From positions 62,001 to 126,000 of the forward strand of contig JABCZR010000009.1 in assembly GCA_013289585.1 (NCBI GenBank): a stretch of DNA of 64,000 bases, given 5' to 3'. The stretch comes from Acidobacteriota bacterium (GTDB lineage: Bacteria; Acidobacteriota; Terriglobia; Acidiferrales; UBA7541). The notes beneath the pieces were generated by a model. That model searched no databases, had not been told where the DNA came from, and worked only from the letters and a program-made list of their open reading frames with translations. Both the position numbers and the translations under genes were made by a program. Positions 1 through 64,000 of this stretch are shown here, piece by piece. The number at the start of each line of letters is the position of its first letter. The first letter of the stretch is position 1.

Positions 1-786
1 GCGCACGAACAGGCCGCCGGAGGCCGGGGCAAAACGGAGATGTGGCACGTAGTTTCTGCCGAACCTGGCGCAACGCTGCTGGCTGGTCTTAAGCCTGGGG
101 TCACAAAAAAACGATTCATTGAAACTTTGGAGTCCCGCAAGAATCTCGAAGATTTATTCCAAGCCCACAACGTCACTGCCGGCGACACATTCTTTATTGC
201 GGCCGGGACCCCGCACACTATCGGCCCGAATATGACGATTTGCGAGGTCCAGGAATATTCCGACCTTACGTACCGCATTTACGATTACGATCGAGTCGAT
301 GCCCGTGGCAAACCGCGTGAACTCCACGTTCAAAAGGCCCTGGAAGTATTGAACTTCGGTTCGCAAGGTTGTGGCAAAAGACCCAGAGTTCCGCTGTCGA
401 AGACACCTCTTGCGCAGAGCGATCTGCTTTCCGCGTGTCCATATTTTGCGTCCGAAATATGGGAAGCATCCGTTCTAGACTCGCGAACGGACAAATCTCA
501 TTTCGACCTCTTGATTGTGGTTTCAGGAAATGGCGTCCTGGATGGCCCGGGCTTTGCATTCCCGTACAAACAAGGCGAATGTTGGTTCTTGCCGGCAGAC
601 CTTGGGAGCTATTACATCGTGGCCGGCGCAATTTTCCCCGCTAGCGAAAAAGATTACAAACAGAGGCCGAATTCTGAACCCACCGTGCTGATACGTACTT
701 ACGTCCCCGAGATTCAATTCTTGCGTGATGAACTCGCAAAGGCGGGGCACACAAGCAGCGAGATCTCTAAGACTGTATTTGACTAG
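1..786 (+). CDS. manA: Mannose-6-phosphate isomerase, type I (5' end outside window)
   Basis: Interconverts mannose-6-phosphate and fructose-6-phosphate and so feeds mannose into GDP-mannose synthesis. The frame is open from base 1, and the residues before the first ATG (position 40), GKTEMW, already match the conserved family stretch, so that ATG is internal and the gene starts upstream of the window. The visible 261 residues carry the cupin metal-site motif AGTPHTIGP and the stretch EVQEYSDLTYRIYDYDR, both typical of type I phosphomannose isomerases. The gene ends 12 bases before manC, which catalyses a later step of the same route, so the two are probably co-transcribed. Family assignment is firm; the missing N-terminus cannot be judged. 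Confidence 0.93.
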   Translation, partial: AHEQAAGGRGKTEMWHVVSAEPGATLLAGLKPGVTKKRFIETLESRKNLEDLFQAHNVTAGDTFFIAAGTPHTIGPNMTICEVQEYSDLTYRIYDYDRVDARGKPRELHVQKALEVLNFGSQGCGKRPRVPLSKTPLAQSDLLSACPYFASEIWEASVLDSRTDKSHFDLLIVVSGNGVLDGPGFAFPYKQGECWFLPADLGSYYIVAGAIFPASEKDYKQRPNSEPTVLIRTYVPEIQFLRDELAKAGHTSSEISKTVFD

Positions 787-798
787 GACAGCGTCTCT

Positions 799-1917
799 AT
801 GTCATCAGAGAAATTCACCGTTCACGCTGTGATCCTCGCCGGAGGACGCGGCACGCGTTTCTGGCCACGCAGCCGCACACGCACGCCCAAACAACTCTTG
901 AATATCGTCGGCAAGGACACGATGTTGCAGCAGACGGTCGCGCGCCTGCGTCCACTTGTTCATCCCAACTGCATCTGGACGGTCACGAACGCGGAACAAG
1001 CTGCGGCAGTGCGCAAGCAAGTTCCGCTCGCGGCACGTAAGCGTGTGCTGACGGAACCCGTCGGACGGAACACGGCGGCAGCAATCGCTCTAGCATCAAT
1101 TCACGTTCGCCATGTTGCGGGCGGCGATGCGTTGATGGCCGTGCTGCCCGCCGATCACTACATCGAGCTGGACAAGAAATATCGGGAGATCGTGAGCGCA
1201 GCTCTCGACGTCGCCAGCCATCCCGGGCGCATGGTCGTACTCGGCATTCCTCCGACGCGGCCGGAGACGGGATTCGGCCACATCGAGCGGATGAGTGAAC
1301 CGATCGGTACCGAAGGATTTCCCGTTTTCCCCGTGCTGCGCTTTACGGAAAAGCCCGAACTGAAGCTCGCGCAAGAATATGTCGCCAGTGGAAATTATCA
1401 CTGGAACGCCGGGATGTTCTTCTGGCGCGTTTCCACGTTCCTCGAAAACCTACGGGAGTTTTTGCCGAAGACACACGCGGCGCTGGAAAAACTCGCGGCC
1501 TCCATCGGAACTCGCAGCTATGCAAGCAAGCTGCGAGCGATTTACGCGAAGCTCGAGAATATCTCCGTGGACTACGCGGTCCTCGAGCCAGCTACCAGGG
1601 CAGTAGGCGAACCCCGCGTCTTCGTCATCCCCGCGGACGTCGGCTGGAGCGATATCGGCTCCTGGGGAGCGGTTCACGGACTGCTGCTGGACAAAAACTC
1701 CACGGACGGCAACGTCTTCCTCACTCCAGGCTACGCTCTCGACGCTCGCGGCAATCTCATTTCCTGCCCGGGAAAAATCGCCGCCTTGATCGGTATAAAC
1801 GACCTGATCGTCGTGGACACACCCGACGCGCTGCTCATCTGCCCGCGCGACCGCGCCCAGGACGTCGGCAAAATCGTGAAATGGCTTGAAGCGCAAAAAT
1901 TGAGAAGGCTCTTATAA
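799..1917 (+). CDS. manC: Mannose-1-phosphate guanylyltransferase
   Basis: Transfers GMP from GTP to mannose-1-phosphate to give GDP-mannose, a precursor of polysaccharide mannose, fucose and rhamnose. The nucleotidyltransferase signature LAGGRGTRFWPRSR lies at about residues 14-27, followed by PKQLL, and WNAGMFFW sits in the second half as in other GDP-mannose pyrophosphorylases. At 372 residues it is the short form without the C-terminal cupin isomerase domain, which fits with manA being a separate gene just upstream. The start at 799 is the first ATG after manA and precedes the conserved N-terminal strand by 12 residues. Confidence 0.94.
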   Translation: MSSEKFTVHAVILAGGRGTRFWPRSRTRTPKQLLNIVGKDTMLQQTVARLRPLVHPNCIWTVTNAEQAAAVRKQVPLAARKRVLTEPVGRNTAAAIALASIHVRHVAGGDALMAVLPADHYIELDKKYREIVSAALDVASHPGRMVVLGIPPTRPETGFGHIERMSEPIGTEGFPVFPVLRFTEKPELKLAQEYVASGNYHWNAGMFFWRVSTFLENLREFLPKTHAALEKLAASIGTRSYASKLRAIYAKLENISVDYAVLEPATRAVGEPRVFVIPADVGWSDIGSWGAVHGLLLDKNSTDGNVFLTPGYALDARGNLISCPGKIAALIGINDLIVVDTPDALLICPRDRAQDVGKIVKWLEAQKLRRLL

Positions 1918-2010
1918 GGGTCGTCTTTTAAGGCGGTCCGCCTCTCTGCAGCCAGGCCAATCCGGCTCTTGGGGAATTGAACGCTTCGCGTATACTTTCC
2001 CACGGCACAC

Positions 2011-3420
2011 ATGACCTCGATCAAATTTGGAACCGATGGCTGGCGCGGCGTGATCGCGGAAGACTTCACGTTTGCGAACGCGCGAATGGTGGCGCAAGGC
2101 ATCGCGCGATACGTGGTGCGCTGCGAGGACGCGCGCAAGGGCGTCATCATCGGCTATGACCATCGTTTCGCTTCGGACACCATCGCTGCCAGCGTCGCCG
2201 AAGTGCTCTCCGCCAGCGGCACTCCCGTTTGGCTGACGGATAAACCGTGTCCCACACCGGCGGTCTCCCTGCTTGTGCGGCAACACAAAGCCGCCGGCGG
2301 CCTGATGATCACCGCCAGCCACAATCCTTATCCATGGAATGGCATCAAGTACAAAGCGAGCTATGGCAGTTCGGCATTGCCTTCCATTGTCGCGCAAATT
2401 GAAAAAGAGCTAGCCGTGGTGGAGCAGGAAAGCGTGCCGCCGCTGCCGCCGCGAAAAGACCTGATTCACCCCCTGGAACCGCGCGCGCTGTATCTTGACA
2501 CGCTCGAAAAACTTGTGGATTGGCAGCGGCTGCGCGCCGCGAAGCTCCGCTTCGTCTCCGATGTGATGCATGGCTCGGCCACGGGCCTGCTCGTCGCACT
2601 GTTCCGGCGCAATGGCGTGGCCTGCGATGAAATTCGCGGCACGCGCGACCCGCGCTTCGGCGGCGTGCATCCCGAGCCGATCGAGCCGCACATCGACGCC
2701 TTGAGCAAAGCAGTGCTCGCGGGACAATTTGATGCTGGCCTGTGCGCCGACGGCGATGGCGACCGCATCGGCGCGATCGATCGCGACGGCGCGTTCGTCA
2801 ATCCTCACCAGATTTTCGCGCTGCTCGTCTGGCACCTGGCGGGAACGCGCAACCTGCCCGGAGATATCGCGAAAACTTTTTCCGTCACCAAACTCATCGA
2901 CAAGCTGGCCGCCAAATTCGGCCGCAAACTCCACGAAACGCCCATCGGCTTCAAATACATCTGCGAATTGATGCTCGAGCAGAACATTTTGATCGGCGGC
3001 GAAGAGAGCGGCGGCATCGGCACCAATCTTTACATTCCCGAGCGCGACGCCACGGTTTCCGCTCTTTTCCTCGCAGAACTAATGGCCTGGCACGGCGAAT
3101 CGCTGGGCGAGCTGCTTGCCGTGATTCATGCCGAATTCGGCGAGTATCATTACGGCCGCGTCGACCTCGACTTGAAGCCCGGCCAGAAAGAAAAAGCCAT
3201 CGCACATTTTTCGAGCAGCAAGCTGGACCGCATCCTCGATCTGAAGGTCGTCCGCCGCGAAGATATGGACGGCATTAAACTCTATCTCGGCGAACTTGGC
3301 TGGCTGCTGGTCCGCGCTTCGGGCACCGAAAATCTCTTGCGAGTCTATTGCGAAACGTCAAACGCCGGGACCACCCGGCGCGTTCTCGAAGCTGTAACCA
3401 AAATCGTTCACAATCTCTAG
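2011..3420 (+). CDS. Phosphoglucomutase/phosphomannomutase family protein
   Basis: Alpha-D-phosphohexomutase that moves phosphate between C1 and C6 of glucose or mannose. All four signature loops are visible: the phosphoserine loop TASHNP with Ser at about residue 103, the metal loop DGDGDR near 247, the sugar loop GEESGG near 331, and the phosphate-binding loop RASGTEN near 435. Lying directly after manA and manC, the likeliest role is to supply mannose-1-phosphate to ManC. The sequence starts TSIKFGTDGWRG, typical of the PGM/PMM subgroup, but substrate preference cannot be read from sequence alone, so I give no gene symbol. Confidence 0.92.
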   Translation: MTSIKFGTDGWRGVIAEDFTFANARMVAQGIARYVVRCEDARKGVIIGYDHRFASDTIAASVAEVLSASGTPVWLTDKPCPTPAVSLLVRQHKAAGGLMITASHNPYPWNGIKYKASYGSSALPSIVAQIEKELAVVEQESVPPLPPRKDLIHPLEPRALYLDTLEKLVDWQRLRAAKLRFVSDVMHGSATGLLVALFRRNGVACDEIRGTRDPRFGGVHPEPIEPHIDALSKAVLAGQFDAGLCADGDGDRIGAIDRDGAFVNPHQIFALLVWHLAGTRNLPGDIAKTFSVTKLIDKLAAKFGRKLHETPIGFKYICELMLEQNILIGGEESGGIGTNLYIPERDATVSALFLAELMAWHGESLGELLAVIHAEFGEYHYGRVDLDLKPGQKEKAIAHFSSSKLDRILDLKVVRREDMDGIKLYLGELGWLLVRASGTENLLRVYCETSNAGTTRRVLEAVTKIVHNL

Positions 3421-3428
3421 GAACCGCC

Positions 3429-3788
3429 ATGAACACAATCAATTTAGAAGAAAAATTCAGCCGCTTCTCCGACTACTGCAACCCGCGCGTCATTGGCGAG
3501 GTAAACGACTGCCACGTCAAAGCCGTCAAACTAAAGGGTGAATTTATCTGGCATCATCATGAAAACGAGGACGAGCTCTTCCTTGTCGTCAAAGGTACGC
3601 TCCGGATGAAATTCCGTGGCAGTGAAGCCGTCATCAAAGAAGGTGAATTCGTTGTCGTCCCGCGTGGCGTCGAGCATTGCCCTGTTGCGGACGAAGAAGT
3701 GCACATTGTTTTGATCGAACCGAAATCCACTCTCAACACCGGCAACATCAACAACGAAAGGACCGTCGCCCAGCTCGAGCGCATTTGA
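3429..3788 (+). CDS. Cupin domain protein
   Basis: Small single-domain cupin of 119 residues. The start at 3429 (ATG eight bases after the mutase stop) gives a compact beta-barrel protein. In-frame codons upstream overlap the mutase gene and look non-coding. The metal-site motif WHHHENEDELFLVV is followed by a glycine-rich turn, and the second motif GEFVVVPRGVEHCP provides the last histidine. Such proteins bind a metal and may be isomerases, dioxygenases or small-molecule binders. The function here is unknown. Its place right behind the sugar-phosphate genes suggests co-expression but does not prove a sugar substrate. Confidence 0.85.
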   Translation: MNTINLEEKFSRFSDYCNPRVIGEVNDCHVKAVKLKGEFIWHHHENEDELFLVVKGTLRMKFRGSEAVIKEGEFVVVPRGVEHCPVADEEVHIVLIEPKSTLNTGNINNERTVAQLERI

Positions 3789-3824
3789 ATCCTTCACTTG
3801 CCCTTGCTGCGGCCTCCACCAGCC

Positions 3825-4706
3825 ATGGAACATCGCTTCTACACTCTTGACGTATTCACCACCACCCGGTTCGAAGGCAACCCTCTCGCGGTCATCACCG
3901 ACGGTGACGGGCTCTCCGACGACGAGATGCTCGCCATTGCCCGCGAAATGAATCTTTCGGAAACGGTCTTTGTGCAGAAACCCACCGAAGAGGAAGCCCT
4001 CGCGCGCCTGCGAATTTTCACGACAAAAGAAGAATTGAAACTCGCCGGCCATCCGGTCATCGGCACATGGTTCCTGCTTGCGGAGCTGGGCGTCGTTCCC
4101 GCACAGGAAGGTGGAGTTCACGTCTTGCAGCAAACCGGAGCGGGCGTCCTGCCGGTGGAAATCCGTTTCAAGGACGGCCGCCCGCAGCGCGTGACCATGA
4201 CGCAAAAAGAGGCCATCTTCAAACCCGCCAAGCTCAACAAGAAAAAACTCGCCGCGGCCTTAGGACTCGCGCCAAAGGATTTCGATCCCTATCTCGAACC
4301 GGAGTTCGTCTCCACCGGCATCTTCAACCTGATGGTTCCTCTGCGCAATCGCGCCGCGCTCGGTAAAATCGTCATGAACATGCTCAAACTCCGGAGCCTG
4401 CAAGGCAAAAACACGACCATGGCCTACTGCTTCACTCTTGGCGGAAACGGAAAGGCGTTTTCCCGCGGGATGCTGCCGTGGGAGCTCTACGAAGACGCCG
4501 CTACCGGCTCCGCTGCGGGATCGCTCGGCGCCTACCTCGTTCGCCACGGCAAGCTCGCGACGGGTCACACTCTCAGTATTCTCCAAGGCGCGGAAATGGG
4601 CCGTCCAAGCCACATCGAAGTGCAAGTATCACAGAGCGGGAAAAAACTCGTCCCTCGAGTGAGCGGAGCCGCCGTAAAAGTCTTCGAGGGCACCATTCGC
4701 ATCTGA
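3825..4706 (+). CDS. PhzF family isomerase/epimerase-like protein
   Basis: Member of the PhzF/DAPF-like fold family, which includes the phenazine isomerase PhzF and many bacterial homologues of unknown substrate. From the ATG at 3825 the protein starts MEHRFYTLDVF, the usual family N-terminus; an earlier TTG at 3798 would add nine unlikely residues. The catalytic glutamate is in MNLSETVFV (Glu46), and the second-half loop EDAATGSAAGSLGAYL is also present. There are no other phenazine genes nearby, so phenazine synthesis is not implied. It follows the cupin gene by 36 bases and ends at a strong terminator. Confidence 0.9.
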   Translation: MEHRFYTLDVFTTTRFEGNPLAVITDGDGLSDDEMLAIAREMNLSETVFVQKPTEEEALARLRIFTTKEELKLAGHPVIGTWFLLAELGVVPAQEGGVHVLQQTGAGVLPVEIRFKDGRPQRVTMTQKEAIFKPAKLNKKKLAAALGLAPKDFDPYLEPEFVSTGIFNLMVPLRNRAALGKIVMNMLKLRSLQGKNTTMAYCFTLGGNGKAFSRGMLPWELYEDAATGSAAGSLGAYLVRHGKLATGHTLSILQGAEMGRPSHIEVQVSQSGKKLVPRVSGAAVKVFEGTIRI

Positions 4707-4806
4707 CTTTTCGGCTCGGGGGATTCGTTTGTACTTGTGAGACCAGAGCCGCTCTCGTTGTTTATCTCCTGCCAAAAACGTAGAACGAACAACTAAAAAG
4801 AAAAAA

Positions 4807-4838
4807 GGGCCACGCGGGAAAAACCGCGCGGCCCTTTT
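4807..4838. terminator. Bidirectional rho-independent terminator
   Basis: An 11-bp stem (GGGCCACGCGG at 4807-4817 with CCGCGCGGCCC at 4824-4834, one mismatch) is followed by TTTT and preceded by an A-rich run, so it has a U-tract on both strands. It lies between the convergent PhzF gene and the heptad-repeat gene and probably stops transcription from both sides. Confidence 0.85.
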
Positions 4839-4855
4839 CTTCGCATAGCGAAAAC

Positions 4856-5584
4856 TTACTTGTGTCCCTTGCGATCCTGCTTTAGGTCCTTGCGATCCTT
4901 GTGCAAGTCCTTCTTGTCCTTGTTGATGTCCTTCTGATCCTTGTTGCGATCTTTGCGGTCCTGGCTCAGATCCTGCTTATCGCTGTGCAAGTCTTTCACA
5001 TCCTGATTCCGGTCTTTGCGGTCCGCATTTAGATCTTTGACGTCGTTGTTACGGTCTGTGCGGTCCTTCGAGAGTTCGGTCTTGTCATGGTTGATGTCGC
5101 GCTGGTCCGCGTTGCGGTCGGTGCGGTCCTGATGCAAATCCTTGCGGTCGGCTTTGGCTTGCATGCTGTTGTCGCCGTATTTCGCATCATCCTTGGCCAG
5201 CTTGGTCTTGTCCTGGTTGATGTCGCGCTGATCGGCATTGCGATCGGCGCCGTCCTTCGAGAGGTCGGTTTTGTCGCCGCGAATGTCTTTGTTGTCTTGA
5301 TGAACGTCGCGCTTGTCGCTCTTGATGTCCTTATTGTCCTGGTGGATGTCCTGCTTGTCGTTCTTGATATCGGTCTTATCTTTGTTGATATCGCGTTGAT
5401 CGGCATTGCGATCCGCGCGATCGTTCGCCAGATCTTTCTTATCGTTTCGAATATCTTTTTTGTCCTGTTTGACGTCCTGCTGCTGCGTGGCCGGATCCGG
5501 GCTTTGCGCAGAAGCACCACCGGCGAGCAACCCAACAAATGCAATCGCGAGCACACCTCGACCGACTAACTTTTCTGCCTTCAT
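4856..5584 (-). CDS. Secreted heptad-repeat protein rich in Lys, Asp, Asn and Arg
   Basis: I do not recognise a named family. The first 26 residues (MKAEKLVGRG, then a hydrophobic run ending GGASA) form a clear Sec signal peptide. Nearly all of the remaining 215 residues is a seven-residue repeat of the form xD(K/R/Q/N)xD(I/L/R)x, for example QDKKDIR, NDKKDLA, ADQRDIN, copied roughly 28 times, with a short break around DDAKYGDNSMQAKA. The repeat is almost free of hydrophobic residues apart from one Ile/Leu per unit, and acidic and basic residues are near balance. The mature protein should be periplasmic or secreted and either a charged single alpha-helix or disordered. Function is unknown. 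It stands alone, convergent with the PhzF gene. Confidence 0.8.
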   Translation of the reverse strand: MKAEKLVGRGVLAIAFVGLLAGGASAQSPDPATQQQDVKQDKKDIRNDKKDLANDRADRNADQRDINKDKTDIKNDKQDIHQDNKDIKSDKRDVHQDNKDIRGDKTDLSKDGADRNADQRDINQDKTKLAKDDAKYGDNSMQAKADRKDLHQDRTDRNADQRDINHDKTELSKDRTDRNNDVKDLNADRKDRNQDVKDLHSDKQDLSQDRKDRNKDQKDINKDKKDLHKDRKDLKQDRKGHK

Positions 5585-5717
5585 AGTCTTCTCTCCTGAA
5601 GATAACGTTCGGACTGGTTCCTACTGCTGAAAAATCAAACACAACGCGGGCGGCAAAGTTTCGCGGACCAAGGCCAGGATTTTAGGGATTCCTTCGAGGG
5701 CTCAACAACTACTCTAA

Positions 5718-6125
5718 CTACTTTACAATCAAAGTCTTACGGACGCCGTCGAGGATGCCGTTCACAAACGCCCCGGACTCCTCGGAAGAATATTTTTTGG
5801 CCAGATCAACCGCCTCATTCAGCACCACCTTCGGCGGCGTTTCTCCCGCGCGCAGCTCATGAATCGAAAGCCGCAGAATCGCACGGTCGATGGCCGCCAT
5901 GCGTTCGAACCGCCAATTGTCCGAATGCCCCACGATCAAGGCGTCAAGCACCGCGATATCTTTCGCCGCCCCTTCGAATAATTTCTCAGCAAACGCGCGC
6001 GTCGTGTCCGCGGCCTTCGCGCTCTTCCAGAATTTTCCCTCCAGCTTCCCAAAATCCTGCTTGCTCATGTCCCATTGAAACAACATCTGCATGGCAAACT
6101 CGCGTGATTTTCTCCGGAGGGTCAC
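5718..6125 (-). CDS. nusB: Transcription antitermination factor NusB
   Basis: RNA-binding protein that with NusE (S10) binds boxA in rRNA leaders. The 135-residue product begins TLRRKSREFAMQMLFQWDM and ends SGAFVNGILDGVRK, both typical of NusB, with RAILRLSIHEL in the middle. I chose the GTG at 6125, one base after the ribH stop. A longer in-frame start exists inside ribH but would add about 39 residues with no family likeness. The ribH-nusB order and near-overlap are common in bacteria and indicate one transcript. Confidence 0.9.
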   Translation of the reverse strand: MTLRRKSREFAMQMLFQWDMSKQDFGKLEGKFWKSAKAADTTRAFAEKLFEGAAKDIAVLDALIVGHSDNWRFERMAAIDRAILRLSIHELRAGETPPKVVLNEAVDLAKKYSSEESGAFVNGILDGVRKTLIVK

Positions 6126-6126
6126 G

Positions 6127-6654
6127 TTATTTGCGCCGCGTCTTTCCAGCGGGCGCCGCTTTCGAAAAGCCGGCGTGCAGCCTGCGCGACAGATGGCCCA
6201 TCTCGATAGCCGCAAGCCCGGCTTCGAATCCTTTGTTCCCACCCTTCAATCCGGCGCGATCGATGGCTTGCTCCAGCGTGTCGCAGGTCAGCACACAAAA
6301 AATCACCGGAACACCCGTGTCCATCTGCGCCAGTTGCAAGCCTCGAGAAGTCTCCGAACAAACATAATCGTAGTGCGTCGTTTCGCCGCGAAGCACGCAA
6401 CCGATGGCGATCAGTGCATCGTATTTCCCAGTCGCCGCGAGTTTCTTGGCGGCCAACGGCAATTCGAACGCTCCCGGAACGTGGACTACCGTGACATCTT
6501 CGTTGCCCGCTCCCGCGCGTTCCAGAGCATCCACCGCCGCGGACAGCAGCCGCTCCGTGATGAAGCTATTGAATCGGCTCACAACAATGCCGAAGCGCAA
6601 ACCCGCTGCGCTCAATTCCCCGTCAATCTTTCCCGGTTGTAATTTCCCTGCCAT
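6127..6654 (-). CDS. ribH: 6,7-dimethyl-8-ribityllumazine synthase
   Basis: Penultimate step of riboflavin synthesis: condenses a ribityl-aminopyrimidine with dihydroxybutanone phosphate. Signatures seen are [10 protein letters not shown] near the start, [13 protein letters not shown] for substrate binding, and [17 protein letters not shown] with the active-site histidine. The 175-residue length includes a C-terminal extension rich in Arg and Lys beyond the usual ~155. No other rib genes are in the window. It is followed one base later by nusB. Confidence 0.94.
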
Positions 6655-6711
6655 CGCCGCCGTGCCGCTCCTATTTCCTATCCTTTACTTCCTCTGCCTC
6701 ATTTACTTCCT

Positions 6712-7494
6712 TCACTTCCCTTTAAACTGCGCCGCCCTCTTCTCCAAAAACGCCTTCGTCCCTTCGCGCATATCTTCCGTCGCGCAAGCCAGCCCGAAAA
6801 GCGTCGCCTCCAGGAAGAGTCCTTCTTCCTGCGGCATTTCCATGCCACGTTCAATCGCTTCCATCGCGAATTTTACGGCCACCGGCGCATTCGCGATGAT
6901 TTTCTTCGCCATCGCTTCTGCCGCGGGAATTAGTTCCGCCGGTTCATAAATGTGATTGACCAGCTCGATGCGCAGCGCCTCTTCCGCGGTAATCATCTCG
7001 CCGGTCAGGCAAAGCTCCTGCGCCACACCCTTGCCGCAAAGCCGCGCCAGCCGCTGCGTTCCGCCATAGCCGGGTATGATTCCGAGCTTCACTTCCGGCT
7101 GCCCGAGTTTCGCCGTTTTGCTCGCGATTCGAATGGTGCAGGAGAGTGCCAGCTCGCAGCCGCCGCCCAGCGCAAATCCGTTGATCGCGCAAATCGATGG
7201 CTTGCCCATGGTCTCCAGCAAATGAAACACACTCTGGCCGTAAAGCGAAAACTCCTTGCCATTCACTGGCGTTTGCTGCGCCAGCTCTCCAATATCCGCG
7301 CCGGCCACGAAGGATTTTTCGCCTGCGCCGGTAAGAATCAGCACGCGCACGGCTTCATCCCCGCGAGCATCGAGCAGCGCGTGATGCAGCTCTTCCACCG
7401 TCTTGCGATTCAGTGCATTCAGCACCTTCGGCCGGTTGAAGGTGATGTATGCGATCCCTTCTTTCTTTTCGTACAGAATGTTTTCGTAGCCCAT
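6712..7494 (-). CDS. Enoyl-CoA hydratase/isomerase (crotonase family)
   Basis: Crotonase-fold enzyme that hydrates enoyl-CoA to 3-hydroxyacyl-CoA. The oxyanion-hole motif FVAGADIGEL is present, and both catalytic glutamates of true hydratases are visible: Glu114 in GGGCELAL and Glu134 in GQPEVKLGIIPGYGGTQRL. Length (260) is standard. Together with the 3-hydroxyacyl-CoA dehydrogenase at 8051-8932 and the thiolase at 10446-11636, on the same strand, it makes a set for short-chain acyl-CoA oxidation or its reverse. Whether crotonyl-CoA is the main substrate is inference. Confidence 0.92.
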   Translation of the reverse strand: MGYENILYEKKEGIAYITFNRPKVLNALNRKTVEELHHALLDARGDEAVRVLILTGAGEKSFVAGADIGELAQQTPVNGKEFSLYGQSVFHLLETMGKPSICAINGFALGGGCELALSCTIRIASKTAKLGQPEVKLGIIPGYGGTQRLARLCGKGVAQELCLTGEMITAEEALRIELVNHIYEPAELIPAAEAMAKKIIANAPVAVKFAMEAIERGMEMPQEEGLFLEATLFGLACATEDMREGTKAFLEKRAAQFKGK

Positions 7495-7506
7495 AAGCCA
7501 AGCTTT

Positions 7507-8013
7507 CTACTGTTCAATAGTGATGTCGAGACGGTTTGACTCTACGAAGCCCTTGCCGACTTCGGGAAACTCACGGCGCACTTGGATGCAGTATTTGCCG
7601 GAACTTCGCAAATCGTATAAATAGCTCACTTCGATGGTATCCTGGCTGGTTTCATGCGGCTTCAACGTAATAAGGATAGTTCTTCCCACTGCAAAGCTGC
7701 CACTTTGCTTCATTTTGCGGAATTCTTCGGTTTCCGGGACCGGCTTGCCCGATTCGTCCCGCACGTCAATTCCCCAATCGAATCCGGGATTCGTCAAACC
7801 ATAATGTACCGTCCTCTCGGAATTGTTGATTGCCGTTACTAGCAGGGAAACGGTTGTACCTGCTTTCCAAACCAGCGTGCTAGGCTTTACAGCACTTTGG
7901 GACGCTTCCAACCTAAGTGCGAAACCATTTATTATGTTCTTCTTGCCGGCAGCATCCGCACAAACAGAGACCGCAGCCATCAAGACTCCGGCCATCACTC
8001 TAGCGAGCCGCAT
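7507..8013 (-). CDS. Secreted protein with a BsuPI-like beta-sandwich (tentative)
   Basis: A 168-residue protein with a Sec signal peptide (MRLARVMAGVLMAAVSVCADAA). The mature part has alternating beta-strand character: TLVWKAGTTVSLLVTAINNS, then TLKPHETSQDTIEV and a C-terminal YCIQVRREFPE. This layout resembles the intracellular proteinase inhibitor (BsuPI) and related periplasmic beta-sandwich domains, but I am not certain of the family. It sits between the crotonase and the dehydrogenase genes on the same strand with gaps of 12 and 37 bases. It has no obvious role in acyl-CoA metabolism and may simply share the transcript. Confidence 0.7.
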   Translation of the reverse strand: MRLARVMAGVLMAAVSVCADAAGKKNIINGFALRLEASQSAVKPSTLVWKAGTTVSLLVTAINNSERTVHYGLTNPGFDWGIDVRDESGKPVPETEEFRKMKQSGSFAVGRTILITLKPHETSQDTIEVSYLYDLRSSGKYCIQVRREFPEVGKGFVESNRLDITIEQ

Positions 8014-8050
8014 CGTGTCCCCTTACAGTTCAGGCTGAAATACCTCGAAC

Positions 8051-8932
8051 CTAAAACTTCATCGCTTTAGGCTTTTGCGGGTCCGCGTAATCGTAAAATC
8101 CGCGCCCCGCTTTCCGCCCATTCCACCCCGCAAGCACCATGCGCTTCAGCAGTGGCGGCGCCGCAAATCTCCGTTCCTTGAATTCCTCAAACATAATCTG
8201 CGAAATGTAATAGGTCGTATCCAGCCCCACAAAATCCAGTAGCGTCAGCGGCCCCATCGGATGCCCGCAACCCAGCTTCATCGAATGGTCGATGTCCTCG
8301 ATCGATCCCACGCCCTCTTCCAGCGCGCGAATCGCATCCAGCAGGTACGGTACCAGCAGCCGGTTCACGATAAAGCCTGTGCTGTCGTGCGCCCGCACCG
8401 GCGTTTTCCCCAGCTTGGCGCCGAACGCCACCATCTCATCGTAAACCGCAGGCTCCGTGGCAATCGTCCGTACCACTTCCACCAGCTTCATCACCGGCAC
8501 GGGGTTGAAAAAGTGCAAGCCGACAAACCGCTGCGGCCGTTTGGTAGCCGTCGCGATTTCCGTAATCGTCAGCGAAGACGTATTGCTCGCAAAAATCGTC
8601 GTTGCCGGGCAGAGTGCATCGAGGGCGCCGAAAAGTTCTCGCTTCGCCGGCAACTGCTCGATAATCGCCTCAACGATGACGTCGCAATCCTTCAAATCTT
8701 CAATCTTCGTCGTGCCCTTCAGCCGCCCGCGGATTTCGCCCTTCACCGTTTCCGTGATCGTGCCTTTTTCCGCCAGCCGGTTCAGGTTCTTGTCGATGCC
8801 CTTCAGCCCCTTGTCCAGCAACTCCGCGCTCACTTCCCGCACCACCGTGCTGAAACCCGAAGCCGCAGCCACCTGCGCGATCCCCGAGCCCATCAGCCCA
8901 CACCCCACGACTCCCACCTTTTGAATCGCCAT
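8051..8932 (-). CDS. 3-hydroxybutyryl-CoA dehydrogenase (3-hydroxyacyl-CoA dehydrogenase)
   Basis: NAD(P)-dependent oxidation of 3-hydroxyacyl-CoA to 3-oxoacyl-CoA. The Rossmann motif GCGLMGSGIAQ is at residues 10-20, the CoA/NAD-binding stretch ASNTSSLTI is in the middle, and the catalytic histidine lies in GLHFFNPVPVMKLVEVV. The C-terminal dimerisation domain follows, with TGFIVNRLLVPY and GPLTLLDFVGLD. At 293 residues it is the short monofunctional form, not the FadB/FadJ fusion. It lies between the crotonase and thiolase genes on the same strand. Confidence 0.94.
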   Translation of the reverse strand: MAIQKVGVVGCGLMGSGIAQVAAASGFSTVVREVSAELLDKGLKGIDKNLNRLAEKGTITETVKGEIRGRLKGTTKIEDLKDCDVIVEAIIEQLPAKRELFGALDALCPATTIFASNTSSLTITEIATATKRPQRFVGLHFFNPVPVMKLVEVVRTIATEPAVYDEMVAFGAKLGKTPVRAHDSTGFIVNRLLVPYLLDAIRALEEGVGSIEDIDHSMKLGCGHPMGPLTLLDFVGLDTTYYISQIMFEEFKERRFAAPPLLKRMVLAGWNGRKAGRGFYDYADPQKPKAMKF

Positions 8933-9030
8933 TTTTTCCTCGTAGATCCTGCGGTCAAACCCTTCGCTGGCCCCGAAAGTTTACCAGAATCCTTTTTGAA
9001 GTGTGGGTCGTCCCCCTGCCCCAGCGAAGA

Positions 9031-9064
9031 TTGACAATCCATTGCATAACATGCTAGCTTAGCA
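9031..9064 (+). promoter_or_regulatory. Promoter with overlapping operator-like inverted repeat
   Basis: A perfect -35 hexamer TTGACA at 9031-9036 is followed 18 bases on by a weak -10 (TAGCTT, 9055-9060). The -10 lies inside the inverted repeat TGCTA-GCT-TAGCA (9052-9064). A repressor bound there would block the promoter, the usual autoregulation of toxin-antitoxin operons. It lies just upstream of the 9100-9504 gene. The repeat is seen directly; the operator role is inferred. Confidence 0.5.
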
Positions 9065-9099
9065 ATGCATGGCTACGCTAATAAATGAGAGGAATTGCT

Positions 9100-9504
9100 A
9101 TGGCAAGAACGGCAGACAACATTCGAGCCTACGGTCGCGAAAAATACGTCGTGCCTGCACGCAAGCGACAGCTTGAGAAATTCTCAATCCGTGCAGGCGA
9201 CGTGGTGCGGGATCTCAAGTTGCTGGGACGCGTGCCAGCAGTTTGCAGCGCTCTCAAGAGCCGTGCATTCCTCGAGCAGAATCGTCTACGAATAGTCGAG
9301 CGCACCGGCCCAAGTTCGGGGCAGAGCACAACCGTCATTTATACCTATGAGTTCGTTGACGCTCTGGATTCGTCACAGGCTAATTCGGACCCATGGACCG
9401 AACTGCGAGGTGCGCTGAAAAGTGTCTTTGCCGGGTTTGGAGGTGGGGAAGCCTATCTCCGCGGCGAACGAGAGAGTTTTTTCCCCGATAAGGAAAACTC
9501 ATGA
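9100..9504 (+). CDS. Putative antitoxin-like partner of a PIN-domain toxin
   Basis: No family recognised. The 134-residue product starts MARTADNIRAYGREKY, is basic in its first half (PARKRQLEKF, RAGDVVRDLKLLGRVP), has a short beta-like core (GQSTTVIYTYEF) and ends acidic (RGERESFFPDKENS). The ATG at 9100 has GAGAGGA seven to thirteen bases upstream; the ATG at 9085 overlaps that ribosome site. Its stop overlaps the PIN gene start by four bases, so the two are translationally coupled. That arrangement and the operator-like promoter suggest an antitoxin, but it does not look like VapB, Phd or other common antitoxin folds. It is much longer than a typical VapB. Confidence 0.6.
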   Translation: MARTADNIRAYGREKYVVPARKRQLEKFSIRAGDVVRDLKLLGRVPAVCSALKSRAFLEQNRLRIVERTGPSSGQSTTVIYTYEFVDALDSSQANSDPWTELRGALKSVFAGFGGGEAYLRGERESFFPDKENS

Positions 9505-9926
9505 GCCGGATCTACTGGGATTCAATGCTCTTCGTTTATTGGCTCGAAGACAACCCACAGTTTGCCAAACGTACTGGAGCGGTGCACTCAAAGATGAAAG
9601 AACGTGGGGACGAACTTATCACCAGTGCATTCACTTTTGGCGAAGTGCTCGCTGGTGCGTACCGCGCGGGCGCCCTACGGGCAGCGGACGAGTCGCGTCG
9701 ACTTCTACAGAGAGTGATTTCCGAGGTGGTTCCATTCAACCTCGAAGCCTCGGAGCATTACGCCAGAATCCGGGGAACGCAGGGAGTCGCGCCTGCGGAC
9801 GCCATTCATTTGGCTTGCGCGGTCCAGGCAAAAGTAGATCTGTTTCTGACCAATGATAAGCGCCTTCTTGGCAAGTTTGTTCCAGGAATTCAATTCATCG
9901 CAACATTGGAAACCCAGTTGTTTTGA
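9501..9926 (+). CDS. PIN-domain ribonuclease, VapC-like toxin
   Basis: Likely Mg-dependent RNase toxin. The PIN acidic residues are in place: Asp7 in IYWDSMLFVYWLED, Glu48 in TFGEVLAG, Asp100 in APADAIHLACA and Asp119 in FLTNDKRL. Length (141) is normal for VapC. The gene begins in an ATGA overlap with the unrecognised upstream gene, typical of antitoxin-toxin order. The pair is on the opposite strand to the acyl-CoA genes around it, which suggests a mobile accessory insertion. Its target RNA cannot be predicted. Confidence 0.85.
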   Translation: MSRIYWDSMLFVYWLEDNPQFAKRTGAVHSKMKERGDELITSAFTFGEVLAGAYRAGALRAADESRRLLQRVISEVVPFNLEASEHYARIRGTQGVAPADAIHLACAVQAKVDLFLTNDKRLLGKFVPGIQFIATLETQLF

Positions 9927-10019
9927 ATCGCTATGCTCCTCTTCGTTTGAAATTTGTCGCCGCGTCGCAGGTTAGGCCCGCGAAAAGCACCTAGAGTGCG
10001 TCATCGGCCCTCGCACTCC

Positions 10020-10418
10020 TTAGTCTGGGCGGAAGTCTTCCACATACGTTGGCTCGTCGATCAATTCCAACTCAGCTCCGCGGCCAGAAACCAAAATGAC
10101 TTGGTCATTCCAAGTCTCCAACCGAAGTTCGACGTCTCCGTTGAGATTCGGCGGAATCGGAATTTCGTTATCAAAAGTCTCGCCGCCAAGCTTGAGATAT
10201 CCAGCTAGCACCTGGCCCGGGAAGGCGGCGAACGTGCTTTTTATGGTGGCATCCGCAATCGTCAGCTTAGCTTTCTGTACCCATCCGGTTCCTGGATCTA
10301 AGCCGGGCCTTCCGAGAGATTTGTGTATGTAGACGGCCGAAGAGTACAGCACCGCCTTGCCACCCACCTCAGTGACAGCATCGACGACAGAATCATGGAT
10401 TTCGATAGAGCTATTCAT
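10020..10418 (-). CDS. Hypothetical protein
   Basis: A 132-residue soluble protein with no signal peptide or membrane segment, and no family I recognise. It is strand-rich, with VGGKAVLYSSAVYIH near the start and DVELRLETWNDQVILVSGRG near the end, and it ends acidic (DEPTYVEDFRPD). I take the ATG at 10418; a GTG at 10445 directly after the thiolase stop would add nine residues and is also possible. It follows the thiolase on the same strand, so co-transcription is likely, but its composition is unlike that gene. It may be an accessory gene. Confidence 0.6.
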   Translation of the reverse strand: MNSSIEIHDSVVDAVTEVGGKAVLYSSAVYIHKSLGRPGLDPGTGWVQKAKLTIADATIKSTFAAFPGQVLAGYLKLGGETFDNEIPIPPNLNGDVELRLETWNDQVILVSGRGAELELIDEPTYVEDFRPD

Positions 10419-10445
10419 TACGGAAATTAGACAACCGAGTGACAC

Positions 10446-11636
10446 TTAGTTCTGTTGCGCTTCCACCACCATCGCAATCCCCTGCCCCCCGCCGATGCAA
10501 GCCGTCGCAAGCCCATACCGCAATCCATTTCGCCGCAGCTCGTTCAGAATCGTGATCACCAGCCGAGTTCCCGAAGCTCCCAGCGGATGCCCCAGTGCAA
10601 TCGCCCCGCCATTCACATTGGTCTTTTCGCGATTCAACCCCAGCACTTTTTCCACTGCTAGATACTGCGCCGCGAAAGCCTCATTTACTTCGACGCGATC
10701 CATCTGCTCCAGGGTGAGCCCCGCCAGCTTCAGCGCCTTCTGCGACGACGGTACCGGTCCAATCCCCATGATGCTCGGATCCACTCCCGCCACCGCCCAC
10801 GACACGATGCGCCCCACCGGTTTCAGACCGCGCTCTTTCGCGATTTTTTCTGTCGTCACTACCACAGCCGCCGCGCCATCCACAATCCCGCTGGCATTGC
10901 CCGCGGTTACGATTCCATCCTTCTTAAACGAAGGCGGCAGCTTCGCCAGTGTCTCCATCGTCGTTTCCGGCCGCCGGTGATCGTCTTCGCTCACCACGAT
11001 CGACTTCTTCCCCTGCTTCACCTCCACCGGCACAAGCTCTTCCTTGATGCGGCACGCCTTGTAAGCCGCATCCGCCGCCTGCTGGCTGCGCAGCGCATAG
11101 GCATCGGCGTCTGTCCGCGTGATGCCGTGCTGCTCTGCAAGTTTCTCCGCCGTAAGCGCCATCGGCAAACCGCAGTACGTATCCGTCAGCCCCGCCATCA
11201 ACGAATCTTCCAGCACTCCGCCGCCGAGCCTCAATCCAGTGCGCGCCCCGCGAATCACAAACGGCGCCTGCGTCATGTTTTCCATCCCGCCCGCCAGCAC
11301 CATCGTTGCTTCGCCCAGCAGCAACCGCTGTGCCGCCTGCGCAATCGCTTCAATCCCCGAGCCACAAAGCCGGTTCACCGTCACCGCCGGAGTTTCAATT
11401 CTCAGTCCCGCTTTCAATCCCACATGCCGCGCACCATAAAGTGCATCCGCGCTCGTCTGCATCACATTGCCAAAAATCGCGTGGTCAAACTCTCCCGCAT
11501 CCACGCCCGACCGCCGAATCGCCTCCCTCGAAGCCAGCGCCGCCAAATCAATCGCGCTCACCTCTGAAAACGCCCCCGTATACCGCGCCATCGGCGTCCG
11601 CGCCCCCGCCACTATCACCACATCTGTCGGAAACAT
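10446..11636 (-). CDS. Acetyl-CoA acetyltransferase (thiolase)
   Basis: Condenses two acetyl-CoA to acetoacetyl-CoA or cleaves 3-oxoacyl-CoA. The acyl-accepting Cys91 is in NRLCGSGIEAI, the catalytic histidine in GGAIALGHPLGASG and the second cysteine in ATACIGGGQGIA. The length of 396 is standard for the family. It is the first gene of the minus-strand group that includes the 3-hydroxyacyl-CoA dehydrogenase and the crotonase, but a hypothetical gene and an opposite-strand PIN module separate it from them. Biosynthetic versus degradative direction is not decidable from sequence. Confidence 0.94.
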   Translation of the reverse strand: MFPTDVVIVAGARTPMARYTGAFSEVSAIDLAALASREAIRRSGVDAGEFDHAIFGNVMQTSADALYGARHVGLKAGLRIETPAVTVNRLCGSGIEAIAQAAQRLLLGEATMVLAGGMENMTQAPFVIRGARTGLRLGGGVLEDSLMAGLTDTYCGLPMALTAEKLAEQHGITRTDADAYALRSQQAADAAYKACRIKEELVPVEVKQGKKSIVVSEDDHRRPETTMETLAKLPPSFKKDGIVTAGNASGIVDGAAAVVVTTEKIAKERGLKPVGRIVSWAVAGVDPSIMGIGPVPSSQKALKLAGLTLEQMDRVEVNEAFAAQYLAVEKVLGLNREKTNVNGGAIALGHPLGASGTRLVITILNELRRNGLRYGLATACIGGGQGIAMVVEAQQN

Positions 11637-11821
11637 ACGTCCTCACTTTCATCAGTTCGCTAGGCACAGTTTACTCCTTGAATCTGGCAACAAGAAATGC
11701 GTGGCAGTTAGCAAGGGCGTTCCTTTGCAAGCTTAGGATCAGCGAACAATACGATATGATACTAGCGTCACATTTATTCGGTGGTGCGGCGGACAACTCT
11801 GAAAGATGGAGTGGACTAGGA

Positions 11822-12411
11822 ATGAATTCCCGCCAAATGTCTCTCCTACTGTTCACCCTGATGCTGTTTCCAACTCAAAGTGAAAGTAAACGCACTCCCA
11901 CGACTGCGACCGGAGAACAGTCTGGCTTCAACTATGAACTAGAAATTGAACCGATACAGAAACCAGTTGCGCTGCCCACCGAGGCATTGTTGGTTCTAGC
12001 AAAAGACAAACATGTTGGTTCCTGCCTAAGTAGCCAAGGTTTGACACCAGAAAAGCTGCCAGGAAACTGGTTTGTTGCGTCAGTAATTCACCTGGATGGA
12101 CCAATAGAATTGGACCTGATCGCCCTACCTGCTGGACGTCTGCCGGAAACGCCAGGCGGTAAGATTTCAGCAAACGTCTGCCTGATCGGCCCAAATACAG
12201 GTGGCTTCTGGGTCTTACGTCGGACACCAACCGGATTTCAATTGGTACTAAGCCAGATGGCACACAGTTTGGAAATATTGAACACCAGATCGAACGGATT
12301 GCGAGATATTCGGCTTACACGATTGCCGTGCGCGAGCACACAATTACGGATTATAAGTTTAGCGGGCGTGAGTACCATCTCACTCGGACGAAAACAAGGC
12401 CCAATGGCTAA
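11822..12411 (+). pseudogene. Secreted protein of unknown function, frameshifted near its 3' end
   Basis: The ATG at 11822 opens a signal peptide (MNSRQMSLLLFTLMLF, then a polar cleavage region) and a ~140-residue domain with LDGPIELDLIALPAGRLP and NVCLIGPNTGGFWVLRR. Frame is kept to about 12310 (SNGLRDI). After that the same frame gives low-likelihood residues and runs 83 bases into the convergent gene. The next frame over reads AYTIAVREHTITDYKFSG then REYHLTRTKTRPNG and stops at 12411, just at the neighbour's stop. A single-base deletion near 12308-12318 would explain this; restored, the protein is about 196 residues. It is either a recent pseudogene or a sequencing error. Base composition is more AT-rich than its neighbours. 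Confidence 0.65.
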
Positions 12412-15011
12412 AGCTTGGGTGTTTCCAGCGCCACAACCGTGTCTCCACCCTTTTTTCGCGCTTCTTCAATCGAAAACTCCGCGCGGTTGATCAAATCCGT
12501 CACGATGTCTTCGCTGTCGTATTCGTGTTTGGGCACGGCCTCGACAATTCCCGCGCTCAAGGTAATTTGCGTCGAATCCCACGGCGGCCGCAAACCAGAA
12601 GCCGCGCGCCGCAACTTGTCCGCAAGATTCTGCGCGCCGCCAAGAGTGGTATCCGGCAGTATAAACGCCAGCGACCAGGAAGTGTATTTCACCGCCACAT
12701 CGTTCTGCCTCACGATGGGCTGGAGCGAACGCGCAAGCTGCTCCAGGAATCGTTCCAGCGGCGACTCGCCCTGTTGCCGTAGGATCTCCGCTCCGCGATC
12801 GATCTGCAAAATCGCCAGAGAAAGCGGCGTGCCCTGCGTCCGCGCGCGATCCGCCTCGGTCAGCAAACAACTTTGGTACGAGCTGCGGCTCAGCAATCCG
12901 CTGCGCTCATCGGACACGCCCATGCGCCGCACCAGCGAACGCAGCCGCGTGTGGCTCACGCTCATCAGCATCTGATCGCCGATCGCCTGCAAAAAGTAAG
13001 CCTCGTTCGGCTTCCAATTATGCCGCTCGGCATACGCGATAATCAGCATCCCCGCGGGCATCTGCGTCTCTTTATCCATGATCATCACGCCCAGCGCCGT
13101 GGCCAGCCCCAGCTCGCTGAGCGTCGAGCCTTCCGTCGCGTTGACCATCAACCCGCCGAGTTCATCTGGCTCCGCCTTTTCCATTTGCGCGAGCAGGAAA
13201 ACGACTTGCGCCCCCGGCGCCGGCTTCACGCCGTGGGCACAGAATTCAGCCGCCATCTCCGGTGGCCGGCCCGGCGATCCCACAACGGCAAGCGCGCGTG
13301 TAGGCCGAAGATAATTTCCCACTTCATTCACCGCGGTATTCAACATCGCGCGCGGCGTCTGCTGCCGGAAGATCTTTTGATTAATCTCCGAGATCTTGGA
13401 AAGATCGCGTAGCGTCTCGGCTGTATACACCCCGGTCTTTCCGGTAATCGCCGCTTGCGCTTCCACAACCGGTGGCTCCGGCTCCGCCGTAGCCGCGGGT
13501 GGCGGGGCTGAAACCGGTTCCGCCTTGGGCTTGGCCGCGCCAGGCGGCCACCAATTCGCCAGCGTGTAAAGATTTGCCAGCCGCGCGCTGTTTTCTTCTT
13601 CGCCGGGAAACATCGCCGCAATACGTTGCAAGCGCTCCAGCGCTTTGCTCTGCAGCGAATACTGCAGGAAAATTTCTGTCTGCACGATCAAGTCTTCCAG
13701 CGCCTGCTTGTGCCGGCCCTCTTCGCTCGTCGGCGGCGCTGCATTCACGCTTTGCGCCTGCGTCGTATGCGAAGTATGCGCCGCGGTTTCCGTGCCGGAT
13801 TTTGCCAGCCGGCTTCCCACCCGTTTCAAATATCCGTCATCCACACGGCCTCGCAGCAGCTCCAGCCGCTCTTGGTTGCGATAGTCGTAGGCATCAATGT
13901 CAACCAGCCGCTCCAAAGACTCCGCCGCCTTGGCCACATTCCCTGAATGAAGATAAACGTCAAACAGCTTGATCAGCGTTTCAAAATACTGGGATTCGCG
14001 GTTGAGCTCGTTATAGATGGAAGCGCAGAATTCCAGTACGGCCTGCGACTGTGCATGTTTCGCCGCAAGGGCGTCGGTCAACGCCGCGAATTCATTTTGC
14101 TTCTTCTCCGCGAACATCCGCCGCTTCACCATCACCAGAATTTCAACCGCCTTCTGGTCTTGTATCGCCGCAACGTAACAATCCGCAAGGTCGAACAGCC
14201 GCGTAATCCCCGCATTCTTCTCGCGGATCAGACGGTCCAGCACCTCGCGCGCGCGCTCCAGATTTCCTGAGCGCATCAGCGCGTCGCCATAGGTATCCAG
14301 AAACATCGCGTCGTTCTCGGTGGCCGCGAAGGGCTCCAGTAATGCCGTGGCACGCACCGCGTTGCCGGATTGCAGATTTGCCTGCGCATACAGCAAAGCC
14401 ACGCTGCGTTCTTGCGGAGCCAGCCGGTGCGCGCGCCCCAGTACATTCAGCGCATCGGCCGCCGCTCCGCTTGCAGCTGCAAGCTGCCCGGCGCGCAGGA
14501 ACGCTCGCGCCGCAAGCGCATTTTTCCCCATGCGCTCGGCGGCTTCGGCCAACTGTAATTGCCGGTCTTTGTTTTCCGGATCGAGCTGGGCGATGCGCTC
14601 CCAGCAGAACAGCGCGTCTTCGTCTCGCGAGGCTGCGGTGAAGAGCTCTGCCGCCTTGGTGTACTGCTCGATGGCTTCGTCGGGATGATTCTGTTTCTGC
14701 TGCAGAAAGGCGTAGCGCGCGATGCGTTCCGGTGGCTGCCCGGCATTCGAACGCAGAAACCGGTTGTAAATCGCCAGCGCCTTGGTTTCTTCCTTGGGAT
14801 CTACCAGCAGGTCAAACAGCAAACCGTAGAAAATCGCCGCGCGATCCGGCTGGTCCATTCGCGCGTAAAGATCGCCCAGCGCCTGCGTGGCTTCCTGATG
14901 CTGCGGCGCCTCGTCAAGCACCGCCAAATACGCTTCGATCGCTTCCTCGACGCGGTTCTTCTCGAGGAAGCGCTTGGCGCGATCCAGGTGTTTGCTGACG
15001 TCTCCGGCCAT
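12408..15011 (-). CDS. TPR protein with C-terminal degenerate GGDEF-like domain
   Basis: Large cytoplasmic protein of 867 residues without signal peptide or membrane helix. The first ~400 residues are tetratricopeptide repeats (for example HLDRAKRFLEKNRVEEAIEA and ALGDLYARMDQPDRAAIFYG). A Pro/Ala-rich linker follows near 500, then a GAF-like stretch (~560-690). The last ~170 residues have the GGDEF fold layout (SGLLSRSSYQSCLLTEADRA, LSLAILQIDRG, ITLSAGIVEAVP, AEFSIEEARKKGGDTV). The catalytic loop that should read GG(D/E)EF is replaced by YTSWSLAF, so diguanylate cyclase activity is unlikely; it may be a sensor or scaffold. Its stop overlaps the end of the frameshifted convergent gene by four bases. 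Confidence 0.85.
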   Translation of the reverse strand: MAGDVSKHLDRAKRFLEKNRVEEAIEAYLAVLDEAPQHQEATQALGDLYARMDQPDRAAIFYGLLFDLLVDPKEETKALAIYNRFLRSNAGQPPERIARYAFLQQKQNHPDEAIEQYTKAAELFTAASRDEDALFCWERIAQLDPENKDRQLQLAEAAERMGKNALAARAFLRAGQLAAASGAAADALNVLGRAHRLAPQERSVALLYAQANLQSGNAVRATALLEPFAATENDAMFLDTYGDALMRSGNLERAREVLDRLIREKNAGITRLFDLADCYVAAIQDQKAVEILVMVKRRMFAEKKQNEFAALTDALAAKHAQSQAVLEFCASIYNELNRESQYFETLIKLFDVYLHSGNVAKAAESLERLVDIDAYDYRNQERLELLRGRVDDGYLKRVGSRLAKSGTETAAHTSHTTQAQSVNAAPPTSEEGRHKQALEDLIVQTEIFLQYSLQSKALERLQRIAAMFPGEEENSARLANLYTLANWWPPGAAKPKAEPVSAPPPAATAEPEPPVVEAQAAITGKTGVYTAETLRDLSKISEINQKIFRQQTPRAMLNTAVNEVGNYLRPTRALAVVGSPGRPPEMAAEFCAHGVKPAPGAQVVFLLAQMEKAEPDELGGLMVNATEGSTLSELGLATALGVMIMDKETQMPAGMLIIAYAERHNWKPNEAYFLQAIGDQMLMSVSHTRLRSLVRRMGVSDERSGLLSRSSYQSCLLTEADRARTQGTPLSLAILQIDRGAEILRQQGESPLERFLEQLARSLQPIVRQNDVAVKYTSWSLAFILPDTTLGGAQNLADKLRRAASGLRPPWDSTQITLSAGIVEAVPKHEYDSEDIVTDLINRAEFSIEEARKKGGDTVVALETPKL

Positions 15012-15406
15012 GCGTTCGAATTGCCTTTGCGCTGCCTGTAATGGTTAATCGGGTGCCAATTGCATGATGGTGCCGGGCTGTCCCGCGCGCGTCGCGTTCG
15101 AACTGCCCTCAACAACTATATACCGCTCGCCGGAGGGGGGCAAAACATCAACAATCATCGATGTGATATTCGATAGTAGCTAAGCCAATGGAGATTTTCG
15201 GGGATTGTGCGTCGTCTGGCAAACTGATTGTTTTTGCGAAATGTTTTTTGCGCAGCGCGTCTTGCGTCGGATTCCTGGGCAACTTCTCAGCCGTCAAATC
15301 GCTTGCGCCGACTGCAATAGCCGGCGCAAGCAGCTTCCTGGAGCTTCTGTTTACGTCTTCAATTCAGCGTGAATGTCCACAACTCGTGTCTCAGAGCCCT
15401 TCTTCC
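15012..15406. other. 395-bp intergenic region with a 10-bp perfect hairpin
   Basis: No gene is supported here. GCTTGCGCCG (15301-15310) pairs perfectly with CGGCGCAAGC (15322-15331) around an 11-base loop. There is no adjacent T-run on either strand, so it is not a classic intrinsic terminator, though it lies 76 bases past the lipoprotein stop and may protect the 3' end or act with Rho. The right part must hold the promoter of no gene (the TPR gene reads away at 15011), so only the left part, around 15030-15180, is promoter space. Confidence 0.45.
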
Positions 15407-18400
15407 CTATTGGAGACGAGCCCCAAACAGGTAAGGATTGCTGGACTGCACGTCCAGCACGGAGAAGCGTCTGTGCCGGTTACCATAAATGACGACGGCA
15501 ATGCTGGTTGCGCCGTTGGTGAAGTTGGCGGTTCCCGTGCCGCGTCCAGTAGCGGAAAACATTGAGTAGCTGCCGGTGGCCGCGAAGCCGACATCATTCC
15601 CGGCGCCACTGCTGACGTCTAAGGTTCCGGAAAACGCTCCTGGGGGAGCGGCTGAGGGGGTAACGACTCCGAGCACATGAGGGACGGCCGGTGTCGCGCC
15701 CACGGCGCTGGAGCCAATCGATTCGCCAATGATATACGGAGCGCCCGGACTCTCGATGGTAGTCGTGTTTTGGACGATGGCATCGCCCATAATCACGCTT
15801 ATGCTCTCGTCCATAAAGCTGCCGTCACCGATAAAATGGATGGTGGGTCCGGTGCCATCGATGGTACCGACGTCGTTCGTGTCTCCTGTATAAGTAGAGT
15901 ACGGCCAGGTGGCGGCGGTGGTGATGGTCCCGCCGAAGTTCTCGTCTAAAACGCCGGCAATCGTGCCCGTGGTAGTTGTGACCGCTGTCCCGACGCCGCG
16001 AACGAGGAGAGCGACTGCGTGACCAGTCATCGTGCCATCGGTTGTGCCGGACCCCGCCAGGATGCACGCAGCTGGGGCAATACAGCTCGCGAACCCGCCG
16101 ACGGCCGGCTGCGCAAGTCCGGCCAGGATGGGCTGGTTGGCAGCAATGGCATCCTCCTCCCCGAGTAACATACCCAGCAGGCTTCCGGACGCACTGGCGG
16201 CGTAGTAAACGAAATTTAGAGTGCTGTTGGTGAAAGGCGTGCCGCCGCTGATTGTCAGCGTGATTGTGCCGCGGCCCGTGTTGGGATCAGGTGCCGTGCA
16301 CGAGCCCGCGATCGTGAGGGCGCTGTTCACCGTGCCGGCAGTGTTCGTGACGACATGCTCACCAGCCAACGAGTTGAACGAGCCTCTGGCGCCGTTGCAT
16401 CCGCTGCTCCCGACTTGGAATTCTCCGAGCATCCCCACCCGCTGGCCCGCGCCGTTGTAGCCCGCGAGCCGAATGCCAAGGATAGTGCTGGCGGGGATGG
16501 TGGCGATAGGTGGCGTTCCGGGGCCTATCAGACTGCCGGCGGCGTGCGTCCCGCTGGCGTCGAACTCCTCGATCGCCCCTCCACCAGCATTGGCCACCGA
16601 CTCCAGCACAAAGCGGAAAGTGCGGCTCGCGCCCGTCGAGTCGATGAGCGTCAGCACGCCGCGGCCATCTCCGCTGGCGTCCATGGCATAGCTGCCTCCG
16701 GTGATGGCAACATTGGCTTGGCCACCGCTGACACTGTTTATGTCCTGGACCCCGCTGATAATGTGGCCACTGCTGTCAGCGACGAAGCTGGCCCCCATGA
16801 TCGCCGATCCGGTGGTGCCGACGAATCCCCCGAGGCCCATCCCGTAAGTGCCGCAAAGGGTCAAGTTCACGATAGCGGGGCAATTCAGTGTGGACGACCC
16901 GCTGACCGTCAGCAGGAAACTCACGGAGACCGTTGATGGCGTCGGCGTGGCGGAGTCGGTGACTTTCACATTGAATTGGAAGGTTCCGGTGGCCGTCGGT
17001 GTTCCTGAGATGGTGGCACTCGGCGACGCGGAATTCAGCGTGAGGCCTGCAGGCAGAGCCGAGCCCGTCGCCAGACTCCACGTATACGGCGGCACGCCTC
17101 CGGTCGCAGTTAGCTGTGTGTTGTATGCGGAGTTGAGCGTCGCGCCAGGCAGCGGACTCGTAGTGGTGATACTCACTCCAGCCGCACTGATCGTGATCGA
17201 GTACGTCATCTTCTGAATCACCGCGGGCTGCTCGGAATCCTTCACGTCGACAATGATGTTGTTCGTCGTGCCCGCGGTCGTAGGCGTGCCCGAAATTGTG
17301 GCCATTGTGGAATTCACAGCAATACTCAGGCCTGCCGGCAGGGTGCTGGAAGACGCATCCAAACTGAACTTGTATGGTGATACACCGCCCGTGGCCGTGA
17401 TGTTCACGCTGTAAGAAGTACCTACGGTGCCGTTCGGCAGCGAACTGGGCGAAATGACGATTGCGGACGCGGTAATTGTCAGCGTAAACGTCTTGGAAGC
17501 CTTCCCCGCTGTGGGCGCCTGCGAGTCGTGCGCGTCCACGATGATATTCGTGAAAGTTCCGGCTGTTGTGGGCGTCCCGGAAATGACGCCCTGGTTGTTG
17601 CTGGTTGTGAGCGCCAAATCTGCCGGAAGCGGGCTGGAAGCCGCATCCAGACTGAATGTATAAGGAGCAACGCCGCCGGTCGCTGAAATCGTCGCGCTGT
17701 AAGCGGTGTTGTAAGCCCCATTAGGCAATGACGTTGTCGTGATGCTGAGAGGAGCGGGCGCATTTATCGTCACGGTGAAACTCTGCGTTCCGGATTGCGC
17801 CGGATTGCTGGAATCCGTAACTTTGATTGTGAACGCGACGCTGGTCTGCGCCGTTGTCGGTGTTCCGCTGATTTTCGCCGTGGTATTGCTGGGCGTAAGT
17901 GCCAATCCCGCGGGCAATGTGCCGGTACTCACACTCCATGCATACGGACCTAGCCCGCCGTTCACCGAGAGTGTTTGACTGTAGGGTGAGCCCACGTTCC
18001 CGTTCGGCACCGTCGTTGGACTGATGCTCGGCGCCTGCGGCAAGTTGATCGTGATGCTCAGTGCCTTCGACGTCGTTTGCTTCGGGTTGCTGCTGTCCGT
18101 CACCGATGCGGTGAAGTTGGACGTTCCGGTCGGGCCCAGCGGCGTCCCTGTGATCGCTCCCGTGCCGCTGTTCAAACTCAGCCCCGGCGGCAACGATCCG
18201 GTGCTGATCGAATAGGAGAGTGGTGCAAGGCCTGTCGCCTGAATCATCTGGTTGTACGGAGTCCCTTCAACTCCCGGGGGCAAGGAAGGAGTTGTGATCG
18301 TCGGCGGCGACGGCAAGTTGATCAGGATAGTCAGATTTTGGGTAGCAGACTGGACTCCACCATTGCTTGAATCCGTGGCTTTCACCGTAAAAGTCGCTGT

Positions 18401-18976
18401 ACCATTCGGTCCCGTGGGTGTTCCTGTGATATGGCCGGAGGAATCCATGGCCAGCCCCGCGGGCAAGTTTCCGGCGCTGATGGTCAGAATCAATGTCCCG
18501 GCCCCGCCCGAAGCGGTGATCGCTTGACTGTATGATGTGCCCTCGGTGCCCGCGGGCAAGGATGTCGTCGTGATTGCCGGAGGAACCGTAACATTTATAG
18601 TCACGGCGGCGGACACTGAGGGGTTGGCTACGGAAGTTGCCTTGACCATGGCCGATGGGTCCGCGGTAGAAGAGGATGCGACGCGAATTGCTAATGAAGC
18701 GTTGGTGAGCCGCACGGCCGCTGCGGCGCCAGCGGCTGGGGCGTTATAAATAACCGACGTCGCGGTCTGATTACTCAGCGAGCCGGGGCCGGTCAGACTC
18801 CAAGTCACGCCCTGCGTGCCCGCGCCGCTCACCGTAATCGTAACGCTCTGACCGTTGTCGATGGCTTCCGTTGAGCCGGAGGGGAAAGTCAGTGACGCTG
18901 GCTGCGATCCGCCGCCACTGCATCCCGCAAGAACAACAACCAGAATAAGGCACAGGCTCAACGCAGGTGATCTCAT
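15407..18976 (-). CDS. Large surface lipoprotein with putative Ig (He_PIG) repeats
   Basis: The ATG at 18976 gives a lipoprotein signal (MRSPALSLCLILVVVLAGCS) with lipobox LAGC. An earlier in-frame start exists but adds residues unlike a signal peptide. After an Ig-like N-terminal domain (~25-135) come six tandem PIG domains of about 92 residues (~135-690). Each has a TTxLPxG...Y opening, a LPxGLxL turn and a (I/V)SGTPT motif before TFxxKVTDSxxP. The last ~490 residues are a separate glycine-rich beta region ending VLDVQSSNPYLFGARLQ. Such PIG arrays form extracellular stalks in adhesins and other surface proteins. It is divergent from an ECF sigma gene; a regulatory link is possible but unproven. 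Confidence 0.85.
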   Translation of the reverse strand: MRSPALSLCLILVVVLAGCSGGGSQPASLTFPSGSTEAIDNGQSVTITVSGAGTQGVTWSLTGPGSLSNQTATSVIYNAPAAGAAAAVRLTNASLAIRVASSSTADPSAMVKATSVANPSVSAAVTINVTVPPAITTTSLPAGTEGTSYSQAITASGGAGTLILTISAGNLPAGLAMDSSGHITGTPTGPNGTATFTVKATDSSNGGVQSATQNLTILINLPSPPTITTPSLPPGVEGTPYNQMIQATGLAPLSYSISTGSLPPGLSLNSGTGAITGTPLGPTGTSNFTASVTDSSNPKQTTSKALSITINLPQAPSISPTTVPNGNVGSPYSQTLSVNGGLGPYAWSVSTGTLPAGLALTPSNTTAKISGTPTTAQTSVAFTIKVTDSSNPAQSGTQSFTVTINAPAPLSITTTSLPNGAYNTAYSATISATGGVAPYTFSLDAASSPLPADLALTTSNNQGVISGTPTTAGTFTNIIVDAHDSQAPTAGKASKTFTLTITASAIVISPSSLPNGTVGTSYSVNITATGGVSPYKFSLDASSSTLPAGLSIAVNSTMATISGTPTTAGTTNNIIVDVKDSEQPAVIQKMTYSITISAAGVSITTTSPLPGATLNSAYNTQLTATGGVPPYTWSLATGSALPAGLTLNSASPSATISGTPTATGTFQFNVKVTDSATPTPSTVSVSFLLTVSGSSTLNCPAIVNLTLCGTYGMGLGGFVGTTGSAIMGASFVADSSGHIISGVQDINSVSGGQANVAITGGSYAMDASGDGRGVLTLIDSTGASRTFRFVLESVANAGGGAIEEFDASGTHAAGSLIGPGTPPIATIPASTILGIRLAGYNGAGQRVGMLGEFQVGSSGCNGARGSFNSLAGEHVVTNTAGTVNSALTIAGSCTAPDPNTGRGTITLTISGGTPFTNSTLNFVYYAASASGSLLGMLLGEEDAIAANQPILAGLAQPAVGGFASCIAPAACILAGSGTTDGTMTGHAVALLVRGVGTAVTTTTGTIAGVLDENFGGTITTAATWPYSTYTGDTNDVGTIDGTGPTIHFIGDGSFMDESISVIMGDAIVQNTTTIESPGAPYIIGESIGSSAVGATPAVPHVLGVVTPSAAPPGAFSGTLDVSSGAGNDVGFAATGSYSMFSATGRGTGTANFTNGATSIAVVIYGNRHRRFSVLDVQSSNPYLFGARLQ

Positions 18977-19210
18977 AACTATCTCCCCGACTCTCCATCT
19001 TCTGGAGCGGCATTCAAAAGTGAGCATCGCGAAGCAGAAGCGCTGCGTATCCGAGCGTTTCGGGCAGCGGCTATTGCCCCGGAATGTCCCACACCCTCTA
19101 AAGCGACATTTTCGGCACAACCCAGTCAGCCTTTTTCTGGGGGGAGGTCTCTCCCGGAGCCCGTTCTGCCTGTGGTATGCTTCGCGGCAGTTCCCGCAGG
19201 CCGTATTGCC

Positions 19211-19771
19211 ATGTCATCCTCAGGCGAAATTACGCAACTTCTCGCGGACTGGAGCGAGGGAGACGAGGCCGCTTTCCAAAGGCTTCTTCCCCTCGTTTAC
19301 GATGAGCTCCACCGTCTCGCCAACGCCTACATGCGCCGCGAACGGCAGGACCACACCCTGCAGACCACGGCCCTGATCCACGAGGCTTATCTCCGTCTAC
19401 TCGGCCAGCAAAACGTCCGCTGGCAGACGCGCGCGCACTTCTTCGCCGTAGCTGCTCGCGCCATGCGCAATATTTTGGTGGATCACGCACGTGGCCGCGG
19501 GCGCGCCAAACGCGGTGACGGCGCCGCGATCTTGCCCCTGGGCGACGTCGCTCCGATGTCGGGCGAGCGCGCGGACGAGCTGGTAGCAGTCAATACAGCT
19601 CTCGACGGTCTTACTGCTATCGATCCCCGGAAAGGCAGAGTCTTTGAACTTCGCTACTTCGGCGGCATGTCCATTGATGAGGCAGCCGAAGCCTTGAAAG
19701 TCTCTCCTGCCACGGTAACTCGTGACTGGAGAATGGCTCGGGCTTGGCTGCGCCGTGAACTCGGCAATTAG
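19211..19771 (+). CDS. RNA polymerase ECF-type sigma factor
   Basis: Sigma-70 family factor of 186 residues. Region 2 spans VYDELHRLANAYMRRERQDH to RAMRNILVDHARGRGRAKRG; region 4 is the helix-turn-helix VFELRYFGGMSIDEAAEALK followed by VSPATVTRDWRMARAWLRRE. This is the ECF type common in Acidobacteria and Planctomycetes (with the LQTTALIHEAYLRL motif), often next to a Ser/Thr kinase rather than an anti-sigma factor. Here the kinase gene starts eight bases after its stop. The ATG at 19211 is chosen; an upstream start at 19172 would add 13 atypical residues. Confidence 0.93.
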   Translation: MSSSGEITQLLADWSEGDEAAFQRLLPLVYDELHRLANAYMRRERQDHTLQTTALIHEAYLRLLGQQNVRWQTRAHFFAVAARAMRNILVDHARGRGRAKRGDGAAILPLGDVAPMSGERADELVAVNTALDGLTAIDPRKGRVFELRYFGGMSIDEAAEALKVSPATVTRDWRMARAWLRRELGN

Positions 19772-19779
19772 GTTGAGTC

Positions 19780-22398
19780 ATGGAGCCTGAACGCTGGCGT
19801 GAGATCGAAGATCTTTTTCAAAGTGCCCTGGACCATGAACCGGGCCGCCGCGCCGCCTTTCTGGACTCCGCTTGCGCCGGCGATGCTTGCCTCCGTCACG
19901 AGATTGAATCACTCCTTTCCTCCTACGAGAGAGGTGGATTTACCGAAACCCCAGCGTTCATTGAAGGGGTTAAATTACTCGAAGAAAGCGATGAACGCTC
20001 ACTCGCCGGCCAGAACATCGGTCCTTATCGGGTCATTCGAAGAATCGGCCAGGGAGGAATGGGGGCCGTATATCTGGCCGGACGTGCCGACCAGGCCTTC
20101 CACAAGGAAGTAGCAATCAAGCTCATCAAGCGCGGCCAGGACTCTGACGACGTCATCCGGCGTTTCCGCGGTGAGCGGCAAATCCTGGCTAACCTGGACC
20201 ATCCCAATATCACACGCTTACTCGATGGCGGCACGACGGGCGACGGCCTCCCCTACTTCGTCATGGAGTACATACAAGGTCAGCCGATCGACAGCTATTG
20301 CGATTCGAATAGGCTCGACATCACCCAGCGCCTCAGGCTCTTCCAGAGCGTCTGCGCCGCCGTCCACTTTGCCCACCAACACCTTGTCATTCACCGCGAC
20401 ATCAAGCCTGGAAACATCCTGGTTACTTCCGAGGGCGTTCCTCGCCTCCTGGATTTCGGCATTGCCAAGCTTCTCGCTGCCGAGCCCTCCCTCGCCGATC
20501 CTACTTTGACCATCGCGCGCCGCATGACTCCGGAGTCCGCCAGCCCGGAGCAAGTCCGCGGGGAAAACATCACCACCGCGAGCGATGTCTATTCCCTCGG
20601 CGTGCTGCTCTACAAACTGCTTACGGGTCATGGCCCCTACCGATGGGCGGGCAGGTCGAAGGATGAATTCGAACGGGTCATCTGCGAAGAAGCTGCGGAA
20701 AAGCCCAGCACGGTGATCGATCGCGTGGAAGGCACGAGCACTCCGCAATCTGTCAGCGAAACGCGCGAGGGCTCTCCGGATAAGTTGCGACGCCGGCTCC
20801 GCGGTGATCTCGACAACATCGTGCTTATGGCGCTGCGCAAGGAACCCCAGCGGCGCTACTCGTCGGTCCTGCAATTCTCGGACGATATCCGCCGGCACCT
20901 CGAGGGGTTGCCAGTATTAGCCCGTAGCGATACGTCCGGCTATCGGGCGGCCAAATTTATTGGACGGCATAAGACCGGCGTCGCTGCTACCGCGCTTATT
21001 TTTCTTTCGCTCACGGCCGGCATCGTCGCAACGCTACGCCAGGCACGCGTCGCGCGAGCGGAACGGGACAGGGCCCAGGTGGAGAAGGCCAAGGCAGATC
21101 GCATCAATGGCTTCCTCCAGGATATGCTGAGCTTTTCCAGCCCATCGTACATATCGCCCAATCCGCGTAGAGATCCGGATGCCAAAGTCTCGGAGGTCGT
21201 CGAGCAGGCCGCCAGGCGCGCCGAATCGGAGTTGGCCGATCAGCCTGAAGTGCTCGCGGAGATGCAGCGCACCATCGGAGCCGTTTACTATGCCCAGGGC
21301 CGCTACGACAAGGCCGAACAAATTCTGCGGGCCGCTCTCGAAAAATACATCCGGCTTTACGGCCCCGATAGCCACGAGTCGGTTCTGGCTTCGAACATAC
21401 TTGCGAATGTTCTGCTGAGAATCGGCAAGAACGCCGAGGCGGAATCGTTCTTTCGCCACGACATCGACGTTGAGCGCAAAGAACTGCAACGCGGACATCT
21501 CGACGTCCTCACCATGTCCCGTGTCCTTGGCGACTATGGTTCGATGCTCGACCAGCGGGCTGACAAAGCTGCTGCAGGCTACCTTCGTGAAGCCTTGCAA
21601 TATGCTTCACGGCTCACCGGCAAGGACCGCGCGTACGTCGCTATGCTTGACAACGATCTCGGCGACGTGGCCTACCGCGGCGGTGACTTGGATGAAGCGG
21701 AGCGCCTGAACCGCGCGGCCCTCGACGAGTATCGCAAGCTTCCTGAAGGCACCTATGTGGAAATGGCTGCCACACTTTCGAACCTGGGTGCGGTGCTGAT
21801 CAAAAAGGGAAATTACTCCCAAGCCGAGCCATTCGTGCGCGAAGGCTTGCAGCTCCGCCGGAAAATGCTGGGCAACGCGCATCCCGATACCGCCATGAGT
21901 CTGTTTCGTCTTTCCGATCTCCTCTACAAAGAGGGCGACTATCCAGGTGCGGAAAGTGCCGCCAGCGAATCCCTGCAAGTCTTCAGCCGCGCGTTTTCCG
22001 TGCCGCAAGACAACATCTATTTTGCTAACCCGTTGTTGGAGTTGGGCCTGATCCTGAACAAAACTGGCCGTTCTCGGCAGGCGGAGACCTATCTGCGGGA
22101 GGCCCTTGCGATCCGCACGCGCTTCTTGCCCGCTGGAAATCAGTTGATCGGAATTTCGGAGGGCGCCTTGGGTGAGTGCCTGACATCGCAAAGACGCTAT
22201 GCCGAAGCGGAGCCTCTTCTCTTGCGGAGTTACGTCAAGATCAAAAATGTTCAGGGCGAACATGGGTCGTCGACTCTGGAAGCCGCGCGTCGTCTGATGA
22301 CTCTTTATCAATCGTGGGGCAAGCCCAATGAGGCTGCGCGTTACGAGGCGGCACTTCCGCCTGCACCCGGCAAGCAAGCCGCCGTCCGAACGCCGTAA
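19780..22398 (+). CDS. Membrane Ser/Thr protein kinase with TPR repeats
   Basis: PknB-type kinase of 872 residues. After a ~80-residue N-terminal segment (MEPERWREIEDLFQSALD, typical of ECF-linked kinases) come the glycine loop IGQGGMGAVYLA (~89-100), the lysine in VAIKLIKRG (~112), IHRDIKPGNIL (~203-213) and LDFGIAK (~224). The APE motif is SPE. A single membrane helix (TGVAATALIFLSLTAGIVAT, ~400-420) leads to an extracytoplasmic TPR region of about 430 residues (for example QGRYDKAEQILRAALEKY). It follows the ECF sigma gene with an 8-base gap, so the kinase may control that sigma factor by phosphorylation; this is inferred from known ECF-kinase pairs. Confidence 0.93.
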   Translation: MEPERWREIEDLFQSALDHEPGRRAAFLDSACAGDACLRHEIESLLSSYERGGFTETPAFIEGVKLLEESDERSLAGQNIGPYRVIRRIGQGGMGAVYLAGRADQAFHKEVAIKLIKRGQDSDDVIRRFRGERQILANLDHPNITRLLDGGTTGDGLPYFVMEYIQGQPIDSYCDSNRLDITQRLRLFQSVCAAVHFAHQHLVIHRDIKPGNILVTSEGVPRLLDFGIAKLLAAEPSLADPTLTIARRMTPESASPEQVRGENITTASDVYSLGVLLYKLLTGHGPYRWAGRSKDEFERVICEEAAEKPSTVIDRVEGTSTPQSVSETREGSPDKLRRRLRGDLDNIVLMALRKEPQRRYSSVLQFSDDIRRHLEGLPVLARSDTSGYRAAKFIGRHKTGVAATALIFLSLTAGIVATLRQARVARAERDRAQVEKAKADRINGFLQDMLSFSSPSYISPNPRRDPDAKVSEVVEQAARRAESELADQPEVLAEMQRTIGAVYYAQGRYDKAEQILRAALEKYIRLYGPDSHESVLASNILANVLLRIGKNAEAESFFRHDIDVERKELQRGHLDVLTMSRVLGDYGSMLDQRADKAAAGYLREALQYASRLTGKDRAYVAMLDNDLGDVAYRGGDLDEAERLNRAALDEYRKLPEGTYVEMAATLSNLGAVLIKKGNYSQAEPFVREGLQLRRKMLGNAHPDTAMSLFRLSDLLYKEGDYPGAESAASESLQVFSRAFSVPQDNIYFANPLLELGLILNKTGRSRQAETYLREALAIRTRFLPAGNQLIGISEGALGECLTSQRRYAEAEPLLLRSYVKIKNVQGEHGSSTLEAARRLMTLYQSWGKPNEAARYEAALPPAPGKQAAVRTP

Positions 22399-22585
22399 TC
22401 CTTGCTCGCGTCGTCTCGATGTCTGCTCGGACCTCTTTCGAATTCACACGAAGGCTCCACAGGTTCGATTCGTCCGCTGACGCGAACGTCCACGGCTCCA
22501 CGGCTGCGCGACAATACGATTTATGGCAAACTGAATGTTTGTTCGGCACGGTTTTTAGGCTGCGTGTGTCGCTCGTTCGAAGGCA

Positions 22586-22676
22586 GCGGGCCCACCGGAA
22601 AAACGCCCGCAGGCGATTCGAACTCCTGCCGGCATCAGAGAAAACCGGTAACAGAAAAAACTGGTAACAGGAAAAA
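22586..22676 (+). promoter_or_regulatory. lepA leader with hairpins and a tandem repeat
   Basis: GCGGGC (22586-22591) pairs with GCCCGC (22605-22610), and GCAGG (22609-22613) with CCTGC (22625-22629); the two stems share two bases, so they compete. Next come two near-identical 16-17 base units, CCGGTAACAGAAAAAA (22645-22660) and CTGGTAACAGGAAAAAA (22661-22677). The second holds the AGG ribosome site for lepA. These are direct observations; any regulatory role is inferred. Confidence 0.4.
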
Positions 22677-24488
22677 ATGGACCCGAAGTTCATACGGAAT
22701 TTCTGCATCATCGCGCACATCGACCACGGCAAATCCACGCTGGCGGACCGCCTCCTGGAAATGACCGGCGCGCTGACGCAGCGCGAAATGCACGAACAAT
22801 TCCTCGACTCCATGGACCTGGAGCGCGAGCGCGGCATCACGATTAAGGCAAAAAGCATACGACTGCACTACAAAGCTAAGGATGGAAATACGTATCGCTT
22901 GAATTTGATTGATACGCCGGGGCACGTGGATTTTTCCTACGAAGTTTCGCGCGCGCTGTCCGCCTGCGAAGGCGCGCTGCTGGTCGTCGATGCCTCGCAA
23001 GGCGTGGAAGCGCAAACCGTCGCGAATGCGTTTCTTGCCGCGGCGCACAACCTCACGATTGTGCCGGTGATTAACAAAATTGATTTGCCGGCGGCGCAGC
23101 CGGATTTCGTAAAAGAACAAATCGAAAGCGTGCTTGCCATTCCGGCGGAAGACGCGCTGCTGATCAGCGCGAAGAGCGGCATCGGCGTCGAGGATGTTCT
23201 CGAGGCCATCGTGGCACGTGTGCCGGCGCCAAAAGGCGACGCGGAAAATCCGCTGCAAGCGCTGATTTTCGATTCGTGGTTCGACATTTACCGCGGCGCC
23301 GTTGTGCTTGTTCGCGTGATGGAAGGCCGCGTCAAGAATCACGTGAAAATCAAACTCGTGGCCGGCGACGAAACCTACGAAGTCGAGCAGCTCGGCACGC
23401 TCACGCCAAAACCGATCGCGCTCGAGGAACTCGAAGCCGGCGACGTCGGCTTCATCGTCGCGAACATCAAGCGCGTGGCCGATGCGCGCATGGGCGACAC
23501 GGTCATTGAAGTGGCGCGGCCCGCTCCGGCGCTGCCGGGATTTGAAGCCATCAAGCCGATGGTTTTCGCCGGATTGTTTCCGGTGCTCGCCGATGACTAC
23601 GAACCGCTCCGCGACGCGCTCGGAAAATTGCAATTGAACGACGCGGCATTTTTCTACGAGCCGGAAAATTCCGTCGCGCTGGGCTTCGGTTTCCGCTGCG
23701 GCTTCCTCGGCTTGCTGCACATGGAAATCGTGCAGGAGCGCCTGGAGCGCGAATTCGGCCTTAACCTGATCACTACCGCGCCGAGCGTGCGCTACCGCAT
23801 CACGCGCGTCACCGGCGAAGTGATCGAAGTCGACAGCCCGGCGAAATTTCCAAATCCCAGCGACATCGAAAAAATCGAAGAGCCAATCATCAAAGCGATG
23901 ATCATCACCAACGAAGATTCCGTCGGCGGAATCCTGCAGCTTTGCCAGGAAAAGCGCGGCACGCAGAAAAATTTCGAGTATCTTTCGCCGACGCGCGTGA
24001 TGCTTACGTATGAATTGCCGCTGAACGAAATCGTGCTCGATTTTTACGATCGTCTAAAATCGGTTTCACGCGGCTACGCCTCGCTGGACTACCATCTTGC
24101 CGATTACCGGGAATCGGACCTCATCAAACTGGATGTTCTCGTCGCCGGCGAACCGGTCGATGCGCTGGCGCTGATTATCCATCGCGAATTTGCGGCGGAG
24201 CGCGGGCGCGAACTGGTGACGCGACTGCGGAAACTCATTCCACGGCAAATGTTTGAAGTGCCGATTCAAGCCGCGATCGGCAGCCGCGTGATCGCGCGCG
24301 AAACCGTCGCGGCGATCCGCAAAAATGTTCTTGCCAAGTGTTACGGCGGTGACATTTCCCGTAAACGCAAGCTCCTCGAAAAGCAAAAAGAAGGCAAACG
24401 CCGCATGAAGCGCGTCGGCCAGGTCGATATTCCGCAGGAAGCCTTCCTTGCAGTCCTCAAAGTTGCCTCTTCCTCCGACGACGAATAG
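22677..24488 (+). CDS. lepA: Elongation factor 4 (LepA), ribosome back-translocase GTPase
   Basis: Translational GTPase that acts on stalled or post-translocation ribosomes. The G1 motif AHIDHGKST is at about 13-21, switch [14 protein letters not shown]3 [15 protein letters not shown]4 NKIDLP and G5 SAKSG are all present. The LepA-specific C-terminal domain is also present ([20 protein letters not shown] and [20 protein letters not shown]). Length of 603 matches the family. The ATG at 22677 gives the canonical [19 protein letters not shown] start and has AGG five bases upstream. Confidence 0.97.
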
Positions 24489-24534
24489 CTCGCGGTTTTC
24501 AGTCGCCGGTTTGCAGTTAATAGTTTTCAGCTTC

Positions 24535-24554
24535 GGAACCATTAGACAGGTTCC
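24535..24554. promoter_or_regulatory. Inverted repeat upstream of the YefM/RelE-like pair
   Basis: GGAACC (24535-24540) and GGTTCC (24549-24554) form a perfect 6-bp inverted repeat with an 8-base spacer, 49 bases before the antitoxin ATG. It could be an antitoxin operator or a weak stem ending lepA; there is no T-run to favour a terminator. Confidence 0.3.
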
Positions 24555-24603
24555 TGTTGTCCGCCTTTCTTCTCCGGAGTAAACTGCCGTCAGTGAGCTT
24601 TCT

Positions 24604-24810
24604 ATGGGCAAAGAACGCCAATACGTTGTAAACGAGCGCGGCGAAAAGGTCGCCGTGGTCATCAGCATCGAGGAATACGAAAAGATTCTCGAAGACCTGG
24701 AGGACCTCGAAGATGTCCGCGCATACGACGAAGCCATGGCTTTAGGCGAAACGCCGGTGCCGTTTGATGAAGCCGTTGAGAGGATCGAGCGCGAAAGAAA
24801 GAGTAAGTGA
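24604..24810 (+). CDS. Phd/YefM-type antitoxin
   Basis: A 68-residue protein starting MGKERQYVVNERGEKVAVVI, then SIEEYEKILEDLEDLEDVRA, the usual N-terminal fold and helix of Phd/YefM-like antitoxins. The C-terminal tail (TPVPFDEAVERIERERKSK) is the kind of flexible region that wraps the toxin. Its TGA stop overlaps the GTG start of the downstream toxin. Probably binds its own promoter as a repressor, alone and with the toxin, as is known for the family. Confidence 0.85.
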   Translation: MGKERQYVVNERGEKVAVVISIEEYEKILEDLEDLEDVRAYDEAMALGETPVPFDEAVERIERERKSK

Positions 24811-25061
24811 GTTACACACTTCGCATATTGCCACACGCAGAAAAACAGCTTTCCCGATTGAACTCCCCAATCTACGATTCCTTGAAAACTAAAATTTCCG
24901 CAATCCGCGACACCCCCGGACCACAAGGATGCAAAAAACTTCGCGAACGGGAAGGCTGGCGGATACGCATCGGGGACTACCGGGTGATTTACAAAATCAA
25001 TGACATCGAAAAGACCGTCACCGTTATTGAAATTGGGCATCGGAGCGAAGTGTACCGATAG
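24807..25061 (+). CDS. RelE/ParE superfamily toxin
   Basis: An 84-residue toxin of the RelE-like fold, starting at GTG 24807 that overlaps the antitoxin stop. It has the typical order of motifs: SYTLRILPHAEKQLSRL, IRDTPGPQGCKKLREREGW, RIRIGDYRVIYKIND and VIEIGHRSEVYR. RelE-type members cleave mRNA on the ribosome; ParE-type members poison gyrase. The basic GWRIRIGDYRVIY core and the terminal RSEVYR favour the RelE-like mRNA interferase side, but this is not certain. It is convergent with xseA, with stop codons two bases apart. Confidence 0.88.
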   Translation: MSYTLRILPHAEKQLSRLNSPIYDSLKTKISAIRDTPGPQGCKKLREREGWRIRIGDYRVIYKINDIEKTVTVIEIGHRSEVYR

Positions 25062-25063
25062 GG

Positions 25064-26425
25064 TCATCTCTCTTCTTTTTTCCTGACTTCTGTGGTGAGG
25101 CGGCCGCGATGGAGCTGGATGGCTACGGTGTCGCCGAGGGCGACTTGGGCGGCGTCACGGAGGAGGTTGCCGGCGGCGTCGGTGGCGATGGCGTAGCCGC
25201 GTTCGAGGACGCGGAGGGGGCTGCGCTCCTGGAGCTGCAAGGATAATTTTTCGAGGCGGTCGCGTTTGCTGCGGAGCTGGCGCTCCATGCGGACGCCGAG
25301 ATCGGCGTTGCGTTTTTCGAGGCGCAGGCGGAAGGCCGAAATCTTCACGCGAAAATCGAACGAGGCGATGCGCAGGTGCGCAGTAGTAAAACGTTGCCGC
25401 GATTGTCGGAGGCGCTCGCGGAGGCCGAGCGCGAGGCGTGAAGTCATTTCATCGGCGCGCTGGCGCTGCTGGCGCAAGAGATCGAGCGGGCGGCGAAAGC
25501 CCCGGCGGGCGGAGAGTTCGTGAACGCGGCGGGACAGTTCCAGCAGGCGATAGCGAAGCAGGCCAGCGAGAGTTTCGCGCAGGTCGGCGATGTGCTTGTC
25601 GAATTCGGCGCGCGTCTGGACGACGAGCTCCGCGGCGGCGGAAGGAGTGGAGGCGCGCAGGTCGGCGACGAAATCGGCGATGGTGAAATCGGTTTCGTGG
25701 CCGATGCCGGAGATGACGGGAATTTCCGAGGCGAAGATGGCGCGCGCGACGATTTCTTCGTTGAAGGCCCACAAATCTTCCATGGAGCCGCCGCCTCGCG
25801 CAAGGATCAGTACGTCCACCATTTTCCTGGCATTGAAAAACTTCAGCGCTTTGACGATTTCCTCGGCGGAGCCTTCGCCCTGGACTCGGACGGGATAGAC
25901 GGTGAGATGCACGTTGTGGAAGCGTCGCGTGAGAATGCGCACGACGTCCCGGACAGCGGCGCCGCGCGGCGAAGTGATGATGCCGATGCGGCTGGGAAGC
26001 AGCGGCAGCGGTTTTTTGCGTGCGGGATCGAAGAGGCCTTCGGCTTCGAGGCGCTTCTTCAATTGCTGGAAAGCAAGCTGGAGCGCGCCAAGACCGATGG
26101 GCTCGAGATTTTCGACGTAGATTTGATATTCGCCGCGGGTTTCGTAAACGCTGATGGAACCGCGCACGCTCATCTGCAGGCCGTCTTCGGGGCGGAACTT
26201 GATGCCGCGCTGTTGCTGCTTGAAGAAAACGCAGCGGACCTGGGCGCGATCGTCTTTCAAGGTGAAATAGATATGGCCGGACTGCGCTTCGCGGCAATTA
26301 GAGATTTCACCCTGGACGGAGACGTCCGTGAAGTTTTTGGCGAGGAGATCGCGGATCTTCCCGGTCAGCTCGCTGACGGTCATGATGCGGCGCTCGGGCA
26401 TGAGGTTGAAAGTCAGCTGGGTCAT
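25064..26425 (-). CDS. xseA: Exodeoxyribonuclease VII large subunit
   Basis: Large subunit of the ATP-independent single-strand DNA exonuclease. The OB-fold N-terminal domain (TVSELTGKIRDLLAKNFTDV, QGEISNCREAQSGHIYFTLK) is followed by the catalytic core GIITSPRGAAVRDVVRIL, LILARGGGSMEDLWAFNEE and ISGIGHETDFTIADFVADL, then a long coiled-coil. The length of 453 is normal. The small subunit gene xseB, often adjacent, is not seen here. The 5' region is unusual: about 300 bases of leader with three direct repeats behind a consensus promoter. Confidence 0.95.
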   Translation of the reverse strand: MTQLTFNLMPERRIMTVSELTGKIRDLLAKNFTDVSVQGEISNCREAQSGHIYFTLKDDRAQVRCVFFKQQQRGIKFRPEDGLQMSVRGSISVYETRGEYQIYVENLEPIGLGALQLAFQQLKKRLEAEGLFDPARKKPLPLLPSRIGIITSPRGAAVRDVVRILTRRFHNVHLTVYPVRVQGEGSAEEIVKALKFFNARKMVDVLILARGGGSMEDLWAFNEEIVARAIFASEIPVISGIGHETDFTIADFVADLRASTPSAAAELVVQTRAEFDKHIADLRETLAGLLRYRLLELSRRVHELSARRGFRRPLDLLRQQRQRADEMTSRLALGLRERLRQSRQRFTTAHLRIASFDFRVKISAFRLRLEKRNADLGVRMERQLRSKRDRLEKLSLQLQERSPLRVLERGYAIATDAAGNLLRDAAQVALGDTVAIQLHRGRLTTEVRKKEER

Positions 26426-26530
26426 TTTTGGCGACCTATAGGATCGACCGGATAGGGAGCGGCTGGAGAATAAACTTTGGCAGAGAATCTTGTTAACAAT
26501 TTACTCCCCTACCCCCCTTTTTTTCGCATC

Positions 26531-26622
26531 TGCGCATTCTAAAGGAGTTTAAGCCCTTTGTTCCTGGAACTGCGCATTCTAAACGAGTTATGGGCGCGTT
26601 TTTCGGAACTGCGCATTCTAAA
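26531..26622 (-). repeat. Three direct repeats of a 13-base motif in the xseA leader
   Basis: TGCGCATTCTAAA occurs at 26531-26543, 26571-26583 and 26610-26622 (plus-strand reading), at 40 and 39-base spacing; two copies share the longer AACTGCGCATTCTAAA. The spacers differ in sequence. This is too short and too few for CRISPR. The 410-base gap 26426-26835 holds only this array, the promoter and no credible gene. The copies could be protein-binding sites, RNA elements in the leader, or part of a dispersed repeat family. Confidence 0.75.
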
Positions 26623-26728
26623 TGGCTTAGTGATTTCTGTGTAGGAAGCGTTGAGCGTCGGGAAGCGAGAAGAAGCACAGGCAAAGAAAAGTCGGCAGGA
26701 CGAGAGTGGTCTGCGAAATTCATAACAC

Positions 26729-26756
26729 ATTATAACAGATAGGTACTATTTGTCAA
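26729..26756 (-). promoter_or_regulatory. Consensus sigma-70 promoter facing xseA
   Basis: On the minus strand a perfect -35 TTGACA (26756-26751) is followed by a 16-base spacer and a perfect -10 TATAAT (26734-26729). Transcription would begin near 26722 and run through the three direct repeats to xseA about 297 bases on. An ATG lies right at the predicted start (26723), in frame for a 76-codon reading that crosses the repeats, but its protein looks non-coding. Confidence 0.8.
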
Positions 26757-26835
26757 GAATAACTAACAAACTGTTTGGGTTCTATCAGCTAGCTGCAAGT
26801 ATCCGTTCCCGCCGGCACACGCAGGGGAGATTTCT

Positions 26836-29115
26836 TCAGAGATTTGGAGCGGCCAAAACGAGATTGAGAGTCTGTGGGCCGCCGGCTTCGAGGAAGGCGG
26901 CGTGGGCCTGGCTGCGGCACGCTTCGGCGTGATGGAGCAGTTCGGCGAAGGCAGGAGAAGAGTGCAGCGGCGAGAACCAAGGATCGCGGGTAAGAGAGGA
27001 GCTGCACAGAAACCCGTCATCAATCACACGGTGAAGAAGGTTGATGGCCTTCTCCACCCGACCGATCCGGGCGAGCTGGCGCCCCACGTAGAATTGGCTC
27101 TCCAGATCCCTTTGCGTGAGCAAGTCTCCGGCTTCAATCGCGTGGAGACATTCCTGAAAGTTGCCTTCGAGATAGGCTCGGAGCGACTGCATGATGGCGC
27201 GAAGGGGACCGGGAATGGCGCCCGTTTTTTCACGGTCGCGGAGTTTTGCCAACGCGGTCCCAGTCTCGCCAAGGCAAGCCAGCGCTGCACAGTCGAGGTA
27301 GAAGCCTGCCTTTGTATCGTAGCAATCGAGAGACTTTTGATACTCGCCAAGGAGGAAGTAAGTGTGCGCCACGCTGGTGATGGCCTGGGGATCGAGATGA
27401 CGGGAACGAAAATGAGCGGCGAGAGAGGCATCCAACTGGTCGCAATAGCGGCAAGCCTGAACGAGGCCGGCGAACAGCTCCGGATCGTTGCGGCGGGAGC
27501 GTGACCGGTGGAGCAACCGCAGCATGGCCTGCTGCGCGTGGCCCTGATCGCATTCGATGAGAGTGTAGAGATTGTGGGCGATGGTGAGGTCCGGATTGAG
27601 AGTGAAAGCCTTGGCGAAGGCTTCGTTGGCCCGCTCGAAGCCGAGATCCACGTTTTCGGCAAATTTGTCCAGGAAGCGAAGAACTCTTCCGAGCCGCGCC
27701 CAGGCCGGCGCGTATTGGGGATCCTCTTCGAGGCAGTGGAGATAGAGACTGCGCGCCAGGTTCATGTTTTCCGGTGTACGGCTGGCGATAAGCTGATTCG
27801 CGCGCAGATAATACTCGTAGGCTTTGGCGCTGGCGGGAACATCGCGGCGAAAACTGCGGCGCTCGCGATCGCTGAGGGGCAGCATAAGGGATTCCACAAT
27901 CCCCTGGGACAATTCGTCCTGGAGGCGGAAGAGATCCTGGAGGGAGGAATTTACCGTTTCCGACCAGAGCACGGTGCCGCTGGGCGCCTCCACCAACTGG
28001 CAAGTGACGCGAATCTGATCACCTGCGCGCAAGAGTGACCCGGTGAGGATGGCGTCGACTCCAGCTTCCGCTGCGATTCGCTTGGGATCGGGAGCGCCGG
28101 AAAAGGCGGCAGCCGAGATGCTCGAGCGCACGATCAGGCTATCAATGCCGGAGAGTGAATTGCTGACCGCGTCGGGAAGGCTGTGGGCAAGAAAATCCGT
28201 GTCCTCGTCCTTCTTGAGCAAACGGAACGGTAGAACGATCAGGCGAGTGACGGTTTGAGGCCGGACGAGAGCGATGGCGCTGGTCGAGATGGTGATGTCA
28301 TTCAGCGCATCGAGCATTTTGTGAGCGGAAGAGTAGCGATGTTCAGCGCGCTTGGCGATGGCCACGCGGAGCGCCTGGTCCAGGGCTTCAATTTCGCGGG
28401 AGCCGGTGAGGGGAGGCGGGTCGTGATGTAACACGGCGTATAGGACATCGACACTCGAAACGCCGTCAAAGGGACGTTTGCCAGAGAGCAATTCGTAAAG
28501 GATGCCTCCGGCCGCAAAAATGTCCGCGGATGGGCCGGCGATCTCCCCACGCGCTTGTTCCGGTGCCATGTAGTGGGGAGTGCCCATGATCATGCCCGAC
28601 GCGGTCAGGAGAGTGGCCGTCTGGAGCGGGTCGCTTTCGCCGGGGCCTTCCTGGAGGGTAGAGCGAGCCAGACCGAAATCGAGGAGTTTGACGCCATGCC
28701 TGGTGAGAAAAACATTGGAGGGTTTCAGGTCGCGGTGGACAATGCCGAGGTCGTGAAGAGCTTGCAGCGCAGCCAGTATTTGCCGCTCGATATTCACCGC
28801 TTCCGGTGTGGGGATGGCGCCGCCGGCGATGCGTTCCGCAAGAGATTGACCGTCGAGAAATTCGAGCACCAGGAAGAGATCGTTTCCGCCTTCCAGGACC
28901 TCAAAAACCTGACAAACTCCCGGATGGCTGACACGCGCGAGGGAGCGCGCTTCGCGCCAGAGGCGGGCGCGAGCGTCCTGATTCTCGAACGACTGGTGCA
29001 ACGTCTTGATAGCCACAGCTCGATGCAGACGTTCATCCCAGCCCTCGTAGACGACACCCATCCCGCCGGCGCCAATCTTGCGTCGAATTTGATATTGGCC
29101 GATCGCTTCTAGCAT
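26836..29115 (-). CDS. Cytoplasmic Ser/Thr protein kinase with TolB/FlgO-like and TPR regions
   Basis: PknB-type kinase of 759 residues. Glycine loop IGAGGMGVVYEG is at ~14-25, catalytic lysine in VAIKTLHQ, VHRDLKPSNVFL near 126, LLDFGLAR near 146 and APEQARGE further on. After the kinase (~270) is a region starting RLIVLPFRLLKKDEDTDFLA and containing GVDAILTGSLLRAGDQIRVT. It resembles the FlgO/TolB N-terminal-like domain found in Acidobacterial kinases and CadC-like regulators. TPRs follow to the C-terminus. No membrane helix is seen between them, unlike the paralogue at 29637. Substrates unknown. Confidence 0.9.
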   Translation of the reverse strand: MLEAIGQYQIRRKIGAGGMGVVYEGWDERLHRAVAIKTLHQSFENQDARARLWREARSLARVSHPGVCQVFEVLEGGNDLFLVLEFLDGQSLAERIAGGAIPTPEAVNIERQILAALQALHDLGIVHRDLKPSNVFLTRHGVKLLDFGLARSTLQEGPGESDPLQTATLLTASGMIMGTPHYMAPEQARGEIAGPSADIFAAGGILYELLSGKRPFDGVSSVDVLYAVLHHDPPPLTGSREIEALDQALRVAIAKRAEHRYSSAHKMLDALNDITISTSAIALVRPQTVTRLIVLPFRLLKKDEDTDFLAHSLPDAVSNSLSGIDSLIVRSSISAAAFSGAPDPKRIAAEAGVDAILTGSLLRAGDQIRVTCQLVEAPSGTVLWSETVNSSLQDLFRLQDELSQGIVESLMLPLSDRERRSFRRDVPASAKAYEYYLRANQLIASRTPENMNLARSLYLHCLEEDPQYAPAWARLGRVLRFLDKFAENVDLGFERANEAFAKAFTLNPDLTIAHNLYTLIECDQGHAQQAMLRLLHRSRSRRNDPELFAGLVQACRYCDQLDASLAAHFRSRHLDPQAITSVAHTYFLLGEYQKSLDCYDTKAGFYLDCAALACLGETGTALAKLRDREKTGAIPGPLRAIMQSLRAYLEGNFQECLHAIEAGDLLTQRDLESQFYVGRQLARIGRVEKAINLLHRVIDDGFLCSSSLTRDPWFSPLHSSPAFAELLHHAEACRSQAHAAFLEAGGPQTLNLVLAAPNL

Positions 29116-29240
29116 AGAGAAGCCTCTGCCATGCTATGCCTGCCGCTGATGACCTGCAATGACCCTGCTCCCCGGAGACGCGAATTTGCGGCGTGTCCGT
29201 GGGATGCGATTGCGAGCGTTATTTCAGAGTGCAACGAAAA

Positions 29241-29474
29241 TTAGCGCCGGAAATGGGAGAAGAGCCAGAAGAGCAGAGAAAGCCCAAGGCTGAGGAGGAG
29301 GCAGGTGGCGATCGGGAAATAGAAAGTGGAGTGCTCACCGCGGTGGAGGATATCGCCGGGGAGTTTTCCAAGGCGAAAGGGGAGTCTGCCGTCGAAATAC
29401 AACATCGCGCCAGTGACGACCATCACGGCGCCAAGCAGCATCAGGAGTCGGCCGAGATCGCGCGCTGGATCCAT
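29241..29474 (-). CDS. DUF2905 family small membrane protein
   Basis: A 77-residue protein with two predicted membrane helices: LGRLLMLLGAVMVVTGAMLY at ~7-27 and FPIATCLLLSLGLSLLFWLF at ~53-72. Between them is GRLPFRLGKLPGDILHRGEH, the conserved LPGDI loop of DUF2905. The start at 29474 (MDPARDLGRL) gives the normal family length; longer in-frame starts run into the neighbouring kinase on the other strand. Function of the family is unknown. It lies between two divergent kinase genes. Confidence 0.85.
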   Translation of the reverse strand: MDPARDLGRLLMLLGAVMVVTGAMLYFDGRLPFRLGKLPGDILHRGEHSTFYFPIATCLLLSLGLSLLFWLFSHFRR

Positions 29475-29636
29475 TCCTGGATTGTACTGGAAATCTTTCG
29501 TCGAGCTCCTCAGCTGATTTCGCGGGACGCCTTCAAAAACAGGAGCCCGGCACCAGAAATCTGAAATCAAGAATAAGGCAGGCGAATCGCGCGATTCGTT
29601 GACTTGCCCTCGCGCGCAACCTAAGATGCCCGCTCG

Positions 29637-32018
29637 ATGGAAAATCCCTCCATGATTGGCCGCGTCCTTGGCCACTATCTCATTGTCGTGAAACTCGGCG
29701 CCGGCGGAATGGGCGAAGTATACAGCGCGCGCGACGAAAGACTGGAGCGCGATGTGGCGCTGAAAGTCTTGCCTGAGAAAGCCTTGAGCGACGAAGCGGC
29801 GCGCAAGCGCTTTCGCAAAGAGGCGCTTGCACTCTCCAAGCTGAACCATCCGAATATTGCCACGATCTATGACTTTGATTCCAACGGCGGCGTGGACTTT
29901 TTGGCTATGGAATATGTGGCTGGTGAAACGCTAGGGCAAAAAATTGCGAACAAGCCGCTCAATGAATCCGATGTGGCGCGGCTGGGCTGCCAGATTGCGG
30001 ATGCGCTGGAAGAGGCCCATGAACGCGGAATTGTCCATCGAGACCTGAAACCAGGGAATGTGATGGTGACGCCAAAGGGGCGAGTGAAGGTACTGGATTT
30101 TGGCCTGGCCAAGTTGCTGCGGCCGGGCGGAGCGATGGCGGCTGCCGACACGCTGAGCGAGACACAGCAAGGGATGTCGGGAACGCTGCCGTACATGTCG
30201 CCGGAGCAATTGCGCGAAGAGCCGGTGGACCAGCGCAGCGATATTTTCGCGCTTGGGGCGGTGCTTTACGAGATGGCCACGGGGCAGCGGCCGTTTCCTC
30301 AGACGAAGACTACCCGGTTAACCGACGCGATTTTACATGACGCTCCGGTGGCCCCGCGAGTGCTGAATCCGCGTATTTCTCCGGAACTCGAACAAATCAT
30401 TCTGAAATGCTTGGAGAAGACACCGGACCTACGTTTCCAGTCGGCCAAAGAGCTGAGTGCGGATCTTCGGAGGCTGAGTGCGCCCGGCACGGCGCCAAGC
30501 TCAGCAAGCGCAATCAAACGGCGCGGCCCCGTCCGTAAGATTGCGCTGGCATCCGTAGTTGGATTGGCCGCGCTGCTTGGGGCGCTGGCCCTGTTGAATG
30601 TCGGGGGGTGGCGTGATCGATTTCCGGGAAGTACTAAAGGTCCAAAATTCGAATCGCTGGCCGTTCTGCCGCTGGCAAATCTTTCCGCAGATCCGGCGCA
30701 GGAATATTTCGCCGATGGGATGACCGAGGAACTGACCACGGAGCTGGCGCAAATCAGCGGACTGCGAGTAATTTCGCGAACTTCAACGATGCGTTACAAG
30801 GGCAGCCAGAAACCGTTGCCGGAGATCGCCAGGGAACTCGGTGTGGACGCAGTGATTGAAGGCTCTGTGGAACGGTCCGGAGACGAAGTGCGTATTTCGG
30901 CGCAGCTGATCAACGCGCGGAACGACACGCATCTGTGGGCGCGGAGTTACCACCGCAATCTCCGGGACGTGCTGGCGATGCAGAGCGAAGTGGCTCGCGC
31001 CATCGCGGGAGAAATCAGCGTGCGATTGACGCCGCAGGAACAGGCGCGGTTTGAACGTTCGCGCCCAGTGAACACCACGGCGTACGAAGCGTACCTTAGA
31101 GGGCTTTATCATTGGAATTTTCACACGCCGGATGAAATGCAGAAAGCCATTGTTGAATACAACCGTGCGATTGAGATCGATCCGGGCTATGCGCTGGCCT
31201 ACGTGGCCCTGTCTAATACCTATCATCTCCTACCGTTCAATGCGGATGCGCCGCCGCAAGAGGCCTTTCCCAAGGCAAAGGAGGCGGCGCTGAAGGCCAT
31301 AGAATTGGATCCGCAGCTCGGGGAAGCGCACTCTTCGCTGGCGCTGGTTCTCGGACAATACGACTGGGACTGGGCGGGGGCGGAGCGCGAACATAAGCGG
31401 GCCATTGAGCTGAGCCCCAATAGTCCCAGCGCGCTCATGTACTATGCAGAGTTGCTCTCGGTTCAAGGCCGCCATGCCGAGGCTATCGCCATGGCAACCC
31501 GAGGACGCGAGCTGGATCCGGTTGCTGGCGCAGTCGGTTTGCAACTTTCGAGAGCATACTTTCACGCGCGCCAATACGATCGTGCCGCGAAGTCCTTTCA
31601 GCAATTTCTCGAGACCAATCCTTATTTTTGGCCATTGCATCTTTTTCTGGGGGAGGTTTACGCGCAGAAGGGCGAGTATGCCAAAGCGCTCGCCGAGTTT
31701 CATCAAGCGGAGGGACCTACGTTGCAAGCGAGGTCCTTGATTGGACATGTCTATGCCATTTCCGGTAGGAAGCTGGAGGCGGAAAAAATTCTCGACGAAC
31801 TCGTGCTGCGATCGAAGTCGGCTTATCTTCCTCCAACCTATATCGCAAGAATATGCGCGGGGCTTGGGCAAAAGGATGAAGCGATTGCGTGGCTGGAAAA
31901 AGGCTACACCCTACGGGATTCCCACATGGAATTCCTGGCTGTGGACCCCACATTTGACGGGTTGCGATCGGACCCACGGTTCGCCAAATTGCTTCGGCGA
32001 ATGAACCTGGCAAAGTAG
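29637..32018 (+). CDS. Membrane Ser/Thr protein kinase with TolB/FlgO-like and TPR regions
   Basis: PknB-type kinase of 793 residues with glycine loop LGAGGMGEVYSA (~22-33), lysine in VALKVLPEK, VHRDLKPGNVMV (H at ~134), LDFGLAKLL and SPEQLREE. One membrane helix (LASVVGLAALLGALALLNVG) lies at ~303-322. Outside it the domain FESLAVLPLANLSADPAQEY through GVDAVIEGSVERSGDEVRIS resembles the TolB/FlgO-like domain, followed by several TPRs (for example AIEIDPGYALAYVALSNTYH). It is the same architecture as the 26836-29115 kinase but with a membrane anchor. The start could also be the ATG at 29652. Confidence 0.92.
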   Translation: MENPSMIGRVLGHYLIVVKLGAGGMGEVYSARDERLERDVALKVLPEKALSDEAARKRFRKEALALSKLNHPNIATIYDFDSNGGVDFLAMEYVAGETLGQKIANKPLNESDVARLGCQIADALEEAHERGIVHRDLKPGNVMVTPKGRVKVLDFGLAKLLRPGGAMAAADTLSETQQGMSGTLPYMSPEQLREEPVDQRSDIFALGAVLYEMATGQRPFPQTKTTRLTDAILHDAPVAPRVLNPRISPELEQIILKCLEKTPDLRFQSAKELSADLRRLSAPGTAPSSASAIKRRGPVRKIALASVVGLAALLGALALLNVGGWRDRFPGSTKGPKFESLAVLPLANLSADPAQEYFADGMTEELTTELAQISGLRVISRTSTMRYKGSQKPLPEIARELGVDAVIEGSVERSGDEVRISAQLINARNDTHLWARSYHRNLRDVLAMQSEVARAIAGEISVRLTPQEQARFERSRPVNTTAYEAYLRGLYHWNFHTPDEMQKAIVEYNRAIEIDPGYALAYVALSNTYHLLPFNADAPPQEAFPKAKEAALKAIELDPQLGEAHSSLALVLGQYDWDWAGAEREHKRAIELSPNSPSALMYYAELLSVQGRHAEAIAMATRGRELDPVAGAVGLQLSRAYFHARQYDRAAKSFQQFLETNPYFWPLHLFLGEVYAQKGEYAKALAEFHQAEGPTLQARSLIGHVYAISGRKLEAEKILDELVLRSKSAYLPPTYIARICAGLGQKDEAIAWLEKGYTLRDSHMEFLAVDPTFDGLRSDPRFAKLLRRMNLAK

Positions 32019-32060
32019 CAGCAATGCGTCAGGACAGGCGGGACGGCCATCGTCCACAAA

Positions 32061-32085
32061 GGTGCAGCAGTGCTGCGCCCCTACA
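32061..32085. repeat. REP-like hairpin element, copy 1
   Basis: GGTGCAGCA pairs with TGCTGCGCC (one G-T) around a single base, followed by CCTACA. The 15 bases TGCTGCGCCCCTACA are identical in copy 2 at 38317-38331. It sits in the gap between convergent genes, so it may end transcription from both sides or be an intergenic repeat. Confidence 0.6.
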
Positions 32086-32107
32086 GGAGACCTGATTTCA
32101 AGGCGAA

Positions 32108-32527
32108 CTAAATGAGTTCGAGGCCGGCGAAGAAGTAGCCGATTTCGAATGCGGCGGTTTCGGGAGCGTCGGAGCCGTGGGTGCAATTGTTGCCGATGCT
32201 GGTGCCGAGGTCGTGGCGGATGGTGCCGGGCGCGGCTTTCTTGGGATCGGTGGCACCCATGGTGTCGCGCCATTTGAGGATGGCGCCTTCGGCTTCGAGG
32301 ACCATGGCGAAGATTTTGCCGGAACTCATAAAGTCCGTGAGTTCGCCGAAGAAGGGCCGGGCTTTGTGCACGGCGTAGAAGCCGCCAGCTTCGTCTTTCG
32401 TCAGGCGCATGCCCTTGATCGCGACGATTTTGAACCCGGCCTTGTGAATCCGGGCCAGAATTTCACCTTGCTCGCCGCGACTGACAGCGTCGGGTTTGAT
32501 GATTGCGAAAGTACGCTCAAGTGCCAC
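32108..32527 (-). CDS. ndk: Nucleoside diphosphate kinase
   Basis: Transfers the gamma-phosphate between nucleoside triphosphates and diphosphates through a phosphohistidine. The 139-residue protein opens [17 protein letters not shown], has [12 protein letters not shown] in the middle and carries the active-site histidine in [16 protein letters not shown]. All are standard. It is 67 bases downstream of sucD, and NDK often cooperates with succinyl-CoA synthetase to rebalance GTP/ATP, so co-expression makes sense. Confidence 0.97.
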
Positions 32528-32593
32528 GAATTCCTCCGGTTTATCGAAATGAAACGCAGTGAGGGCGACGTAAAGCCGCCTTTACAAACACTT

Positions 32594-33463
32594 TTACTTC
32601 AGTGCTGCGGCGACGGTGGCGCCCATATCCGCTGGGGTTTCGACGCAGCGGATGCCGGCGGCGCCCATTGCGGCGTACTTGTCCTTCGCGGCGCCCTGGC
32701 CGCCGCTGATGATCGCGCCCGCGTGGCCCATGCGACGGCCCGGGGGAGCGGTTTGGCCAGCGATGAAGCCGACAACAGGCTTTTTCACGTTGACCTTGAT
32801 CCATTCAGCGGCGCGCTCTTCGGCGTTGCCGCCGATTTCGCCGATCAAGATGATGGCGTGGGTGTCCGGATCGTCGTTGAAAAACTTGATGGCATCGAGG
32901 AACGAAGTGCCGATGATGGGATCGCCGCCGATGCCGATACAAGTGGATTGGCCGATGCCGAGCTTGGTCAATTGATCCACGGCTTCGTAGGTTAGCGTTC
33001 CGCTGCGGCTGACGACGCCGACGTTACCCTGTTTGTGAATGCGGCCGGGCATGATGCCGATTTTGCACTTGCCAGGAGAGATGATGCCCGGGCAGTTCGG
33101 GCCGATGAGACGAGTCTTCTTGAAATCCACGGTGGCGGCGACGCGCACCATGTCCAGCGCGGGAATGCCTTCCGTGATGCAAATCACCAGCGGAATTTCT
33201 GAATCCGCGGCTTCGAGAATCGCGTCGGCAGCATACGGTGGCGGAACAAAAATCACGGATGCGTTTGCGCCGGTAGCTTTCGCCGCGTCGGCGACAGTGT
33301 TAAACACCGGTCGCTCCAGATGTTTCGTGCCACCTTTGCCGGGGGTGACACCGCCGACCACGTTGGTGCCGTACTCGATCATCTGCTGCGTGTGAAAAGT
33401 GCCTTCGCGGCCGGTGAAGCCCTGGACCAGCAAGCGTGTTTTTTCGTTAACGAGGATGCTCAT
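32594..33463 (-). CDS. sucD: Succinyl-CoA synthetase (ADP/GDP-forming), alpha subunit
   Basis: TCA-cycle enzyme subunit that binds CoA and carries the phosphohistidine. Seen are [20 protein letters not shown] near the N-terminus, [19 protein letters not shown] in the middle, [16 protein letters not shown], and the active-site histidine in [20 protein letters not shown]. Length of 289 is standard. Its start overlaps the sucC stop by four bases, so the two subunits are translationally coupled. Confidence 0.97.
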
Positions 33464-34629
33464 CGCGCACCCCCGGCGAGAGCAACGACCTTTTGGGCGC
33501 CGTCCTTCATGCCGTCGGCGATGGTGAAGTTCAGGCCGCTGTCGCGGAGGATCTGCTGGCCGAGTTCGACGTTGGTTCCTTCCATGCGCACGACCACGGG
33601 AACTTTCAATTGAAGATCCTTTGCGGCGGCGACGACGCCGGTGGCGAGCACGTCGCAGCGCAGGATGCCGCCGAAAATATTGATGAAGACGGCTTTGACT
33701 GCCGGGTCGCTCATCAGAATGCGAAAAGCATTTTTGACCTGATCGGCTGAGGCGCCTCCGCCAACATCGAGAAAATTGGCGGGCGAGCCGCCCGCGTACT
33801 TGATGATGTCCATGGTGGCCATCGCAAGGCCCGCGCCGTTGACCATGCAGGCCACGCTGCCTTCGAGCTTGATGTAGTTCAACCCGTACTTCGAAGCTTC
33901 CACTTCGAGCGGATCTTCTTCATCGAGATCGCGCAGTTCGCGGAGCTCCTTGTGACGGAAGAGCGCGTTGTCATCGAAGGTCATCTTGGCATCGAGAGCG
34001 ACGAGTTTGCCTTCACCGGTCAGCACGCAAGGATTGATTTCGAGCATCGAGGCATCGGTATCGATGAACGCTCGGTAGAGGGCCTGGAGGAAAGGAACCG
34101 ATTGATTGACGGCTTCGATGGACAAACCGAGGCCGAAAGCGATCTTGCGCGCTTGATAGAGTTGCAATCCAACAGCAGGATGAATGGTCTCGCGCAAAAT
34201 GGCGCCGGGATTATCCTTGGCGACTTCTTCGATTTCCATGCCGCCCGCGGCGCTGGCCATGAACACAACGCGGCCACTGGCGCGGTCGACAAGCAATCCA
34301 AGGTAGAGTTCGCGCTTGATATCAAGGCCTTCTTCGATGAGCACGCGCTTCACGATGCGGCCGACCGGGCCGGTTTGCGGCGTGACGAGCTTCATGCCCA
34401 GGATGTGGCTGGCGATATCGGCGGCTTCGTCGGAGGAGCGTGCGAGCTTGACGCCGCCGCCCTTTCCGCGTCCACCGGCGTGGATCTGCGCTTTCACGAC
34501 GCAAATATGCGACTTCAGGCGCTGCGCGGCTTCGCGAGCTTCTTCCTTGGTGAAAGCGACTTCGCCGCGCGGGGTGGTCACGCCATAGCGCGTCAGAATC
34601 GCTTTGGCCTGATACTCATGAATCTTCAT
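33460..34629 (-). CDS. sucC: Succinyl-CoA synthetase, beta subunit
   Basis: ATP-grasp subunit that binds nucleotide and succinate. It opens [20 protein letters not shown], has [20 protein letters not shown] for nucleotide binding, [20 protein letters not shown] and [20 protein letters not shown], then [16 protein letters not shown]. The length of 389 is typical. It is first in the sucC-sucD-ndk minus-strand group and divergent from trpD, with 124 bases between. Confidence 0.97.
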
Positions 34630-34753
34630 TGAGGTTCCGTGCTCCGTGTGACTCTAAAGCAGTCAGCGAGTGTTAGAATTTTGAGGCGATGCGAAACATA
34701 GAAGTTTAACCGGAAGCCGGAAACGGAGCAAGGACGCGCAAAACAGGCGGCAA

Positions 34754-35794
34754 ATGAAGGAAATTCGCGAACACATCGAGCGCGTCGAAACAGGCCACAT
34801 CCTTATGGGTGCCGAAGCGGAAGCGGTGATGGAAGAGCTGCTTTCGGGGCGCATGGAGACGCCGGAGATCGCGCGTTTGCTGACGGCGCTGAACCAGCGG
34901 CCTATTCAAGTGCAGGAGCTCGTGGGGTTTGCGCGGGTGATGCGGCGAAGCGCGACGCGGGTGTTCGCGGAGGGCGAGACGCGGCCGGAGCGGATGGTGG
35001 ATACATGCGGCACGGGGGGCGACGCTTCGAACACGTTTAACATTTCGACGGCGGCTGCGATTGTGGCGGCGGCAGCCGGCGCGCGTGTGGCGAAACATGG
35101 CAACCGTGCCGCAAGTTCGCAGTGCGGCTCGGCCGATGTACTGGAAGCGCTTGGCGTACGGATCGATCTGCCGTTCGAACGGTACGGACGAGCGATCCGG
35201 GAGATCGGCATCGGATTCCTTTTCGCGCAGGCGGCGCACACGGCAACCCGGCGTGCCGCCGCCGCGCGAAAACAGATCGGCGTGCGTACAATCTTTAATT
35301 TGCTGGGCCCGCTGACGAATCCTGCGGGAGCGCAAGCGCAAGTCCTCGGCGTTTTCTCCACGGAGGTAATCGATCTGGTCGCAGCGACGCTCGCGGAGCT
35401 CGGCGCAGAGCATGCGTTCGTGGTGCACGGAGCGGGCGGGCTCGACGAAATTTCTATTTCCGGGGACACGCAGGTCGCGGAAATAAAACATGGCGTTGTT
35501 CGGCGCTTCACTCTGACACCGGAAGAGTTCGGAGTATCGCGAGCCCCGCTCGAATCGTTGCGCGGTGGAACCGCTGCGGAGAACGCCGCGATTATTCGCC
35601 GAGTCCTGAATGGCGAAGCTGGTCCACCGCGCGACATCGTAGTGATCAATGCGGCTGCAGCTTTTGTTGCAGCTGGGGTCGCTCCAAATTTTCGTGAGGC
35701 TGCGAATCTTGCGGGCGAGACCATCTCTTCAGGCACGGCGGCGGACAAACTCAGAGCGCTCGCAGCGTTCACAAACACACGCGGAATGCACTAA
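34754..35794 (+). CDS. trpD: Anthranilate phosphoribosyltransferase
   Basis: Second tryptophan pathway step: joins anthranilate to PRPP. Signatures are VDTCGTGGDASNTFNIST for PRPP binding, VAKHGNRAASSQCGSADVLE for anthranilate, FLFAQAAH and the NLLGPLTNPAGAQAQVLGVF stretch. The length of 346 fits. It stands alone on the plus strand, apart from trpE and trpG at 38327-40392 on the other strand, so tryptophan genes are split here. Confidence 0.95.
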   Translation: MKEIREHIERVETGHILMGAEAEAVMEELLSGRMETPEIARLLTALNQRPIQVQELVGFARVMRRSATRVFAEGETRPERMVDTCGTGGDASNTFNISTAAAIVAAAAGARVAKHGNRAASSQCGSADVLEALGVRIDLPFERYGRAIREIGIGFLFAQAAHTATRRAAAARKQIGVRTIFNLLGPLTNPAGAQAQVLGVFSTEVIDLVAATLAELGAEHAFVVHGAGGLDEISISGDTQVAEIKHGVVRRFTLTPEEFGVSRAPLESLRGGTAAENAAIIRRVLNGEAGPPRDIVVINAAAAFVAAGVAPNFREAANLAGETISSGTAADKLRALAAFTNTRGMH

Positions 35795-35825
35795 ACCTGA
35801 ATCGCATCACTGTAAAGCAGGTGAT

Positions 35826-36458
35826 TTACGGCCGGTCGGGGCTTTCCAGAGCTTCCTGCACGCCAATGACAGTGATCACCCCGATGGCGATGGGTATGGC
35901 CAGGAAGCGACCGTGGACTAAGGGTTGAGGCACATGGTTGGAACGCCCGCCGCACGCCCCAGGAATGGAGACCCGGTAGGACTTTCCTTCCTCGATAATT
36001 TTGGTTTCCTTGCCGGCAGTCACTTCGAGGGACTGGACGCGGCTGGTGACCACCACGGCGCAGTTTTCGAGCGTCACCTGTCCGGCGGTGAGCGCAGGCG
36101 TCTGAGGCCGAACGCGGACGTCAACCGCATCGATTTTCAGCGATCCGCCGCTTTCCACACGGAAAGCCACGGAGCCACGCTGGAGCATTCCGCTCAAGCT
36201 GCCGCCATCCTGATTCATATACAGGACACTATCCTCGGCAAGGGTAAGTTGCACGGGGCCGGAGCGCAGGGTTAACGCGCCGCCAACCTCGGTCGAGAGA
36301 CGGTCACCGGCATAGATCGTTGTTCCGGCCGAAGTCGCCGTGTTGTTCAAGTGCCCGCCGGTCGACTGCGTGATGGCGCCAATCGGCGAGGTCTGTCCGG
36401 GCAGAGAAATACCCGTCAACAAAATCACCAGCGCCGTGGCCAGACTGCGGCGAAACAT
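35826..36458 (-). CDS. FecR-like domain protein with signal peptide
   Basis: A 210-residue protein starting at ATG 36458 with a signal peptide (MFRRSLATALVILLTGISLP). The mature part has a FecR-type beta core: TIYAGDRLSTEVGGALTLRS, VQLTLAEDSVLYMNQDGGS and GSVAFRVESGGSLKIDAVDV. A hydrophobic segment near the C-terminus (FLAIPIAIGVITVIGV) may anchor it. There is no iron-transport context here; in Acidobacteria such single-domain proteins are common and of unknown role. It is divergent from the M20 peptidase. Confidence 0.75.
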   Translation of the reverse strand: MFRRSLATALVILLTGISLPGQTSPIGAITQSTGGHLNNTATSAGTTIYAGDRLSTEVGGALTLRSGPVQLTLAEDSVLYMNQDGGSLSGMLQRGSVAFRVESGGSLKIDAVDVRVRPQTPALTAGQVTLENCAVVVTSRVQSLEVTAGKETKIIEEGKSYRVSIPGACGGRSNHVPQPLVHGRFLAIPIAIGVITVIGVQEALESPDRP

Positions 36459-36573
36459 ACTTGTGCGAATCCTCCGAGGGAAGTGCAGTTTCAGTTTAGG
36501 GAGGAGCAGGCGCGCGCACACTGGTACTGTGCGTAAACGGGTGTTGGCGGCTTCTGCACAAGCAGAGACGCAG

Positions 36574-36607
36574 CCTGTCCGGAAGTACAGCTGTTCCAAC
36601 GGACAGG
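36574..36607. promoter_or_regulatory. Long inverted repeat in a divergent promoter region
   Basis: CCTGTCCG (36574-36581) pairs perfectly with CGGACAGG (36600-36607), and GGAA/TTCC extends pairing inside. No T-run follows, so it is not a terminator. It lies between the divergent FecR-like and M20 peptidase genes and may be an operator for one or both. Confidence 0.5.
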
Positions 36608-36721
36608 TGCGCGCGAAACAAAGCTTCACAAGGTCAGATAGAATTGACGTGTGGCGTAATCGTGCTTCAAATGGAGCTGGCGAGCAAGAGTGTTACGGGG
36701 AAAATTGGGGGGAACGTAACT

Positions 36722-38278
36722 TTGAAAAAAATCGTGATCATGGTGTTGATGGCCCTAGCGGGTTACCCAGCGCTGGCGCAGAAGCCTACTCCTCAGGCGC
36801 CCGCGCAGGTAGCGCAGCAGGTGCGCGACTATCGCATAGCCAACGAGGACCGCATTATTCGCGAGTTGACGGAGTTTCTTGCGATCCCCAATGTTGCCAG
36901 CGACACCCCCAACATTCAGAAAAACGCGGCGCACCTAGTGGAGATGCTCGAAGCTCGCGGGATTGAGACGCATCTGCTGCCCATCACGGGACGCGGCCCG
37001 GTGGTTTTCGGCAAGCTAACCTCGCCGGAGGCGAAACGCACGGTGATCTTCTACGCGCATTACGACGGCCAGCCAGTCGATCCGGCAGCCTGGACGGATG
37101 GCAGACCCTTTGAGCCGGCGCTGCGCGACGCGGCGATTGAGGCGGGCGGAAAGCGCATTCCCTTCCCTGAAAACAGCGCGCAACACGGCGCGATCTATAA
37201 TGACGATTGGCGGATTTATGCGCGGTCGTCCTCCGATGACAAATCTCCTATCGTCGCGCTTCTCGCAGCGCTGGATGCCCTGCGCGAAAAGAAAATTCCC
37301 CTGTCTGTGAATTTGAAAGTCATTTTGGAAGGCGAAGAAGAAGCAGGTTCTACCAATCTGCAGCACACCCTGGAGCTGCACAAAAATCTTCTTGGCGGAG
37401 ATTTGCTGATCACCGGTGACGGGCCGGTGCATCAGAGCGGGCGGCCGCTGGTTTTCTTCGGCAACCGCGGCGACATCGGGCTGGACATCACGGTATATGG
37501 GGCAGTGCGCGCTTTGCACAGCGGGCACTATGGCAACTGGGCGCCGAATCCGGCGATGGAACTGTCGCGGCTGCTGGCGAGCATGAAAGATGCGGATGGG
37601 CGCGTGCTGATTGACGGCTACTACGACGATGTCACGCCGCTCGGTGAGTTGGAGAAAAAGGCTCTCGCGCAAATGCCACAGAACGACGCCGATCTCGAGC
37701 GCGAATTGGGGATCGCAAAACCGGAAGGCGGCGGAAAAAAACTTGTCGAGCTGTTGACGCAGCCCTCGTTGAATATTCGAGGGTTGCGCAGCGCGTACGT
37801 CGGGGAGCAGGCACAGAATGTGGTGCCCGATCGCGCGGAGGCGTCGCTCGATGCGCGACTCGTGATGGGCGAAGATCCGCAGAAAAAGTTTGAGCAGATC
37901 GCGGCGTTTATCCGCAAGCAGGGTTACTTGGTGATCGATCGAGAGCCAACAATGGAAGAACGGCGCTCTCACGCGCTGATCGCCAAGGTCATCAATGAAG
38001 GCGGGTATCGCGCGTCGCGGACGCACATGGATTTGCCCGTTTCGAAGGCGCTGGTGGAGGTGGTTCAGGGCGCGGCGGGCGGAAACACGGTAATTGCGCC
38101 GGGGCTGGGCGGCAGTGTGCCAATGTACATTTTCGAGGATCTCGGTTTGCCCTGGATCGGTGTGCCCATCGTGAATTACGACAATCACCAGCACAGCTCC
38201 GACGAAAACCTGCGGCTCGGCAATCTCTGGCGCGGCATGGAAATTTACGGTGTGATTCTGGCAGATCTGAATTGGTGA
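36722..38278 (+). CDS. Secreted M20 family metallopeptidase
   Basis: Zn-dependent dipeptidase/carboxypeptidase-like enzyme. Metal-ligand motifs are in order: FYAHYDGQPVD, SSDDKSPIVALLAALDAL, EGEEEAGSTNL with the general base, and HQHSSDENLRLGNLWRG at the C-terminus. The lid domain lies at about 230-380. I start at TTG 36722, which gives a clean signal peptide (KKIVIMVLMALAGYPALAQ) behind a GGGGGAA ribosome site; an ATG at 36671 would put a 17-residue polar leader before it. It probably degrades peptides in the periplasm. Substrate unknown. Confidence 0.85.
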   Translation: MKKIVIMVLMALAGYPALAQKPTPQAPAQVAQQVRDYRIANEDRIIRELTEFLAIPNVASDTPNIQKNAAHLVEMLEARGIETHLLPITGRGPVVFGKLTSPEAKRTVIFYAHYDGQPVDPAAWTDGRPFEPALRDAAIEAGGKRIPFPENSAQHGAIYNDDWRIYARSSSDDKSPIVALLAALDALREKKIPLSVNLKVILEGEEEAGSTNLQHTLELHKNLLGGDLLITGDGPVHQSGRPLVFFGNRGDIGLDITVYGAVRALHSGHYGNWAPNPAMELSRLLASMKDADGRVLIDGYYDDVTPLGELEKKALAQMPQNDADLERELGIAKPEGGGKKLVELLTQPSLNIRGLRSAYVGEQAQNVVPDRAEASLDARLVMGEDPQKKFEQIAAFIRKQGYLVIDREPTMEERRSHALIAKVINEGGYRASRTHMDLPVSKALVEVVQGAAGGNTVIAPGLGGSVPMYIFEDLGLPWIGVPIVNYDNHQHSSDENLRLGNLWRGMEIYGVILADLNW

Positions 38279-38306
38279 TGCTATCACTGATAAGCCGCGA
38301 CGAGCA

Positions 38307-38331
38307 GGGCGCACCATGCTGCGCCCCTACA
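38307..38331. repeat. REP-like hairpin element, copy 2
   Basis: GGGCGCA pairs with TGCGCCC around a 6-base loop, followed by CTACA; the last 15 bases are identical to copy 1 at 32071-32085. Like copy 1 it lies between convergent genes (M20 peptidase and trpG). Confidence 0.6.
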
Positions 38332-38890
38332 AAGATAGGAAATTCTTGAGGAGCTGCTTGCCGGATTCGGTGAGGACGGATTCGGGATGGAACTGGACGC
38401 CTTCGATTTTGCAGCGGCGGTGGCGCAGGCCCATGATGATGCCGTCATCGGTTTCGGCAGTGATGGCGAGTTCGCGCGGGAGCGATTTGCGTTCCACGAT
38501 GAGCGAGTGATAGCGCGTGGCCGTGAAGGGATCCGTCAGCTTGCGGAAAATATTCTTTCCGTCGTGATGGATCTGGCTGGTCTTGCCATGGAAGAGTTTC
38601 GGGGCACGGACAATTTTTCCACCAAATGCAGCGCCGATGGCTTGATGCCCGAGGCAGACTCCTAGGATTGGAAATTTTCCCGCCAAGCGTTCGATCAGCT
38701 CCACGGAGATGCCAGCCTCCTGTGGCGTGCACGGCCCGGGCGAAATCACAATGCGCTCCGGCTTGCGGCGGGTGATTTCTTCCACGGTGATCTTGTCGTT
38801 GCGGTGCACTTCGACGTTGCACCCCAGCTCGCCGAGATACTGCGCGAGGTTGTAGGTAAACGAATCGTAGTTGTCCAGCAGCAAAATCAT
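38327..38890 (-). CDS. trpG: Anthranilate synthase component II (glutamine amidotransferase)
   Basis: Supplies ammonia from glutamine to TrpE. The class I amidotransferase triad is visible: Cys in [16 protein letters not shown], and His-Glu in [14 protein letters not shown]. It starts [20 protein letters not shown], as usual, and its ATG overlaps the trpE stop by four bases. The 187-residue form could also serve para-aminobenzoate synthesis, as TrpG does in some bacteria. Confidence 0.95.
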
Positions 38891-40392
38891 GACGGCTTTC
38901 TCAATCGGCCCCTACCGTTTGCGGCTTCCAAGGCCGCAAGTAACGCCCTGGCCTTGTTCACGCTCTCTTCATATTCGCCCTCGGGCGTGGAATCCGCAAC
39001 GATGCCGCCGCCGGCCTGCACGTAGGCTATGCCATTCTTGACGACCATGGTGCGCAGAGCGATGCAGGAATCGAGATTGCCAGCGAAATCGAGATACAAG
39101 ATGCCGCCGGCATAGATTCCGCGGCGTGCGCGCTCCAGCTCTTCGATGATTTCCATGGCGCGAACTTTCGGCGCACCAGAGACGGTACCTGCTGGAAAGC
39201 AAGCCATCAGCGCGTCAAAGCAATCCACATCTTCGCGCAAGCAGCCGCGGAGGCTGGAAACCAGATGCATGACATGGGAGTAGCGCTCCACGGTGAGCAA
39301 CTTTTCGGGCCGCACCGTGCCGTAATCGCAGACGCGCCCGAGATCGTTGCGCCCCCGATCGACGAGCATGATGTGTTCGGCGCGCTCCTTTTCGCTGGCA
39401 AGCAATTCGCGTTCGAGGCGTTGGTCTTCGGCTTCGTCTTTTCCGCGCCAGCGCGTTCCCGCAATGGGCCGGTAGAAAACGTCGCGTCCCTGGACTTTGA
39501 CGAGCATTTCCGGCGAACTGCCGACGATGGAAACGTCGTTCATCTGCAGGTAGAAAAGATAGGGCGAAGGATTCAGCGCGCGCAGCTCGCGATAAATCTC
39601 GAAAGGATCGGCCTTGGTCTTCGCCGAGAAACGCTGGCTCACCACTACCTGGAAAATGTCTCCTGCGCGAATGTACTGCTTGGCCTTTCGAACGGCGGCG
39701 AGATACTCGGGCCGGCGGAAATTCGAAGTCACTTTGACTGGCGCACTCTTCTTGACCGCGGATTGCTTCCTGGGGAGCTCGGCCGCAACAGGTTCGGCGA
39801 GCAGGCGGCGCGTCTCCTTGATTTCGCGCACCGCGGCGTTGTACTTCGTGCGCAGCGAACCGGAGCCCTCGGTGAAAACGTTGCGCACGATCCACAACCT
39901 GTGCTGCACATGATCGAACGCGATGATGCCGTGATAGAACATCAGCATGGCATCGTAGAGCCCGATTTCGTCGCGCAAACGTTTGGGCAGCCGCTCGATC
40001 AGGCGCACCATGTCGTAACTGAAATAGCCGATCGCCCCCGCCACCAGCGGCGGCAAGCCCGGAAGCCGCACGGGGCGGAACCGCTCGATGCGTTCGCGCA
40101 AAAACGAAATGGGATCGCGCTCTTCCCAAACAACCCGGTCGCGGCTTTCCATCACGCAGGCGCCGGCCGCATAGCGAAAGACTTCTTCCGGATGCGCGCC
40201 GGCAAACGTATAGCGCGCGATTTTTTCTCCGCCTTCCACGCTTTCGAGCAAAAACGAATACCGCGAGCCCTGCGCGATACGCAGATAAGCGCTGACGGGC
40301 GTCAACAAATCCGCGGAAAACACGTCGTACACGGGGATAAGATTCCCCTGTTTAGCAAGGCGCTGGAATTCGCGGAAGTCGGGCTGAATCAT
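38887..40392 (-). CDS. trpE: Anthranilate synthase component I
   Basis: Converts chorismate to anthranilate. The N-terminal domain has [20 protein letters not shown], with the [16 protein letters not shown] regulatory region that binds tryptophan in other TrpE proteins. The catalytic domain has [48 protein letters not shown] and [20 protein letters not shown]. Length of 501 is normal. It sits between aroDE and trpG in a minus-strand run that carries chorismate towards tryptophan. Confidence 0.96.
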
Positions 40393-40474
40393 TGGAGTAG
40401 GTTCACGGCTGACAGTCTACAGTCCAAAATAAAAAGAGCACCATTATTACATTTCTTCATCAAAGTCCGGGAGA

Positions 40475-41992
40475 CTAGCGGCGGTCCGGCTTATCTTCCA
40501 CCTGGAGAGCATTGCGTACGGCACGGCGCATGAGCGCTTCAGGCGCGCGCTTTTCCGTCCAGATCTCCCATTGCGCGATTCCCTGCGCAAGGAACATGTC
40601 CACGCCGGAAACGGTGGCAATGCCTTTTCTGGCGGCGAGCTTCAAGAGCTGGGTACGTTCCGGACGGTAGATCAGATCCATGACGAGGCGGCAGTTCAAC
40701 TCTCCGGTCGCGAGGGGAGAAATTCCTTCCTGCGGGTGCATGCCAACCGGCGTGGAGTTGAGGATGGCGTCGAAAAATTCCGTGCGCAGAGCGCGGCGCG
40801 GAACGACTTCTCCACCAGCGGCGCGCGCTAATTCCTTCGCCGCTTTGCTGCGGCGTGCGCAGATGCTGACCATCGCGCCTCCACGCGCCAGCGAGAACGC
40901 GGCCGCACGCGCCGACCCGCCGGCGCCGAAGATCAGCACGCGGCTCCCGCGAATACGGAGCTTTTTTTCCAGCGCCCGAAGCACACCGACATAATCGGTG
41001 TTACAACCGTAAAGCCCACCGTCACGCCGAACCACAACGGTATTCACCGCGCCGATGTCCGCGGCCAGCGGCTCACAATCCTTCAGATGCCTCAGAATTG
41101 TCTGCTTGTGAGGCAGCGTCACGCTGAAACCCCGGACGCCAAACTCGGGAACGGCCGCAAGAAAATCTCCCAACCGATGGACGAGAAACGACAAGTGGAC
41201 TGCATCTACGCGGCGGGCCACGAAACCTGTGTTGTGCAGGAGCGGCGACAGCGAATGACCGATGGGATCCCCAATCACGCCATAAACTCGCGTCTTCCGC
41301 GTGATCTGATGCGCGCGGTAAAGGTGCTTCAACTCGTCCAGCGAAACTTGGCCGGGAGCCGTGGCTTCCGCGACCGGCGCATAGGCCAAGGCGCTCCCTT
41401 CGCGCAGCGCCAGAATGCGGGCGGGCAGCCCAACGTCGCCCATGGGAACGGCAACAAAATTCTTCGAACGCCGCGCCAGGCGCAGCAAGCGCAGACTATC
41501 CGAGATGGTCCGCGCCTTGGCCGCGATTTTCACGGCATCCACACCTCCACGCGTGGGAACACTCACGCTTCGGGGCAGCGCGGGCGTCCGCTCAAAATCA
41601 TGCATGGAGAGCAACACTCGCGGCGGCACGGCGTACTCGCGAACGGATTGATCCGGCAGCTTGCGCAAAGTCTCCACTTCCAGGTCGCACCACTGGCAAC
41701 CCGCCTCGCGCGCTTGCATCAGCCAATACAATTCGCGGTCAACGTCACCGGTGAATTTTCCTCCGCCCTCGCGGCGCCTGCAGGTCGCCAGAAGTGTCGC
41801 ACTCTTGGGTCCGTGCTTGCGTAGCCAGCGGAGAAAGCGCACGCGCTCCGAGTCGCTGCGCAACCAATCGAGCCGCAATTCAACGGTCTTGGTTTCCTTC
41901 AGTGCTGACCGGAACTGTCTGCTCATTTCATCTGCGGTGGAGGCCGCAACGACCGCGCAGATGCCCCGTACCCCTGTTCCAAACAAGCCCAT
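40475..41992 (-). CDS. aroDE: Bifunctional 3-dehydroquinate dehydratase / shikimate dehydrogenase
   Basis: Fusion of two consecutive shikimate pathway enzymes. The N-terminal ~220 residues are type I dehydroquinase: RGICAVVAASTADEM, catalytic His in LLSMHDFERTP and Schiff-base Lys in VDAVKIAAKA. The rest is shikimate dehydrogenase: VIGDPIGHSLSPLLHN, GFSVTLPHKQT with catalytic Lys, GAVNTVV, the NADP motif GAGGSARAAAFSLARGGA and LNSTPVGMHP. The start at 41992 (MGLFGTG) puts the first beta strand close to the N-terminus; ATGs at 42016 and 42049 are alternatives. It lies 82 bases upstream of trpE, so one transcript is likely. Confidence 0.93.
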   Translation of the reverse strand: MGLFGTGVRGICAVVAASTADEMSRQFRSALKETKTVELRLDWLRSDSERVRFLRWLRKHGPKSATLLATCRRREGGGKFTGDVDRELYWLMQAREAGCQWCDLEVETLRKLPDQSVREYAVPPRVLLSMHDFERTPALPRSVSVPTRGGVDAVKIAAKARTISDSLRLLRLARRSKNFVAVPMGDVGLPARILALREGSALAYAPVAEATAPGQVSLDELKHLYRAHQITRKTRVYGVIGDPIGHSLSPLLHNTGFVARRVDAVHLSFLVHRLGDFLAAVPEFGVRGFSVTLPHKQTILRHLKDCEPLAADIGAVNTVVVRRDGGLYGCNTDYVGVLRALEKKLRIRGSRVLIFGAGGSARAAAFSLARGGAMVSICARRSKAAKELARAAGGEVVPRRALRTEFFDAILNSTPVGMHPQEGISPLATGELNCRLVMDLIYRPERTQLLKLAARKGIATVSGVDMFLAQGIAQWEIWTEKRAPEALMRRAVRNALQVEDKPDRR

Positions 41993-42161
41993 GCCCCGCC
42001 TTCGCCGCCAATCCATTGAAAACAAGGCCCCTAGTATGCGCAGTATCAAAAGTGTAAAGCAACCCTGGCCTACTTGTTGACGAGGGGGGATAGCCCTGCT
42101 ATTTTCGCTAAGAAACGTCCCTGCACGGCCCGTTAGGGCGTGTTTTCGAAGGAGTTATGGC

Positions 42162-43037
42162 ATGCGCGCTAGACTAGCAGCTTTGTCTCTTGTACTTCTC
42201 CTGGGTGCCGTCGTTATTTACGCCCAGGGCGGACCGCAGGGTAACCGGGTTCCGCCTCAAGTCACCTTTAGTGCTGTGAATTGTTCCGGTTTTGTCACGG
42301 ACCAGAAGATACCCAACGCCATCGCGGTCATCTCCGGAGAGCAATCCAATTACAAAATTACTTTTGATCGCGGCGATCTCGTTTATATCAATCGCGGCCA
42401 GGACAAGGGCGTGCGCGTCGGCGACCGTTTCTCGGTTGTCCGGCCAATCGAGGATCCCAATCGCGTGCCCTGGTTCAAGTGGCAGGCCAAGCTCATGAAG
42501 GCCATGGGCACGGAATACCAGGATGAGGGGCAACTGCGGGTAGTCAACGTTCAACCCAAGGTTTCCATCGCGGAGGTTACTTTCTCCTGCGATTACATGC
42601 AGCGCGGCGATACGGTGGTGCCCTATTCCGACCGTCCACAGCCCCCCTTCAAGGACCCAGCGGCATTTGACCATTTCGCTCCCGTCAGCGGCAAACCCGT
42701 GGCCATGGTGGTTGGAGGATTGGACTTCTCGGATGTCTACGGCAAGCTGCAAACGATCTATGTAAACCTAGGCACCAAGCAGGGAGTCAAGGTCGGCGAT
42801 TACTTCCGCATCTTCCGCTACCAGGGCACAAACGTGGAGACCGTGCCGCAAACCAAAGACTATCAGTACACCATGTATGGTTTCGGGAGTGCCCCGCAAC
42901 GCTATTCGTGGAACGATCTGCCGCGTGAAATCCTTGGCGAGGGCATCGTGATTAACGTCAGCCCCAATTCATCGACAGTGATGATTACCTATAGCACGAT
43001 CGAGGTCTACGCAGGCGACTACGTGGAAATCGAATAG
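42162..43037 (+). CDS. Conserved secreted protein with duplicated FlgT-like motif
   Basis: A 291-residue protein with a signal peptide (MRARLAALSLVLLLGAVVIY, cleavage after AQ). Two segments repeat the same pattern about 140 residues apart: VYINRGQDKGVRVGDRFSVV near 75-95 and IYVNLGTKQGVKVGDYFRIF near 205-225. This G-x-x-x-GVKVGDxF signature resembles the C-terminal domain of flagellar assembly protein FlgT and related outer-membrane accessory proteins, but there are no flagellar genes nearby. Function unknown; periplasmic or surface location is likely. Confidence 0.75.
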   Translation: MRARLAALSLVLLLGAVVIYAQGGPQGNRVPPQVTFSAVNCSGFVTDQKIPNAIAVISGEQSNYKITFDRGDLVYINRGQDKGVRVGDRFSVVRPIEDPNRVPWFKWQAKLMKAMGTEYQDEGQLRVVNVQPKVSIAEVTFSCDYMQRGDTVVPYSDRPQPPFKDPAAFDHFAPVSGKPVAMVVGGLDFSDVYGKLQTIYVNLGTKQGVKVGDYFRIFRYQGTNVETVPQTKDYQYTMYGFGSAPQRYSWNDLPREILGEGIVINVSPNSSTVMITYSTIEVYAGDYVEIE

Positions 43038-43146
43038 ACAACAATACCTTTTTGTTGCGTGATTCTGGCCCGTGCGGCTCCATCCGCCCGGGCCTTTTCT
43101 TTGTGACCTCGTCGTGCGCCTTGCCGGGAAAAAGCTGCGGCAACTC

Positions 43147-43710
43147 TTACGTCAGTCCACCCTTCTCGTGGTCTGAAAACACTTCACAGGTAAAGCCGAA
43201 GAGGCGCGCTTCCGTGTCCTGCCACGCTTCACGCCGGAGTCCCGCTTTCCGGCAGGTCTCCTCCAGAAACTGCTCACGGGTAAAATGATGTTCGAGCGCA
43301 ACCTGTGGCAGTAGCAGCCCGCGCTGGGCGTGGAGCGCTACCAGTAGGCCATGGCGCCCGAGTTCAATGGCTTCTGGGGCGATCGGCGATAGCAGCGAAA
43401 GCAGCGAAATCTCAATCGAAAGCTCGCCGAGCTGGTCCACTCGCAGGGGCGGAAACCGGGGATCTTCCAACGCCGCACTGGCGGCGCAGCGGACGATAGC
43501 CGCACCCAGCGGTTCATCCGGTTCGACGACGCCGATGCAACCCTGCAGGCGCCCTCGAGCGTGCAGGGTAACGAAGACGCCGCGGCGCTCCGCGAAGATT
43601 CCGTCACGTGGGATAAGGTCTGGAAGCTTACGGTGGGAAACGGTTTCAACCACAGCCGTGCGCGCCAGTTCCAGCGCGGAGCGCCTCTCTGCTTCAGAGA
43701 GGGACGGCAT
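43147..43710 (-). CDS. AMMECR1 domain protein
   Basis: A 187-residue AMMECR1-fold protein from ATG 43710 (MPSLSEAERRSALELAR). Typical features are FVTLHARGRLQGCIGVVEPD, with the conserved RGCIG-like LQGCIG motif, then EDPRFPPLRVDQLGELSIEI and LEHHFTREQFLEETCRKAGL near the end. The family's biochemical role is unknown. It overlaps the 3' end of pgsA by 17 bases on the same strand, so the two are probably co-transcribed. Confidence 0.88.
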   Translation of the reverse strand: MPSLSEAERRSALELARTAVVETVSHRKLPDLIPRDGIFAERRGVFVTLHARGRLQGCIGVVEPDEPLGAAIVRCAASAALEDPRFPPLRVDQLGELSIEISLLSLLSPIAPEAIELGRHGLLVALHAQRGLLLPQVALEHHFTREQFLEETCRKAGLRREAWQDTEARLFGFTCEVFSDHEKGGLT

Positions 43711-44320
43711 CCTCAGACTTCTTGCGCGCCTCAAGCATGCGCAGCCGCCGGCGTTGCTTGATGCTGTCGTCCACGTGACTCCAGAAACGCCGGAAATACT
43801 GTGCCGCGGAGATCAGCGCACTGATCACCACCAGCCAAAGCAGGATAAGCGCCAGCGGTTTCAGTGACGGGTGGCCCGCGCCTGCGATCAGTACGGCCAC
43901 GGCGCACACTTGCAGAACCATCTTCGTTTTGCCAAGTGCCGACGCCTCGATGGTGAATCCCTCCGCCGAGGCAATATTTCGCAGACCAAGAACCGTGAAC
44001 TCACGCCCGATGATAATCACCACCATCCACGCAGGAACCAGGTGCATGTCCACCAGAGAAACGAACGCCGCGGAGATCAAAAGTTTATCGGCGATGGGAT
44101 CGAGAAGAATTCCCAGCGTCGTCACTTGCAGCCGCCGCCGCGCCAGATACCCATCCGCCCAATCCGTTGCGGCCGCCAGCAGCAGGATCAGCACTCCCCA
44201 AACTTCGAAGTGCATCGTGTAGCCCCAGAGCTCGACGTTGGGACTGCGGGTCAGCAGGATTACAATGAGAACGGGAACGAAGAAAATCCGCAGCAACGTC
44301 AGTGAGTTAGGAAGATTCAT
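43694..44320 (-). CDS. pgsA: CDP-diacylglycerol-glycerol-3-phosphate 3-phosphatidyltransferase
   Basis: Membrane enzyme for phosphatidylglycerol phosphate synthesis, the entry to acidic phospholipids. The CDP-alcohol phosphotransferase signature is complete: DWADGYLARR, eight bases of spacer residues, then GILLDPIADKLLI. The N-terminus MNLPNSLTLLRIFFVPVLIV and four or more hydrophobic helices fit. The C-terminal tail (KQRRRLRMLEARKKSE) is basic. Length of 208 is slightly above usual. Whether it makes PGP or another CDP-alcohol product cannot be fixed by sequence, but PgsA is the best match. Confidence 0.92.
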   Translation of the reverse strand: MNLPNSLTLLRIFFVPVLIVILLTRSPNVELWGYTMHFEVWGVLILLLAAATDWADGYLARRRLQVTTLGILLDPIADKLLISAAFVSLVDMHLVPAWMVVIIIGREFTVLGLRNIASAEGFTIEASALGKTKMVLQVCAVAVLIAGAGHPSLKPLALILLWLVVISALISAAQYFRRFWSHVDDSIKQRRRLRMLEARKKSEDAVPL

Positions 44321-44459
44321 GGGCGCGTGACGGCGGGGGGCGCCGCCGGTGCGGCTTCAGCCACCGCAGTTTTACTATAGACTTCGTGTAAGGATGCGTC
44401 AACGCCTCCGGACATGCCAAAGCCAGGCTTCACAATACCCCGGATTTGGCCCTCATTTA

Positions 44460-44640
44460 AGACAGTAAGTACTTTGGGGTTAACAAAAAAGCGCGAAGGA
44501 AAAGATTAAAAAGCGATACTCTTTCGTAACACAGCTGCTGCAAAGCTGTGCAAATGTGAAAACGGCAACCTCCCGTGAGGAAGCCCCGAATAAGGGCTTA
44601 CACTTAGCTCCACCACGACTAACATACCCCTTTTCAATTA
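44460..44640. other. Unexplained structured intergenic segment
   Basis: The 535-base gap 44321-44855 has no convincing gene. Three perfect or near-perfect stems follow one another: CACAGCT/AGCTGTG (44530-44536 with 44544-44550), GGC..CCTC/GAGG..GCC (44564-44585), and AAGCCC/GGGCTT (44581-44586 with 44594-44599). The last two share bases, so they compete. This could be a small RNA, a leader of pgsA on the minus strand, or chance. I cannot match it to a known riboswitch. Confidence 0.45.
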
Positions 44641-44748
44641 CTTACAAGGATCGCGGGCCAGGCAACTTCTGCGCTCTCTCACCTCTTTGCGCACTGGTCA
44701 AAGGCCGTTGCCGGAGTTTCCACAGTCTTTTCCACAAGTGCCCTGGCG

Positions 44749-44771
44749 CAAAAATCCCGCAAAAGACGGGA
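44749..44771 (-). terminator. Intrinsic terminator after the small membrane protein gene
   Basis: Read on the minus strand, TCCCG (44771-44767) pairs with CGGGA (44759-44755) around a 7-base loop, followed by TTTTTG. It lies about 85 bases past the stop of the 44856-45056 gene. The 5-bp stem is short, so strength is uncertain. Confidence 0.5.
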
Positions 44772-44855
44772 CCAATGGTCGACCAAATCACTAAAAACAA
44801 AGGTTTTTTTGGGTTTTACCCGAGAGTTACCGCCGCGACAATTCGTCCAACTGCT

Positions 44856-45056
44856 TTATATCGCTCGCGGCCCGCGCAGCAACCGCACCGGCAGCAGAAA
44901 AATCGCACTGATCAATTTGAGAACGCCGTCAACGGCGATCCCCAGGATGCGCAACGGCAGCAGCAGCAACCACACGATGGGATACATCACCAACGCAAAC
45001 AGCGCAAGCGGCCAGCACAGGATAAACAGAATGATCCACAGGAAAAAAGCAGCCAT
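44856..45056 (-). CDS. Small hydrophobic membrane protein
   Basis: A 66-residue protein that is almost entirely hydrophobic, with two likely membrane helices (FLWIILFILCWPLALFALVM and VLKLISAIFLLPVRLL) joined by PIVWLLLLPLRILGIAVDG. No family recognised. It begins 50 bases downstream of hflX on the same strand and is followed by a weak terminator, which supports it being a real gene. Function unknown. Confidence 0.65.
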   Translation of the reverse strand: MAAFFLWIILFILCWPLALFALVMYPIVWLLLLPLRILGIAVDGVLKLISAIFLLPVRLLRGPRAI

Positions 45057-45105
45057 GGCAACCTCGCTTGGTCCGGCCCCGGGAACGGCCGGCCCACACT
45101 CTACA

Positions 45106-46497
45106 TTACGAGAGCACGTGCCGCAAAGTTTCCTTTATCGCGAAGTCATTGAGTCGAAGGCGCTTGGCGATGGAGGCGGGAACTTCGGCTTCCAGAAGCA
45201 TGTGAGAATCCTGCACCTCGGAATGAAGGACGCGTCCCAGCGCGTGAATCAGAGCCAGCGTGCGTCCCTCCGCCATCGGCAGCCGCATCGAGAGCATAAC
45301 CACCGGATCCGTAGGCGTCTCGGCGTCCATGCGCCGTAGCAAGTCTTCAATTCCTTCGCCGGTCAGCGCGGACACCAGCACGGGCGCGCCGGCAGCGTTG
45401 CCATTTCTTTCCGCGCCGTTCGTGATGGCTTTGCGCTCTTCCGTGGAAAGCCGGTCGATCTTATTCAGCACGCGCAACGTCGGGCGGCCGGCTACGCCGA
45501 GTTCCTGCAGAATCTTTTCGACTTCCTCGTCGAGTTCGTGGTGATGCAGGTTTGATACATCGCTCACGTGGAGAATCAGCGCCGCTTCCTGCACTTCCTC
45601 CAGCGTCGCGCGAAAGGCGGTCAGCAATCCCTTGGGCAGATCGCGGATGAATCCCACGGTATCCGAAATCAGCACGCGACGGTTGGAGGGCAGGCGCAAC
45701 GCGCGAATGGTGGGATCCAGCGTCGCGAACATCCGCGAGGAAACCAGCACTTCGGCGCGGCTGAGCGCATTGAACAGAGTGGATTTGCCGGCGTTGGTGT
45801 AACCCACCAGCGCAATCGTTCCCAACGGCACGGCGTTTCTCGCTTCACGGCGCAGCGCGCGCTGTTTGCGAACTTCTTCAATCGCTCTTTGAATTTTTCC
45901 GACGCGATCGCGAATCCGCCGTCGGTCGGTCTCCAGTTTCTTTTCTCCGGGTCCACGCACGCCGATCCGTCCTGCCCCGCCGCCTGCTCCTCCAGCGCCA
46001 CCGCCCCCGCTTTTGCCTCCGAGGCGCGACATCGACGTTCCTTTTCCCGTCAGCCGCGGCAGCATGTAGTTGAGCTGCGCCAGTTCGACCTGCAACTGCC
46101 CTTCCCGGCTGCGCGCATGCCGCGCGAAAATATCCAGGATCAGCTGCGTGCGATCGATGACCCGGCGCTCCGTCGCTTCCTCGATGTTCCGCTGCTGCAT
46201 CGGTGACAGGTTGCTGTCGAAAATAATCAGCGGCGCTTTGTGCGCCGTGGCTTCCGCGCGGATTTCATCCAGCTTGCCGCGTCCCACCAGCGTCGCGGAG
46301 TCGGCTTTGTCGCGCACCTGAAAGACCGTTCCGGCAATGTCCGCGCCGGCGCTGCGCGCCAGTTCCACCAATTCGAGCAGCGATTCGCGTCCCTGCTCGC
46401 CCGCAGGCATTCCGGGAAAACGTGGCGCGCGTTTCCATCCCACGCCGACAAGCAATGCGCGCTCCGCCGTAGAAACCTGATGTTGTGTTTTCGTCAC
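45106..46497 (-). CDS. hflX: Ribosome-associated GTPase HflX
   Basis: GTPase that binds the 50S subunit and splits stalled ribosomes. The N-terminal HflX domain has TVFQVRDKADSATLVGRGKL and LIIFDSNLSPMQQRNIEEAT, then the glycine-rich linker before RGPGEKKLETDRRRIRDRV. The G domain has G1 ALVGYTNAGKSTLFNAL, G3 DTVGFIRDLPKGLLTAFRAT, G4 NKIDRL and G5 SALTGEG. Length of 463 includes a C-terminal domain. Located upstream of the small membrane gene. Confidence 0.95.
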   Translation of the reverse strand: MTKTQHQVSTAERALLVGVGWKRAPRFPGMPAGEQGRESLLELVELARSAGADIAGTVFQVRDKADSATLVGRGKLDEIRAEATAHKAPLIIFDSNLSPMQQRNIEEATERRVIDRTQLILDIFARHARSREGQLQVELAQLNYMLPRLTGKGTSMSRLGGKSGGGGAGGAGGGAGRIGVRGPGEKKLETDRRRIRDRVGKIQRAIEEVRKQRALRREARNAVPLGTIALVGYTNAGKSTLFNALSRAEVLVSSRMFATLDPTIRALRLPSNRRVLISDTVGFIRDLPKGLLTAFRATLEEVQEAALILHVSDVSNLHHHELDEEVEKILQELGVAGRPTLRVLNKIDRLSTEERKAITNGAERNGNAAGAPVLVSALTGEGIEDLLRRMDAETPTDPVVMLSMRLPMAEGRTLALIHALGRVLHSEVQDSHMLLEAEVPASIAKRLRLNDFAIKETLRHVLS

Positions 46498-46716
46498 AAG
46501 GATAAGCCGGGAGTCATCGTGCGGTGGTGGACATTTCGTGCGGGGCTCGGCCCTGAACCCAATTATACGCTTCTCCGGACCCCTCGGCGACCTGTCTCAA
46601 TTCCAAGCGGTGGCTCAGTTTTCGATTTCCGCGGAATCAAGCACTACGCCACAATTTCGCTGTTCGCCTGGGACTGCATCTCAGTGATACTACGAGGCAG
46701 TCTTAGGCTTGGACAC

Positions 46717-47243
46717 TTGTTTAGAGGATTTCAGCTTTTACATGGGGTCCTTGCGGTTCTCATGGCCTTCGGGTTCTTCATCTTTTGGGCGCGCACGCGA
46801 TTCTGGCTTCCCAAATACGCGCACATTCTAGCGGCGATTGGGCTGCTAGTCGGGGTATGGTGCGTCTCGACGACACCAGAGGATGCGCCAATCAATAAGG
46901 CCGGTTCTCTTGGCAAGTTTTTGTTTGCTCTCGCAGTGCCAGCCATGGTCTATTTTTTCTTTGTGTTTTATGGCGGACAGAGAGCAGCTATGAAATACAA
47001 GCCTAAGACCGCAACCGAAATTGCGGACCTCATCGAACGTTTCGTTAATGGTAAGAGTTTGTACCCGCAGGAATGGAATGATTTTGTTGAGAGCAGGCAT
47101 CCAGATGGAAAGCTAGATTTATACCGAAAAAGATGTGACGAGCTGGACCCTAAGTTAACTGTCCCGACCCGCAAGACGCTAAGGCATTAGCCGAACTTAG
47201 GAGGATGGTTGACGAGCTTCGGAGCCTTTCACCTGTCGCTTAG
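46717..47243 (+). pseudogene. Membrane protein of unknown function, frameshifted near the C-terminus
   Basis: From TTG 46717 (or ATG 46762) the frame encodes membrane helices (LHGVLAVLMAFGFFIFWA, YAHILAAIGLLVGVWCV, FLFALAVPAMVYFFFVFY) and a soluble tail with YPQEWNDFVESRHPDGKLDL, YRKRCDELDPKL. At about 47163-47166 the frame turns to a quick stop (TRKTLRH). The neighbouring frame continues DPQDAKALAELRRMVDELRS and stops at 47243. The break falls in a short C-run, as if one C were lost. Restored, the protein is about 175 residues. Either a real lesion or a base-calling error. The start codon is uncertain. Confidence 0.6.
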
Positions 47244-47404
47244 GATAACGCGCGCTGGCAAGTACTCTCGAAAGCTTTCGACTTGGCCAGCCAGTGCCCG
47301 CAGGGATACCCGGAAACTGATTCATACCCCATATCCGCCGAAGGAGTGTTGCGGGAAGGATCTGGCCCGTCCGGGTTTGCGTTCCTGCACGACGATTTGC
47401 GTAC

Positions 47405-47418
47405 CATTGGAACCAATG
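47405..47418. promoter_or_regulatory. Palindrome 13 bases before the FKBP gene
   Basis: CATTGG and CCAATG flank AA at 47405-47418, a perfect 14-base palindromic element within reach of the ribosome site of the gene starting at 47432. It may bind a regulator or fold in the mRNA leader. Confidence 0.3.
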
Positions 47419-47431
47419 CGAAAATGAATTC

Positions 47432-48283
47432 ATGCGAAAACTCACGATAGCAAAGGTATGTCTATTCACGGCCGGGATACTGGTGCTTGGAACTGCTAGA
47501 GCGCAACAGACTCCCGCGCCGGCTACTCAGCAAGCGCCCGCGGCAAAAACGCAAGCGGTTCCCGCGACCGGGACCCAGAAAACTCCTGCGGCGAAAACCG
47601 GAACGGCCACCAAACCAAGAGTCCAGCCGCCGCTGGTGCTCAAGACGCAGAAAGACAAATTCAGCTACGCGCTGGGAATGAACCTGGGCGACAACCTGCA
47701 CAAACAGTCCGTCGACGTAGACCCCGCCATTCTGCTACGCGGCCTGAAAGACGCCCTTGCTGCCGGCAAGACCGTCCTGACGGAAGACGAAGCGCGCACC
47801 GTGCTGATGGCCATGCAGTCCGAGATCCGCAGCCAAATGATGGAGAAGGCAAAACTGGCAGGAGACGCCAACAAAAAGGTGGGGGAGGAATTTCTGGCCG
47901 CAAATAAAGCCAAGGACGGCGTCGTCGCACTTCCCAGCGGCCTGCAATACAAAATCCTGACAGAAGGCACAGGACCAAAACCCACGGCCACCGATTCTGT
48001 CGCGTGCAATTATCGCGGCACGCTCATAAACGGCACTGAATTTGACAGCTCGTATAAGCGTGGCCAGCCGGCGACCTTTCAGGTCAATGGCGTCATCAAA
48101 GGCTGGACGGAAGCGCTGCAGCTCATGCCCGTGGGATCGAAGTGGCAGCTATTCATCCCTTCCGAGCTGGCCTACGGCGAACGGGGCCCGAGCCCGGAAA
48201 TCGGCGCGAATTCCACACTGATTTTTGAAGTGGAACTGCTCTCCATCCAGCCCAAGGACAAGACCGAAGCTGTACCCAAATAG
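47432..48283 (+). CDS. FKBP-type peptidyl-prolyl cis-trans isomerase, exported
   Basis: Periplasmic folding helper of 283 residues. A signal peptide (MRKLTIAKVCLFTAGILVLG, then TARAQ) is followed by an Ala/Pro/Thr/Gln-rich linker (~25-65). The FKBP N-terminal dimerisation region comes next (KFSYALGMNLGDNLHKQ to about 165), then the FKBP catalytic domain with YRGTLINGTEFDSSY, VIKGWTEALQLMPVGSKWQL and IPSELAYGERG. This is the FkpA/Mip layout. The low-complexity linker is unusual in length but common in Acidobacteria. Confidence 0.93.
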   Translation: MRKLTIAKVCLFTAGILVLGTARAQQTPAPATQQAPAAKTQAVPATGTQKTPAAKTGTATKPRVQPPLVLKTQKDKFSYALGMNLGDNLHKQSVDVDPAILLRGLKDALAAGKTVLTEDEARTVLMAMQSEIRSQMMEKAKLAGDANKKVGEEFLAANKAKDGVVALPSGLQYKILTEGTGPKPTATDSVACNYRGTLINGTEFDSSYKRGQPATFQVNGVIKGWTEALQLMPVGSKWQLFIPSELAYGERGPSPEIGANSTLIFEVELLSIQPKDKTEAVPK

Positions 48284-48344
48284 GCGTGAGCAAAAAGTGA
48301 GTTTGTCGCTGTGCCTTGAGGCTCAGCTTGCGTAAACGGACTGG

Positions 48345-49292
48345 CTAGCTCAATCCCTTGGATTTGAGCCACTCGATGATGCTGGCCTGGACGCAGGCAT
48401 CATCCCCGAACCCGGAAAACCACTGCACACCCGGCTCTTTGCGAAACCAGGTGATCTGGCGCTTGGCGTAGCGCCGCGTGGCCTGCCGAATCGCTTCGCG
48501 CGCATCGGCGAGTGTCATTTTCTCATGTAAGACGGCGCGCAGTTCGCGATAGCCGATAAAATCGAATGGTTTTGCATCTTCGCTCAGGCCGCTTGCCAAC
48601 AAGGCTTGCACTTCCTCTATCCATCCTTGCTCCAACATGGCTTCCGTTCTCGCGTGAATCCGCTCGATGAGCTTTTCGCGCGGCGGCATCAAACCCACCT
48701 TCAGGACGCGCCAGCCTTCCAGCTGAAACCGGCCCGCGCGATGGACTTCGGAGATGGGTTTGCGCGCCAGCACGCAGACTTCGATGGCCCGCAGGAGCTT
48801 CTGTTCGTCCGCGGGCGCGATCTTCCCCGCCGCTTCCGGATCGAGCCGCTTCAGCAGCCGGTGCAGGTAGCCTGTCGAATGTTCTTCCGCGCTGGCTCGG
48901 AGCCGCGCGCGCAATTCTTCCGAGCGCTGCGGCACATCCGCAAGGCCTTCGAGCAACGCGCGCAAATACAATCCTGTGCCTACCGTGAAGACCGGCAATC
49001 GTCCGTGCTGCCGCAACTCTGCAAGAACAGACAGAGCCAACTGGCGGTAGCCGCCCGCGGTGGCTTCCTCGTTCGGACCAAGAACGTCGATCAAATGGTG
49101 CGGAACGCCGCCCCGCTCGGATGCGCGGGGTTTTACCGTGCCGATATCAAACCCGCGATAAAGCTGCGTCGAATCGCAAGCCACCACTTCTCCGCCAAGC
49201 CGCTCCGCCAGCCACACGCCCAGCGCCGACTTCCCCGAAGCCGTCGGACCCACAACGGCAACGAGAGGCAAAAGCGTTTTCGAATCGCTCAT
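48345..49292 (-). CDS. miaA: tRNA dimethylallyltransferase
   Basis: Adds a dimethylallyl group to A37 of tRNAs reading U-starting codons. The P-loop VVGPTASGKSALGVWLAERL is at ~12-31, then CDSTQLYRGFDIGTVKP (usually QVYRGMDIGTAK), PHHLIDVL, TGLYLRALLEGL and the C-terminal FDFIGYRELRAVL and TRRYAKRQITWFRKE. Length of 315 is normal. Its ATG overlaps the stop of the 32-residue ORF upstream by four bases, so it ends the fabZ-lpxA operon. Confidence 0.95.
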   Translation of the reverse strand: MSDSKTLLPLVAVVGPTASGKSALGVWLAERLGGEVVACDSTQLYRGFDIGTVKPRASERGGVPHHLIDVLGPNEEATAGGYRQLALSVLAELRQHGRLPVFTVGTGLYLRALLEGLADVPQRSEELRARLRASAEEHSTGYLHRLLKRLDPEAAGKIAPADEQKLLRAIEVCVLARKPISEVHRAGRFQLEGWRVLKVGLMPPREKLIERIHARTEAMLEQGWIEEVQALLASGLSEDAKPFDFIGYRELRAVLHEKMTLADAREAIRQATRRYAKRQITWFRKEPGVQWFSGFGDDACVQASIIEWLKSKGLS

Positions 49293-49387
49293 CGAAAAAG
49301 GATGTGGCGGGCGCGCCAGAAGAGAATCACCAGCACCACAAGGGCGAGAAGAAGACTGCCGAGTACCTGCTGGCGCGGAATCTTCAC
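49289..49387 (-). CDS. 32-residue membrane protein ORF between tonB and miaA
   Basis: A GTG at 49387 opens a frame of 32 codons reading (V/M)KIPRQQVLGSLLLALV then VLVILFWRARHILFR. It is a single hydrophobic helix flanked by basic residues, so it should insert in the inner membrane. The start overlaps the tonB-like stop and the TGA overlaps the miaA ATG, each by a few bases. That double overlap argues that the ORF is translated and keeps the operon coupled. No family recognised; not long enough for usual annotation cut-offs. Confidence 0.6.
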   Translation of the reverse strand: MKIPRQQVLGSLLLALVVLVILFWRARHILFR

Positions 49388-50727
49388 TTGAGCTGGTTCA
49401 GATATTCGGGCGGAATGTTGTAAAGGTACGTGTAACGCAGTTCGATGTACGGGCCGCTGAACTGCGGCGGCAATGGTTCGAACGGGTTCGATGCACGCAC
49501 GGAGGAGTACGCCGCGCGGTCCAGCGGCTCCTTCCCCGAATTGCGCTGGATCACCGGCTCGGCGGACGGTACGCTCCCGTCGCGCATGATCTTGAACGTA
49601 AGTACGACGATGCCCTTCTCACCCAGTTCGACCGACCCGGGCATCACCGCAAACCAGTTGCGCTTTACGGTGACGTAGACGCGGTTGAGATAGTTGCTGA
49701 AGTCCACGCCTTCATTCGGCGTGAGCATCTCGATGCCGCCGTATGCGGTGCCATGGCCACCTCCGCCACCACCCGACCCGCCTCCTGGAATCGCTCCGCC
49801 GCCCGCAATGGGCCGCGGACCGGAGGTCTTCGCAGCGTTTCGCAACGATTCCTGGATGCTCTCGCCGGGCGACTTCGCCGTGGGCAGCACTAATCCCGGC
49901 CGCGGCTGCGGCGTATCCGGCGCTTCCAGCTTCAACGGCGCTTTAGGCGTGGGCGCATCCGTCTGCGGCATCGTCTGTGCGACGTTTGTCTTCGGCACCG
50001 GCGCACTGGGCAACTCTTTCACCGGCCGTTCCGGTTGCGGCGTCGGCGCAGGCGCGGGCTCGATCGGCGGGGCCACTTTCCGCAAAACGCGCGGATCGAC
50101 ATTCACCTTGGGAGCAGGCTGCGCCGGCCGCGTTGTTGGCTTCAGAGCATCTAACGCCCCGGGCGGAAGCAGCACCACCATCTGCCGCTGCGCCAAGTCC
50201 ATCTCTTCCTGCGTGGGCGCATGCTTGGGGAACAATTTTGATTGCAGCAGAATCGCGGCGATTACCAGGACGTGGAACGCGATCGAAGAGATGCGCGTCG
50301 CCACCTGCCACTTGGTCTTTTCTTCCGACGCCGGAGGAGCGATCAACTGGACTTCGCCGGTGATGAAAATGTCGGGAGCGATCATGTCCGTCGGTCGAAT
50401 CGGAAGCGCATCGGCGGTATCCGGCGGCGCCGCGCCTTGCGGCAGCACGATGCGCTCATCCATGTCCGTCGGTTGCAACGGGATGGACATGTCTTCCTTC
50501 ACGCCATACGCTTCGCGGCTGACGTCGCGCGGCACCACCACGCGCGCAGCGATCGATTCGAGGGGCAGGTTTGTCGGAATCGTGGAGTGCCCGTCAAGCG
50601 TTACGATCGGCAGCATCGCCGGAACCAGCGTCCGCTCGTCCAGGGTCGTCGGACGGCGGCGCTGCGTCGGCGCATCAATCGTGGCCGGCGGTCGTGCATC
50701 AATCGGAACCAGGATTCTATCGATCAT
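49384..50727 (-). CDS. TonB-like energy transducer with cytoplasmic N-terminal extension
   Basis: A 447-residue protein. Residues 1-146 are hydrophilic and carry repeated short motifs (PTTLDERTLVP, PTDMDERIVLP, then DIFITGEVQLIAPP), and should be cytoplasmic. A single membrane helix (RISSIAFHVLVIAAILL) lies at ~146-163. A Pro-rich spacer spans 195-310, with a glycine run near 320. The C-terminal TonB domain (SNYLNRVYVTVKRNWFAVMP, GIVVLTFKIMRDGSVPSAEP and IELRYTYLYN) ends the protein. TonB usually anchors with a short N-terminus, so the extension is unusual. It lies in the lpxA-lpxI operon, which suggests an envelope role. Confidence 0.85.
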   Translation of the reverse strand: MIDRILVPIDARPPATIDAPTQRRRPTTLDERTLVPAMLPIVTLDGHSTIPTNLPLESIAARVVVPRDVSREAYGVKEDMSIPLQPTDMDERIVLPQGAAPPDTADALPIRPTDMIAPDIFITGEVQLIAPPASEEKTKWQVATRISSIAFHVLVIAAILLQSKLFPKHAPTQEEMDLAQRQMVVLLPPGALDALKPTTRPAQPAPKVNVDPRVLRKVAPPIEPAPAPTPQPERPVKELPSAPVPKTNVAQTMPQTDAPTPKAPLKLEAPDTPQPRPGLVLPTAKSPGESIQESLRNAAKTSGPRPIAGGGAIPGGGSGGGGGGHGTAYGGIEMLTPNEGVDFSNYLNRVYVTVKRNWFAVMPGSVELGEKGIVVLTFKIMRDGSVPSAEPVIQRNSGKEPLDRAAYSSVRASNPFEPLPPQFSGPYIELRYTYLYNIPPEYLNQLK

Positions 50728-51755
50728 CTTGTTGTCGTTTTATCTTGCGAGGCAAATGCTTCTTCGCCGGCCGTCCCACGGCCGCCTGATACATTGACGC
50801 GTGCCGCGTGCTCCTGGATGCTTGCCATCACGCGGCTGGCCAGTTCCAGCGCTGCGCGGCCCGCCGCACCGTTTGTTCGTGGCTCTTCGCGCGTGCGCAC
50901 GGCATCCACAAATGCTGCAAGTTCGGCGTGCAACGGTTCGACCGCGGGAGCGTTCAGCTTTTCAAATCCAAATTCCGGCTGCGGCCCGGCCTTCTTCACC
51001 CCGACTCGCAGCGCATCGCGCCGCGCATAGTCCAGCGAGATGTACTCGTGCTGCTGGAAGAACCGCATCTTGCGCACGCGCTCGGTTGAAACACGGCTCG
51101 CCGTTACATTGGCGACCGCTCCTCCCGCGAACTCCAATCGAGCATGCGCGATATCCACTTTGTCTGTCAAAACGGGTATGCCGACGGCTTTCACTTCGGT
51201 TACCGCTTCTTTCACCAGCGCCAGCAATATGTCCAGGTCGTGAATCATCAAGTCGTAGATCACATCCACATCGAGGCTGCGCGCCGTGAACACGCCGAGC
51301 CGGTGTACTTCAAAAAACAGCGGGCGGTTCAGAATCGGCTCAACCGCGATCACCGCGGGATTGAATCGTTCGACATGCCCCACCTGAAGAATACGCCCGC
51401 TTCTTTTCGCGGCGGCGAGCAGCGCGTCGGCTTCCGCAAGATTCACCGCCATGGGCTTCTCGACGAGGATGTCGAGTCCCATCTCGAGCAACCGGCAGCC
51501 CACCTCTGCATGCGAAACGGTCGGAACGGAAACGCTTACCGCATCGGCGCTGCCGCGCAAGTCTTCAAGGCTCGCAAAGGCTCGCGTGTGGAACTCGGCC
51601 GCCACGGCCGCGGCGCGATTCGAATCCAGGTCATAAATGCCCGCCAGCTCCACGCCCTCGATCTCGCGATACACGCGCGCGTGATTGCGCCCGAATTCGC
51701 CGGTACCGGCGACGGCGACACGAATCTTTTTCGGTGGCCCAGCCGCCGCGCTCAT
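50724..51755 (-). CDS. Gfo/Idh/MocA family oxidoreductase
   Basis: NAD(P)-dependent sugar oxidoreductase of 343 residues. The Rossmann motif VAVAGTGEFGRNHARVYREI is near the N-terminus, then the family motif EKPMAVNLAEADALLAAA with its lysine, and HVERFNPAV. Its place between lpxI and a tonB-like gene resembles lipid A loci where a GnnA-type dehydrogenase oxidises UDP-GlcNAc to make 3-amino lipid A precursors, but the partner aminotransferase (gnnB) is not seen here. The sugar-nucleotide substrate is therefore inferred only. Overlaps both neighbours by four bases. Confidence 0.88.
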   Translation of the reverse strand: MSAAAGPPKKIRVAVAGTGEFGRNHARVYREIEGVELAGIYDLDSNRAAAVAAEFHTRAFASLEDLRGSADAVSVSVPTVSHAEVGCRLLEMGLDILVEKPMAVNLAEADALLAAAKRSGRILQVGHVERFNPAVIAVEPILNRPLFFEVHRLGVFTARSLDVDVIYDLMIHDLDILLALVKEAVTEVKAVGIPVLTDKVDIAHARLEFAGGAVANVTASRVSTERVRKMRFFQQHEYISLDYARRDALRVGVKKAGPQPEFGFEKLNAPAVEPLHAELAAFVDAVRTREEPRTNGAAGRAALELASRVMASIQEHAARVNVSGGRGTAGEEAFASQDKTTTR

Positions 51756-52630
51756 TTTTTGTTAGTTCCCCCGGAACTGGCTTTTAGTTCCGTTGCCGCG
51801 GCCGCGGGGAACGCTTCGATAGCGATTCCCGCTGCATCCGCCTGCGCAATCAATTCTTTGCGGTCAAACAGCAGTGTGCGTCCCGCATCCACCGCCAACG
51901 CCGTCGCGCCAGCACCCCTCATCTGTTCGATGGTCGGCAAGCCAACCACGGGTACGTCGAAGCGCATATCTTGTCCAGGCTTGCTGACTTTCACCACCAC
52001 CAGCGGCTTGCCGCCAGCGATGCGTCCCGCGCGCGCAATCGTCTCATCAGTGCCTTCCATCGCTTCCACGGCAACGCACGCGCGATCCGCAATCACCACC
52101 GTTTGTCCAACGTCCATCCCCGCGATTTGCCGGGCAACTCCAAGTCCATAGGCAATGTCTTCCGCTTCATGCTCATTCGGCGCGCGCCGTGTGAGCACTC
52201 CCGCATCCGCCACCAAGGGTTTCAAAAACAGCGTTGAGTCCACCAATTGAATCCCTTCTTCTTCCAGCACTCGCGCCACCGCTCCGATCAGCGAATCCGT
52301 ATTTTTTCGCGGCAGCGAAAACAGCAGCTTCGCCAGTTTCCAGTCCGGACGGATGGCGCTGAAAATTTTGTTGTGTTTCACCTGCCCGGCCATCACCGCC
52401 TGCGTCACGCCTTCCCGCTTCAGCAGTTCAATGGTCTTGCTCAGTTCGCCGAGGCTCACCCAATGCAACCGCTTCGCGATTTTCTCCAGCTCCGGCGAGG
52501 TCTCTTCTTTCAGCGCGATCACCGCCATTTCGATTCCCTGGCTCCGCGCGCCTTCCAGCACCAGAAACGGAAATCGCCCGTTTCCAGCGATGAGTCCCCA
52601 GCCTTTCGAATTGACGTTTGCGTCGGGCAT
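51752..52630 (-). CDS. lpxI: UDP-2,3-diacylglucosamine pyrophosphatase LpxI
   Basis: Hydrolyses UDP-2,3-diacylglucosamine to lipid X, an alternative to LpxH. From ATG 52630 the 292-residue protein starts MPDANVNSKGWGLIAGNGRF with the GLIAGNGRFP motif, followed by VMAGQVKHNKIF, a middle LVDSTLFLKPLVADAG and the C-terminal VAVEAMEGTDETIARAGRI typical of LpxI (DUF1009). A longer in-frame reading upstream overlaps lpxA and has no family likeness. It is 20 bases past lpxA and overlaps the oxidoreductase. Confidence 0.93.
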   Translation of the reverse strand: MPDANVNSKGWGLIAGNGRFPFLVLEGARSQGIEMAVIALKEETSPELEKIAKRLHWVSLGELSKTIELLKREGVTQAVMAGQVKHNKIFSAIRPDWKLAKLLFSLPRKNTDSLIGAVARVLEEEGIQLVDSTLFLKPLVADAGVLTRRAPNEHEAEDIAYGLGVARQIAGMDVGQTVVIADRACVAVEAMEGTDETIARAGRIAGGKPLVVVKVSKPGQDMRFDVPVVGLPTIEQMRGAGATALAVDAGRTLLFDRKELIAQADAAGIAIEAFPAAAATELKASSGGTNKK

Positions 52631-52650
52631 GAATTCGGCCGTCAGGCGTG

Positions 52651-53436
52651 TTACTTCACGATGCCGCGCTCGGCGCTTTCCACGAATTGGATCAATTCCT
52701 GCACGTCGGGCGAATCCGCGAGTGTTTTGCGCATCTCCGCAAGCGCTTGCGACGTATTCAGTTTCGAACGCAGCAGCAGCCGATACGCCTGCTTGAGCGT
52801 GCGCAAGCGCTTCGGCGAAAATCCTTTGCGCTCCAGCCCAATCGCATTGACACCGAAGCTCTTCGTTTCCCGCTCGGTAACGATTTTCGAAAACGGCGGA
52901 ACATCTTGCGTAACTACCGTGGACGCACCCACGTATGCGTACCGGCCGATCCGGCAAAACTGGTGCACCGGGCAGAACGCGCCGATCGTCGCGAAATCTT
53001 CCACCGTGACGTGTCCCGCGAGCGTCGCGCCGTTCACGAACAGCGTATGGCTGCCGATCACGCAATCGTGTCCGACGTGCGAGTACGCCAGAAAAAAATT
53101 CTCGTCGCCCAGCGAAGTCCTGCCGCCGCCTTTTTGTGTCCCGCGGCTCACGGTCACGTATTCGCGGAAAATGTTTCCGTCGCCCGCCACCAGCTCAGTG
53201 CGTTCGTTGCGAAAGGTATAATCCTGCGGGTCGCCGCCCACCACGCTGAACGCATGAAACACATTGTTCTTGCCGAACTTCGACGGCCCCTGCACTACCG
53301 CATGCGCGCGTACTACGCAACCATCGCCCAATTCCACTTCTTCGCCCACCACCGCGTGCGCGCCGACCTGCACACCTTCGCCAAGCTTCGCGCTTGCCGC
53401 CACGGTGGCCTGCGGATGAATCTCACTCTTTGTCAT
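52651..53436 (-). CDS. lpxA: UDP-N-acetylglucosamine acyltransferase
   Basis: First committed step of lipid A synthesis. The 261-residue protein from ATG 53436 is a left-handed beta helix of hexapeptide repeats (VGAHAVVGEEVELGDGCVVR and so on). It contains the LpxA motifs GDPQDYTF, REYVTVSRGT, the catalytic His in YSHVGHDCVIGSH, and AYVGASTVVTQDVPPFSKIV. The C-terminal helical domain follows. The start overlaps the fabZ stop by four bases. Start 53436 is chosen over an upstream in-frame ATG inside fabZ. Confidence 0.96.
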   Translation of the reverse strand: MTKSEIHPQATVAASAKLGEGVQVGAHAVVGEEVELGDGCVVRAHAVVQGPSKFGKNNVFHAFSVVGGDPQDYTFRNERTELVAGDGNIFREYVTVSRGTQKGGGRTSLGDENFFLAYSHVGHDCVIGSHTLFVNGATLAGHVTVEDFATIGAFCPVHQFCRIGRYAYVGASTVVTQDVPPFSKIVTERETKSFGVNAIGLERKGFSPKRLRTLKQAYRLLLRSKLNTSQALAEMRKTLADSPDVQELIQFVESAERGIVK

Positions 53437-53900
53437 TTCGCGGATTCTTGCGGCTTGGTCACGGCTTCGCGGTCCACCATCTTGCACATCAGCGTGGCTT
53501 CTGCCGCCAGTTGGCCCTCCACTGTCGCTTTCCCTTCCAGCTTGCAGAAGTCGCCGCGCCAGGAAAGCACTTTCATCTCCACTTTCAACTGGTCACCGGG
53601 CACCACCGGCCGGCGGAATCGCGCCCCATCCACGGCCACAAAATAGAGCAGCTTCTTTTCCCGGTCCGGAACTTCCGTCAGCAGCAAGAGCCCGCCGGTT
53701 TGCGCCATGGATTCGATAATCAAAACGCCCGGCATAATCGGCTGCCCCGGAAAGTGCCCCTGAAAATGCGACTCATTGATGGTGACGTTTTTCACGCCCA
53801 CGATGCGCTTCAGCCGCTCCATCTCCAGGATGGCGTCCACCATCAGAAAGGGATAACGGTGCGGCAGAATCTTCTGAATTCCCACAACGTCCAGTATCAT
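53433..53900 (-). CDS. fabZ: 3-hydroxyacyl-[ACP] dehydratase FabZ
   Basis: Dehydrates 3-hydroxyacyl-ACP in fatty acid elongation and shares its substrate pool with LpxA. Seen are ILPHRYPFLMVDAILEM, SHFQGHFPGQPIMPGVLIIE with the catalytic His, then the glutamate in ESMAQTGG. Length of 155 is standard. It is the first gene of the minus-strand operon fabZ-lpxA-lpxI-oxidoreductase-tonB-small ORF-miaA and is divergent from an M20 peptidase. Confidence 0.96.
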   Translation of the reverse strand: MILDVVGIQKILPHRYPFLMVDAILEMERLKRIVGVKNVTINESHFQGHFPGQPIMPGVLIIESMAQTGGLLLLTEVPDREKKLLYFVAVDGARFRRPVVPGDQLKVEMKVLSWRGDFCKLEGKATVEGQLAAEATLMCKMVDREAVTKPQESAK

Positions 53901-54074
53901 TCACGCTCTCCGTCGCGCCATGACTCCACCTGCGGCGCTCCTGTTCAGCCCGGCAAACTTCTAATTATATGCGAACCTCAGCCCTCCGCGATACACGCAC
54001 GGAAAGCTCCACATGGGCTGGCGAGAGTTCGCCAGGTTGCCGCTTCTTCGTTGCATTGCTAGCATGTCCCCACC

Positions 54075-55232
54075 ATGCCGGAGTCCACCTCACCCAAAGA
54101 TTTCTTGCGTCTTCTAAAGCCGCGCCTGCCGCGGATGCTTGCAACGCTGCGCCAGTTTGTCGAGGCCGAATCTCCCAGCCTCGAAAGAGCCGCTGCCGCC
54201 CGCTGCTGCGGGATTATCGCCGAAGCCTGGCGCAAACAGGGCGTGCGCGTCGAACGGATGGCACAGAAGCATCGCGGCGATCATCTTCGCATCACGCACT
54301 GGCCGCACAAATCCCGCCCCGCGGGCCAGATCCTGGTCCTTGGCCATTACGACACCGTTTATTCCAGCGGCGCGCTCCGCAAGATGCCCTTCCGTATCTC
54401 ATCAGGCAAAGCCTACGGCCCTGGAATCTTCGACATGAAGGCGGGAATCGTTCAGGCGCTCTTCGCGCTGCAAGCCCTGCGAGAAACAAATGCCAGCTTG
54501 CGTAAACGCCTCGTCTTTCTCTGGACCTCCGACGAAGAGATCGGCAGCGGTTCTTCCCGCAAACTCCTCGAAGCTGAAGCGCGCCGCAGCGACGCCGTTT
54601 TCGTCCTCGAACCATCCTTCGGTCCGCGCGGCCTGCTGAAGACGGCGCGCAAAGGCGTCGGCGAAGTCGAATTGATCGTGCACGGTTGCGCCTCTCATGC
54701 GGGTCTCGCGCCGCAAAAAGGAATCAACGCCATCCACGAGCTGGCGGAACAACTCACGCGCATAATAGGATGGAACGATCCTCGCCGCGGCGTGACCATC
54801 AACGCCGGCATCATCGAAGGCGGCACTCGCACCAACGTCATCCCCGAACGCGCCCGCGCCGTTCTTGACCTGCGCGCCCTTCGCGTTTCCGATATGCTCA
54901 GCCTGGAAGAACGCCTGCGCGACCTGCGTCCGTTTCAAACTGGCGCCCGGCTGGAGATCACCGGCGGCTTCGACCGTCCTCCGCTCGAAGCCAGAATGAG
55001 CGCATCGCTCTTCGCACGCGCTCAATTACTCGCAAATCAAATGAATCTCTCCTTGGGCGAATGCACCGTCGGCGGGGGCTCCGACGGAAATTTCACCGCC
55101 GCGCTTGGCATCCCCACACTCGACGGCCTCGGCGCCGTCGGCGACGGCGCCCACTCCGCCCACGAACACATCCTAATCAACACCATGCCCGCTCGTGTCG
55201 CACTCCTGGCCGCACTACTGGCGTCGATGTGA
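54075..55232 (+). CDS. M20 family peptidase (carboxypeptidase G2-like)
   Basis: Zn-dependent peptidase of 385 residues. Metal ligands are in VLGHYDTVYSSG, GPGIFDMKAGIVQALFAL, and the base-ligand pair in WTSDEEIGSGSSRKL. The later His-containing GCASHAGLAPQKGINAIHEL is the dimer/lid side, and GAHSAHEHILINTMPARVAL supplies the last ligand. No signal peptide is obvious, so it may be cytoplasmic, unlike the M20 protein at 36722. It ends 70 bases before the next convergent gene. Confidence 0.9.
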   Translation: MPESTSPKDFLRLLKPRLPRMLATLRQFVEAESPSLERAAAARCCGIIAEAWRKQGVRVERMAQKHRGDHLRITHWPHKSRPAGQILVLGHYDTVYSSGALRKMPFRISSGKAYGPGIFDMKAGIVQALFALQALRETNASLRKRLVFLWTSDEEIGSGSSRKLLEAEARRSDAVFVLEPSFGPRGLLKTARKGVGEVELIVHGCASHAGLAPQKGINAIHELAEQLTRIIGWNDPRRGVTINAGIIEGGTRTNVIPERARAVLDLRALRVSDMLSLEERLRDLRPFQTGARLEITGGFDRPPLEARMSASLFARAQLLANQMNLSLGECTVGGGSDGNFTAALGIPTLDGLGAVGDGAHSAHEHILINTMPARVALLAALLASM

Positions 55233-55302
55233 AGATAGCAATCGTGGAATTGTTGGAGATTTCGCGTAGCCGACAAGATCACGGAAAGCCGGCGAGTTTC
55301 GA

Positions 55303-56790
55303 TCAGCGCCCGTAAGTTTTTTTCAAGTACTCTACCGTGGACTGCATCAAATCACTGTAATCGCTGTGCAGCACTTCCTTCAGCGCCGCTTCCGTGGCCA
55401 TCCCCGATCCGATGCGATCCAGGATCCGCTCGATATCTCCCATCCCGTCCTTCTCCACAATGAATTCAACATTCGCAAGCGCCCACGCATACGCATGGCG
55501 CGCGTCATCCGCTTTCATGTGCGTCCAGTCGCCTTCCAGTTGCCCGAGCGAAACCATATGCCCGTCGCTATAATCGCTGATTAAGACGCTCGCATTTTGT
55601 CCGCTACGATTTCCTTCCATCCATTGCGCCATTCCCTCTTGAATCCAGGTCGGCGCGCGGATCGCGCAACTCTCTTTCAGCCCCATACAGGCGCTTCCCG
55701 TCTTCTGCGCAATAAAACTGTGTGTCAGCTCGTGCTTCAGCGAGCGCGACAGCTCTTCATCCACATTCGTCAATCCCTGCACTGGAACGCGAATCCTTCC
55801 ATCGTAGAGCGCGCCCGCCCACGCCGGCGCCCGCGTGATATCCGTGAAAACCTCTTGCGTGTACAGAATTACGCCGATCGATTCCGGCGGCGTGTAGTTC
55901 AGCTCGGACTCGATCGCGGAAAAATGCATCTCCAGCGTGCGCAACACATCCCGCGCCAGCGCCGGCTCCGCCGCGCCGTTGTAGCGCAGCTTGAAGTGGC
56001 TGCTCTCATTTTCCTTGTAGTTTTCTTCTTCCAGCTTATCCTGCTGCGCCTTTTCCAGCGCCGCCTGCACTTCCGGATCAGGCCGCAGCGCAAGCGCCCG
56101 TTTCCATTCCGCCACCGCCAGGTCCATCTTGTTCAAACCGTAGTACGACCACCCCGTCAGCTTGGGCACTTCCGGATTCTCGGGCGCAACCCGCTTCGCT
56201 TTTTCCAGATATTCCAGCGCTTGTTTGTATTCGCTTCGCCGCAAGTAGACGTACGCGACATTCAATAGCAGCCCCGCCGCTTCCGGCGCGTAGGTCAGCG
56301 CGGTGCGTTCGTCGGACAAGGCATGCTCCAGGTCGCCGCGCGACAATTCAAACGTCGCCGCCGCATGGTGGCCGATGGCGGCTTTGAAGCTTGCCTCCTT
56401 CGTTCCCGTTCGCGCTTCACCCTCGAGCTTTGCGATGTATCCCCGGTCTATCGACCCATCATGAACCACCGCGCGCTCGATCTCCCCGCCGCCTCCTGCT
56501 GCGCTGGGCTGTGTTTCCGGCGGCGCAATCGCAAGGTTTGCCGCCGCGGACTCCGGCGAATTCGCCAGCGGCACCGCCCCGCCCTTCTCGATGTGATCTA
56601 CGATGGACTTCGGCAGGCTCAGTTCTCCTGCGGAAGTCAGATATCTCACCTTGTCCCCTTCCTCAAAAGCGCTCAATGCAAGAATGCGCCGCCCGTTTTT
56701 CAGGACAATCGTATCCGCCGCCGCTCCGTGCGCCATCGAAAGCAGCGCGGCAAACAACAAAATTGGGCGCACTTGTGGAAAGGAATTCAT
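55303..56790 (-). CDS. Secreted TPR protein with peptidase-MA-like (HExxH) domain
   Basis: About 495 residues, starting at ATG 56790 (or 56799) with a signal peptide (SFPQVRPILLFAALLSMAHG, then AAA). A short beta domain (~30-70) is followed by TPRs (ERTALTYAPEAAGLLLNVAY and EYLEKAKRVAPENPEVPKL). The C-terminal part has a thermolysin-type zinc motif HELTH in LSRSLKHELTHSFIAQK, with IQEGMAQWMEGN supplying the downstream Glu, matching the peptidase MA superfamily. Probably a periplasmic protease; substrate unknown. Divergent from the M1 aminopeptidase. Confidence 0.85.
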   Translation of the reverse strand: MNSFPQVRPILLFAALLSMAHGAAADTIVLKNGRRILALSAFEEGDKVRYLTSAGELSLPKSIVDHIEKGGAVPLANSPESAAANLAIAPPETQPSAAGGGGEIERAVVHDGSIDRGYIAKLEGEARTGTKEASFKAAIGHHAAATFELSRGDLEHALSDERTALTYAPEAAGLLLNVAYVYLRRSEYKQALEYLEKAKRVAPENPEVPKLTGWSYYGLNKMDLAVAEWKRALALRPDPEVQAALEKAQQDKLEEENYKENESSHFKLRYNGAAEPALARDVLRTLEMHFSAIESELNYTPPESIGVILYTQEVFTDITRAPAWAGALYDGRIRVPVQGLTNVDEELSRSLKHELTHSFIAQKTGSACMGLKESCAIRAPTWIQEGMAQWMEGNRSGQNASVLISDYSDGHMVSLGQLEGDWTHMKADDARHAYAWALANVEFIVEKDGMGDIERILDRIGSGMATEAALKEVLHSDYSDLMQSTVEYLKKTYGR

Positions 56791-56877
56791 CCGACGCATC
56801 TCACCATCTTAATTCCGGCGCAGCGCTTGCCGTTGCCCGCCTTGTTCCCTCATGCCGAAAGTGACTACACTCTGTAT

Positions 56878-59355
56878 ATGTGGGCAGGGGCGAGGCTATT
56901 CGCGTTGGGGTGTCTTCTGGCGCCGGCAGTTCTCCCGGCAACCGAACGGACACCTCACGAACTGTATGATGCCATCAATTCCGCGCGCGTCGACCCTTCC
57001 GCCGTCTATCACATCGCTGCCGCCAACCACATCCAGCTTCGCCGCGGCGACGCCGTCCTCTCTCTCGAAGAGGGCACATTCGCCTTTTTCTCCCCGCTGG
57101 ATGGACGGATCATCGGCGCCGTTTTCTCGGGCAGTGGCCATGCACTGGCCCTTCCGCGCAATCCCGTCGAAAAACAGCAGATGGGTTATTTCCTGGGCGC
57201 TCCGGTCCTCGACCAGGATTTCTTCTCTGCTTATTTCCGTTTCACCGACGATACCGTGAACGAACTCCTTGGCCAATTCCACACCGCCAACCTCGCGCCT
57301 CAGACCGATTCTTCCTTCGCCGTTCGCTGGGAGCCTGGCTTGGCAAAGCTCAATCCCAGCCAGACTCTGCGCCTTCTCCTCGATCGCCTCTCGCAGAATC
57401 CCAAGCCCTACTTCTATGCCGGGCTGGACGGCGCCGCGACCGGCTTCTTCGATGTCATGCTGGATATGCAACGCAACGAGCAGTTTCTTCTGGGTCAATT
57501 CCATAAGGCCAACGGCCAAACCTTTTACGACGTCTGGACTTCCCACAGCATCGCCGGCCTGCCTGTCCACACCCCAGACTTCCGTGGACTCGCCTATTCC
57601 ATCGAGACGACCATTCTCCCTGACAACTCGCTCGACGCAGTGGCAACCGTTCGCGTCCGCGCCGAAACCGGTGGCGAACGCATGATCGTCTTTCAGCTTT
57701 CCCGTGAGCTCTCCATAGACAAAGTCGCAAACGATAAGGATCAACCCTTGGCGTTTTTTCAAAATGAGGGGTTGAACCTGCAGAAGCGCAGCGTGCGCGG
57801 CAGCGACTATCTGAACGTCGTGCTTCCAGAGGCTCCAGCGCGCGATCAAGAGTTCACTCTTCACTTTCACTATCGCGGAAACGTTATCGAGAATGCGGGG
57901 AACGGCGTGCTCTTTGTCGGTGCCAGGGAAAGCTGGTATCCCCACCTCGGGGACGCCGCGGAATTCGCCTCCTATGAACTCACCATGCGCTGGCCCCGCA
58001 AGCTGCGTCTGCTGGCCACCGGCGCCAAGATCGAGGAGCACGAGGAAGGCGACTTCCGCGTGGGTCATTGGAAAACGGACAAGCCTGCGTCCGTCGCGGG
58101 ATTTAATCTCGGCGACTATGCCACCGTTTCCGTTGCCTCTGCTGGCCACTCCGTGGACGTCTACGCCAACCGCCAGCTCGAGCAATCCCTCAAGAATCGC
58201 CTCTCTTTTTCGGATGCGGATGCCGTAGGTGTGCCATCAGGGCCTCTCGGAGGTCCCGCGACAGGCCACGCCGTCGCGCCTCCCCCATCCTCCCCCAGCC
58301 CCGCCGATGCGCTCAAACAGCTTGGCAAGGAGATCGATTCCTCGATTCATTTTTATGAGACTTTCAGTGGCCCCTTTCCCATTCATACTCTCAGCGTTTC
58401 GCAGATTCCCGGAACCTTTGCCCAAGGCTGGCCTGGCCTCCTGTACGTTTCCACCTATTCTTTTTTGCCTTCCGAGGCTCAGCGCCGCGCCGGGCTGACC
58501 TCCGCCGGCCAGGAGCAGTTCACCGAACTGGTTCCTTACCACGAAGTGGCTCATCAGTGGTGGGGCAACGTCGTCGGCTGGTCCGGCTACCGCGATCAAT
58601 GGATTGATGAAGGTATCGCAAATTACCTTGCGCTGCTCTTTGCCGACACCAAGAAAGATCCGGATCGCAATCTCCATGTATGGCTCGCGCGCTTTCGCCA
58701 GAGACTCGTGGAAAAGCCGCACGACGCCAGCATGCCCCCGGTAGATGTCGGCGCGCTCATTCTCGGCACTCGCCTTACCTCCTCAAAATCCCCACTCGCT
58801 TACGAAGAAGTCATCTACAGCAAGGGGACCTGGGTTTTTCACATGCTGCGCGAAATGCTGCGTCAGCCTCCCGCGCCAGGCCAGCCCGCGGTCGCAGCAG
58901 GCCAGCCCGGTAGCAAGAATCCGGACGCGCGATTCGTTGCTCTCCTGCAAACGCTGGTGACCAAATACGCCTATCGCGCGCTTTCCACCGATGATTTGCA
59001 GCGCGAAGTGGAAGCGGTGATGACCCCATCCATGGACCTGGAAGGCGGCCGCTCCATGGAGTGGTTTTTTGAAGAGTGGGTGCGCGGCACAGGAATTCCG
59101 CACTATCGCCTCGAATACTCGGTGCATAGTTCGGAAAAAGGCTATTCAGTCAGTGGGAAGCTCTATCAGACCGGTGTGCCGCGCGCTTTCATCGCCCGCG
59201 TCCCTCTTTATGCAGCAGTTGGTGGTGGCAGCAAAACGTTTCTCGGCACCGTGGTGGCAACCGGGGAAGAAACGCCGTTTCATTTCATCGCGCCCGTCGC
59301 GCCTCGCAAACTTCTCATCGATCCACAACTGACCCTGCTCTGCACCTCGGAATAG
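56878..59355 (+). CDS. M1 family metallopeptidase (aminopeptidase N-like), exported
   Basis: An 825-residue protein from ATG 56878 with a signal peptide (MWAGARLFALGCLLAPAVLP). An N-terminal region of about 240 residues precedes the M1 beta saddle (SIETTILPDNSLDAVATVRV). The zinc site HEVAH-18 residues-E (HQWWGN then QWIDEGIANYL) lies near residue 555. The usual GAMEN substrate motif is replaced by a WPGLLYVS stretch, so it may be an atypical M1 member with different specificity. It is longer at the front than the frame upstream suggests; earlier in-frame residues overlap the opposite gene and lack coding character. Confidence 0.88.
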   Translation: MWAGARLFALGCLLAPAVLPATERTPHELYDAINSARVDPSAVYHIAAANHIQLRRGDAVLSLEEGTFAFFSPLDGRIIGAVFSGSGHALALPRNPVEKQQMGYFLGAPVLDQDFFSAYFRFTDDTVNELLGQFHTANLAPQTDSSFAVRWEPGLAKLNPSQTLRLLLDRLSQNPKPYFYAGLDGAATGFFDVMLDMQRNEQFLLGQFHKANGQTFYDVWTSHSIAGLPVHTPDFRGLAYSIETTILPDNSLDAVATVRVRAETGGERMIVFQLSRELSIDKVANDKDQPLAFFQNEGLNLQKRSVRGSDYLNVVLPEAPARDQEFTLHFHYRGNVIENAGNGVLFVGARESWYPHLGDAAEFASYELTMRWPRKLRLLATGAKIEEHEEGDFRVGHWKTDKPASVAGFNLGDYATVSVASAGHSVDVYANRQLEQSLKNRLSFSDADAVGVPSGPLGGPATGHAVAPPPSSPSPADALKQLGKEIDSSIHFYETFSGPFPIHTLSVSQIPGTFAQGWPGLLYVSTYSFLPSEAQRRAGLTSAGQEQFTELVPYHEVAHQWWGNVVGWSGYRDQWIDEGIANYLALLFADTKKDPDRNLHVWLARFRQRLVEKPHDASMPPVDVGALILGTRLTSSKSPLAYEEVIYSKGTWVFHMLREMLRQPPAPGQPAVAAGQPGSKNPDARFVALLQTLVTKYAYRALSTDDLQREVEAVMTPSMDLEGGRSMEWFFEEWVRGTGIPHYRLEYSVHSSEKGYSVSGKLYQTGVPRAFIARVPLYAAVGGGSKTFLGTVVATGEETPFHFIAPVAPRKLLIDPQLTLLCTSE

Positions 59356-59479
59356 GTGAGTGCGTTCTCTTTTGCAGTTCGGCAGCCTTGATGTCGCTTT
59401 GGAGATTTCTCCGCAGCCTTAATCTCGCGTTTTGCGTCCGCGTCAGAGGAACTAAATAAGATGAGATTTATCTGCGAAC

Positions 59480-60379
59480 TTACTTCTTATAGCGTTCCAT
59501 CAACAACTGCTGTTCCAGCAGCGGGCTATCCACATTGAGCTCGGCTTTCCCGTATTCCCCGAAGACGTACACGAAGCCTGCGGGGTCCTTGGGCACCCCG
59601 CGCAACAGTCCGGCTTGGATCAGTTCGGCCATGCGCGTCGGCCGCTTCCCGTTTCGCTTCTGGTATTCGTCCGCAAGCGCGTCCAGCTGCCTGCACTCTT
59701 CCTTGGCCTTCAGCAATTGCAGTTGCATGAGCGCGTTTTTCCTGACGGAAGGATCCGACGCCGACTCGTAAATATCCCGCCACAAAAAGAATGAAGTCGA
59801 GAAGGATTCGCCTTCCGCCGCAATATTTGCGGCCATGACTTTCATCCACACCTGCGCGTTCGGTCTCTTGCTTCCCTCCAGGAACGCTTCCGAAGCCTTC
59901 TGGTAGTCCTTCAGGTCGAAGTAGTAGACAAATCCCAGGTCTTCATACAGGCGCCAGTAGTCGGGATTGGCTTCGATCCCTCGCTTGATCAGTTCCACCG
60001 CCAGGTCCGGCCGCCCCGCGCCCGCCGGCGCCGCCTGTGCGAGAAATACTGCGCCGAACCGGTAGGCCACCAGCAGTTTGGGGTCGAGTGTCGTCGTGAT
60101 ATCCAGCAGCGGCCAGAGCAGTTCGAGGTTCGTCTTTCCTTGAGAATGTTTGTTGCCGTAATACTGCACCACGCGCGTCCAGTAAATGTCCGCCATCAGC
60201 GGCGCGTACTCCAGGCTCATCAACTTCATCAACTTCCCCGAGCGCAGCAGGATGTCATCCCGCTCCTGGCTCAACGTCCCGCGCTGCCCGTCAATGCTAT
60301 GCTGCAGCCGCCAGATCCCCGCGAGTCCCAGCGGAAGCACGAGCAACAGCACCCACGCCATGGATTTCTGCGATTTCAT
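59480..60379 (-). CDS. Membrane-anchored TPR-like protein of an ABC exporter operon
   Basis: A 299-residue protein from ATG 60379 (overlaps the ABC permease stop by four bases). A membrane helix (SMAWVLLLVLPLGLAGIWRL) near the N-terminus is followed by helical, TPR-like repeats (LAVELIKRGIEANPDYWRLY, EDLGFVYYFDLKDYQKASEA). The C-terminus has RPTRMAELIQAGLLRGVPKD, then PAGFVYVFGEYGKAEL, like pilin-related C-terminal segments. Unknown function; the tight overlap implies work with the exporter. A longer upstream start would intrude into the permease gene. Confidence 0.75.
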   Translation of the reverse strand: MKSQKSMAWVLLLVLPLGLAGIWRLQHSIDGQRGTLSQERDDILLRSGKLMKLMSLEYAPLMADIYWTRVVQYYGNKHSQGKTNLELLWPLLDITTTLDPKLLVAYRFGAVFLAQAAPAGAGRPDLAVELIKRGIEANPDYWRLYEDLGFVYYFDLKDYQKASEAFLEGSKRPNAQVWMKVMAANIAAEGESFSTSFFLWRDIYESASDPSVRKNALMQLQLLKAKEECRQLDALADEYQKRNGKRPTRMAELIQAGLLRGVPKDPAGFVYVFGEYGKAELNVDSPLLEQQLLMERYKK

Positions 60380-61152
60380 TTCAGGTTGCGCCTTGAAAAA
60401 ACCACCGATGCAGCCGTCAACACCATCGAGCAATAAATTACCGCGTAGAGTGTGTTTTGCAGAATCAGCGCTCCCGGCACCGCGCGTCCGTGCGCAGCCA
60501 GCGCCATCACGTTGAAATTTTCAAAATTCGGCAAAAGATACGACAGCCACTTCGTGAACGCCGCCGTCCCCGGGTTCATCACATCGACGGGCAGGTTGCG
60601 CAACTCTTGCACGTATAGCCCGACGATGTACAACCCGGCCGTAAACAGAATCGCCAGCAGCGGAGTCGTGTAACAGGAAAACAAAAGCGCCAGAGCCACG
60701 ATCAGCGCCAGCTTCAGCAAAATGAAATACACCGCCACCAGCACCACGGCGTCGCTGCGCTCCAGCGTGTGCTTCACGTACAGCATGACCAGCAGCAGCC
60801 CCAGCGCCATCGCCGCCGTGTTCACCGCCAGCGTCAGCACCAGCCCGCCAAATTTCCCCAGCAGAAACTCCCATCGCCGCACCGGCTTCGCCAGCAGCGC
60901 GAACAGCGTGCGCTTCTCCATCTCTTTCGAAACCAGCGCGACTCCGAGAAAAATGGAAATCAGCAGCCCGATCACCGAAATGGCGCTCAGCCCCAGGCTC
61001 ACGATCACGCTCTCTTCGATCCCGATCGAAATCTGCCCGACCACGATGGCCGCCACCATCATCAGGAGCGCAAAAAAAACCAGGCTGTACAGCACACGGT
61101 CGCGCACGGCTTCGCGAAATGTATTTAACGCCACGATCCCCGCGCGCCTCAT
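60376..61152 (-). CDS. ABC-2 type transporter permease
   Basis: A 258-residue integral membrane protein with about six hydrophobic helices (for example VLYSLVFFALLMMVAAIVVG, IGLLISIFLGVALVSKEMEK and LALIVALALLFSCYTTPLLA). The EMEKRTLFALLAKPV motif after the second helix is characteristic of ABC-2 permeases. Its ATG overlaps the stop of the ATP-binding subunit by four bases. Substrate not predictable; such exporters carry lipids, polysaccharides or antibiotics. Confidence 0.9.
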   Translation of the reverse strand: MRRAGIVALNTFREAVRDRVLYSLVFFALLMMVAAIVVGQISIGIEESVIVSLGLSAISVIGLLISIFLGVALVSKEMEKRTLFALLAKPVRRWEFLLGKFGGLVLTLAVNTAAMALGLLLVMLYVKHTLERSDAVVLVAVYFILLKLALIVALALLFSCYTTPLLAILFTAGLYIVGLYVQELRNLPVDVMNPGTAAFTKWLSYLLPNFENFNVMALAAHGRAVPGALILQNTLYAVIYCSMVLTAASVVFSRRNLK

Positions 61153-62102
61153 TTCCCGTTCACCTCGACCGCTGCTGCCTGCGCGCGATCCGCCTCTACC
61201 AGATTCATGAAGAACTCTTCCAGCGTCGCTTTCACCTGCGTCACCGAATGAATGCGCGCTCCCGCTCCGCGAAGCTGCTCGATCGCTGCATACAACTCTT
61301 CTTCCGGCACTTGCAGCCGGTAGCGCTCGCCCATCTTCGTCACTTTGGAAAGTAGCGGCGCGTTGCTTCCCGCCGGCAGCTCAAATACGATTTCCATTCC
61401 CTGCGTCTTCATGTCCACCATCTGGCCGGGCGCGCCCACCCCGCGCAGTTTTCCTCCCACGATCACGCCCACGCGATCGCACAGCACCTCCGCGTCGGAG
61501 AGAATGTGCGTCGAAAACATCACCGTCTTTCCATCCCGCTTCAACTCCAGAATAATGTCCCGCACTTCCCGCCTGCCCACCGGGTCCAGCCCCGACATTG
61601 GTTCATCCAGAATCACCAGCTTCGGATCGTGCAGGATCGCTTGCGCCAATCCCACGCGCTGCAGCATCCCTTTCGAATACTTGCGTAGCTGGATCTTCCC
61701 CGCGGTTTCGAGCCCGACTTTTTTCAGCATCCGCTGCACGCGCTCTTTGCGGTCCGCCGCCGTCAGGTCATGAAACCTCGCGAAATAGTCGAGCACTTCC
61801 GCCGCCGTCAGATAATCGTAAAAGTACGGCTGCTCGGGCAGGTAGCCGATGTCCCGGTGCATTTCCACGTCGCTGATCGGTTTCCCCAGGATTCGCGCGT
61901 TTCCCGCCGTTGGAAAAATCAGCCCCATCAGCAGCTTGATCGTCGTCGATTTCCCCGCGCCGTTCGGCCCGATGAATCCAAACACCTCTCCGGTCTCCAC
62001 CTGCATGTTGAGCCCTTCGAGAGACGTTTTTTTTCTGAGGTGCAGAAAACCGAAGGGATATTCCTTGGTCAGATTTTCTATTTCAATCGCTGAACCTGGC
62101 AT
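61149..62102 (-). CDS. ABC transporter ATP-binding protein
   Basis: ATPase of the exporter, 317 residues. Walker A GPNGAGKSTTIKLLMGL (~41-57), the signature YSKGMLQRVGLAQAIL, Walker B LVILDEPMSGLDPVGRREVR and the switch His in FSTHILSD are all present. A C-terminal ~80-residue extension carries LPAGSNAPLLSKVTKMGERY, similar to the DUF4162 tail of exporter ATPases. It is the first gene of the transport unit and lies 120 bases downstream of a radical SAM gene. Confidence 0.94.
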   Translation of the reverse strand: MPGSAIEIENLTKEYPFGFLHLRKKTSLEGLNMQVETGEVFGFIGPNGAGKSTTIKLLMGLIFPTAGNARILGKPISDVEMHRDIGYLPEQPYFYDYLTAAEVLDYFARFHDLTAADRKERVQRMLKKVGLETAGKIQLRKYSKGMLQRVGLAQAILHDPKLVILDEPMSGLDPVGRREVRDIILELKRDGKTVMFSTHILSDAEVLCDRVGVIVGGKLRGVGAPGQMVDMKTQGMEIVFELPAGSNAPLLSKVTKMGERYRLQVPEEELYAAIEQLRGAGARIHSVTQVKATLEEFFMNLVEADRAQAAAVEVNGK

Positions 62103-62222
62103 GCATTCATTGTTGGCAAGCCGGAGCCGACCGTCAATCCATCAACCGGAAAGGTGTGCGCGGAGTGAAACAGGAGCGAAGGAACAGCGGGAAGAAAACA
62201 ACGCAAACCAATCAGCCAGAAA

Positions 62223-63299
62223 TCAGGAGTCGCCGCGCCCCTGTCCAATCTGCACCAGTTGCGTTTGTGGGGTCGCCGGTGGCGTCATTGGCATCGGTTT
62301 CAGGTTTTGCGGATCGCGCCAGTTATCCAATATGCCCACCTGCTGCACGCACGACACCGTGCACCGCGCCGCGCAAAACTTCTCCGTGAAATATTCCCGG
62401 TGCCGCATCTCCGGCGTATATTCCGCCAGCGGAATCCCCGGATACCCGCGCTGCTGCGAACACCAGTGCACCAGCCCATCCTCGCAAATGTACAAGTAGC
62501 GCGAACCCGACCGGCACCGCCAATCATGCTCTTTCCCGCGCGCCACGTTATGCTGAAAATCGTTAAATCTCGAAAACGACCGCTTCCCCAGCTCCATCAC
62601 CGCTTCAAAAATTCCCTGCTCGTGCTCGCCCAGCGGTTTCAACTGCCCGTTATTGTCGTGAATGATTCCCACTGTGCTCGTAAATCCCAGGTGCACCGCC
62701 CGCTGCGCAATCTTCAGCGCGTCTTCGGGGTCCTTCACTCCGCTGCCCAGCACCGAATTGATGTTCACCTGAAACACCGCGTGCTCCGCCAGCATTTCCA
62801 GCCTCCCATCCAGCGTCTTCAAGCTTTTCTTCGACACGTCATCCGGCGCCACGTTATCAATGCTGATCTGCAGGTGCTCCAGCCCCGCCTCGTTCAGCCG
62901 CTCGATGCGCTCCTGGTTCAAATAAAATCCATTCGTGATCATCCCGGCGATCATCCCGCGCCGCCGGATGTGCCGGATCACTTCGTCCAGCTCCGGATGC
63001 ATCAGCGGCTCGCCTCCGCTGATGGTAATAATCGACGTCCCCATCTCCGCCAGTAAATCCAGCCGCGTTTTCATCTCCGCCAGCGGCACCGGATTCGACA
63101 CGTCATCGAACTCGTTGCAATACGTGCACGCCAGGTTGCAGCGCCGCATCGGAATCACATGCACCAGGATGGGATGCTTCGTCGAAGCCAGCGCCTTCCC
63201 GATCATCCGCAATTCGCGCACACGCGTCCGCGCAAACCGCAGCCGTCTCCGCAGCAGCGTTTTTGCGCTAGCCCGAACTACCTTTGTTTCCTCAGCCAT
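62223..63299 (-). CDS. Radical SAM protein with C-terminal Fe-S region
   Basis: A 358-residue enzyme from ATG 63299. The [4Fe-4S] motif CNLACTYC is at residues 54-61 (Cys 54, 58, 61), followed by [20 protein letters not shown] and [27 protein letters not shown]. Near the C-terminus extra cysteines occur in [19 protein letters not shown] and CAARCTVSC, a SPASM/twitch-like pattern for further clusters, so it may mature peptides or modify a small molecule. No peptide substrate gene is evident next to it. Neighbouring ABC genes hint at an export partner but do not prove it. Confidence 0.85.
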
Positions 63300-63477
63300 G
63301 AAAGAAGCAGAATCCCCTGCCAAAAATTATACATGACCCCGCCGAGCCCCGCTTCAGCCTTTGTCTCAGCCGTACTATGCCGGGCCACAAATCAGAAATA
63401 AGCCGGCTTTGCATTTGGGGAATTATCCGGTGGGAGTGCGCCAGCACTCTTGAGACAAACCAGCCGCGACGCCGCAA

Positions 63478-63657
63478 TCAGGGTCGCGCGCGCAACTCTT
63501 CGGCAGGAACCGCAAGCACCTTGCCATCGCGCCAGATATACAGCGGCAGTCCTTCGCGGACGTGTTCGTCTATTACCTTTTCGACGGCGAACCTTAAGGC
63601 CATCAAGCCGCGCTCGGACAGCGGCAATTCGAGAACGTTTGCAGGTGGCTTAATCAT
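63478..63657 (-). CDS. Small antitoxin-like protein
   Basis: A 59-residue protein from ATG 63657 (MIKPPANVLELPLSERGLMA, then LRFAVEKVIDEHVREGLPLY and IWRDGKVLAVPAEELRA). The layout of a short N-terminal strand, a long helix and a WRDGKVLAVPAEE tail resembles small orphan antitoxin-like proteins seen in many bacteria. No toxin gene is adjacent. It might be an orphan antitoxin or a remnant. Confidence 0.55.
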   Translation of the reverse strand: MIKPPANVLELPLSERGLMALRFAVEKVIDEHVREGLPLYIWRDGKVLAVPAEELRARP

Positions 63658-63737
63658 ACGGTTCCGCAAATTGATGCGAAGTCATTATAACTCTTTGTCT
63701 CAGTTACGCGGAGCGCCGCCGAAATTCTAACCAGAAC

Positions 63738-64000
63738 ATGCCACAATTAGGTATGCGGTCAAAATCACAACTGACTTGCATAATGACTATCTTTCTATCG
63801 GCCTTCGGTCACGCAGTTGCCGCCGCGCCGCCAAACAGATGCGAGTATCCGCCGGGCCTGAGCGACGAAATCTCCAAGAAATACCCCGGAACCCACCTCG
63901 TCAGCCTGGCGGATCTCGAGGAATATGATCGAAAACTGTATCAAAAGGACCATGGCACGCGCTGCCCAGGACTAGTCCGCGTTAATTTCTACGGTGACGG
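63738..64000 (+). CDS. Secreted protein of unknown function (3' end outside window)
   Basis: An ATG at 63738 (or 63753) opens a frame without stops to the window end. It has a signal peptide (MRSKSQLTCIMTIFLSAF, then AVAA) and then CEYPPGLSDEISKKYPGTHL, VSLADLEEYDRKLYQKDHGT and RCPGLVRVNFYGDG. This resembles the short secreted proteins with a GD/DG-rich core common in Acidobacteria, and perhaps the frameshifted gene at 11822. No named family. The C-terminus is missing. Confidence 0.6.
   Translation, partial: MPQLGMRSKSQLTCIMTIFLSAFGHAVAAAPPNRCEYPPGLSDEISKKYPGTHLVSLADLEEYDRKLYQKDHGTRCPGLVRVNFYGD

Follow-up and report, generated by a model that had tools for sequence, protein, structure and literature searches.

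The repeat array upstream of xseA in an acidobacterial genome is probably one copy of a dispersed, promoter-carrying family

What kind of element lies between a consensus promoter and xseA in this acidobacterial DNA, an operator array belonging to that gene or something more widely distributed? In the window, by which we mean the whole stretch of 64,000 nucleotides analysed here, TGCGCATTCTAAA is present in three exact copies on the plus strand, with start-to-start steps of 40 and 39. A perfect TTGACA-16-TATAAT promoter (12 matches out of 12, with TG before the -10) faces these boxes from the minus strand, and the next minus-strand gene is xseA. The original prediction of an xseA leader with a consensus promoter and three 13-base repeats was therefore correct in its description. 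The scan of positions 26000-27400 gave three promoter-like sites, compared to 0.4 in shuffled sequences. Matches to TGCGCATTCTAAA with up to three mismatches occur in the window at chance level (21, against a shuffle mean of 20.0); the exact copies are not a product of chance, since the whole genome contains 14 of them and the reversed-pattern control none. Behind the promoter, a protein kinase gene (Pfam Pkinase) runs from 29115 to 26836, also on the minus strand. The layout is as follows.

25064-26425, minus strand: xseA, exonuclease VII large subunit, downstream of the element (Pfam Exonuc_VII_L, E=1.7e-107)
26489-26505, minus strand: GTAAATTGTTAACAAG-like stretch beyond the G-run (by eye)
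26506-26530, plus strand: C-run, T-run and CGCATC (A-run and G-run on the transcribed strand), bordering box 1
26531-26543, plus strand: box 1, TGCGCATTCTAAA, adjoining the C/T tract (exact match)
26571-26583, plus strand: box 2, TGCGCATTCTAAA, in longer form AACTGCGCATTCTAAACGAGTTA (exact match)
26610-26622, plus strand: box 3, TGCGCATTCTAAA, promoter-proximal (exact match)
26623-26689, minus strand: filler from promoter to array
26690-26722, minus strand: TGAATTTC stretch (by eye) with the presumed transcript start near 26722
26729-26734, minus strand: -10 hexamer TATAAT, preceded by TG, with a 16-nt spacer at 26735-26750
26751-26756, minus strand: -35 hexamer TTGACA (promoter scan)

It had been suggested that, with steps of 39-40 bp, bound proteins could sit on nearly one face of the helix. 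This did not hold: at 10.5 bp per turn one step makes ∼3.76 turns, and the 79 bp from box 1 to box 3 make ∼7.5 turns, so that box 3 lies about half a turn out, on the opposite side of the DNA. Equal helical phasing on one face was rejected on this arithmetic, and also on the commonest layout in the family described below, +,-,+ with centres 32 and 37 bp apart.

The 14 exact 13-mers fall at eight places of the 4.73 Mb genome, and a 20-mer searched at up to two mismatches has 40 sites, with none in the control. When aligned, most of these places have in common a C-run and a T-run immediately ahead of the first box, as well as additional boxes at constant distances. The CCCCTACCCCCC-TTTTTTT that borders the window array (26506-26524) recurs beside other family copies, most of which adjoin a C/T tract. 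A covariance model of the three-box element, built from 12 copies, found 41 copies at E≤1e-5 in the same genome. Further copies of the repeat, whose search had been proposed as a check, were thus found, and the idea that the pattern is special to xseA had to be given up, the array appearing as one copy of a dispersed family. The set of own elements used below (n=48) comprises these 41 and seven weaker model matches, namely the window copy, the two other copies of the direct type, and four doubtful ones with E values of 0.05-0.36. Of the 71 model matches, the other 23 were excluded. Most of them fall on elements already represented, either on the opposite strand or overlapping another match; a few at the bottom of the list, with E>0.4, were not individually inspected.

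Boxes are arranged +,-,+ in 42 of 106 copies, with centres 32 and mostly 37 bp apart. Another 41 contain two plus boxes only; their spacing, in most cases 69 bp, is consistent with a middle box that fell under the cut-off. The remaining 23 have fewer boxes or other arrangements. All boxes of the window copy are direct, and it is an outlier of the three-box model (E=0.0104); it belongs to a rarer all-direct type together with the copies at C5:153.5 kb and C17:87.8 kb. By eye, the GTAAATTGTTAACAAG-like stretch has a similar counterpart at the C17 copy and a weaker one at C5, and is also seen upstream of xseA in two other genomes (G014 and G026). It is a possible outer edge of the direct-repeat subtype, as read in very few copies. 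Beside several class II copies, ∼60-150 nt beyond the C-run (e.g. in L096, L097 and L099), the alignment showed another, related module, consisting of a C-run, a T-run, GTAAGGATGTGATTCGATTGAGGTT and a box-like part repeating after ∼41 nt, so that the superfamily probably extends beyond what the model detects.

Frames predicted by codon score, with the first possible start, leave 41 of the 48 own box regions clear; one is overlapped, and six touch a frame by 2-33 nt. For the wider distribution (the own genome is G000, and the other G labels are other genomes), a pattern search over 61 genomes found the family in 26, every one of them from the genus; the 25 genomes outside the genus had none. 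With the model, 25 of 36 genus genomes were positive (own included), with up to 45 copies per genome. In a class-wide sample, to which stricter filters were applied, nine of 151 genomes were positive: eight belong to the genus, and the ninth, a weak case, to the same family. Box-bearing contigs that carry a name amount to eight stretches, all from Acidobacteria gp2 or Candidatus Acidoferrales metagenome-assembled genomes. The repeat family is nearly restricted to one acidobacterial genus (subgroup 2, Acidoferrales, judged by the named relatives), and it shows what characterises interspersed repeats, i.e. many dispersed copies, intergenic position and a narrow taxonomic range. No description of it was found in the literature searched (open-licence papers, mostly at listing level). 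Direct arrays with other spacing were seen in L226 and L227 (G012 C131 and C107), with steps of 72, 72, 39 and 72, 40 respectively.

Is the promoter a property of the xseA locus or of the repeat? In the region 150-350 nt beyond the element start, a promoter with at most two mismatches faces the boxes in 19 of the 48 own elements. Controls gave 2/48 for the opposite strand, 0/48 for the side with the C-run, 1/48 and 2/48 for a more distant region, and 3/480 for shuffles. Elements of other species were fetched from G014 (29 of 40), G023 (17 of 31) and, in small numbers, six more genomes; 24 of these 58 had the promoter facing the boxes, with controls of 1/58 and 1/58. Pooling both sets yields 43 of 106, versus 3 of 106 on the opposite strand. 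The 28-nt promoter, spacer included, has 12 genome sites at up to three mismatches (the window one included; control 0) and is present in 8 of 36 genus genomes. Nine of the 12 sites lie within 350 nt of a model match; of the three others, one precedes an 80-residue frame, one has no array directly behind it, and one was not read. No promoter with two mismatches or fewer was seen in 29 of the 48 own elements. A sigma70-type promoter is part of the repeat unit, frequent though not universal. Two observations concern what follows it. Behind the promoter copy at 9804, the array is replaced by the 80-residue open frame (MSIPIYPELESRIRAQAEAQGLTIETYLERLLRAD..., L268:1696-1938, G000 C2), which we presume to be antitoxin-like. 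In several copies (L073, L079, L089; by eye) the promoter is closely followed by a hairpin, GCGGCGGC-loop-GCCGCCGC, with T residues behind it, which resembles an early terminator or attenuator.

The next gene beyond the G-run is oriented with the transcript in 23 of 46 elements and against it in the other 23, none being found in two. With no preferred orientation of neighbours, the elements are not the leaders of one gene class; this possibility was discarded, and the array upstream of xseA loses any distinction on this count as well.

Copies were then compared across species by their flanks, at sites where the model found both copies. All 40 pairs at matching sites agreed in orientation, as did all of the 25 pairs, at 19 sites, that stayed when a duplicated-gene group (15 pairs) was left out. 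Both flanks match in 10 of the 40 pairs, and 30 rest on one flank. Of the elements fetched from G014 and G023, 14 of 29 and 5 of 17, respectively, have a counterpart among the own copies, in each genome one of them only through the duplicated-gene group. In 20 matching-site pairs, identity was ∼0.7 for the box region, ∼0.44 for the filler and ∼0.45 for the last 40 nt before the C-run; in 40 random cross-species pairs, which were not screened against the matching-site pairs, the same three parts gave 0.66, 0.43 and 0.385. This control removes part of the argument from site conservation. Across these comparisons the boxes resemble one another throughout, and the filler does not. In the model alignment, matching-site copies scored 0.709 (n=23) compared to 0.671 for others (n=2608), and the matching-site copy was the best match in 4 of 19 cases. 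Descent of each copy is not proven by sequence, with best matches in 4 of 19 only and filler as different as in random pairs. Position and orientation speak for old copies kept in place, while sequence neither proves nor excludes it.

The xseA locus itself was read in relatives. The gene is present in 35 of 36 genus genomes, and 30 loci were read. A promoter with at most two mismatches lies upstream in 8 of the 30, own included (7 of 29 congeners): it is perfect in G000, G014, G028, G008, G027 and G003, with one mismatch in G033 and two in G023. The best promoter in the other 22 has at least three mismatches. Box-like repeats follow the promoter, by eye, at all eight loci, so that the conservation expected upstream of xseA was found in part of the genus. 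The TGAATTTC stretch comes right after the promoter in G000, G023 and G028, and TGAGTTTC, with one change, in G027. The box type behind differs by eye: direct GCGCATTCTAAA in G000, a +,-,+ TGTTGC type in G023, GCCACACATCC repeats in G014, and GATGTG and GATATTC-like ones in G027 and G028. The model recognises 6 of the 30 loci at E≤0.01; the tally of box cores and G-runs at these loci was made by regular expression, without a chance control. At several loci, e.g. G031, G006 and G019, no array was found on reading. For E. coli, the available part of PMC5684230 describes PxseA as a promoter directly upstream of xseA with a MarA site; this is a single marbox, whereas the window has a box array, and no relation is suggested.

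Taken together, we favour the reading in which the window feature (∼26489-26760) is a direct-repeat-subtype copy of a dispersed, non-coding, modular, promoter-carrying and BOX-like repeat family, and regard it as probable. For the family, dispersal, near restriction to a genus, the frequent promoter in the unit and the retained orientation at matching sites are established, while mobility is deduced from dispersal. On the transcribed strand, a full unit would run from a sigma70-type promoter through ∼100-150 nt of filler to up to three or more boxes of 20-24 bp, and end in an A-run and a G-run. The promoter would fire and the array be transcribed, and at xseA the unit would serve as promoter and ∼300-nt leader. 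The xseA feature is thus likelier to be a promoter-bearing interspersed repeat, usable as promoter and leader, than a phased operator array. Correia/NEMIS-type MITEs are also dispersed and non-coding, and some bear promoters; in contrast to these, no terminal inverted repeats or target duplication were identified in the family.

The nearest known kind seems to be the BOX elements of S. pneumoniae, the likeness being one of behaviour. BOX is described in the available part of PMC3049150 as a modular interspersed repeat, limited to a species group and present in many copies, as here; one genome was found to have 125 BOX out of 422 modules. Certain large copies contain open reading frames, expression has been shown for some, and transposition now occurs at a low rate (same part of PMC3049150). 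BOX has terminal inverted repeats and target duplications (PMC3049150, same part), whereas in the aligned copies of the family, inspected by eye, no shared inverted termini were seen. A built-in sigma70 promoter beside the box array, frequent here, is not mentioned for BOX in that part of PMC3049150. By analogy, the family may have spread in the past, move rarely now, be transcribed and possibly change the expression of neighbouring genes. If it does carry its own promoter and keep its orientation where sites correspond between several species, these chromosomes would have in it a source of promoters and leaders that has gone unrecognised, and both gene annotation and the reading of RNA-seq data would be biased by it. 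The named relatives are all metagenome-assembled Acidobacteria, and little is therefore known of their gene control.

Alternatively, the copies may be multi-copy small RNA genes acting in trans, each giving an RNA of 200-250 nt whose boxes bind an RNA partner or a protein, xseA being a mere neighbour. The enrichment of the promoter on one strand only, relative to the array, argues for a transcript, and the even orientation of neighbours (23 plus, 23 minus) also suits such genes. When 14 +,-,+ arrays were tested for folding, nine gave z values below -2 (the lowest -6.92), which is what inverted boxes should give. The window transcript with its direct array, however, folds no better than shuffles (z +0.39), and covariation stays within the range of shuffles: over 99 aligned copies, 18 double-change cells were counted versus 14.2 (87 of 500 shuffles as high), and 92.3% of cells were paired versus 91.9% (40 of 500 as high), in one alignment fitted to the model. 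The suggestion that the repeats form an RNA element gains nothing from these two results. Also against small RNA genes, the filler is no more alike at matching sites than in unrelated copies, and no Rfam family was found at the elements at the gathering threshold (window and 20 loci). A lenient Rfam scan of eight loci gave two sub-threshold microRNA matches on inverted boxes (L051, L045), which were taken as chance. We consider this explanation unlikely, yet worth weighing. A small protein read through the boxes was also examined, in the one class with alignable filler. Of 23 rows, six were dropped (one failed extraction, three gapped, two duplicate loci). Differences by codon position in the 17 remaining copies were nearly equal (0.314, 0.348 and 0.355), and the region was judged, weakly, not to be coding. 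One frame is open in 15 of the 17 and a second in 13, with synonymous shares of 0.34, 0.32 and 0.23; that the frame open in 15 has the highest share is a weak sign of coding.

The boxes might instead, as originally suggested, be duplex DNA sites for one sequence-specific protein, be it a nucleoid, recombination or regulatory protein, with the promoter incidental or autoregulated. The same box occurs in either orientation (+++ and +-+), something compatible with a DNA-binding protein but not with an RNA motif, and this argues for a duplex DNA site; the box region is moreover ∼0.7 alike, versus ∼0.45 in the neighbouring parts. Centre spacings of 32, 37, 39 and 69 bp nevertheless give no common helical face, and the box word differs by eye between species at the xseA site. 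This we hold to be unlikely too, and slightly more so.

More doubtful still is a genus-specific system with about 40 units or more in each genome, many of them promoter-driven, in which the box word would be exchangeable. As part of this reading, several species would have retained the promoter and first transcribed bases at xseA, whereas the boxes behind them would have been replaced together by another type. This would suggest co-evolution with a recogniser acting in trans, perhaps the zinc-finger-like protein (FTFSDGRRC...) described next. A change of box type behind a kept xseA promoter is in any case a concrete and testable puzzle. The gene of a FTFSDGRRCRTPR...HFCFDHAQKE protein precedes four own copies (C11, C19, C1:485 and C27) and copies in G008, G014 and G023 (loci L085, L083, L075, L074, L224, L211 and L194). 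Its frame ends ∼18 nt inside the model match in four of the seven (C19, C1:485, G008, G023) and within 46 nt of the edge of the match in C11 and G014; in C27 a short frame stops 205 nt ahead of it. The own genome has four close copies of the gene, all with an array, and a fifth that is 32% identical; in all four close copies (FTFSDGRRC...) the array is at or close behind the 3′ end. The protein, a small one, shows, by eye, the pattern C-x9-C-x11-C-x2-H (e.g. L085:712-1515, G000 C19), and had nothing above cut-off in Pfam or NCBIfam, zf-primase at 0.0019 being below it.

It is very improbable that the elements form a REP/BIME family and are moved by a REP-associated tyrosine transposase. REP/BIME are, like the family here, short intergenic repeats, often clustered, and RAYT-type tyrosine transposases are reported from Acidobacteria (available parts of PMC3733652 and PMC6006769). 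Two Y1 transposase genes are present in the genome, and an element copy lies 1.3 kb from one of these; in G014 C19 a Y1_Tnp frame (L194:1123-1692; Pfam E=6.8e-8) starts ∼120 nt beyond an array, on one side. Both own Y1 genes, however, have palindromes of a different kind as their flanks, whose feet look GTAG-like by eye (L115 ∼1281-1320 and ∼2047-2090; L116 ∼1410-1435 and ∼1990-2100), and the boxes of this family do not flank them as the repeat of a REP/RAYT system would. The model finds no element in 3.2 kb around one of these genes, and near the other only the copy 1.3 kb away. The GTAG foot of REP/BIME is absent from the boxes by eye, and the direct type has neither hairpin nor palindromic unit. 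The foot, the palindrome and the link to the genome's own Y1 genes all speak against REP/BIME, and mobilisation by a RAYT was judged unlikely.

Finally, a regulatory array evolved for xseA alone, although promoter and arrays lie upstream of that gene in several species, is hardly tenable, an exclusive role being refuted by dozens of dispersed copies elsewhere without a common orientation of neighbours.

Two neighbourhoods of other copies may be recorded. A family copy lies just past the end of the window, at G000 C9:126481-126601 (window coordinate ∼64481), with a matching-site copy in G014 (L196). Near another, a fluoride riboswitch (Rfam RF01734, 53.7 bits) was detected at L048:2797-2869 on the minus strand (G000 C2).
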